Origin: Candidatus Binatus sp.
Lineage (GTDB): Bacteria; Desulfobacterota; Binatia; Binatales; Binataceae
Direction: 5' to 3'
DNA: 34,766 nucleotides
Assembly (NCBI RefSeq): GCF_030646925.1
Contig: NZ_JAUSKL010000012.1
Span: 1-34,766 of the forward strand
This document shows positions 1-34,766 of the stretch, piece after piece. Within the stretch, counting starts at the first letter, position 1; every line of letters begins with the position of its first letter. Made by a program: the position numbers and the translations under genes. The notes under the pieces were generated by a model. The model was not told where the DNA came from. It was given only the letters and a program-made list of their open reading frames with translations, and did no database searches.

Positions 1-89
1 CACGAATCCTCGTCGGGAAACATCCGGTCGAATTGAAAGACCGTCATTTGCGGCGTGAACTTGGGGGCGCGGGCTTCCTTGTTCCTCAT
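1..89 (-). CDS. IS1595-like transposase, N-terminal part (cut by window edge)
   Basis: Reading the minus strand from ATG at 89 gives 29 residues that run off the window. They contain FQFDRMFPDEDS, which resembles the first conserved segment of IS1595-family transposases, where an (E/Q)F...FPD(E/D)..C stretch precedes the zinc-finger CPxC region. The frame is open to the edge. No clear Shine-Dalgarno site is seen, and the 30-40 bases upstream are AT-rich, as expected near an IS end. The catalytic part lies outside the window, so the family call rests on a short motif only. It could instead be a remnant with no catalytic part left. Confidence 0.5.
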   Translation of the reverse strand, partial: MRNKEARAPKFTPQMTVFQFDRMFPDEDS

Positions 90-150
90 GAAAATAAATG
101 TAGCGCGAATATGCGTCCTAGTCAAGTAGTGCATACTCGCCCAACGAAGC

Positions 151-269
151 GGGCGAGGCAAAGAGGCGGCGGGCGAAGCGAGCAAAGGCCGCTCCTCATC
201 GCTTCTGCCGAGTCTCGGCCTCGCCGCGCTACGCAAAGAAGCGGGGGCGAGGCAAAGAGGCGGCGGGCG
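151..269. repeat. Pair of 25-base direct repeats upstream of mdh
   Basis: The 25 bases at 151-175 recur identically at 245-269, 94 bases apart start to start. Both begin gggcgaggcaaagaggcggc. Similarity continues a few bases upstream (gaagcg), where the second copy has two extra G. No spacer regularity or third copy suggests CRISPR. This looks like an intergenic repeat family or slippage-derived duplication beside an IS end. Confidence 0.7.
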
Positions 270-360
270 GATTTGCTTCACATCTGATCCCAACGCTGCT
301 ATTAAACAGCACGCTTTCTGAAGACTCGAAGTCCGGCTCGCGCTTGCGCGTTACTTAATC

Positions 361-390
361 TTGGCTTATTAACAAGTACGCGAATATTAG
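361..390 (+). promoter_or_regulatory. Candidate promoter for the mdh-sdh-suc operon
   Basis: TTGGCT (361-366) is followed after 18 bases by TATTAG (385-390). Each keeps four of six consensus bases, and the block is the AT-richest stretch ahead of mdh. This is a weak sigma-70-like match only. Confidence 0.25.
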
Positions 391-433
391 CTAGGCTTTC
401 AGATCGAAAAACACGGGAGACGAAAACGGCAGC

Positions 434-1378
434 GTGGCTCGAAAAAAAATTGCGTTTGTCGGAGCAGGGAACGTCGGCGCAACCTGCGCCCATCTGTGCT
501 TTCTGAACCGGCTCGGCGACATCGTGCTATACGACATTATCGACGGCCTGCCGCAGGGCAAGGCGCTCGACATGCTGGAATCGGCGCCGGTGCTCGGTAT
601 CGATTGTTCGGTGACCGGCACGATCGATATCAAGGGCATCGAGGGCGCGGACTGCTGCGTGGTGACGTCCGGATCGCCGCGTAAGCCCGGGATGAGCCGC
701 GACGACCTGCTGAAGATCAACGCGAAAGTCATGAACGACGTCGGCGTCGCGATCAAGCAGCATGCGCCGAATGCGTTCGTGATCGCGGTGACGAATCCGC
801 TCGACGCGATGGTCACGCAACTGAAGCGCGTGACCGGCTTCGCCAAGAATCGAATCGTGGGCCAGGCCGGCGTGCTCGATTCGGCGCGCTATCGCACCTT
901 CCTCGCGTCGGAACTCGGGGTGTCGGTCGAAAGCGTGTCGGCGATGGTGCTGGGCGGTCACGGCGACGACATGGTGCCGATTCGGAGCTATACCACGGTC
1001 GCGGGGCAGCCGATCGAAAAATTGATCGCGGCCGCGCGGCTCGATGAAATCGAAAAGCGCACCCGCACCGGCGGCGGCGAGATCGTCGAGTTGATGAAGA
1101 CCTCATCTTACTACGCGGCGGGCACCGCGGTGTACAAAATGGTCGAGGCATTCATCCTCGATCGCAAGCAGGTGCTGCCGTGCGCCGCGTATCTCGACGG
1201 AGAGTACGGCGTGAAAGGATTGTTCGCGGGCGTGCCGGTCGTGATCGGTGAGGGCGGTGTCGAGCGCGTGGTCGAAATCCAGCTCAATTCGGCGGAGAAA
1301 GCCGCTTTCGACACTTCGGTAGCGCACGTGCGTGAACTGGTCGATGCGATGGACAAGGTCATCGCAGCTAACAACTAG
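434..1378 (+). CDS. mdh: Malate dehydrogenase (LDH-like type)
   Basis: This enzyme oxidises malate to oxaloacetate with NAD in the TCA cycle. The 314-residue protein begins with a Rossmann GAGNVG motif near residue 10. It has the substrate-binding segment [13 protein letters not shown], whose Arg after SP marks a malate rather than a lactate enzyme. It also has VTNPLDAM and the catalytic GGHGDDMVP, with His176. Length and motifs match the LDH-like MDH family used by many deltaproteobacteria and Gram-positives. The start is GTG at 434, with GGGAGA about 13 bases upstream. It is the first gene of a run that continues into sdhC 20 bases later, so it is probably co-transcribed with the succinate dehydrogenase and succinyl-CoA synthetase genes. 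Nothing looks broken. Confidence 0.96.
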
Positions 1379-1398
1379 AATCGCTCAGGATAAGGTCA

Positions 1399-2061
1399 AT
1401 GGCTGAACCAGGTGCAATCGCAGCTCCTGTCGCGGGAGCAACCATGAGCGCGGACGAGCGGCACTGGCTGCTCCGCCGGCTGCATTCGCTGTCGGGGATC
1501 GTCCCGATCGGCGGCTTTCTGCTGTTCCACATCTTCGAAAACGCTTTCGTGCTGCGCGGCAGCGAAGTGTGGTGGAAGGAGACCGAATTCACGCGCGGAC
1601 TGCCGTTTCAGATCGCGGTCGAGGCGGCCGTGCTGTGGATTCCGATTCTGTATCACGCCATCTACGGCCTGATAATCACGGCGACGGCGCAGCCCAACGA
1701 TTATCCGTATGCGCGCAATTACCAGTACACGATGCAGCGCATCACCGGGATACTGGCGTTCCTGTTCATCGGCTTTCACGTCTTCTCGACGCGCATCTTC
1801 TATTACGCCACCGGCACCGAGACCAGCTACGAGCGGATGCATTCGTTCATGATCGACCCGGTGTATTTGACGATCTACGTCGTCGGGACGCTGGCCTGCG
1901 TCTATCACCTTACCAACGGCATCTACACATTTTCGATCACGTGGGGACTCGCGGTGGGTCCTCGAGCGCAACGAATGGTTAATCGCGCGTGTATCGCGCT
2001 GGGCCTGATTCTCGCGATTGCAAGCGTCGCCATCATGGTGGCGTTCCGCGCACCCGCTTAG
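1399..2061 (+). CDS. sdhC: Succinate dehydrogenase cytochrome b subunit (type B, di-haem)
   Basis: Membrane anchor of succinate:quinone oxidoreductase that carries electrons from the SdhAB arm to quinone. The 220-residue protein has five hydrophobic segments. It aligns well with the Bacillus subtilis single-subunit cytochrome b558 from residue 16 (MSADERHWLLRRLHSL) onward. All four expected haem-ligand histidines are present: His44 in LFHIF, His86 in LYHAIYG, His127 in GFHVF and His170 in VYHLTNG. No sdhD follows, as expected for type B enzymes. A second possible start is ATG 1444 (Met16), preceded by a good GGGAG, and this would match the Bacillus N terminus better. It sits between mdh and sdhA, with the sdhA start 10 bases after its stop. 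Confidence 0.95.
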   Translation: MAEPGAIAAPVAGATMSADERHWLLRRLHSLSGIVPIGGFLLFHIFENAFVLRGSEVWWKETEFTRGLPFQIAVEAAVLWIPILYHAIYGLIITATAQPNDYPYARNYQYTMQRITGILAFLFIGFHVFSTRIFYYATGTETSYERMHSFMIDPVYLTIYVVGTLACVYHLTNGIYTFSITWGLAVGPRAQRMVNRACIALGLILAIASVAIMVAFRAPA

Positions 2062-2071
2062 GAGAGTATCG

Positions 2072-3832
2072 ATGCCAGGTCGTCACATAATTGTTGGAGG
2101 CGGGCTTGCGGGTTTGACCGCGGCGATGAAACTCGCGGAGCACGGCGAATCGGTCGACGTGTTCTCGATCGTGCCGGTCAAGCGATCGCATTCGGTCTGC
2201 GCGCAAGGCGGAATCAACGGCGCCGTCAATACGAAAGGCGAGGGCGATTCGCCGATGATCCACTTCGACGACACCATCTACGGCGGCGACTTCCTCGCCA
2301 ATCAGCCGCCCGTCAAAGGGATGTGCGATGCGGCGCCGGCGATCATCTATCTGTTCGATCGGATGGGCGTGATGTTCAATCGCACCGCCGAGGGCCTGCT
2401 CGATTTTCGGCGGTTCGGCGGCACCAAGCATCATCGGACTGCGTTTGCCGGCGCAACCACGGGCCAGCAACTGCTCTACGCTCTGGACGAGCAAGTCCGG
2501 CGCTACGAAGTCGGCGGTCAGGTTCGCAAATTCGAAGGCTGGGAGATGCTTAGTATCGTGCAGGACGAATCGGGCGAATGCCGCGGTATCGTCGCGATCG
2601 ATACGCGCTCGCTCGAGATGCGCGCGTTTCCTGCCGACACCGTGTTGGTCGCGACCGGCGGCCCCGGCCTGGTGTACGGGCGCTCGACTCAGTCGCTGGT
2701 CAATACCGGCTCGGCCGCGAGCGCCGCCTATCAGCAAGGCGCGGTTTACGCCAACGGCGAGTTCATCCAGGTGCATCCGACTGCGGTGCCGGGCGAGGAC
2801 AAGAACCGGCTCATTTCCGAATCGATACGCGGCGAGGGCGGACGCGTCTGGACTTATCGCGAGGGCAAGCCCTGGTATTTTCTCGAAGAGATGTACCCGG
2901 CCTACGGCAATCTGGTGCCGCGCGATATCGCGACTCGGGCGATTCACAAGGTCGTGTTCGAGGACAAGCTCGGCATCGATGGCAATCCGCTGGTGTATCT
3001 CGACGTGAGCCATCTCGATCCTGTGGAATTGAATCGCAAGGTCGCGGGCGTGCTCGAAATTTACGAGAAGTTTGCCGGTCAGGATCCGCGCAAAGTTCCG
3101 ATGAAGATTTTCCCCTCGATGCACTACTCGATGGGCGGGCTGTGGGTTGACTACGATCAGCAGACCAACGTGCCCGGACTGTTTGCCGCCGGCGAATGCG
3201 AGTTCCAGTATCACGGCGCGAATCGGCTCGGTGCGAATTCGCTTTTATCGTGCGTGTACGGCGGCGATGTCGCCTCGCGCGCGATGGTCAATTACACGAA
3301 GTCGCACAAGAGTGATGCGTCTTCACGCATTTACGATTCCGAGCTGACCCGTCAGCGCGAGGATTTCGACAAGATCTTCAAAATGGACGGACCCGAGAAT
3401 GCCTTCGCGCTGTGGCGGCAACTCGGCGAGGTCATGACCGAGAACGTCACCGTCGTCCGCTACAATGACAAGCTGAAGCTCACCGACGACAAGATTCTCG
3501 AGTACAAGGATCGATGGGCTAGCATCGGGCTGAATGACAAGGGCAAGTGGGCCAACCAGGAAGTGCTGTTCGTGCGCCAGCTATGGAACATGTTCGAACT
3601 GGCGCGGCCGATCACGCTGGGCGCGCTCAATCGCAACGAATCGCGCGGCGCGCACTACAAGCCCGACTTCCCGGAGCGCGACGATCCTAATTTCATGAAA
3701 ACTACCATGGCGGCGTGGTCGTCCGACGGCCCGCGCTTCAGTTGGGAGCCGGTGGACGTGAGCTTGCTCAAGCCGCGCCCGCGCCGTTACGACGTCGAAA
3801 AATCCGCGACCGAAACCAAGACCGCCGCTTAG
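2072..3832 (+). CDS. sdhA: Succinate dehydrogenase flavoprotein subunit
   Basis: FAD-containing catalytic subunit that oxidises succinate to fumarate. The 586-residue protein has the same length as Bacillus subtilis SdhA and follows it closely throughout. The dinucleotide-binding GGGLAGLTAA lies near residues 9-18. His40 in RSHSVCAQGG is the residue that binds FAD covalently in this family. HPTAVPG and the GEGGRVW substrate segment follow, and AGECEFQYHGANRLGANSLL lies in the C-terminal half. The start ATG 2072 has an AGGAGA ribosome site overlapping the sdhC stop, and an in-frame start at 2018 would lie inside sdhC. The C-terminal tail after PRPRRYDVE is low in conservation. Confidence 0.97.
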   Translation: MPGRHIIVGGGLAGLTAAMKLAEHGESVDVFSIVPVKRSHSVCAQGGINGAVNTKGEGDSPMIHFDDTIYGGDFLANQPPVKGMCDAAPAIIYLFDRMGVMFNRTAEGLLDFRRFGGTKHHRTAFAGATTGQQLLYALDEQVRRYEVGGQVRKFEGWEMLSIVQDESGECRGIVAIDTRSLEMRAFPADTVLVATGGPGLVYGRSTQSLVNTGSAASAAYQQGAVYANGEFIQVHPTAVPGEDKNRLISESIRGEGGRVWTYREGKPWYFLEEMYPAYGNLVPRDIATRAIHKVVFEDKLGIDGNPLVYLDVSHLDPVELNRKVAGVLEIYEKFAGQDPRKVPMKIFPSMHYSMGGLWVDYDQQTNVPGLFAAGECEFQYHGANRLGANSLLSCVYGGDVASRAMVNYTKSHKSDASSRIYDSELTRQREDFDKIFKMDGPENAFALWRQLGEVMTENVTVVRYNDKLKLTDDKILEYKDRWASIGLNDKGKWANQEVLFVRQLWNMFELARPITLGALNRNESRGAHYKPDFPERDDPNFMKTTMAAWSSDGPRFSWEPVDVSLLKPRPRRYDVEKSATETKTAA

Positions 3833-3841
3833 GAGATTGGT

Positions 3842-4591
3842 GTGGCTGAACGTACGCAAATTCTCAGGGTGAAGCGGCAGGAAAATCCCAACTCGCAATC
3901 CTATTGGGAAGAGTTCGAGATTCCCTATCTGCCGCATCACAACGTCGTCTCGATGCTGATGGAAGTGCGGCGCAATCCGGTCACGCGCCAGGGCAAGCGC
4001 GTCGCGCCGGTGGTGTTCGATGCGAACTGCCTCGAAGAAGTCTGCGGCTCGTGCACGATGCTCATCGATGGACGGGTGCGGCAGGGATGCAGCCAGCTTG
4101 CCGACAGCCTCGGTTCGAGCGTCACCATCGAGCCGATGTCGAAATTTCCAGTCATCCGCGATCTGATGGTCGATCGGTCGAAGATGTTCGACGCGCTCAA
4201 GAAAGCGCACGCGTGGATTCCGATCGACGGCACTTACGATCTCGGACCGGGACCGCGCGTCGCCCCCGACGTCCAGCAACTTGCGTATTTGTTCTCGCGA
4301 TGCATGACGTGCGGATGCTGCCTCGAAGCGTGCCCGCAAGTTAATTCGCATTCGGAGTTCATGGGCGCCGCCGTGATCGGCCAAGTCTATCTGATGAGCC
4401 AGCATCCGACCGGCAAGATGAATCAGGATGAACGGCTGCAGGCGATGATGAGCGTCGGCGGTGTCGAGGATTGCGGCAATGCGCAGAACTGCGTCGAGGT
4501 CTGCCCCAAGGGTATCCCGCTCACAACGGCGATTGGCGCAGTCGGCCGTCAGACGTCGATCAAGTGGCTCCGCGACCTGTTTATGAAGTGA
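3842..4591 (+). CDS. sdhB: Succinate dehydrogenase iron-sulfur subunit
   Basis: Electron-transfer subunit linking SdhA flavin to the cytochrome b anchor. The 249-residue protein carries three cysteine clusters. CLEEVCGSC with a later RQGC binds the [2Fe-2S] centre, CMTCGCCLEACP belongs to the [4Fe-4S]/[3Fe-4S] ferredoxin fold, and CGNAQNCVEVCPKGIP completes that fold. The CLEEVCGSCTM segment is typical of type-B enzymes such as that of Bacillus. The start is GTG 3842, with AGGAGA overlapping the sdhA stop and a 9-base gap. It is the last gene of the sdhCAB trio, and an 83-base spacer with inverted repeats separates it from sucC. Confidence 0.97.
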   Translation: MAERTQILRVKRQENPNSQSYWEEFEIPYLPHHNVVSMLMEVRRNPVTRQGKRVAPVVFDANCLEEVCGSCTMLIDGRVRQGCSQLADSLGSSVTIEPMSKFPVIRDLMVDRSKMFDALKKAHAWIPIDGTYDLGPGPRVAPDVQQLAYLFSRCMTCGCCLEACPQVNSHSEFMGAAVIGQVYLMSQHPTGKMNQDERLQAMMSVGGVEDCGNAQNCVEVCPKGIPLTTAIGAVGRQTSIKWLRDLFMK

Positions 4592-4622
4592 CATCAGCGC
4601 TGTATTGATGTCATTGATGTCA
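4589..4622. promoter_or_regulatory. Inverted plus direct 8-base repeat between sdhB and sucC
   Basis: TGACATCA at 4589-4596 is the exact reverse complement of TGATGTCA at 4606-4613 (9-base loop). TGATGTCA then occurs again at 4615-4622. The first copy includes the sdhB stop codon. There is no T-run, so it is not an intrinsic terminator. It may be an operator, an RNA-processing hairpin or a partial attenuator that sets sdh versus suc levels. Confidence 0.5.
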
Positions 4623-4674
4623 TCCTGTACATCGAAGTCTTTCGATCGACGGCAAACGCCTGCCAGGTAGTTGA

Positions 4675-5838
4675 ATGAACATTCACGAGTTTCAAGCCAA
4701 ACAAATTCTCGGCCGCTTCGGCGCGCCGGTGCCCAAGGGTCAGGCGGCATCGACGCCCGACGAAGCTGCGTCCGCGTTCAAAGCGCTCGGCCAGCCAAAA
4801 GTCGTGGTCAAGGCGCAGATTCATGCCGGCGGCCGCGGCAAAGCCGGCGGCGTCAAACTGCTCTCGAGCGCCGACGAAGTCCGCGACTTCGCCGCCAAAC
4901 TGCTCGGCAAGCCGCTCGTCACGCATCAGACTGGGCCGGAAGGCCGCGTCGTCCGCCGCGTCTATATCGAAGAGGCGAGCCAGGTCGCGCGCGAGCTTTA
5001 CCTCGGGATGCTGGTCGATCGGAAGGCCGGCTGCGTCTCCGTGATCGCCAGCACCGAAGGCGGCATGGATATCGAGGAAGTCGCCGCCAAGACGCCCGAG
5101 AAAATTCTCACTGAACCGATCAATCCGCTGCTCGGCGTGTCGGGATTCCTCGCGCGCAAAATCGCATTTTCGCTCGGCCTCAAAGACAAGCAGATCGGCC
5201 AGTTCACGGCGCTGCTCTCGGCGCTCTACAAGGCGTTCATCGAAACGGACGCATCGCTGATCGAGATCAATCCGCTGGTCGTGACTGCCGACGGACGCGT
5301 GATTTGCCTCGACGCCAAGATGTCGTTCGACGACAACGGCCTGTTCCGTCATCCCGACATCCGCGAACTGCGCGACGCGAACGAGGAAGATCCCGCCGAG
5401 ACCGAGGCCGCCAAGTTCGACCTCAGCTACGTGCATCTCGACGGCAATATCGGATGCATGGTCAACGGCGCGGGCCTCGCGATGGCGACGATGGACATCG
5501 TGAAGATTTACGGCGCCGAGCCGGCGAATTTTCTCGACGTTGGCGGCGGCGCCAGCACTGAAAAAGTCGCCGCGGCGTTTCGCATCCTGCTTTCCGACAC
5601 ACGAGTCAAAGGCGTGCTGATCAACATCTTCGGCGGCATCATGCGATGCGACGTGCTCGCGCAAGGCGTCGTCGAAGCCGCGAAACAGGTCAAGCTGAGT
5701 GTGCCGCTGGTGGTTCGGATGGAAGGCACCAACGTCACCGAGGGCAAGAAGATTCTCGCCGATTCAGGCATCAAGGTAATCACCGCGAGCGACATGGCCG
5801 ACGCCGCGCGGCGCATCGTCAAGGAAATCGGCGCTTAG
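4675..5838 (+). CDS. sucC: Succinyl-CoA synthetase beta subunit (ADP/GDP-forming)
   Basis: Nucleotide-binding subunit of succinyl-CoA synthetase, which makes ATP or GTP in the TCA cycle together with SucD. The 387-residue protein starts [12 protein letters not shown] as typical family members do. An ATP-grasp domain covers roughly residues 1-235, with GRGKAGGVK near residue 55. The CoA-ligase-like domain follows, with [13 protein letters not shown] and [10 protein letters not shown]. Length matches E. coli SucC (388). ATG 4675 is chosen because it gives the family N terminus. It lies 83 bases after sdhB and 8 bases before sucD, so sucC and sucD are surely co-transcribed. Confidence 0.96.
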
Positions 5839-5846
5839 GTTTTTTC

Positions 5847-6725
5847 ATGAGCATCCTGGTTAACAAGAATACCCGCGTACTCACGCAAGGAATCACCGGC
5901 GCGACCGGCCAGCTTCACACGCGCGCGTGCAAAGAATACGGCACGCAGATGGTCGGCGGCGTAGTGCCCGGCAAAGGCGGCACCGACTTCGAGGGTATCC
6001 CGATTTTCGACACCGTCGAGCAGGCGCGCAAAGCGACCGGCTGTGATGCGACCGTGATCTACGTACCACCCGCGTTTGCCGCCGACGCGATGCTCGAAGC
6101 GGTCGCAGCCGGCATCGAGCTGGTCATCTGCATCACCGAGGGCGTGCCGGTGCTCGACATGGTGAAAGTGAAGGCCTACATGGCGGGCACCAAGTCGCGC
6201 CTGATCGGACCGAACTGCCCAGGCATCATCACGCCGGGCGAATGCAAAATCGGCATTATGCCGGGGTACATCCACAAACCGGGCGACGTCGGCGTCGTGT
6301 CGCGCTCGGGCACGCTCACCTATGAGGCGGTGTTTCAACTGACGCAACTTGGAATCGGGCAATCGAGCTGTATCGGAATCGGCGGCGATCCAATCGTCGG
6401 GACGACCCATATCGACGCGCTGAAACTCTTCAATGAAGATCCAGCGACTCGCGCGGTGATCATGATCGGCGAGATCGGCGGAACGGCGGAGGAAGAGGCC
6501 GCGGAATATATAAAGCAAAACTTTAAGAAACCGGTGGTCGCTTTCATCGCCGGGCAGACTGCGCCGAAAGGGCGGCGGATGGGACATGCCGGTGCGATCA
6601 TCTCGGGCGGGCGAGGCACCGCGGCCGACAAAATCGCGGCGCTCAAGGCGGCTGGAATCGCGGTCGCGATGAGTCCCGCCGATCTCGGCACCACGATGCA
6701 ATCGCTGCTGCGGGGCAGGGCGTAA
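5847..6725 (+). CDS. sucD: Succinyl-CoA synthetase alpha subunit
   Basis: CoA-binding and phosphohistidine subunit of succinyl-CoA synthetase, partner of SucC. The 292-residue protein starts [18 protein letters not shown], followed by the CoA-binding Rossmann domain and a C-terminal flavodoxin-like ligase domain. The active-site histidine is His247 in RRMGHAGAI, essentially the same position as in E. coli. ATG 5847 is preferred over the longer frame starting inside sucC because it gives the conserved N terminus 8 bases after the sucC stop. Only 3 bases separate it from ndk. Confidence 0.96.
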
Positions 6726-6728
6726 GCG

Positions 6729-7145
6729 ATGGAACGTACATTTGCGATCGTGAAGCCCGACGCTGTGCGGCGCGGACTGACCGGCGACATATTGAAGCGC
6801 ATCGAGGCGTCGGGGTTGTCGATCATCGCGATGCGCAAGCTGCATCTGTCGCGCGCCGATGCCGAAACATTCTACGACGTGCACAAAGCCCGCCCGTTCT
6901 TCAGCGGCCTCTGCGATTACATGACGTCGGGTCCGGTCGTCGTGATGGTGCTGCAGGGCGAGAATGCGATCGCGCGATGGCGCGGGCTGATGGGCGCCAC
7001 GGATCCCAAGAAGGCCGACGCGGGCACGATTCGGCGCGACTACGGTATCGACGTCGAGCAGAATGCGACGCACGGCTCCGACGCGCCCGAAACCGCGGCG
7101 CAGGAAGTCGCATTTTTCTTCCCGAGCCGCGAGCTTTTGGAATAG
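6729..7145 (+). CDS. ndk: Nucleoside diphosphate kinase
   Basis: Transfers the gamma phosphate between nucleoside di- and triphosphates through a phosphohistidine. The 138-residue protein starts [13 protein letters not shown]. It contains ARPFFSGL and the active-site NATHGSD with His115, and the family length is about 140. It follows sucD by 3 bases. This pairing is biochemically sensible, because NTP made by succinyl-CoA synthetase can be equilibrated by Ndk. The Ndk next to SucCD is seen in several deltaproteobacterial-type operons. The protein looks intact. Confidence 0.97.
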
Positions 7146-7225
7146 CAATCGAACTGCCGCGCAAGCTCCGGGATTGTTGCGGCGGCGCCATTTGTCGCGA
7201 GCCTGCGTCAGCCGCGCGTTTCAAC

Positions 7226-7231
7226 TACAAT
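7226..7231 (+). promoter_or_regulatory. Possible -10 element just upstream of rlmN
   Basis: TACAAT at 7226-7231 keeps five of six bases of TATAAT and lies only 8 bases before the GTG proposed for rlmN. No convincing -35 is seen. If used, the transcript would start at or next to GTG 7240, giving a leaderless or very short-leader mRNA. Confidence 0.3.
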
Positions 7232-7239
7232 AGTCAGCC

Positions 7240-8334
7240 GTGAACGCAGACAGCGATACCGCCGAGCGATCGTCATCGATGCGCGACATGCGCGAGCTGA
7301 CGCTACGTGACATGCGCGAGCTGACGCTCGACGAGGTGCGCCAGATCGTCGTCGATTTTGGCGAGCGTGAATTTCGCGCGCGCCAGATCGTGCAGTGGCT
7401 CTATGCCCGCGGTGTCGAGTCGTTCGACGCGATGCTGGATCTACCCGCCACGCTGCGCGCTCATCTAAAGCAGAACTTCAGGATCGGGGTGCCGGCCGCG
7501 TCCGTCGTTTCGCGCGCGACCGACGGCACGCGAAAATTGCTGATTCGGCTGGCCGACGGCGAAGAGATCGAATCGGTGATCATTCCCGCCGAAGGACGCG
7601 TCACGCTCTGCATGTCGAGCCAGGTGGGATGCGCGATGGCGTGCGAGTTCTGCGCTACCGCCCGCATGGGGCTGCATCGCAACCTGACCGCGTCCGAGAT
7701 GCTCGGGCAGATTTTCGCGGCGCGCAGCGAACTCCTTCCCGGCGAGGAATTCACCAATTTCGTTTTCATGGGGATGGGCGAGCCACTCGCCAACTATCCG
7801 CGGCTGATTCAGACCTTGACGATCATGACGGCGGAGTGGGGGATGAACATCTCGCCGCGGCGCATTACCGTTTCGACCGTTGGCTTGATTCCCGCGATGG
7901 AGCGTCTGCTCGCGGAAATCCCGGTGAATCTCGCGGTCTCCCTGCACGCGACCACCAATGAACTTCGCAGCCGCCTCGCACCGATCAATCAGCGCTATCC
8001 GCTCGAGGACTTGATCGCCGCCTGCCGGAAACTGCCGATCAAGCGGCGCAATCGAATCATGTTCGAGTATGTGATGCTCGCCGGTGTGAACGATTCGATC
8101 GCCGATGCTCGCGGTCTGCTGAAACTGCTCGCGCCGCTGCGCGCCAAGATCAACCTGATATTTTACAATCCGTTCGACGGCTCGAACCTGCGCACCAGTC
8201 CGCGCGCCGCGGTCGAGGCCTTTCAAGCGATCCTCAAGAACGGTAACTTGACCGCTACCATTCGCGAAAGTCGAGGGCTGGATATCGCGGCGGCCTGCGG
8301 GCAGCTATACGCCGAGCAGCATCGCGCGACTTGA
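7240..8334 (+). CDS. rlmN: 23S rRNA / tRNA (adenine-C2)-methyltransferase, radical SAM
   Basis: Methylates C2 of A2503 in 23S rRNA and A37 in some tRNAs. The 364-residue protein has the radical-SAM cysteines Cys131, Cys135 and Cys138 in CAMACEFC. The family context TLCMSSQVGCAMACEFC, the SAM-binding GMGEPLANY and the methyl-carrier Cys353 in DIAAACGQL (E. coli Cys355) are all present. The first roughly 25 residues are not conserved and contain an 8-residue tandem duplication, with MRELTL present twice. An internal start at ATG 7279 or later is therefore possible. It opens a new transcription unit 94 bases after ndk and precedes mtnP by 18 bases. Confidence 0.95.
   Translation: MNADSDTAERSSSMRDMRELTLRDMRELTLDEVRQIVVDFGEREFRARQIVQWLYARGVESFDAMLDLPATLRAHLKQNFRIGVPAASVVSRATDGTRKLLIRLADGEEIESVIIPAEGRVTLCMSSQVGCAMACEFCATARMGLHRNLTASEMLGQIFAARSELLPGEEFTNFVFMGMGEPLANYPRLIQTLTIMTAEWGMNISPRRITVSTVGLIPAMERLLAEIPVNLAVSLHATTNELRSRLAPINQRYPLEDLIAACRKLPIKRRNRIMFEYVMLAGVNDSIADARGLLKLLAPLRAKINLIFYNPFDGSNLRTSPRAAVEAFQAILKNGNLTATIRESRGLDIAAACGQLYAEQHRAT
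7285..7328 (+). repeat. 24-base-period tandem duplication in the rlmN 5' end
   Basis: Twenty bases (gacatgcgcgagctgacgct) at 7285-7304 recur exactly at 7309-7328, in frame and one 8-codon unit apart. They encode DMRELTL twice. It appears to be a recent slippage event outside the conserved fold. Confidence 0.8.
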
Positions 8335-8352
8335 ACAGCGACAACATCACAG

Positions 8353-9216
8353 ATGGCACACAACGTACTCGGAGTTATCGGCGGCAGCGGCTTCTACCAG
8401 ATGAAAGGGCTCGAGAAGGTCGAGCAGTTGACGCTGCAAACGCCATTTGGCGAACCATCGGATCCCTTCTACCAGGGACGAATCGGCGATCTCGAAGTGG
8501 TATTCCTCGCGCGCCACGGCCGCGGTCATCGGCTGCTGCCGTCGGAAATAAATTTTCGCGCCAATGTTTTCGGGATGAAGCAACTCGGGGTGACCCATCT
8601 CGTATCGATTTCCACCGCGGGCAGCCTGAAAGAGGAAATCCATCCAGGCGAATTGATCGTTCCCGATCAATTTATCGATCGGACGTTCAGACGGCCGCAG
8701 ACATTCTTCGGCGACGGCCTCGTCGTGCATGTCTCGCTCGCATCGCCGGTGTGCGCCGATCTTGCGCGCAGTCTGGTTGGTGCGACTCGCGCTGGCGGCG
8801 CGCTGGTTCACGAAGGCGGGACGTATCTCTGCATGGAGGGGCCGCAATTTTCGACGCGCGCGGAATCGAATCTGTACCGCAGGTTCGGCGCCAGCGTGAT
8901 CAGCATGACCGCGATGCAGGAAGCGCGGCTCGCCCGCGAAGCCGAGATGTGTTACGCGGCGCTGGTGCTGGTCACCGACTACGACTGCTGGCACGAATCG
9001 GTCGCGGCGGTGGATATCGCCGAGATTCTGCGGGTGATGAACGCCAACGTCGAGAAGGCGCAGAAAGCGGTGTCGCAACTGGCCGGGACGCTCGGCAACC
9101 GCCCGCGCAGTTGCGGCTGCGAACACGCGCTGAAGGGAACTATCATCACCGATCGCACCGTAATTTCGCAGGAACGAATCGACGCTTTGCGGCCATTACT
9201 AGGAAAGTATCTCTAG
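8353..9216 (+). CDS. mtnP: 5'-methylthioadenosine phosphorylase
   Basis: Splits 5'-methylthioadenosine with phosphate into adenine and methylthioribose-1-phosphate, the first step of methionine salvage. The 287-residue protein begins LGVIGGSGFY, the phosphate-binding loop of the family. It contains ARHGRGHRLLPSEINFRAN, MEGPQFSTRAES, SMTAMQEARLAREA and TDYDCW. The TDYDCW aspartates favour 6-aminopurines, which separates MTA phosphorylases from guanosine/inosine phosphorylases. ATG 8353 gives the family N terminus 18 bases after rlmN. The following gene is a PfkB-type kinase 30 bases downstream. Dual MTA/S-adenosylhomocysteine or adenosine activity cannot be excluded. Confidence 0.93.
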   Translation: MAHNVLGVIGGSGFYQMKGLEKVEQLTLQTPFGEPSDPFYQGRIGDLEVVFLARHGRGHRLLPSEINFRANVFGMKQLGVTHLVSISTAGSLKEEIHPGELIVPDQFIDRTFRRPQTFFGDGLVVHVSLASPVCADLARSLVGATRAGGALVHEGGTYLCMEGPQFSTRAESNLYRRFGASVISMTAMQEARLAREAEMCYAALVLVTDYDCWHESVAAVDIAEILRVMNANVEKAQKAVSQLAGTLGNRPRSCGCEHALKGTIITDRTVISQERIDALRPLLGKYL

Positions 9217-9246
9217 CTAATCGAGTTTATACAGGTAGCTAATCGA
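9214..9246 (+). repeat. 11-base direct repeat in the mtnP-pfkB junction
   Basis: TAGCTAATCGA occurs at 9214-9224, over the mtnP stop, and again at 9236-9246, directly before the kinase ATG. The copies are 22 bases apart, about two helical turns. They could bind a dimeric regulator or be a simple duplication. Confidence 0.45.
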
Positions 9247-10170
9247 ATGAGTATTGTAGTTGTCGGTTCCGTAGCCTATGACGATGTCGATACAACGCAT
9301 GGAAATGTAGTCGATGCGTTGGGCGGTTCGGCCAGCTATTTCGCGGTCGCCGCGCGCTTCTTCACGCCCGTCAGCGTGGTGGCGGTCGTAGGCTCCGACT
9401 TCAAGGCCGAGGATCGCCAGCGGCTGGCGGAGCGCGGAATCGATCTGCGCGCGCTCGAACAGAAAGAGGGCAGAACCTTCCATTGGCACGGGCGTTATCA
9501 CGAGGATATGAACAAGCGCGATACGGTGAGCGTCGAGCTGAACGTGTTCGACGGCTTCATGCCGAATCTGCTGGCCGATCAGCGGCGCTGCGACTATTTG
9601 TTTCTCGCCAACATCGCGCCGAGCCTTCAGCAGCGGGTGCTCTCGCAAGTCAGCACGCCCAAGCTGGTCGCGGGCGATACGATGAATCTGTGGATCAACG
9701 AGACCCGCGACGATCTAATAAAGCTGCTCTCCCGCCTGGATATTCTGACGCTCAACGACGAGGAAGCGCGGATGCTGTCGGGCGAAAGCAACCTGGTGAA
9801 AGCGGGTCGCGCGATCCTCGCGATGGGTCCGCGGATGCTGCTGGTCAAGCGCGGCGAATACGGCGTGCTGCAATTCAGCAAGGAAGGGATGTTTGCGGTG
9901 CCGGCTTATCCGCTCGAGGAAGTGATCGATCCTACAGGCGCGGGCGATACCTTCGCCGGCGGCATGATGGGATTTCTTGCGCGCAGCGGCCGCGTGAGCG
10001 AGTCCTCGCTCAGGACCGCGGTGGTTTACGGCAGCGTGCTGGCGTCGTTCGTGGTCGAGAAATTCTCGCTCGACCGGCTGTTCGAGCTGACCTGGGATGA
10101 CATCGACAAACGCTACCGCGCATTCATCGACCTTATCGATTCCCATCATGCGAGATGGATTACTCAGTAG
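9247..10170 (+). CDS. PfkB-family carbohydrate/nucleoside kinase, substrate unknown
   Basis: ATP-dependent kinase of the ribokinase/PfkB fold (307 residues). The N-terminal GGSASYFAVAA matches the first PfkB signature. The C-terminal DPTGAGDTFAGG is the second signature, with catalytic base Asp234 in GAGD. LTLNDEEARML and LVKRGEYGVLQF are typical core segments. The exact substrate is not readable from the sequence. Adjacency to MTA phosphorylase suggests a product of nucleoside salvage (a ribose, methylthioribose-like sugar or nucleoside), but this is inference. The stop overlaps the start of the downstream glycosyltransferase by 16 bases. Confidence 0.85.
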   Translation: MSIVVVGSVAYDDVDTTHGNVVDALGGSASYFAVAARFFTPVSVVAVVGSDFKAEDRQRLAERGIDLRALEQKEGRTFHWHGRYHEDMNKRDTVSVELNVFDGFMPNLLADQRRCDYLFLANIAPSLQQRVLSQVSTPKLVAGDTMNLWINETRDDLIKLLSRLDILTLNDEEARMLSGESNLVKAGRAILAMGPRMLLVKRGEYGVLQFSKEGMFAVPAYPLEEVIDPTGAGDTFAGGMMGFLARSGRVSESSLRTAVVYGSVLASFVVEKFSLDRLFELTWDDIDKRYRAFIDLIDSHHARWITQ

Positions 10171-11093
10171 TTATTCCGCTATTCAACGAGCGGGATAATC
10201 TCGCCCCTCTCCACGCCGAATTGACCGGTGTGATGCGAGCAGTTGGGCATTCCTACGAACTCGTGTTCATCGACGACGGCAGCACCGACGGCGGAATCGA
10301 AGTGCTGCGCGAGATCAAAGGCTCGGATCCCGCCGTCCATGTTATTCGGCTCGCGCGAAACTCGGGACAGACGGCGGCGCTCGCGTGCGGCTTCAGGCAC
10401 GCATCGGGCGATGTGATCGTTGCGCTCGACGCTGATTTGCAAAACGATCCGGCCGACATCCCGCGACTGCTCGCCGCGCTTGACCAGGGTTACGATCTCG
10501 CGAGCGGATGGCGCACGGCCCGCTGGCAGAAGGAGAAATTCACTCGCCGGATTCCGTCGATCGCGGCCAATTCGCTGATTTCCGCGATCACCGGCGTGCG
10601 ACTCCACGATTACGGATGCACCTTCAAGGCGTATCGCCGCGAGTTAGCGCAGAGCCTGAACCTCTACGGCGAGATGCATCGATTCGTGCCGGCGATCGCC
10701 GCGGAGCAGGGCGCACGCATCGTCGAAGTTCCGATCGGGTTTCGGCCGCGCCGCGCTGGCATTTCGAAATACGGCCTCGGCCGAATAATTCGCACACTAC
10801 TCGATCTGGTTACTGTCAAGTTTTTATCTGGCTATTCGACGGCGCCGATTCAGATATTCGGCTTAATAGGCATTGTACTGGGCGGACTTGGTAGTTTGTG
10901 GACATTCATATTGGTAATCGAAAAAGTACTGTTCGGTTACACACTGGGTAATCGGCCGGCGCTGCTGCTGGCCGTGTTGCTGGTGGTAGTTGGCGTTCAA
11001 TTCATCAGTATGGGCTTGCTGGGAGAGATGCTGGCGCGCACCTATCATGAGTCGCAGGGCAAGCCCGTGTATATAATCAAGGAGGAGTTCTAG
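10155..11093 (+). CDS. Glycosyltransferase family 2, polyprenyl-phosphate sugar transferase type
   Basis: Transfers a sugar from a nucleotide donor to a polyprenyl phosphate at the inner face of the cytoplasmic membrane, in the manner of ArnC, GtrB or dolichol-phosphate mannose synthase. The 312-residue protein has a GT-A domain with VIPLFNERDNL, the FIDDGSTDG segment, the metal-binding D92-A-D94 in LDADLQNDP and MHRFVPA. Two C-terminal membrane helices lie at about 232-256 and 268-291. The start overlaps the upstream kinase by 16 bases, suggesting coupling. The stretch encoding the membrane helices is visibly richer in A/T than its neighbours. Next come UDP-glucose dehydrogenase and an epimerase, so the donor is probably a UDP-sugar. 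Confidence 0.88.
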   Translation: MDYSVVIPLFNERDNLAPLHAELTGVMRAVGHSYELVFIDDGSTDGGIEVLREIKGSDPAVHVIRLARNSGQTAALACGFRHASGDVIVALDADLQNDPADIPRLLAALDQGYDLASGWRTARWQKEKFTRRIPSIAANSLISAITGVRLHDYGCTFKAYRRELAQSLNLYGEMHRFVPAIAAEQGARIVEVPIGFRPRRAGISKYGLGRIIRTLLDLVTVKFLSGYSTAPIQIFGLIGIVLGGLGSLWTFILVIEKVLFGYTLGNRPALLLAVLLVVVGVQFISMGLLGEMLARTYHESQGKPVYIIKEEF

Positions 11094-11099
11094 TACCTC

Positions 11100-12407
11100 A
11101 TGAACATCACAGTGGTGGGGACCGGGTATGTCGGTCTGGTCAGCGGAACTTGCTATGCGGAAAGCGGCAACGAGGTTGTCTGTGTTGATATTGACGAACG
11201 CCGTATCGCGCAGCTTATCGAGGGCAAGGCGCCGTTTTATGAACCCGGCCTCGAAGAGCTGGTGCGCCGCAATGTGAAGGAGGGACGCCTCCATTTCACG
11301 ACCGACGTAAGCTACGCGGTGGCGCAATCGATGGTGTCGTACATCGCGGTCGGCACTCCGATGAACGCGACTGGCGCCGCCGATTTGAGCGCGATTTTCA
11401 AGGCCGCGGAGGACATCGCCAGGGCCGTCACCGGTTACCACATCATTGCGATCAAGAGCACGGTGCCGGTCGGCACCAATGATCGCGTGAGAGAGATTGT
11501 GAACCGGGTCGCGAAGCATCGCATCGACGTTTGCTCGGTGCCTGAATTTCTGAAGGAAGGCTCCGCAATCGAAGATTTCATGCGGCCCGATCGAGTTGTG
11601 ATCGGCAGCTTGAGCGATCAGGCGAGGGCAATTTTGCGCGAGATTCACAGTCCCTTCGTGCGCACCGACAATCCGATCCTCGAGATGGATCCGAAGTCGG
11701 CGGAACTGACTAAGTACGCGTCGAATGCGATGCTTGCGCTGCGCATCTCGTTCATCAACGACATGGCGAATCTATGCGACGCGGTCGGCGCGGATATCAA
11801 TGCGGTGCGGCGCGGTTTGGGTTCCGATCGGCGGATTGGCTCGTCGTTCCTGTTTCCGGGTATCGGCTATGGCGGTTCGTGTTTTCCGAAAGACGTGCAG
11901 GCGCTGATTCACTCGGCGTCCGAAAATGGTCTCGATTTCGCGCTGCTGGCGGCGGCCGAATCGGTCAACATGCGGCAGAAGCGGTTGATCCCGCAGCGCG
12001 TGAAGCAGCATTTCGGAGACGATCTCAGCGGCAAGGTATTCGCGGTCTGGGGCACCGCATTCAAGCCGCGCACCGACGATATGCGCGAAGCGCCTTCGCT
12101 GGTGGTGATCGAGGAGCTGCTGCGCGCGGGCGCGCAATGCCGGGTGCACGATCCGGAGGCGCTTGAAAACGCGCGCAAGTATTTCGGCGATCGCGTCACC
12201 TACCACAAGACCAATTACGAGGCGCTCAAAAACGCCGACGCGCTGCTGATCCTGACTGAGTGGAACGAATTCCGCCGGCCCAATTTCCAGCGCATCAAGA
12301 ATGAACTCAAGCAGCCGGTGATTTTCGACGGCCGAAACCTGTATGATCCGGATCTCATGAAGGCGCTCGAATTCCGCTACTACTCAGTCGGGCGTCATCC
12401 GGTTTAA
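11100..12407 (+). CDS. ugd: UDP-glucose 6-dehydrogenase
   Basis: Oxidises UDP-glucose twice with NAD to UDP-glucuronate, a precursor for surface polysaccharide or lipid modification. The 435-residue protein starts MNITVVGTGYVGLVSG, the NAD-binding Rossmann motif. KSTVPVGT and EFLKEGSA follow. The catalytic Cys261 lies in YGGSCFPKD, and the C-terminal UDP-binding domain contains GTAFKPRTDDMREAPS. All family landmarks are present and the length is usual. ATG 11100 lies 6 bases after the glycosyltransferase stop, with AGGAGG about 9 bases before. A GDP-mannose dehydrogenase reading is less likely, given the UGD-like C-terminal segment. Confidence 0.92.
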   Translation: MNITVVGTGYVGLVSGTCYAESGNEVVCVDIDERRIAQLIEGKAPFYEPGLEELVRRNVKEGRLHFTTDVSYAVAQSMVSYIAVGTPMNATGAADLSAIFKAAEDIARAVTGYHIIAIKSTVPVGTNDRVREIVNRVAKHRIDVCSVPEFLKEGSAIEDFMRPDRVVIGSLSDQARAILREIHSPFVRTDNPILEMDPKSAELTKYASNAMLALRISFINDMANLCDAVGADINAVRRGLGSDRRIGSSFLFPGIGYGGSCFPKDVQALIHSASENGLDFALLAAAESVNMRQKRLIPQRVKQHFGDDLSGKVFAVWGTAFKPRTDDMREAPSLVVIEELLRAGAQCRVHDPEALENARKYFGDRVTYHKTNYEALKNADALLILTEWNEFRRPNFQRIKNELKQPVIFDGRNLYDPDLMKALEFRYYSVGRHPV

Positions 12408-12425
12408 GAAAAGGGCATTTTTCAC

Positions 12426-13367
12426 ATGAGGATTGTGGTAACTGGCGGCGCCGGTTTTATCGGCTCGCATACCGTCGATGCGCTGGTCGCGGCGGGCGCG
12501 GATGAAATTTTCGTCCTCGACGATTTATCCAGCGGCAAGCGCAATCAGGTGAATACCAGGGCTGCGTTTTTCCAGGTCGATCTGCGCGACGCTGCCGCGG
12601 TAAAAGCCGTCGTCGAGAAGACCAGGCCCGAGGCGATCATCCACTGCGCCGCGCAAATGGACGTGCGGCGATCGGTCGCCGATCCGGCGTTCGACGCGCA
12701 AGTCAACGTGGTCGGCTTTCTCAATCTGATCGAAGCCGCGCGTCAGCAAGGCCTCCGTCGTGTCATACTTTCGTCCACCGGCGGCGCGATCTACGGCGAA
12801 CAGGACGAGTTTCCCTGCACTGAGGATCATCCGCTGCGGCCGGTCAGTCCTTACGGCGTCGCGAAACTGGCCACCGAGGCCTACCTGTTTTTCTACAAAG
12901 TTCAGTACGGCATCGATTACGTCGCGCTGCGTTACGGAAATGTTTACGGCCCGCGGCAGGATCCGCACGGCGAGGCGGGCGTCGTCGCGATCTTTTGCGG
13001 CAGGATACTCGGCGGCAAGCCGGTTACGATTTTCGGCGACGGCGAACAGACACGCGACTACGTATTCGTCAGCGACGTGGCGCGCGCCAATATCGCGGCG
13101 CTCAACTCGACGGCTTCCGGCGTGGCGCTGAATATCGGCACCGGAATCGAGACCAACGTGAATGAACTCTACTCGACGCTCGCCGCGATCGCCGATTTCC
13201 CCGCCGCCGCGGAGTATGCCGGTGAGCGCCCCGGCGAGCAGCGCCGTTCCGTGATATCGCCGGCGCGAGCCGCATCGACGATCGCATGGCGTCCCGAGAA
13301 AGCGCTCGGCGAAGGGCTCGAGGACACCTTCAAATACTTTAAGGATCGCCGGGGGCGCTCAAATTGA
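12426..13367 (+). CDS. NAD-dependent nucleotide-sugar epimerase (UDP-glucose 4-epimerase-like)
   Basis: Extended short-chain dehydrogenase that inverts or modifies a nucleotide sugar. The 313-residue protein begins [16 protein letters not shown], the NAD-binding GxxGxxG. It has the active-site serine in [10 protein letters not shown] and the catalytic pair Tyr143/Lys147 in [17 protein letters not shown] and the [17 protein letters not shown] substrate segment are typical of GalE/WbpP/RmlB-like enzymes. The closest reading is a UDP-glucose 4-epimerase of the short bacterial type, but the substrate may be UDP-glucuronate, given ugd upstream (18-base gap). The stop TGA shares bases with the ATG of a 25-codon ORF leading into lepA. 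Confidence 0.87.
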
Positions 13368-13440
13368 TGCGCGCGATCGCCGAACGACAGCTCGCTTACC
13401 GCCAACCGCGCGAAGGAGTAGAGCGTCCACTCGCCGTGCA

Positions 13441-13444
<4 letters not shown>
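13367..13444 (+). CDS. 25-codon ORF exactly bridging the epimerase gene and lepA
   Basis: ATG at 13367 overlaps the epimerase stop as TGATG, and TGA at 13442-13444 overlaps the lepA start as ATGA. The peptide [25 protein letters not shown] is arginine-rich and matches nothing I recognise. GAAGGAG at 13412-13418 lies inside it, too far (about 22 bases) to be a normal lepA ribosome site. Its likely role, if translated, is to carry ribosomes to lepA by reinitiation. Chance is possible, because short open frames are common in this base composition. Confidence 0.35.
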
Positions 13445-15243
<1,799 letters not shown>

Positions 15244-15252
15244 GGGATTAGA

Positions 15253-15972
15253 GTGGCTGAGCCCGCGCGAAACCTGCCGAAATTGCAGTCCTCGGGCGCA
15301 AGTCCGGTCCCCGCGGTCGGCGAGCAGCGCAAATCGGTCGTCCGCGAGTACGGCGAGGCGATGTTCGTCGCGCTGATCCTCGCGATCTTCATCCGCACGT
15401 TTTTCGTTCAGGCCTACAAGATCCCGTCAGGTTCGATGGAACCGACGCTGCTGATCGGCGACCACATCCTGGTCAACAAAATCGGGTACGGACTCCGCAT
15501 GCCCGATTCGATCTTCGGCCTGCAGATTCCGGGACTGCCGTACGGCCGCTATTTGTTTCATCTCGAGTCGGTGCATCGCGGCGACGTCGTCGTATTTGTG
15601 TTTCCGCCCGACCGCACCAAGGATTTCATCAAGCGCGTGATCGGCATCGCGGGCGACACGATCCAGGTCAAGGACGGCGTGGTCTGGTTGAACGGCGCGA
15701 AGATGCCCGATCCGAACGCGCACCTCGAAGTCAGTTCGTCGGATCGCACCGCCGGCTCGCCGCGCGACAACTTCGGTCCGATCACGGTGCCCGCCGGCAA
15801 GCTGTTCATGATGGGCGACAATCGCGACCGCAGCTACGACAGCCGGTTTTGGGGCTTCGTCGACGATGACGATGTCGAAGGCCACGCCACCGTGATTTAT
15901 TGGTCGTGGGACGGTGACGGTTCAAGTGTTCTTCCGATTCGATGGAACCGATTTGGCATGATCGTCCGCTAA
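15253..15972 (+). CDS. lepB: Signal peptidase I
   Basis: Membrane-bound serine protease that removes signal peptides from Sec and Tat exported proteins. The 239-residue protein has a short cytoplasmic N terminus, one transmembrane helix at about 36-53 and the catalytic Ser61 in PSGSMEPTL. The general base is Lys127 in KDFIKRVIGIAGD, and box E is GDNRDRSYDSRFWG. Length is that of the short single-spanning type (Gram-positive or delta-type), unlike the two-helix E. coli enzyme. The start is GTG 15253, 9 bases after the lepA stop. The C terminus ends shortly after box E, as usual. Confidence 0.96.
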   Translation: MAEPARNLPKLQSSGASPVPAVGEQRKSVVREYGEAMFVALILAIFIRTFFVQAYKIPSGSMEPTLLIGDHILVNKIGYGLRMPDSIFGLQIPGLPYGRYLFHLESVHRGDVVVFVFPPDRTKDFIKRVIGIAGDTIQVKDGVVWLNGAKMPDPNAHLEVSSSDRTAGSPRDNFGPITVPAGKLFMMGDNRDRSYDSRFWGFVDDDDVEGHATVIYWSWDGDGSSVLPIRWNRFGMIVR

Positions 15973-15993
15973 ACTCGCGCGGGGAGATTCGAC

Positions 15994-16647
15994 GTGGCTG
16001 ACGAGGCGATGAATCGGCTGGGCGTGATGCTGGAGGAGCTCGGCGCGCGCTTCGAGTTGGTGGTCGAAGCAGTCTCGGGATTTGGGGGACGGCTGGACGC
16101 ATTGCGCGACGAAATGTTCGGGCAGTTCGCGGAAGTTGGCGGGCAGATTCGATTTTTGTCGGAGCAAATCGCGGAGAATCGGCGCAGCATCATCGTGACG
16201 CGCGAGGATCTTGGTGCGGAGATAATTCGCGTCGGAGAAGCGCTCGGCCAGGCGCGCGTCGAGCTCCGCGAAGAATTGAGCAACTCGACGAAGCAACTGC
16301 GCGGCGAGATCAAAAGCTCCGCCGAGCAACTTGGGGGAGAGATCAGGGCAGAGATCAAAAGCTCCGCCGAGGAATTACATGGGGAGATCAGCAGCTCGGC
16401 TGATCTGCTTCGCGAAGAAATGAAAGTCTCCGCTGAGCAGCTACGCAAGGAGATGAACTCCTCGGCGACGGAACTTCGCGAAGAGATGAGCAAGTCCACG
16501 AAGGAACTGCGCGCCGAAATGAAGCAGACCAATAAATCGCTGGCCAATCTATCGCGCAATTTCGATCGCTTCGACGATCGAATCACGGTCCAAACCCGCG
16601 ATCAGGATCAGCGGCTCAAAAAACTGGAGAAAAAACGCGCGTCGTGA
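15994..16647 (+). CDS. Coiled-coil protein with 11-residue repeats, function unknown
   Basis: I do not recognise a family. The 217-residue protein is highly charged and almost entirely helical by composition. Residues about 91-182 consist of eight near-regular 11-residue units of the form L-R-(E/G)-E-(M/I/L)-x-x-S-(A/T)-x-(E/Q), with one longer 15-residue unit. The C terminus is basic (LKKLEKKRAS). There is no signal peptide or membrane segment. Hendecad repeats form right-handed or amphipathic coiled coils, as in apolipoprotein-like and phasin-like proteins. It starts GTG 15994, 21 bases after lepB, with GGGGAGA upstream, so it may be the last gene of the lepAB unit. Function cannot be inferred. 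Confidence 0.75.
   Translation: MADEAMNRLGVMLEELGARFELVVEAVSGFGGRLDALRDEMFGQFAEVGGQIRFLSEQIAENRRSIIVTREDLGAEIIRVGEALGQARVELREELSNSTKQLRGEIKSSAEQLGGEIRAEIKSSAEELHGEISSSADLLREEMKVSAEQLRKEMNSSATELREEMSKSTKELRAEMKQTNKSLANLSRNFDRFDDRITVQTRDQDQRLKKLEKKRAS
16264..16539 (+). repeat. 33-base in-frame repeats in the coiled-coil gene
   Basis: The DNA encoding residues 91-182 is built of diverged 33-base units, with recurring gagatcaaaagctccgccga and cgcgaagaaatg-like segments. One unit carries a 12-base addition. Such arrays change copy number easily between strains. Confidence 0.7.
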
Positions 16648-16655
16648 GCGCGCAC

Positions 16656-16684
16656 TTGATTCTGCTCGCCTGCGATCATATTTA
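16656..16684 (+). promoter_or_regulatory. Candidate promoter of the pyrimidine operon
   Basis: TTGATT (16656-16661) and TATTTA (16679-16684) are separated by 17 bases, in an AT-rich island directly after the coiled-coil gene. The implied start near 16691 lies about ten bases before the putative PyrR-binding hairpin, so the leader would be about 100 bases. The match is moderate at -35 and weak at -10. Confidence 0.35.
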
Positions 16685-16700
16685 GATAGTGACCTTTAAC

Positions 16701-16718
16701 CCGCTACTGAGATGGCGG
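16701..16718 (+). promoter_or_regulatory. Putative PyrR-binding hairpin in the pyr leader
   Basis: CCGCTA (16701-16706) pairs with TGGCGG (16713-16718) in a 6-bp stem with one U-G pair, closing the hexaloop CTGAGA. The apical ACUGAGAUG resembles the known PyrR-binding consensus CCNGNGAGG, with two mismatches. The 3' arm GGCGG can instead pair with CCGCC (16767-16771), which overlaps the terminator stem. This is the arrangement needed for an antiterminator. The reading is inferential and needs RNA evidence. Confidence 0.4.
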
Positions 16719-16731
16719 AAAGGGAAAATCG

Positions 16732-16797
16732 ATGAATCCGTTTTCAAAGTATCCTGGCCGTTCGCGCCGCCGGGATTTTTTTCGGGCGCCGCGATGA
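16732..16797 (+). CDS. 21-codon leader ORF running through the attenuator into pyrR
   Basis: ATG 16732 is preceded by GGAAAGGG about 7 bases upstream, a good ribosome site. The peptide MNPFSKYPGRSRRRDFFRAPR contains six arginines. Its stop TGA (16795-16797) overlaps the pyrR start as ATGA, and the frame runs straight through the terminator hairpin and T-tract. pyrR itself lacks a visible Shine-Dalgarno site, so coupling from this ORF would explain how it is translated. The layout recalls the pyrL leader of enterobacterial pyrBI, where leader translation reaches the attenuator, though the sequence is unrelated. Confidence 0.5.
   Translation: MNPFSKYPGRSRRRDFFRAPR
16751..16782 (+). terminator. 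Intrinsic terminator (attenuator) in the pyr leader
   Basis: ATCCTGGC (16751-16758) pairs with GCCGGGAT (16769-16776) as an 8-bp stem with a single U-G pair and a 10-base loop. It is followed at once by T7 (16776-16782). It lies only 11 bases before the pyrR start, inside the operon leader, so it must be read through for any pyr gene expression. It is thus an attenuator, not an end-of-operon terminator. An overlapping alternative stem (16763-16773 with 16783-16793) would compete with it and cover the pyrR start. Confidence 0.7.
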
Positions 16798-17336
16798 ATC
16801 CCGCGCACACCGTCGTGCTCGACGCCGCGCAGCTTGGCCGCTCGCTCAAGCGTATCGCGATGGAAATCGCGGAGCGCACCGGCGGCGACGATAACCTCGT
16901 GCTGGTCGGAATCGTCCGCCGCGGCGCGACGCTCGCCGAACGAATCGCATCCGAGCTGCAAGCGAACGGCAAACGCCAGGTACCGGTCGGCACGCTCGAT
17001 ATCTCGTCCTATCGGGACGACGGCAAAGGCGCGCCCGGCGATCCGCGATTGATTGGCCGCGACATTCCATTCTCGCTCGATGGCAAGCGAGTCGTGCTGG
17101 TGGATGACGTCCTCTACACCGGGCGCACCGTCCGCGCAGCGCTCGACGCGATCTCCGACCTGGGTCGCGCCGAATCCGTGCAGCTCGCGGTGCTGGTCGA
17201 TCGCGGTGAGCGCGAGTTGCCGATCCGCGCCGATTACGTCGGCAAAAATGTTCAGGCGCCGCCTGGACAGCGCGTGTACGTGCGCCTTGCTGAAGTCGAC
17301 GGGACCGACGCGGTCGTGGTCGGAGAGCGCAAATGA
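16794..17336 (+). CDS. pyrR: PyrR, bifunctional pyr operon attenuation protein / uracil phosphoribosyltransferase
   Basis: In Bacillus and relatives PyrR senses UMP/PRPP and binds pyr mRNA leaders to promote termination, and it often has UPRTase activity. This 180-residue copy matches the usual length (181). GIVRRGATLAERI is the PPi-loop region. DISSYRDD and the PRPP loop VVLVDDVLYTGRT follow, with Asp104 and Asp105. LAVLVDRGERELPIRADYVGKN completes the family signature. ATG 16794 aligns with known PyrR N termini, and an upstream GTG at 16689 would add 35 unconserved residues and read through the leader hairpins. The gene sits right behind the attenuator and 37 bases before the ATCase fusion. 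Confidence 0.95.
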   Translation: MNPAHTVVLDAAQLGRSLKRIAMEIAERTGGDDNLVLVGIVRRGATLAERIASELQANGKRQVPVGTLDISSYRDDGKGAPGDPRLIGRDIPFSLDGKRVVLVDDVLYTGRTVRAALDAISDLGRAESVQLAVLVDRGERELPIRADYVGKNVQAPPGQRVYVRLAEVDGTDAVVVGERK

Positions 17337-17373
17337 TTTCGTGCCTGGCGATCGCCGGGGGCCGGCAACGCTG

Positions 17374-19326
17374 ATGCCTCAACTCGCGAAAATCGATCTG
17401 GTCTCGATCGAGGATCTGCAGACCTCAGAGATCGATCGCATCTTCGAACTCGCCGACGAGTTCGCCGACGGGCTCGCGCGCGGCCAGCGGATCGCTTCGG
17501 CGTCGGGATTGATCATGGCGACGCTGTTTTACGAACCCTCGACGCGCACGCGCCTAAGCTTCGAGTCCGCGATGCATCGGCTCGGTGGCGGCGTGATCAG
17601 TTCGGCAGACATGCAGGCCAGTTCGGCCGCCAAGGGCGAGAGCCTGGCCGATACCGTGCGGGTCGTGAGTTCGTACGCCGACCTGATCGTGCTTCGCCAT
17701 CCGCACGACGGCGCCGCCCGCGTCGCGGCCGACTACGCGACATGTCCGGTGCTGAACGCCGGCGACGGCAGCCGCGAGCATCCCACGCAGACGCTGTGCG
17801 ATTTGTACATCCTGCGCCGCAAGAAGGGTCATCTGAAGGGGCTCACCGTCGCGCTTTGCGGCGATCTCAAATTCGGCCGCACGGTGCATTCGCTGATCTA
17901 TGCCCTCGCGCGCTTCGGCGCGAATATCGTCGCGGTGCCGACCGCCGGGATGGACGTGCCCGGCTATGTCCTCGAGCGCCTGGCCGCCGAACGCAACTAC
18001 AGTTTTTCCACGGTTACGATGGATGAACTCAAGTCGATCGCGGGCGGGCTCGATGCGCTCTATCTGACGCCGAGCGCGCCGCATCAGATGGCGCTGTTCA
18101 CCGCCGGTGACGAGATTCAGAAAATTCCCAGCGCGGAACCGCCCGCCGCGCTCGACGCCTTTTACGTCACGCGCATGCAGAAGGAACGCATGACCGCGAA
18201 GGACATCAACGCCGGCGACTACGTCCGCTTCGACGCGCGCGCGCTCAAGACCAGCCGCACGCAATCCGCGGTCGTGATGCATCCGTTGCCGCGCACCGAC
18301 GAACTGGCCTACGAACTCGACGCCGACCCGCGTGCAGTTTATTTCGAGCAAGCGGCCGCGGGAGTGCCGGTGCGGATGGCGCTGATCGCGTGGCTGATCG
18401 AAAAGGGCAAGGCGGCGGCGCGTCGTGAAGCGCCCGCGGCTGGCGTTGCGATTCGTTTCAAGGGCGAGGCGTCGCTGCCGCGATGCGCCAATTCTAATTG
18501 CATCTCGCGTTTCGAAGGTGCGTATTTGCGGGCGCGATTCACGCTCGCGCGCGGCGTCGATCCTTCGGCGCTGGCGCTGAAATGCGGCTTCTGCGAGCGT
18601 GAATTGAAAATCGAATTCGTCGGCCACGTCCGCTCGCATCGCTACTATCGCTACGACGACACGCTGCAAGGCTATGTGCGCCAGTGGATCGAAGAAGGAT
18701 CGCTGGCGGTGTTCGAAAGCGTGAAGCAGGCCGAGGAGGGCGGCTACGAACCCTACAAGCGCGGCCCGCAACGCGAAATCATGAAGCCGGACGAAATCGC
18801 GAGCGCGGTCGAGTCGCTGGCGGATCAGATAATCGCGGACCTGCCGGATCTAACCAGCGTATCGATGGTAGGCGTCGTCAGCCGCGGTGCGATTCTCGCG
18901 CTTAGGCTGCGCGATCTAATCGAGCGCAAGACCAGGATTCGGCCGCCGTGCGCTGCGCTGGACGCTTACACTCACGCCGACGCGATGAGCCCGATCGATG
19001 GCGCGGAAGATTTCAACGTCGAAGGCCGCACGATCGTGCTGGTGGACGACGTGATCAACAGTGGATGGACCGTGCAGCGCGCGATGGCCACGATTTGGAA
19101 GCGCGGCCGTCCCGCCGCCGTCAGGCTCGCAGTGCTGATCGATCGCGGCCATCGCGCGGTGCCGATTCGGCCCAACTACTGCGGCAAAAATATTCCGACT
19201 TCGCGGACGGAGCGCGTGCAGGTGAGACTGTCAGCGCCCGGCGTGCATGGAAAAAGCAAAGCGAACGATCGCGTGATGATCTATTCGATCGTCGAGCCGC
19301 TCAAGCAACCGGAGCCCGCCAATTGA
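17374..19326 (+). CDS. pyrB: Aspartate carbamoyltransferase fused to PyrI zinc domain and PyrR-like domain
   Basis: One uninterrupted 650-residue frame. Residues 1 to about 345 are an ATCase catalytic chain, making carbamoyl-aspartate from carbamoyl phosphate and aspartate. It has S56-T-R-T-R60, AAKGESLADT, LRHPHDGAAR, SREHPTQ, GDLKFGRTVHS, TRMQKER and MHPLPRTDE, and all catalytic motifs are kept. Cys371, 376, 404 and 407 (CANSNC...CGFC) match the C-terminal zinc domain of PyrI, but the PyrI allosteric nucleotide-binding domain is absent. After a tyrosine-rich bridge (418-467), residues about 468-650 form a complete PyrR-like phosphoribosyltransferase. It has GVVSRG, LVDDVINSGWT (Asp558, Asp559) and VLIDRGHRAVPIRPNYCGKNIPTS split over its conserved core. 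ATG 17374 fits ATCase N termini; GTG 17341 is possible. The stop overlaps pyrC as TTGA. PyrB-PyrI fusions are known (Thermotoga); I know of no described PyrR addition. Confidence 0.93.
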   Translation: MPQLAKIDLVSIEDLQTSEIDRIFELADEFADGLARGQRIASASGLIMATLFYEPSTRTRLSFESAMHRLGGGVISSADMQASSAAKGESLADTVRVVSSYADLIVLRHPHDGAARVAADYATCPVLNAGDGSREHPTQTLCDLYILRRKKGHLKGLTVALCGDLKFGRTVHSLIYALARFGANIVAVPTAGMDVPGYVLERLAAERNYSFSTVTMDELKSIAGGLDALYLTPSAPHQMALFTAGDEIQKIPSAEPPAALDAFYVTRMQKERMTAKDINAGDYVRFDARALKTSRTQSAVVMHPLPRTDELAYELDADPRAVYFEQAAAGVPVRMALIAWLIEKGKAAARREAPAAGVAIRFKGEASLPRCANSNCISRFEGAYLRARFTLARGVDPSALALKCGFCERELKIEFVGHVRSHRYYRYDDTLQGYVRQWIEEGSLAVFESVKQAEEGGYEPYKRGPQREIMKPDEIASAVESLADQIIADLPDLTSVSMVGVVSRGAILALRLRDLIERKTRIRPPCAALDAYTHADAMSPIDGAEDFNVEGRTIVLVDDVINSGWTVQRAMATIWKRGRPAAVRLAVLIDRGHRAVPIRPNYCGKNIPTSRTERVQVRLSAPGVHGKSKANDRVMIYSIVEPLKQPEPAN

Positions 19327-20687
19327 AAGCGATTCTGCTCAAAGGCGGCAGAGTGATCGATCCCGCGAGCGGAATCGACGAAGTCTGTGACGTGATTCTT
19401 CGCCACGGCGAAATCGAAGCGGTCGAAGCGCTCCTCAGCAACGCACCCGACGACGCTAATGTGATTGACGTCGCGGGATGCTGGGTGATGCCTGGCCTGA
19501 TCGATCCGCACGTACATCTGCGCGACCCTGGTTTTCCGGAAAAGGAAACCATCGCAAGCGGTCTTCGCGCCGCGGCGGCCGGGGGCTTCAGCGCAGTCGC
19601 CGCGATGGCCAACACGTCGCCGGTGAACGACACGCGCGAAATCACCGCCTACATGCTCGAGCGCGCCAAAGGCGTCAGGGCGGCGCGCCTGGTGCCCGTA
19701 TCTGCGGTGACGCGCGGCCTGCGCGGCGTCGAGCCGGTCGATTTCGCCGCGATGATTGAGGCGGGCGCGCGGATGTTCTCCGACGACGGCATCCCGATCG
19801 ACGATCCGGTGATTCTGTCGCGCGCGCTCGAAGAAATATCGCGGCTCGGATTCGCGACGTCGCTGCATGAAGAAGATCGCGCGCTCTCGCGCGATGCGGC
19901 GCTGAACGCCGGCGAAGTCTCGAAGCGGCTGGGCGTGAGCGGCGTGCCCGTGTCTGCCGAAGCGGAGCGCGTGCGGCGCGATCTCGCGCTCGCAATCGGT
20001 TCCGGCGCCGCGGTTCATATTGCGCATGCTTCGACCGCGGAAACTTTCGACTTGATTCGAGCGGCGCGCCATCACGGCGCCCACGTAAGTTGCGAAGTCG
20101 CGCCTCATCATTTCGCGCTCGATGAAACCGCGGCGCTGACTTGGGGTCCAAACGCGAAGATGAATCCTCCGCTCCGCAGTCGCGCCGACGTTGAGGCTGT
20201 CCACGAGGCGATTCGCGACGGCACCGCCGATATGATTGCCTCCGATCATGCGCCGCACGACCCCAAGTCGAAGCAGATGGACTCGCTGGCGGGATACTTC
20301 GGTCCTGGCCGCGAGCCGCCGCGCCTCGATCACGAGCTCGCGAACATCTTTGAGCACGCCGCCAACGGAATCGTCGGACTCGAAACGTCGGTCGGTCTCG
20401 CGCTCGACCTGGTGCATCGATCGTTGATCCAGCCCGCGCGATTCGTTGCGATGATGTCGCTCAATCCTGCGACGCTGCTCCGGCTTGAAGCCGGCACGTT
20501 GGCTCCAGGAGCGGCTGCCGACGTAACCGTGATCGATCCAAATCTCGATTGGGTCGTCGAGCCGGGAAAATTTCTGTCGAAGAGCCGCAACACCCCATTC
20601 GCCGGGAGAAGGCTTCGCGGCAAGGCAATTCTGACTCTGGTCGGCGGTGAAATCGTGTACGACGGAAGGAAGGGCGCGGTTCGATGA
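19323..20687 (+). CDS. pyrC: Dihydroorotase (type I)
   Basis: Cyclises carbamoyl-aspartate to dihydroorotate, the next pyrimidine step after ATCase. The 454-residue amidohydrolase has the zinc-binding DPHVHLRDPG (His63, His65), SDDGIPIDDP, TSLHEEDRAL, VHIAHAST, EVAPHHFALD and the catalytic ASDHAPHDPKSKQ. The order and spacing are those of type I dihydroorotases, which often associate with ATCase. The start is TTG 19323, overlapping the ATCase stop as TTGA, with GGAG 8 bases upstream. The frame is open further upstream, but only by reading through the ATCase gene. The end overlaps carA as ATGA, so the enzymes are translationally coupled. Confidence 0.95.
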   Translation: MKAILLKGGRVIDPASGIDEVCDVILRHGEIEAVEALLSNAPDDANVIDVAGCWVMPGLIDPHVHLRDPGFPEKETIASGLRAAAAGGFSAVAAMANTSPVNDTREITAYMLERAKGVRAARLVPVSAVTRGLRGVEPVDFAAMIEAGARMFSDDGIPIDDPVILSRALEEISRLGFATSLHEEDRALSRDAALNAGEVSKRLGVSGVPVSAEAERVRRDLALAIGSGAAVHIAHASTAETFDLIRAARHHGAHVSCEVAPHHFALDETAALTWGPNAKMNPPLRSRADVEAVHEAIRDGTADMIASDHAPHDPKSKQMDSLAGYFGPGREPPRLDHELANIFEHAANGIVGLETSVGLALDLVHRSLIQPARFVAMMSLNPATLLRLEAGTLAPGAAADVTVIDPNLDWVVEPGKFLSKSRNTPFAGRRLRGKAILTLVGGEIVYDGRKGAVR

Positions 20688-21880
20688 ATACCCGGCGCGA
20701 GGCGATTCTGGCGCTCGCCGACGGCAGAATCTTTCGCGGGCGCGCGTTCGGCGCGATCGGCGAGACGGTCGGTGAAGTCGTATTCAACACCGCGATGACC
20801 GGCTACCAGGAAGTGCTCACCGACCCGTCGTACAGGGGCCAACTCGTCTGCATGACCTATCCGCAAATCGGCAACGTCGGAACCAACGCCGAGGACGTTG
20901 AGTCGCGACGCGTATTTGTCGACGGATTCATCGTGAAGGAATACCTCGAGCGCCCGTCTAACTGGCGCGCGCAGATGGCGCTCGGCGAGTATCTCGAAGC
21001 AGCGCGCGTGGTCGGAATCGAAGGCATCGACACGCGAGCGCTGGTGCGTCATTTGCGCACGCATGGCGCTCAGGAGGGCGTCATCTCGAGCGTCGATCTG
21101 GATCCGGCGTCGCTGGTCGCCAAAGCGAAGGCATCGCCAGGATTGGTCGGCCGCGATCTCGTGAAGGAAATCACTTGCGCGGAGCCCTATGATTGGGAGG
21201 TCGGCGATTGGGAACTGGGCTCCGGCTACCGGGTTGCGAGCAAAGCGTCGCTCGCCGGCGCGCCGATGGTGGTCGCGCTCGATTACGGAATCAAGCTCAA
21301 CATTCTGCGACGGCTGGTATCGACCGGCTTTCGCGTGAAGGTACTGCCGGCCGGATTTAGCGCGGAGCAGATTCTGTCGTACGATCCCGACGGCATCTTT
21401 CTTTCCAACGGACCCGCCGATCCGGCGGCGTTGCCGTATGCGCGCGATGCGGTCGCAGGCGTGCTCGGCAAGAAACCGGTTTTCGGAATCTGCCTCGGTC
21501 ATCAGATTCTCGGACTCGCGCTTGGCGGCAAAACCTATAAGCTCGATTTCGGGCATCACGGCGCGAATCATCCGGTGATGGATTTGCGCACGCGCCGCGT
21601 CGAAATCACGTCGCACAATCATGGCTTCGCGGTCGAGTCGGAATCGCTCGCGGGGCGGGCTGAACTGTCGCATCTGAATCTCAACGACAAAACCCTCGAG
21701 GGGCTCCGCGGAACCGGCGTGCCGTTTTTTTCGGTGCAGTATCATCCCGAAGCATCGCCCGGCCCCCACGATTCGAGTTACCTCTTTTCGCGCTTCAAAA
21801 AATTGATCGAGGCATTTCCGCGCTTTGGCGCGGACGCGCTCGATCGAATCGTTGCGGATGAGCGTGCCGAACAGCGATGA
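20684..21880 (+). CDS. carA: Carbamoyl-phosphate synthase small (glutaminase) subunit
   Basis: Hydrolyses glutamine and passes ammonia to CarB for carbamoyl phosphate synthesis. The 398-residue protein has the CarA-specific N-terminal domain (GETVGEVVFNTAMTGYQEVL, EGIDTRALVRHLR) and a class I glutamine amidotransferase domain. Its nucleophile is Cys270 in GICLGHQ, and His and Glu lie in QYHPEASPGPHD. Length is close to E. coli CarA (382). ATG 20684 overlaps the pyrC stop as ATGA. It lies 48 bases before carB. Because the pyrimidine operon carries it, supply of carbamoyl phosphate for ATCase is co-regulated, although arginine synthesis also uses it. Confidence 0.97.
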   Translation: MNTRREAILALADGRIFRGRAFGAIGETVGEVVFNTAMTGYQEVLTDPSYRGQLVCMTYPQIGNVGTNAEDVESRRVFVDGFIVKEYLERPSNWRAQMALGEYLEAARVVGIEGIDTRALVRHLRTHGAQEGVISSVDLDPASLVAKAKASPGLVGRDLVKEITCAEPYDWEVGDWELGSGYRVASKASLAGAPMVVALDYGIKLNILRRLVSTGFRVKVLPAGFSAEQILSYDPDGIFLSNGPADPAALPYARDAVAGVLGKKPVFGICLGHQILGLALGGKTYKLDFGHHGANHPVMDLRTRRVEITSHNHGFAVESESLAGRAELSHLNLNDKTLEGLRGTGVPFFSVQYHPEASPGPHDSSYLFSRFKKLIEAFPRFGADALDRIVADERAEQR

Positions 21881-21928
21881 GCGCAGCTTCAAAATCATCG
21901 TCAACTTTATTTTCCCGGGAATCTCAAA

Positions 21929-25135
<3,207 letters not shown>

Positions 25136-25156
25136 GCGCGCCGCAGCGGGGCAGGC

Positions 25157-27265
25157 ATGGACGACGACCGCCGCGCATCGGATTCGGCGTCGCTCCGCAT
25201 CACCAGTCCGATCGCTGCGATGGCGGGAATCGGGCCGAAGCGCGCCGCGGCGCTTGCGAGCCGCGGTATCGAGACCGCCGGCGATCTGATTTTTCATCTG
25301 CCGTCCCGTTACCAGGATTGGCGCGAGCGAACCCCGCCTAACGACCTTCGTCCCGGGACTATTGCCGTTATCGAAGGCGACCTCGGCAAAATTCTGGAGG
25401 GCCGAATGCGCGCCGCGCGATGGCGACGGTTCGCAACCGGATGGCTCAAGGCCGGCGGCCGCCGAATCCGCTTGGTGTGGTTCAATCTTCCCGCTTACAT
25501 GCGCGGCTACCTGCCTGCCGGACAACGGGTGCTGATCCGCGGCCGCGTCACCGGCGCCGCCGACGGAGGCCTCGAGATCGCGCAACCGGAAATTCATCAG
25601 TTGTCCGAAGGGGCGCCGCCGCGGATACGTCCCGTCTATCGCCTGCCGACATTCGTCGGGCAACGACTCTTCGCGAACCTGGTCACACGAACTCTCTCCC
25701 AGGGTTTCGTTCGCGGCGCGATTCCGGATGAAGTGCGCGGCGAGATTCCCTCCGTGCAGGATGCGCTGGCGTACCTGCACGATCCGCCGGCCGATGCGGA
25801 CGTTCGCGCGCTGGAGGCCGGCGAATCGCCGGGACACATCGCGCTCGCATTCGACGAGCTGTTCGCATTCGAACTGGCGCTATTGATCGAGCGCGCCCGC
25901 AGCGCGCGTCGCACCGGTATCGCGCTCGACGGCCGCGAGGATCTGAGCACGCGGCTCATCCGCGAGCTGCCGTTTGAATTGACTAACGCACAGGCCGGCG
26001 CGATCGACGAAATCCGCGCTGACCTCGCGCGCCACGGCCAGATGAATCGGATGCTGATGGGCGACGTCGGCAGCGGAAAAACACTCGTCGCATTCTGGGC
26101 GATGCTGCGCGCGGTCGAATGCGGCCATCAAGCCGCGATGATGGCGCCGACCGAATTGCTCGCCGAGCAGCACTATCGCAGCTTTCAACGCCTGTGCGGA
26201 AAATTGAACATCCGCTCAGCTCTGCTGACCGGCCGCATCGGCGCCGTCGACCGAAAACCAATCCTGCGCGATCTTTCGAGCGGCGATCTCCCAATCGTCT
26301 TTGGCACTCACGCGCTCATCCAGGAACGCGTGCGCATTCGCGATCTGGCTCTCGGCGTGATCGACGAGCAACATCGCTTCGGTGTTTTCGATCGCGCGAA
26401 GATGAAGGCGCTTGGCGCGCGCGTGAATCTCCTCATGATGACCGCGACGCCGATTCCTCGCAGCCTCGCGATGAGCCTGTTCGCGAATCTCGACGTATCG
26501 TTTCTCGACGAGATGCCGCCGGGACGCACCCCAATCTCGACCGAAATTTATTCCGAGGACGATCTCGCGCGAACCCACGACCTCCTGCATGCCGAAATCC
26601 AAAACGGCGGCCGCGCGTACTACGTCGTGCCGTTCATCGACGGCGAGGATGATGAGGCGAAATCGGTATCCGCCACCGCGGCGAGAATCGCGAAGAGTGT
26701 ATTGCGCGACGCACGCATCGGCACGATGCATGGCCGGATGGCCGGCGCGCAGAAGGATCGCGTGATGCGCGCGTTTCGCGACGGCGCGCTCGACATCCTG
26801 GTCTGCACAACCGTCGTCGAGGTGGGAATCGACGTGCCCGAAGCGACGGTGATCGTGATCGACGCCGCGGAACGCTACGGCCTCGCGCAATTGCATCAAC
26901 TGCGCGGCAGGGTAGGGCGCGGCGACCAGCCCTCGCGATGCTGCCTGATCGCGTCGCGCGACTGCGACTCGGACTCGCTCGAACGGCTCAACGTCATGCG
27001 TCAATGCACCACTGGAAAGAGCGTCGCCGAAGCTGATTTGCAGCTCCGGGGACCCGGCGATCTACTCGGCGCGCGGCAGACCGGCGCGTTGCCGCTGCGA
27101 TTCATTCACTTGGTGCGCGATCTTCACACCGTCGAGCGCGCGCGCCGCATGGCCGAAGATTGGCTGAAGCGCGATCCAAATCTCGAGAGCGCCGCGTCTG
27201 AAGGCGCGCGTGACGCGCTCCGGAAAATGCTGTCGCTCGGCTTCAGCTTGGGGGACGTCGGATAG
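25157..27265 (+). CDS. recG: ATP-dependent DNA helicase RecG
   Basis: Remodels stalled replication forks and R-loops. The 702-residue protein has an N-terminal wedge/OB domain (GIGPKRAAALASRGI, HLPSRYQDWRERTP) and superfamily 2 helicase motifs. These are MGDVGSGKT with Lys308 (motif I), APTELLAEQHYRSF (Ia), DEQH 403-406 (II), MTATPIPRSLAMS (III), VVEVGIDVPEATV (V) and QLHQLRGRVGRG (VI). The RecG-specific C-terminal LRGPGDLLGARQTG is present. ATG 25157 starts 21 bases after carB, so it may be part of the pyr transcript or have a promoter inside carB. Its stop faces the minus-strand metallopeptidase-like gene, only 10 bases away. No obvious bidirectional terminator lies between them. Confidence 0.96.
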   Translation: MDDDRRASDSASLRITSPIAAMAGIGPKRAAALASRGIETAGDLIFHLPSRYQDWRERTPPNDLRPGTIAVIEGDLGKILEGRMRAARWRRFATGWLKAGGRRIRLVWFNLPAYMRGYLPAGQRVLIRGRVTGAADGGLEIAQPEIHQLSEGAPPRIRPVYRLPTFVGQRLFANLVTRTLSQGFVRGAIPDEVRGEIPSVQDALAYLHDPPADADVRALEAGESPGHIALAFDELFAFELALLIERARSARRTGIALDGREDLSTRLIRELPFELTNAQAGAIDEIRADLARHGQMNRMLMGDVGSGKTLVAFWAMLRAVECGHQAAMMAPTELLAEQHYRSFQRLCGKLNIRSALLTGRIGAVDRKPILRDLSSGDLPIVFGTHALIQERVRIRDLALGVIDEQHRFGVFDRAKMKALGARVNLLMMTATPIPRSLAMSLFANLDVSFLDEMPPGRTPISTEIYSEDDLARTHDLLHAEIQNGGRAYYVVPFIDGEDDEAKSVSATAARIAKSVLRDARIGTMHGRMAGAQKDRVMRAFRDGALDILVCTTVVEVGIDVPEATVIVIDAAERYGLAQLHQLRGRVGRGDQPSRCCLIASRDCDSDSLERLNVMRQCTTGKSVAEADLQLRGPGDLLGARQTGALPLRFIHLVRDLHTVERARRMAEDWLKRDPNLESAASEGARDALRKMLSLGFSLGDVG

Positions 27266-27275
27266 TGTTCGAGTT

Positions 27276-28565
27276 TCAATTCGGCAGCGGCGCGCCCGAC
27301 AATGTTGTCTTCTTCCAGATTTGCGCGACGAGATCGTTGGAGCGCTTCGCGGCGTCGCCAATGATCACCAGCACCGCCCGCGAATCGCGCTCGACGCGAT
27401 GCGCGATCTTCGCGCCGTGCAATCGCTCGAGTGCGTCCTCACAGACTTGCGCGAAATTCGCCGCCGACGCTTCGCTGACAAACGCGATCACCCAGAGCAG
27501 AGTGATTGCACCGCTCTTTTTCAGCACCACTACGCGATCGCCGTCCCACGCCTTCGCGAGCGCCGCGCGCGGCGAATGCTCGCCGAGGTTCGCTTCGATG
27601 ATCACGCGCAGCAACACCTCGCCGAACGTTCCTTCGTTGGCTTTCTTCCATTCCTTCAGACCCGTCTCGTAACCCGCTACACGCACGCGCGGCGGTGGAG
27701 CAGGGTGCTCGAAGTATGCCCTCGGATTCAGAATCTGCTCCGACGATTCGGGCGGATGCTTGTACAGCGCGTTGACGCCGGCCCATCCGTTGCGCCGATA
27801 CGCCGCCGCCACGAAGCGCGCGCCATCCATGTACTGAAAAATAAACGGCGCCCGGATTCCGAGCGGCACGCCGCCGGCTCTTTTCGCAAACTCCTTTTCC
27901 ATCGCCGGAATGTTCTTGAGAAAAGTCTCGAGCACCTCGTCATCCATCCGCCCGGCGATGTACGCGAACCCCGAGAGCGTCGCGTCGCCTTCCGCGACAG
28001 CGCCCAACGCCAGCGCGCGATCGTCATCTTCCTTCGCTTTCTCGAGCGCCGCACCGATGCCGAAATTCTGATCCTGCAGCGCATGCGTCAGTTCGTGCGC
28101 GATCACGTCGGTCGCTTCGCGCCGTTTCGACTCCGATAGCTTTACCCCTTGTGCGCCATGCCTTTCGACGATGATCATCTGCTTCTTGCGGAAGTCGTAT
28201 AACCCGGCGATCTGCCCGCGCAACATCCCGATGTCAGCCGACTGAATATCGGTGCCCGCCGGAAACAGCCCGACCATCGCGCCGATCTTGTTGTCGAGCT
28301 CGATTTCCGCCTTGTTCTGGTGATCGGCGTCCGCTCTGATTTGCCGGACGACCTGAGCCGGCGTCAGGTACTTGAGCGCCACCTTGTTCCTGAATTTGAG
28401 CCCGCGCAGAGTCTGGATGCCCTCGATGATTTTCTGAATTTCCGCCGGCGTGAACGCGCCGTTGGCAATTTCACCGGCGCCAGGCGCGAGCGGCGACGCG
28501 ACCAACAGCGCGAAGATCGCGATTGCGATCCGCGCATGACGCGCGACGCTGGGCGCCGGCCTCAT
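27276..28565 (-). CDS. Exported HELTH metallopeptidase-like protein (paralogue 2)
   Basis: Probable zinc peptidase-like exported protein, 429 residues. The N terminus is a Sec signal peptide (IAIAIFALLVASPLAPGA) with no lipobox. The zinc motif H157-E-L-T-H161 sits in AHELTHALQDQNFG. Glu192 in AVAEGDATL lies 31 residues later and could be the third zinc ligand of a gluzincin. It shares the same layout and many residues with the adjacent upstream gene (LDQNFG-DDRAL-AVAEGDAT-GRMD), so the two are tandem paralogues. The start overlaps the stop of that gene as ATGA, indicating coupled translation. Substrate is unknown, and the general family resembles proteins annotated only as hypothetical. Confidence 0.8.
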   Translation of the reverse strand: MRPAPSVARHARIAIAIFALLVASPLAPGAGEIANGAFTPAEIQKIIEGIQTLRGLKFRNKVALKYLTPAQVVRQIRADADHQNKAEIELDNKIGAMVGLFPAGTDIQSADIGMLRGQIAGLYDFRKKQMIIVERHGAQGVKLSESKRREATDVIAHELTHALQDQNFGIGAALEKAKEDDDRALALGAVAEGDATLSGFAYIAGRMDDEVLETFLKNIPAMEKEFAKRAGGVPLGIRAPFIFQYMDGARFVAAAYRRNGWAGVNALYKHPPESSEQILNPRAYFEHPAPPPRVRVAGYETGLKEWKKANEGTFGEVLLRVIIEANLGEHSPRAALAKAWDGDRVVVLKKSGAITLLWVIAFVSEASAANFAQVCEDALERLHGAKIAHRVERDSRAVLVIIGDAAKRSNDLVAQIWKKTTLSGAPLPN

Positions 28566-29914
28566 TGCTCGTCAGGCGTCGGCGGCACTGCAATCTGCGT
28601 CGACGTGCTTGCGGTTTCGATCGTGCTCGCATTCCAGATTGCCGGTGCGAGCTGATCGAAATAGTTCGCGCCTTCGCCGATGATCACCAGCGCCGCATTC
28701 GCGCGGTAGTCGATTCGATGCGCGCTGGCGCCGCCGAGCAGGCGATCCAGCAGCGTCGCGTAGACCACGGCAAAATGGCTCGCAGTCTGCTTGTCCGTAA
28801 ATGTCAGCATCCAGATCACGTTCAGCCCGCGGCTCTGCTGCAGCACGATCATGCGATCGGCGGTCCATCGCGAGGCGATCGCAATCTCGCTCGATTGCTT
28901 GCCCAGATTGCGCTCCAGGATCACGCGCAGCAGCAACTCCCCGTAAGTGCTGTCATCGACTTTCCTCCAGCCGTGCATGATTTGTTCGTAGCCGGAGAGC
29001 GCGATGCGCGGAGTGTGCGCGCGATCTTCGAAAAAAATCCCGGGATGCAAAATCTGATGCGTCGATTCCGGCGGACGTTGGTACAGCGCGTCCACCGCGC
29101 TCCATCCGCCGCGCCGATAAGCCTCCGCCACGAACCGCACGCCCTCCGAATACTGAAACAGCAGCGGTACGCTGAGCCCTTCCGGCGTGCCCGGCGACTC
29201 GGCCGCGAGCGATTGAGGCATGCCCTTGAGGCCGCCGATTAGCCGGTTCGAAATGTCGTTGTCCATTCGACCCATCGCGTACGCGAAACCCGCGAGCGTC
29301 GCGTCGCCTTCCGCGACGGCTTTCAGAGCCAGCGCGCGGTCATCGTTGTCTTTCACCGCGTCGAGACTTTTTTCGAGGCCGAAATTCTGATCCTGCAGCG
29401 CGTGAGTCAGTTCATGCGCCAGCAGCATCTCGCCGACGAGATCGCGCTGAATCAGAAATTGGCTCGTGGCGTTCCAGAAACCCAAATCGGCGCCACCCTT
29501 CACGAGCACCATCGTTTTCTCATGCGCATCGTAGAAGCCCGCCACCTGGCTCCGCAGCAGCTTCAACGTTTCAGCTTTCAGATCCATCTGCGACGGATAC
29601 AGCCCCAGCAGCGCCCCGACGATTCCTTCGACCTGCAACTGGCTGTCGGTGTAATCGCGCATCATGTCCGCTTCGATCATCGCCTCGGCTTCGTCCCGCG
29701 TTTTCACGACGAGCGGCACCGGCTGCTTGAACTGAAGCTGGCGAAGCGTCGGCAGGCCTGCTTCGATTTTCTCCGCCTGGCTCGAATTGACGTGATCGCC
29801 GCTGACCAGCGAGTAGGCGCATCCCGCCAGCAGCATCGCCGCCACGATCAAATGCGCAAAGCCCGGCCACCGGCGCCGTCGCGCGTAACCGATGCGGCCG
29901 GAGCGCTTTTTCAT
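28562..29914 (-). CDS. HELTH metallopeptidase-like lipoprotein (paralogue 1)
   Basis: 450-residue predicted lipoprotein. A basic N terminus is followed by a hydrophobic run and the lipobox LLAGC with Cys32, so it should be membrane-anchored. H167-E-L-T-H171 in LAHELTHALQDQNFG and Glu202 in AVAEGDATLAGFAYAMGRMD make it a candidate gluzincin-type zinc peptidase. The C-terminal half contains FQYSEGVRFVAEAYRRGGW and a segment that recurs in the paralogue. Its start overlaps the rlpA-like gene by ATGA, and its own stop overlaps the second paralogue by ATGA. Placement after a septal peptidoglycan enzyme hints at an envelope role. Catalysis is unproven, because HELTH motifs also occur in inactive folds. 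Confidence 0.82.
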   Translation of the reverse strand: MKKRSGRIGYARRRRWPGFAHLIVAAMLLAGCAYSLVSGDHVNSSQAEKIEAGLPTLRQLQFKQPVPLVVKTRDEAEAMIEADMMRDYTDSQLQVEGIVGALLGLYPSQMDLKAETLKLLRSQVAGFYDAHEKTMVLVKGGADLGFWNATSQFLIQRDLVGEMLLAHELTHALQDQNFGLEKSLDAVKDNDDRALALKAVAEGDATLAGFAYAMGRMDNDISNRLIGGLKGMPQSLAAESPGTPEGLSVPLLFQYSEGVRFVAEAYRRGGWSAVDALYQRPPESTHQILHPGIFFEDRAHTPRIALSGYEQIMHGWRKVDDSTYGELLLRVILERNLGKQSSEIAIASRWTADRMIVLQQSRGLNVIWMLTFTDKQTASHFAVVYATLLDRLLGGASAHRIDYRANAALVIIGEGANYFDQLAPAIWNASTIETASTSTQIAVPPTPDEQ

Positions 29915-30603
29915 TCCTGCACGATGATGATTGGAAATCCGAGATGCGCTGTTGCCGATGCGCGCGTTTCCGCCTCTGCCCGTGTCGAAAATGCGCCCAT
30001 GCGCACACGGTAGTAGCGCCGCCCGGACGCATCAAGCCGATCGACGCGGATGTCGCGATAGTAGGCCAGCATCCGGTCGCGCAAACGGTCGGCATTGTCT
30101 TCGCGCGAAAACGAGCCGATCTGCACCAGGTAGCGCGGCGCCGATCCCACCGGCCGCGATCCCTCAGGCGCGCTGATCAGATCGATTCGCACCGGCGCCG
30201 TGCCGTTATCGAGCATCCCGATTACTCGCGCCGCTTTGCGCGACAGATCGATCTTGCGTCCCTTCACGAACGGCCCGCGATCGTTGATCGTCACCTCGAC
30301 CGATCGATGATTCGCGAGATTCGTAACCATTACCCGGCACCCGAGCGGAAAGATCGTCGATGCCGCGCTCAGATCTTCCTGATCGTAAATTTCCCCGCTC
30401 GAAGTTGGACGGCCGTTGAAGCCGGGCCCGTACCACGACGCGACTCCCATCTCCTTGATCGATTGCCCGGTCTGAGGTGCAACGCTTGCCTGAGTTGGCG
30501 CGACCAGGACCGGTTTCGTTTTAGATGTAGCACACGCGGCGAGCACGCCGCTCATTCCAGCCGCGAGCAAAGCGCGGCAAATCACCTTGCGCAGGTATCC
30601 CAA
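29911..30603 (-). CDS. rlpA: RlpA-family lipoprotein, septal lytic transglycosylase with SPOR domain
   Basis: In other bacteria RlpA cleaves glycan strands that lack stem peptides, acting at the division septum. With TTG 30603 as start the protein has 230 residues. It has a signal peptide ending in the lipobox LAAC, then a double-psi beta-barrel (GVASWYGPGFNGRPTSSGE through NDRGPFVKGRKIDLSRKAA) and a C-terminal SPOR domain (YLVQIGSFSREDNADRL, YYRVRMGAFSTRAEAE). NDRGPF holds the expected catalytic Asp. TTG 30603 is preferred because GGTGGAG lies 5 bases upstream and a perfect TATAAT lies just before. A longer TTG start at 30624 would overlap that box. It heads a three-gene operon with the two HELTH proteins. 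Confidence 0.9.
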   Translation of the reverse strand: MGYLRKVICRALLAAGMSGVLAACATSKTKPVLVAPTQASVAPQTGQSIKEMGVASWYGPGFNGRPTSSGEIYDQEDLSAASTIFPLGCRVMVTNLANHRSVEVTINDRGPFVKGRKIDLSRKAARVIGMLDNGTAPVRIDLISAPEGSRPVGSAPRYLVQIGSFSREDNADRLRDRMLAYYRDIRVDRLDASGRRYYRVRMGAFSTRAEAETRASATAHLGFPIIIVQE

Positions 30604-30623
30604 CTCCGCTCCACCCCGCGGCA

Positions 30624-30629
30624 ATTATA
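30624..30629 (-). promoter_or_regulatory. -10 element for the rlpA operon
   Basis: The minus strand reads TATAAT exactly at 30629-30624. A transcript start near 30617 would give a leader of about 14 bases to TTG 30603. No good -35 is present at 16-18 bases, so the promoter may rely on an activator or an extended element. Confidence 0.5.
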
Positions 30630-30720
30630 GAAACTGCGACGACCGGGCAGAAGAGCTTCGCTGTTGACGAACTTGCGCGCGGCGCTTCGGGACTTCCCCG
30701 CCGCGTGGTAGCATCGGGGC

Positions 30721-31881
30721 GTGCTGCGGACGAGGCAGGAGCTGGAGGAAATCGAAGCGCGCACGCTGGCCCCGTATGCGATGCCGTCGCGGGCCAGCCG
30801 GGGGCGGCGCTATCCCGAGCCCGAGCATCCGATCCGCACAGCGTTCCAGCGCGACCGCGATCGCATCATCCACTCAGCCGCGTTTCGCCGCCTCGAATAC
30901 AAAACCCAGGTCTTCGTCAATCACGAGGGTGATTACTATCGCACCCGCCTCACGCATACGCTCGAGGCGGCGCAGATTACGCGCACCGTCGCGCGCGCGC
31001 TCGGGCTCAACGAGGAACTGGCCGAGGCGGTCGCGCTCGCGCACGACCTCGGTCATACGCCATTCGGCCACGCCGGCGAGAAGATGCTGAACGAGCTGAT
31101 GACGCCCTACGGCGGCTTCGATCACAACGCGCAGAGTCTCCGCACCGTTGATTGGATAGAAATACGCTACCCCAATTTTCGCGGCCTGAACTTGAGCTTC
31201 GAGGTCCGCGAAGGAATCGTCAAGCATTCGAATTTTCACGATCGTCCCGCCGCGCGCGAATTCGATCCTGCCATCTATCCGTGCCTCGAGGCGCAGATAG
31301 TCGATCTCGCCGATGAAATCGCGTACCTCGCGCACGACATCGACGACGGCGTCAAGGCCGGGATGCTCAGTTCCGAAGAATTGAACGCGTCGTCGATGTA
31401 TCGCGCGGCCTCAGCCGCGGCGCGCAGCACATCTCCTGACGCCGAGCCCCGCATTCATCGCTATCAGACCGTGATCAAAATGATCGACGCGATGTCCACC
31501 GACCTGATGACCCACGTCGCCGCGGAACTCGAGCGCGCCAAGGTGTCGAGCATCGACGACGTGCGCCGACAGGGTAGGGCGCTCGCGAGTTTCGGCCCCG
31601 CGATGGGCGTGCAGGTCGAGGAAATCAAGCAGGTGATGCGCGACAAGTTGTATCGCCATTACCGCGTCAGCCGGATGACGGAAAAGGCGGGCAGGGTGCT
31701 CGCGCAACTGTTCCAGACCTACATGGCGGAGCCGCGCCAGATTCCCGCGCATGTGCTCGCGCGCGCGGAACGCGACGGTGAGCCGGTGTCGCGCGCCGTC
31801 GCGGATTATATCGCCGGCATGACCGACCGTTTCGCGCTCGACGAATACCGGAAGCTGTTTGACCCCGATGAACGCGTCTGA
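30721..31881 (+). CDS. dgt: Deoxyguanosinetriphosphate triphosphohydrolase-like HD protein
   Basis: Hydrolyses dNTPs to deoxynucleosides and triphosphate, or is a close relative of that family. The 386-residue protein has HP(I)RTAFQRDRDRIIHSAAFRRL at the N terminus. The HD-domain metal ligands are His79 in LTHTLEAAQ, H108-D109 in AHDLGHTPFGHAGE and a later Asp in HDIDDGVKAG. The length and GDYYRTRL segment place it in the dGTPase-like type 2 group (about 380 residues), rather than the longer E. coli Dgt. GTG 30721 gives the family start (LRTRQELEEIEARTLAPYA). It is divergent from rlpA, and its end overlaps the TPR gene by 14 bases. Confidence 0.92.
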   Translation: MLRTRQELEEIEARTLAPYAMPSRASRGRRYPEPEHPIRTAFQRDRDRIIHSAAFRRLEYKTQVFVNHEGDYYRTRLTHTLEAAQITRTVARALGLNEELAEAVALAHDLGHTPFGHAGEKMLNELMTPYGGFDHNAQSLRTVDWIEIRYPNFRGLNLSFEVREGIVKHSNFHDRPAAREFDPAIYPCLEAQIVDLADEIAYLAHDIDDGVKAGMLSSEELNASSMYRAASAAARSTSPDAEPRIHRYQTVIKMIDAMSTDLMTHVAAELERAKVSSIDDVRRQGRALASFGPAMGVQVEEIKQVMRDKLYRHYRVSRMTEKAGRVLAQLFQTYMAEPRQIPAHVLARAERDGEPVSRAVADYIAGMTDRFALDEYRKLFDPDERV

Positions 31882-32506
31882 TAGCTCCGCAAAAACGATT
31901 CGGCAGCGGCGTTCGATCGTTATTCGCCGCGAGGATCACATCGGCGATCCAGTCGGCCTGGTATTTCTCGATTCACCCGAAACCGATGGCGATGCCGTGA
32001 TGGAACGGCTCGGAAAATATCTCGGCGCAAAATTAAAAGTGATCAAGGCGGAAGTTTCGCGCGACGAAATCACCGTCGAGATCGAAGCCAGGGGATGGAA
32101 AGAGGAGGGCGCCCGGATGGCCGCCGCGGCTCGCGATCTTCATCTCAAAGGCGGACGGCGTGCGGCGCTCTCGATGTATCTCGACGCGCTCGATCTGGAC
32201 CCGATGAACGCGGACGCGCTCCGTGGGATGGGTCTTGCTCTCGCTGAACAGGAGAAATTCGGCGACGCGCTGACGACGCTCAAGAAGGCGCGCGAGTTCG
32301 GCGCCGATACCGCCGAGATGCTGCTCACGATGGGCAAATCCGCCGCCCGGCTCGAGCGCAAAGCGAGCGCGATCGGGTACTACGAACAGGTGCTCAAAAT
32401 CGAGCCGCGGAACTTCGTCGCGCGCCGCGCCCTGCACGCGCTGCGCTCCAGGGACGAAGCGACATCGTCCGCTCACTCACCCGCAATCTCCAGCAAGGAG
32501 CAGTAA
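31868..32506 (+). CDS. TPR-repeat protein, function unknown
   Basis: 212-residue soluble protein starting at ATG 31868 inside the end of the dGTPase gene; TTG 31859 is possible. The first 85 residues (RREDHIGDPVGLVFLDSPET, GAKLKVIKAEVSRDEITVEI) look like a small alpha/beta module that I cannot assign. Residues about 85-200 hold three tetratricopeptide-like helix pairs, e.g. RRAALSMYLDALDLDPMNADA, split here as YLDALDLDPMN, ALRGMGLALAEQ and GYYEQVLKIEPRNFVAR. It has no signal peptide. TPRs mediate protein contacts. The overlap suggests co-expression with the dGTPase, but no function can be stated. Confidence 0.8.
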   Translation: MNASDSSAKTIRQRRSIVIRREDHIGDPVGLVFLDSPETDGDAVMERLGKYLGAKLKVIKAEVSRDEITVEIEARGWKEEGARMAAAARDLHLKGGRRAALSMYLDALDLDPMNADALRGMGLALAEQEKFGDALTTLKKAREFGADTAEMLLTMGKSAARLERKASAIGYYEQVLKIEPRNFVARRALHALRSRDEATSSAHSPAISSKEQ

Positions 32507-32572
32507 CTCTCATCGTTGAGTTCTTGGTCCTGAGAGATTACTTGGCTGCGGCATTATGAAGCACCCGATTTC

Positions 32573-32997
32573 ATGTTTTCGATCGTCGTCGCGTTCGCGT
32601 CTGCGGCCTTGTTGATCTCGTCGCGACCGTCGCCCGCGATTTCCGACGGTGCGATTCCCGTCGCGGCCAATCATCCCGAGGCGCGCTCACCCTGGGCTGG
32701 CCTCGTGCGAATCCCGAGGCCGTGTTGCAGATGTCCGCGGTGCTGGCGCTGCGCAATCAGGCCGAGCTGGAGGAACTGAAAGTTCAACTTCAACAACCCG
32801 GCTCGCCCGCCTATCACCAATGGTTCAGCATCGCGCAATTCATGCGCCGCTTCGGTCCTACGCAGAGCCAGTTGGATGAGCTGGTGGATTGGCTCCGCCG
32901 GAACCATTTCACAATCGATAAGACCAGCCTCGGCACACGAATGGTGCGATTTCGCGGCACCGTCGCGGACGTCGAGCGTGAGCAAGTAACCGATTAA
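32573..32997 (+). pseudogene. Remnant of a sedolisin (S53, kumamolisin-like) protease propeptide
   Basis: From ATG 32573 one frame reads a signal-peptide-like start (FSIVVAFASAALLIS). A second frame, shifted by one, takes over at about 32680-32700 and reads LALRNQAELEEL, QPGSPAYHQWFS, FGPTQSQLDELVDWLRR and RFRGTVADVE. That order is the pro-kumamolisin activation domain. It stops at TAA 32995-32997, where the catalytic S53 domain should begin. A frameshift and the loss of all catalytic sequence mark a decayed gene. The piece from GTG 32722 could still be read as 91 residues. Confidence 0.75.
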
Positions 32998-33299
32998 GAC
33001 GTGAAGATTTAACCGCAGATTCCGCCGATTCCGCCGATAACAGGAAAAATTTATGTGGAGAATAGAGTCGCTGAACTCAAACGAGCTTGGCGACCTGATT
33101 ACGACGTGCGACAAATAGTGGCGCTAGCGCGGTCGCCTCGCTAAAGTATCGGCGTGACGAAGCCAAAACCGCGAAAGCGAAAGCCGATCAGCGAGAAGCA
33201 GCGCGAGAGCGACGAAAAGCTAAGAGATGAACTGCGCGCGTTCGACGTAAAGAAATTCCGATAAGGCGCCAGAGAAAGCGATTCACCGGAGTCCACAAA
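32998..33299. other. Short intergenic region with tandem repeats and tiny ORFs
   Basis: GATTCCGCC is present in tandem at 33018-33035, within a stretch that resembles dispersed intergenic repeats. A 10-base palindrome GCGCTAGCGC sits at 33121-33130. ATG 33053-33118 could encode 21 residues with AGGA upstream, but nothing supports it further. A 36-codon basic ORF (33154-33264) is listed separately. Confidence 0.5.
33154..33264 (+). CDS. Small basic ORF, 36 residues, doubtful
   Basis: GTG 33154 to TAA 33264 encodes a lysine/arginine-rich peptide (PKPRKRKPISEKQRESDEKL at its core). No clear Shine-Dalgarno site precedes it. The composition resembles tails or linkers of larger proteins rather than a folded domain. 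It lies 35 bases before the 62-codon ORF, so the two could form a small pair. It may well be a chance frame. Confidence 0.25.
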   Translation: MTKPKPRKRKPISEKQRESDEKLRDELRAFDVKKFR

Positions 33300-33488
33300 A
33301 TGCGAAAGGTTAGATCGGTGGACATAAGCGGCGACTACGTTGACCAGATTCTCGCCGACTTTAACGAACGCATCGGAGAAACAGGGATTCAACAGGAATC
33401 GGACATCATTTCGATTCAGCACGAATCAATCATGATGGGCTCTCAGCGGAAGTCAGTTGTGTGGGTATTTTACTGGTCAGATGATTAG
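33300..33488 (+). CDS. Small hypothetical protein, 62 residues
   Basis: ATG 33300 has CGGAG about 8 bases upstream. The product (ISGDYVDQILADFNERIGE, then SIQHESIMMGSQRKSVVWVFYW) has the mixed composition of a real small soluble protein and a hydrophobic strand near the C terminus. I do not recognise a family. It ends convergently inside the DUF3800 gene end, with a 4-base overlap of stop codons. Local base composition is less GC-rich than the core operons, suggesting acquired DNA. Confidence 0.5.
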   Translation: MRKVRSVDISGDYVDQILADFNERIGETGIQQESDIISIQHESIMMGSQRKSVVWVFYWSDD

Positions 33489-34387
33489 TTGGCCTCGCGC
33501 GCTTTGCGGCCTCGCTCTTCGCGCGCTAGCCGACGCTCCTCGCGCTCAATCATTTGCCTAAATACCTGTTCGTTCCACCTCGCCCCGTTGCGTCGAAAAG
33601 CGTCAGCGATTTGATTGCAAAATTCCTCTTTTGGCACAAAACGAAATGCGTCTGTAGGTTTGAATAGTTTCAGGGCCGCGCGATGGATCGGATCGTTCCT
33701 AAAACCTTGCCTGATCTCCGTCGCTACGCGATAGTGCCACGCGATTAGGTCGGCTGCCTGAAGCATCGGATTCTCAATTTTTTCATCGAACGCTATTGGC
33801 CCGAGTAGTGAGGGGCGCGGTGAGATTTGCTTGATTATTTCATATCCGGCCAAAAGTTCGCTGCTGTAGTCGTTTCGTTCAAACACGAACGTAATCTGCT
33901 CAGCGAACGATGGACCTTGCGTATTAACGACTGTCTCGATGCAATCCTTAGCTAGGATTTTATACGGACCGTCATGCGAACGTTCAGGAAGAAATTCCTT
34001 CACGAATGGTACGGCTGCATACCAGACGCTAGCGAGCATGTGAACACCATATGCTCGCCCCGCATATTGAGCAGCAATGGGAACCAAACGATCCGTCAGG
34101 CGATCAACCTTTTCCCGTGTCCAACCTTCGTAGACGCCGCGCGGCGTTTTAGCCTCGGCATCTGTCGCGTGATAAAGCAGCGCACCTTCCTGGCGGAGCA
34201 CTTTGTTCCACTTAATTTCAAATCGTCGCCAATCGCGCGCAGGGGACAGATATCCAGCCACGACGATGACTGGTGCCTGAGCATGCGTTCCGCCTTCATC
34301 GAAATATCCCGTTACGTCAAGCACAAACAATCTCTTTGAACGCAGCAGCTTGGCCAATCGACCAACTCGATCGTAAGTGGTGCTCAC
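33485..34387 (-). CDS. DUF3800 domain protein
   Basis: 300-residue protein whose N-terminal GYFDEGG (Asp30, Glu31) and later LQAADLIAWHY (Asp213) are the hallmarks of DUF3800, a family predicted to have an RNase H-like fold with acidic catalytic residues. FVFERND (Glu170) is a further conserved acidic strand. Members are common in mobile and defence-related neighbourhoods, but the activity is unproven. The C-terminal 30 residues are a charged helix rich in Arg and Glu. The start is GTG 34387, with GAGG about 6 bases upstream and TATAGT (minus strand 34419-34414) as possible -10. Codon use is visibly less GC-biased than in the core genes, which supports recent transfer. Confidence 0.85.
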   Translation of the reverse strand: MSTTYDRVGRLAKLLRSKRLFVLDVTGYFDEGGTHAQAPVIVVAGYLSPARDWRRFEIKWNKVLRQEGALLYHATDAEAKTPRGVYEGWTREKVDRLTDRLVPIAAQYAGRAYGVHMLASVWYAAVPFVKEFLPERSHDGPYKILAKDCIETVVNTQGPSFAEQITFVFERNDYSSELLAGYEIIKQISPRPSLLGPIAFDEKIENPMLQAADLIAWHYRVATEIRQGFRNDPIHRAALKLFKPTDAFRFVPKEEFCNQIADAFRRNGARWNEQVFRQMIEREERRLAREERGRKAREAN

Positions 34388-34625
34388 AGCGCACCTCGCG
34401 GAGTAGGGGCGCTACTATATGTCGGCGCGTCGCTGTCGCTCGCTGATTTCCCCGCATTGCCAGATTCCTTGGCGGATTCGAGCAGTTTTGAACCTAGCTG
34501 TACATCCCAACAAACTCGCGCTAGTGGTAGTGGGCGGTTTTGAAATGAACCGCTTATGGTTCAGTCAAGGACGAGCGACCCTTGAGTGCGTTGCGCTGCT
34601 GACGCTCTCTCTGTCGGTAGCTATG
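34388..34625. other. Non-coding region between DUF3800 gene and IS630 fragment
   Basis: No gene is seen. A 6-base inverted repeat GCGGTT (34534-34539) / AACCGC (34548-34553) follows a TA-containing CTAGTGGTAGTGG stretch near 34521-34533. The start of that stretch resembles CTAGTGG at 34626, over the transposase stop. This may include the end of the IS, but the other end is outside the window, so the boundary cannot be fixed. Confidence 0.4.
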
Positions 34626-34766
34626 CTAGTGGCCTGTAACAGTGACATTGGTATCGGAATAGATGCGATGGTTGGGGTCGCGATAGGTCCACTTGATGGG
34701 TTTGGGAGCGCGGTTGTAGTGACGGATGTAGCGCATCAGCTTGCGGGCCAAGTCCTTAACCGAGGT
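34626..34766 (-). CDS. IS630-family transposase, C-terminal part (cut by window edge)
   Basis: The minus strand from the window edge to TAG at 34628-34626 encodes 46 residues. VKDLARKLMRYIRHYNRAPK is followed by PIKWTYRDPNHRI and a short tail ending TGH. The sequence L..KL..YI..YN...P..WTY.DP..RI is the typical C terminus of IS630-family DDE transposases, placed after their last catalytic acid. The rest of the element is beyond the window. Whether the copy is intact cannot be judged. Confidence 0.75.
   Translation of the reverse strand, partial: TSVKDLARKLMRYIRHYNRAPKPIKWTYRDPNHRIYSDTNVTVTGH

Follow-up and report, generated by a model that had tools for sequence, protein, structure and literature searches.

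Aspartate transcarbamoylase (ATCase) is the textbook allosteric enzyme. Why, then, should an ATCase be joined in a single chain to a domain that resembles PyrR, the gene regulator of its own pathway, and what might control such an enzyme when the nucleotide domain of PyrI is missing? These questions are raised by a gene at positions 17374-19326 (+ strand) of the window, by which is meant the whole stretch of 34,766 nucleotides of Candidatus Binatus DNA that was analysed. The gene runs from an ATG at 17374 to a TGA at 19324-19326 and encodes 650 amino acids with no internal stop. The reading favoured here, to which a probability of a little under 0.6 is given, is that the product would be an allosteric class-B-type ATCase in which a domain derived from PyrR, but no longer active as an enzyme or RNA binder, has taken the place of the PyrI nucleotide domain. 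The classes referred to are those described in PMC4581275 and PMC6022934, in which class A has a dihydroorotase partner, class B a regulatory chain that is either fused or separate, and class C the catalytic trimer only.

The fused chain and its operon

The chain consists of an ATCase, a PyrI-type zinc domain, a conserved 52-residue linker and a PyrR-like phosphoribosyltransferase (PRTase), in that order (Table 1). Four Pfam families pass their cut-offs and represent, from the N to the C terminus, the carbamoyl-phosphate domain of ATCase, its aspartate domain, the PyrI zinc domain and the phosphoribosyltransferase. Thus OTCace_N covers residues 8-148 (E 9e-46), OTCace has its best stretch at residues 260-341, PyrI_C (PF02748) covers residues 370-413 with all four cysteines present (E 5e-7, 29.9 bits against a cut-off of 23.4), and Pribosyltran covers residues 475-599 (42.7 bits against a cut-off of 26.3). 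AlphaFold2 models of the full protein (three rows, pLDDT 33) and of the PRTase alone (single sequence, pLDDT 36) were too poor to use.

Table 1. Parts of the fused gene and neighbouring pyrimidine genes, with positions in the window.
Feature	Residues	Positions	Strand	Evidence or remark
ATCase catalytic chain	1-345	17374..18408	+	TIGR00670, 292 bits, cut-off 236.95
Variable linker	346-368	18409..18477	+	346-366 without any invariant column
PyrI-type zinc domain	369-415; Cys 371, 376, 404, 407	18478..18618	+	PyrI_C above cut-off
Conserved linker	416-467	18619..18774	+	10 of 52 columns invariant in 37 fusions
PyrR-like PRTase domain	468-620	18775..19233	+	Pribosyltran E 5e-11; PyrR structures
Free full-length pyrR		16689..17336	+	NF003549, 214.8 bits, cut-off 138; directly upstream
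pyrC (dihydroorotase)		19323..20687, start approximate	+	Directly downstream; frame ending 20687
carA (carbamoyl phosphate synthase small subunit)		20684..21880	+	Open reading frame
carB (carbamoyl phosphate synthase large subunit)		21929..25135	+	Open reading frame

Residue counts given below refer to 37 aligned fusions, a set that leaves out loci cut by contig ends (L029, L063, L064), loci with frame breaks (L061, L062) and duplicates or near-copies (L031, L032, L065); two relatives that carry the zinc domain but no PRTase, L053 and L054, are handled apart. The other 36 fusions are 47-87% identical to that of the window. Judged by its sequence the catalytic part is an aspartate transcarbamoylase, passing the TIGR00670 cut-off and keeping the active-site residues, with the equivalents of E. 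coli S52-R56, K84, R105, H134, Q137, R167, R229 and Q231 identical in all 37. The initial annotation was therefore right to describe one open frame with ATCase active-site motifs, and also to see in it the cysteine pattern of a PyrI zinc domain: the spacing is C371-x4-C-x27-C-x2-C407, the PyrI_C model scores above its cut-off and all four cysteines are found in 37/37 fusions. Residues C371, N373 and C376 align with PyrI Cys109, Asn111 and Cys114, in a match that is itself weak (E 0.05). A separate feature of the catalytic part is an insert of some 36 residues (18061-18171, residues about 230-266) that lies before the TR-x-QKER motif and has a conserved TP..PHQ..LF pattern; it is absent from E. 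coli PyrB and from L054 and present in L053.

The conserved linker bears a weak likeness to the metal-binding hairpin of Ada, without the cysteines of Ada. Sub-threshold Pfam matches to Ada_Zn_binding occur in the relatives L053 (E 0.055) and L034 (E 0.021), and no such match is found in the window's own linker or in that of L033. Within the genus (seven sequences giving 21 pairs, of which 20 were usable for the linker) dN/dS is 0.11 for the ATCase, 0.25 for the zinc domain, 0.06 for the conserved linker (18619-18774) and 0.16 for the PRTase, so that the linker has the lowest value among the four parts compared. All parts of the fusion are under purifying selection.

The nucleotide domain of PyrI (PF01948) is not detected in the fused protein at Pfam E-values up to 1, nor in any of 145 genomes of the class, the window's own included, in a search whose control was positive in 7 of 14 named genomes. 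This agrees with the earlier statement that the domain is missing, and a separate copy elsewhere in the genome is rejected because PF01948 is absent from it. If class B is defined by PF01948 in the gene or in the genome, the fused ATCase falls outside that class, the domain having been found in 0 of the 145 class genomes.

The fused gene lies in a row of genes on the + strand in the order pyrR, fused pyrB, pyrC, carA and carB, the last three of which are named putatively, by recognition of their sequences. The gap between the stop of the free pyrR and the ATG of the fusion is 37 bases. A repetitive protein of 217 residues, probably a coiled coil, is encoded at 15994-16647 between a lepB-like gene and pyrR. 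A known RNA leader in the window was considered and rejected, there being no match to any known Rfam family at the gathering threshold.

What the fused domain keeps and loses of PyrR

Matches to PyrR proteins of solved structure (E down to 2.5e-26), the phosphate loop and the hood all support placing the C-terminal part with PyrR. The fused protein nevertheless scores 133.4 bits (E 6e-39) with the NCBIfam PyrR model NF003549, slightly below the cut-off of 138. What, then, has changed? The comparison was made with 55 free PyrRs from the same class (E under 1e-38, near-full cover), a set biased towards conserved PyrRs. Ten residues, D558, D559, V560, G564, T566, D590, R591, G592, P597 and G604, are identical in all 37 fusions and all 55 free PyrRs, and Y602 is the same in every fusion. 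The PRPP-loop acids Asp558 and Asp559, to which attention had been drawn at the outset, are thus present in 37/37, and the phosphate loop together with the hood (DRGH..PI.PNY.GK) belongs to the best-conserved parts of the domain.

The flexible loop in PyrR, with its YRDD motif, serves catalysis. The motif is intact in 55/55 free PyrRs and in none of the 37 fusions, 19 of which still have an Asp at its first Asp position. Arginine at position 481, presumably an RNA-binding residue of PyrR, is found in 55/55 free PyrRs and in one fusion; the phosphate-loop arginine at 565 has become tryptophan in 35/37, that at 568 glutamine in 32/37, and arginine at 504 is retained in 16/37 fusions as against 50/55 free PyrRs. 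The fused set has near-invariant residues of its own, N562, W565, W575, N601 and Y637. The initial annotation, which called the domain complete, needs correction here, since YRDD is intact in 0/37; nor is the domain likely to be an intact PyrR or uracil phosphoribosyltransferase (UPRTase), both of which were rejected on the loss of YRDD and of the arginines. In comparison with the PyrR of Bacillus, or with the free PyrR of the same operon, what is seen is a member of the same PRTase family that is without the YRDD loop and several invariant arginines, that has acquired near-invariant residues of its own and that is joined to an ATCase.

The loss of the loop and of arginines that are invariant in free PyrRs makes both UPRTase activity with PRPP and PyrR-style RNA binding unlikely for the fused domain. 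On the residues retained, a nucleotide bearing a 5'-phosphate could still bind. Taken together, the dN/dS of 0.16 and the residues changed with respect to free PyrRs indicate that the PRTase domain is in use, but otherwise than in PyrR. Yet the variability of R504 and the replacement of the phosphate-loop arginine by tryptophan also mean that the domain may bind ligand only weakly or not at all.

Alternatively, the PRTase might be only a structural scaffold that dimerises, holds the catalytic trimers and stabilises or activates the ATCase with no sensing of a ligand. The missing YRDD loop, the variable R504 and the change of R565 to tryptophan all fit such a role, as does the stronger constraint on the linker than on the PRTase (dN/dS 0.06 versus 0.16). 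There is also a precedent, in that the class A ATCase of Pseudomonas aeruginosa is described as needing an inactive dihydroorotase for activity and assembly (PMC7053772). That system resembles the fusion in having a degenerate enzyme as the partner of ATCase, and differs from it in that the partner belongs to another family and the chains are separate. What speaks against a scaffold is that the phosphate loop and hood are conserved beyond the needs of one, and on balance we think it unlikely, with roughly a quarter of the weight going to it.

A different role for the same fold would be to pair with the free PyrR, and so to couple the enzyme to the control of operon expression. PyrR forms dimers, and the gene for the free protein lies directly upstream of the fusion not only in the window but also in the five fused loci of families f2 and f7 that were read. 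The two proteins are, however, only 37% identical between fused PRTase and adjoining PyrR, free PyrR is found in families of the class that have no fusion, and the window holds no known Rfam RNA family; such pairing is improbable. More improbable again is a bifunctional enzyme in which a working UPRTase would join pyrimidine synthesis to uracil salvage. The family match and the PRPP-loop acids, kept in 37/37, are what would be expected of it, but YRDD, present in every one of the 55 free PyrRs, is present in no fusion, R504 varies, the score is below the PyrR cut-off and a free PyrR is encoded next door.

Docking residues, proposed assembly and known systems

How might a PyrR-derived domain act on an ATCase? 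In E. coli the catalytic residue Glu109 is described as bonding Asn111 of PyrI in the R state, replacement of Asn111 as abolishing both homotropic and heterotropic effects, and Lys164-Glu239 as another key switch (PMC6056424). The position of Glu109 is acidic in 37/37 fusions (33 Asp, 4 Glu) and in both zinc-only relatives, and is Ser or Ala in 14/14 free ATCases of the class. Similarly, the position of Lys164 holds Lys or Arg in 37/37 fusions and 2/2 zinc-only relatives, and Leu or Val in 14/14 free class ATCases. Asn111 of PyrI is retained in 35/37 fusions and Asn113 in 26/37, the position of Arg113 is Arg in 31/37 and otherwise Gln or Lys, and that of Glu239, where the alignment follows the long insert, is acidic in just 19/37. 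The residues kept are consistent with a zinc domain that docks as in E. coli and with trimers that face each other. They could also reflect inheritance alone. In L055 and L056, the two relatives read in which PyrI is a separate protein, position 109 is Lys and position 164 is either Glu or Val, and these docking markers are therefore not required by every PyrI-bearing enzyme.

In class B enzymes, as described in PMC4581275 and PMC6022934, PyrI dimers link the trimers. Given that PyrR itself dimerises, six fused chains could rebuild this plan of two trimers and three dimers. In the arrangement that we propose for the allosteric, class-B-type ATCase, the zinc domain would sit on the carbamoyl-phosphate domain as it does in E. 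coli, and the PRTase domains would pair as dimers such that three dimers hold two catalytic trimers, the whole being built from six copies of one chain. A 5'-phosphorylated nucleotide bound in the former PyrR site would then shift the enzyme between states of low and high activity, the likeliest ligand being UMP or UTP, perhaps opposed by a purine nucleotide. The outcome would be feedback control of the committed pyrimidine step by the fused enzyme, with its expression governed by the free PyrR next door.

Taken to its full extent, this proposal would add a fourth class to the bacterial ATCases, with two trimers joined by dimers of a catalytically dead PyrR in an assembly of six identical chains, and a UMP or UTP signal, perhaps with a purine signal, passing through the PyrI-type zinc adaptor. 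Once the original sensor had been lost, the same allosteric machine would have been put together again around an unrelated one, recruited from the regulator of the pathway's own genes. This stronger claim is tentative, and we would put it somewhat short of an even chance.

The nearest known system is PyrB-PyrI of E. coli (class B), which falls with the fusion on one side of the ATCase tree, has the zinc domain and shares in kind the residues Glu109/Asn111 and Lys164. The fusion differs from it in being one chain, in having no PyrI nucleotide domain and in the addition of the PyrR-like domain; moreover, its zinc domain precedes the sensor, where that of PyrI comes after. PyrB-PyrI of Thermotoga maritima, going by the title of a paper cited in PMC4581275, is similar in that catalytic and regulatory parts are in one chain. 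In the search controls the T. maritima genome is positive for both parts of PyrI, so the nucleotide domain is present there. We know of no PRTase in that protein.

What is new is probably an ATCase with a new, PyrR-derived regulatory domain. The initial annotation knew of PyrB-PyrI fusions but not of the three-part form, and in keeping with this no title listed from an open-licence library concerns a PyrR-ATCase fusion, which is weak evidence of absence; the words "pyrimidine" and "carbamoyl" are both missing from the main text of the paper on Binatota genomes. If the reading is true, a gene regulator has been turned into the effector domain of an enzyme, and a classic enzyme has come under a new form of control. 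A natural replacement of the sensor would also test how general the coupling through zinc adaptor and trimer-trimer contacts is, and whether it can work with a different dimeric sensor. The question is directly testable, because the zinc-only relatives offer a possible before-state for comparison.

Distribution and history

The architecture search suggested at the start shows that the three-part fusion recurs. It is one open frame in 38 of the 58 genomes compared, which are that of the window and those of 57 relatives; the 38 comprise 33 of the 36 in the window's family, one of them cut at its N terminus by a contig end, and 5/5 sampled from two other families (G036 and G049; G041, G047 and G053). 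In one of the three exceptions in the family contig ends split the gene; in the other two the frame is broken within the PRTase part, near residue 497 in G018 and near residue 525 in G033, and neither break falls between residues 407 and 470, where a stop or frameshift in relatives was to be looked for. A false join through sequencing or assembly error, which the breaks in 2 of 36 family genomes might bring to mind, is rejected as having practically no chance of being correct, with one open frame in 38/58 related genomes, within the family and beyond it, and dN/dS well below 1 throughout. The fusion is absent from 17 of the 58 genomes; 16 of these have a free ATCase at 38-43% identity and G056 has a weaker match at 29%.

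A profile of the zinc-linker-PRTase part (287 positions, with a match counted at at least 94% of the length) is found near full-length in 63 of 148 class genomes, namely in 39/41 of family f1, 18/25 of f2 and 6/6 of f7. Among the matches listed, near-complete ones are confined to these three families of the class, and the 76 genomes of other families have matches of PyrR length only (E no better than 4.5e-49) or none. In G018, G033, G508 and G512 the profile is matched in pieces or in part. Across the phylum a zinc-linker profile is positive in 11 of 395 genomes, ten from fusion families and G060. A single-protein scan of named genomes, the reach of which is close relatives, gave a homologue in Candidatus Binatus soli (80% identity) and a second and last locus in a metagenome-assembled genome titled Deltaproteobacteria (79%). 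In a plasmid collection no three-part fusion is apparent among the best 10 of 171 matching records; of these ten, four have separate pyrB and pyrR by annotation, two more are unannotated two-piece matches, and four cover the ATCase part, one of them with a zinc domain.

Additional PRTase-like pieces were observed. Many f2 genomes have three PRTase matches, and G029 has a second piece (contig 18, 3987-4439) that matches the fused PRTase only (residues 498-649, 69% identity) and is perhaps a partial copy or contamination. On another contig of G049 there is a second free PyrR (L038, 1101-1739), whose branch in the PRTase tree is very long.

From where did such an enzyme arise? The PyrI zinc model is positive in 18 of the 395 phylum genomes, 17 of them above the cut-off; G237, G357, G374 and G428 were left out of the locus comparison, and a complete PyrI is encoded separately in G082 and G156. 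In G060 and G091, from two other lineages of the phylum, the frames of the zinc-only relatives (L053, 480 residues, and L054, 426 residues, respectively) encode, as the fusion does, an ATCase and then a PyrI-type zinc domain within a single chain, and end there with no PRTase. L053 carries the beginning of the conserved linker. The PyrI nucleotide domain was not found in either genome. No PyrR match was found in G060, a genome that is 84% complete, and that of G091 is on a different contig.

The ATCase tree, built with 13 of the 37 fusions and with free ATCases from 14 of the 17 non-fused class genomes, places the 13 fusions together with the two zinc-only enzymes (99/95), and this group beside three PyrI-associated PyrB proteins (98/93), with the 14 free class ATCases far away (100/100). 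Support for the branch that unites all fusions is only 73/78, and the branch of L054 is long. In the tree of PRTases a single branch (SH-aLRT 99) separates the fused domains from the others, at a place where long branches meet.

The existence of zinc-only ATCases makes a two-step origin probable, in which the PyrI sensor would have been lost first and PyrR added later. In the simplest history, a PyrI-type ATCase would have had the zinc part fused to it and the nucleotide part lost, prior to gain of the PyrR domain. The earlier suggestion that the sensor had been swapped for a PyrR fold is thus upheld in part: the fusion is conserved and the PyrI nucleotide domain is not found, but the change was probably not a single step. 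That the zinc-only relatives likewise show no PyrI sensor counts against the favoured reading.

A further zinc-only ATCase occurs in Acetoanaerobium noterae (L075, 1549-2622), where a chain of 357 residues has a C-terminal zinc domain and neither a PyrI nucleotide domain nor a PRTase, and where the gene is directly upstream of a pyrC-like frame. The record, from Clostridia, is catalogued as a plasmid, but its size of 2.6 million bases suggests a chromosome.
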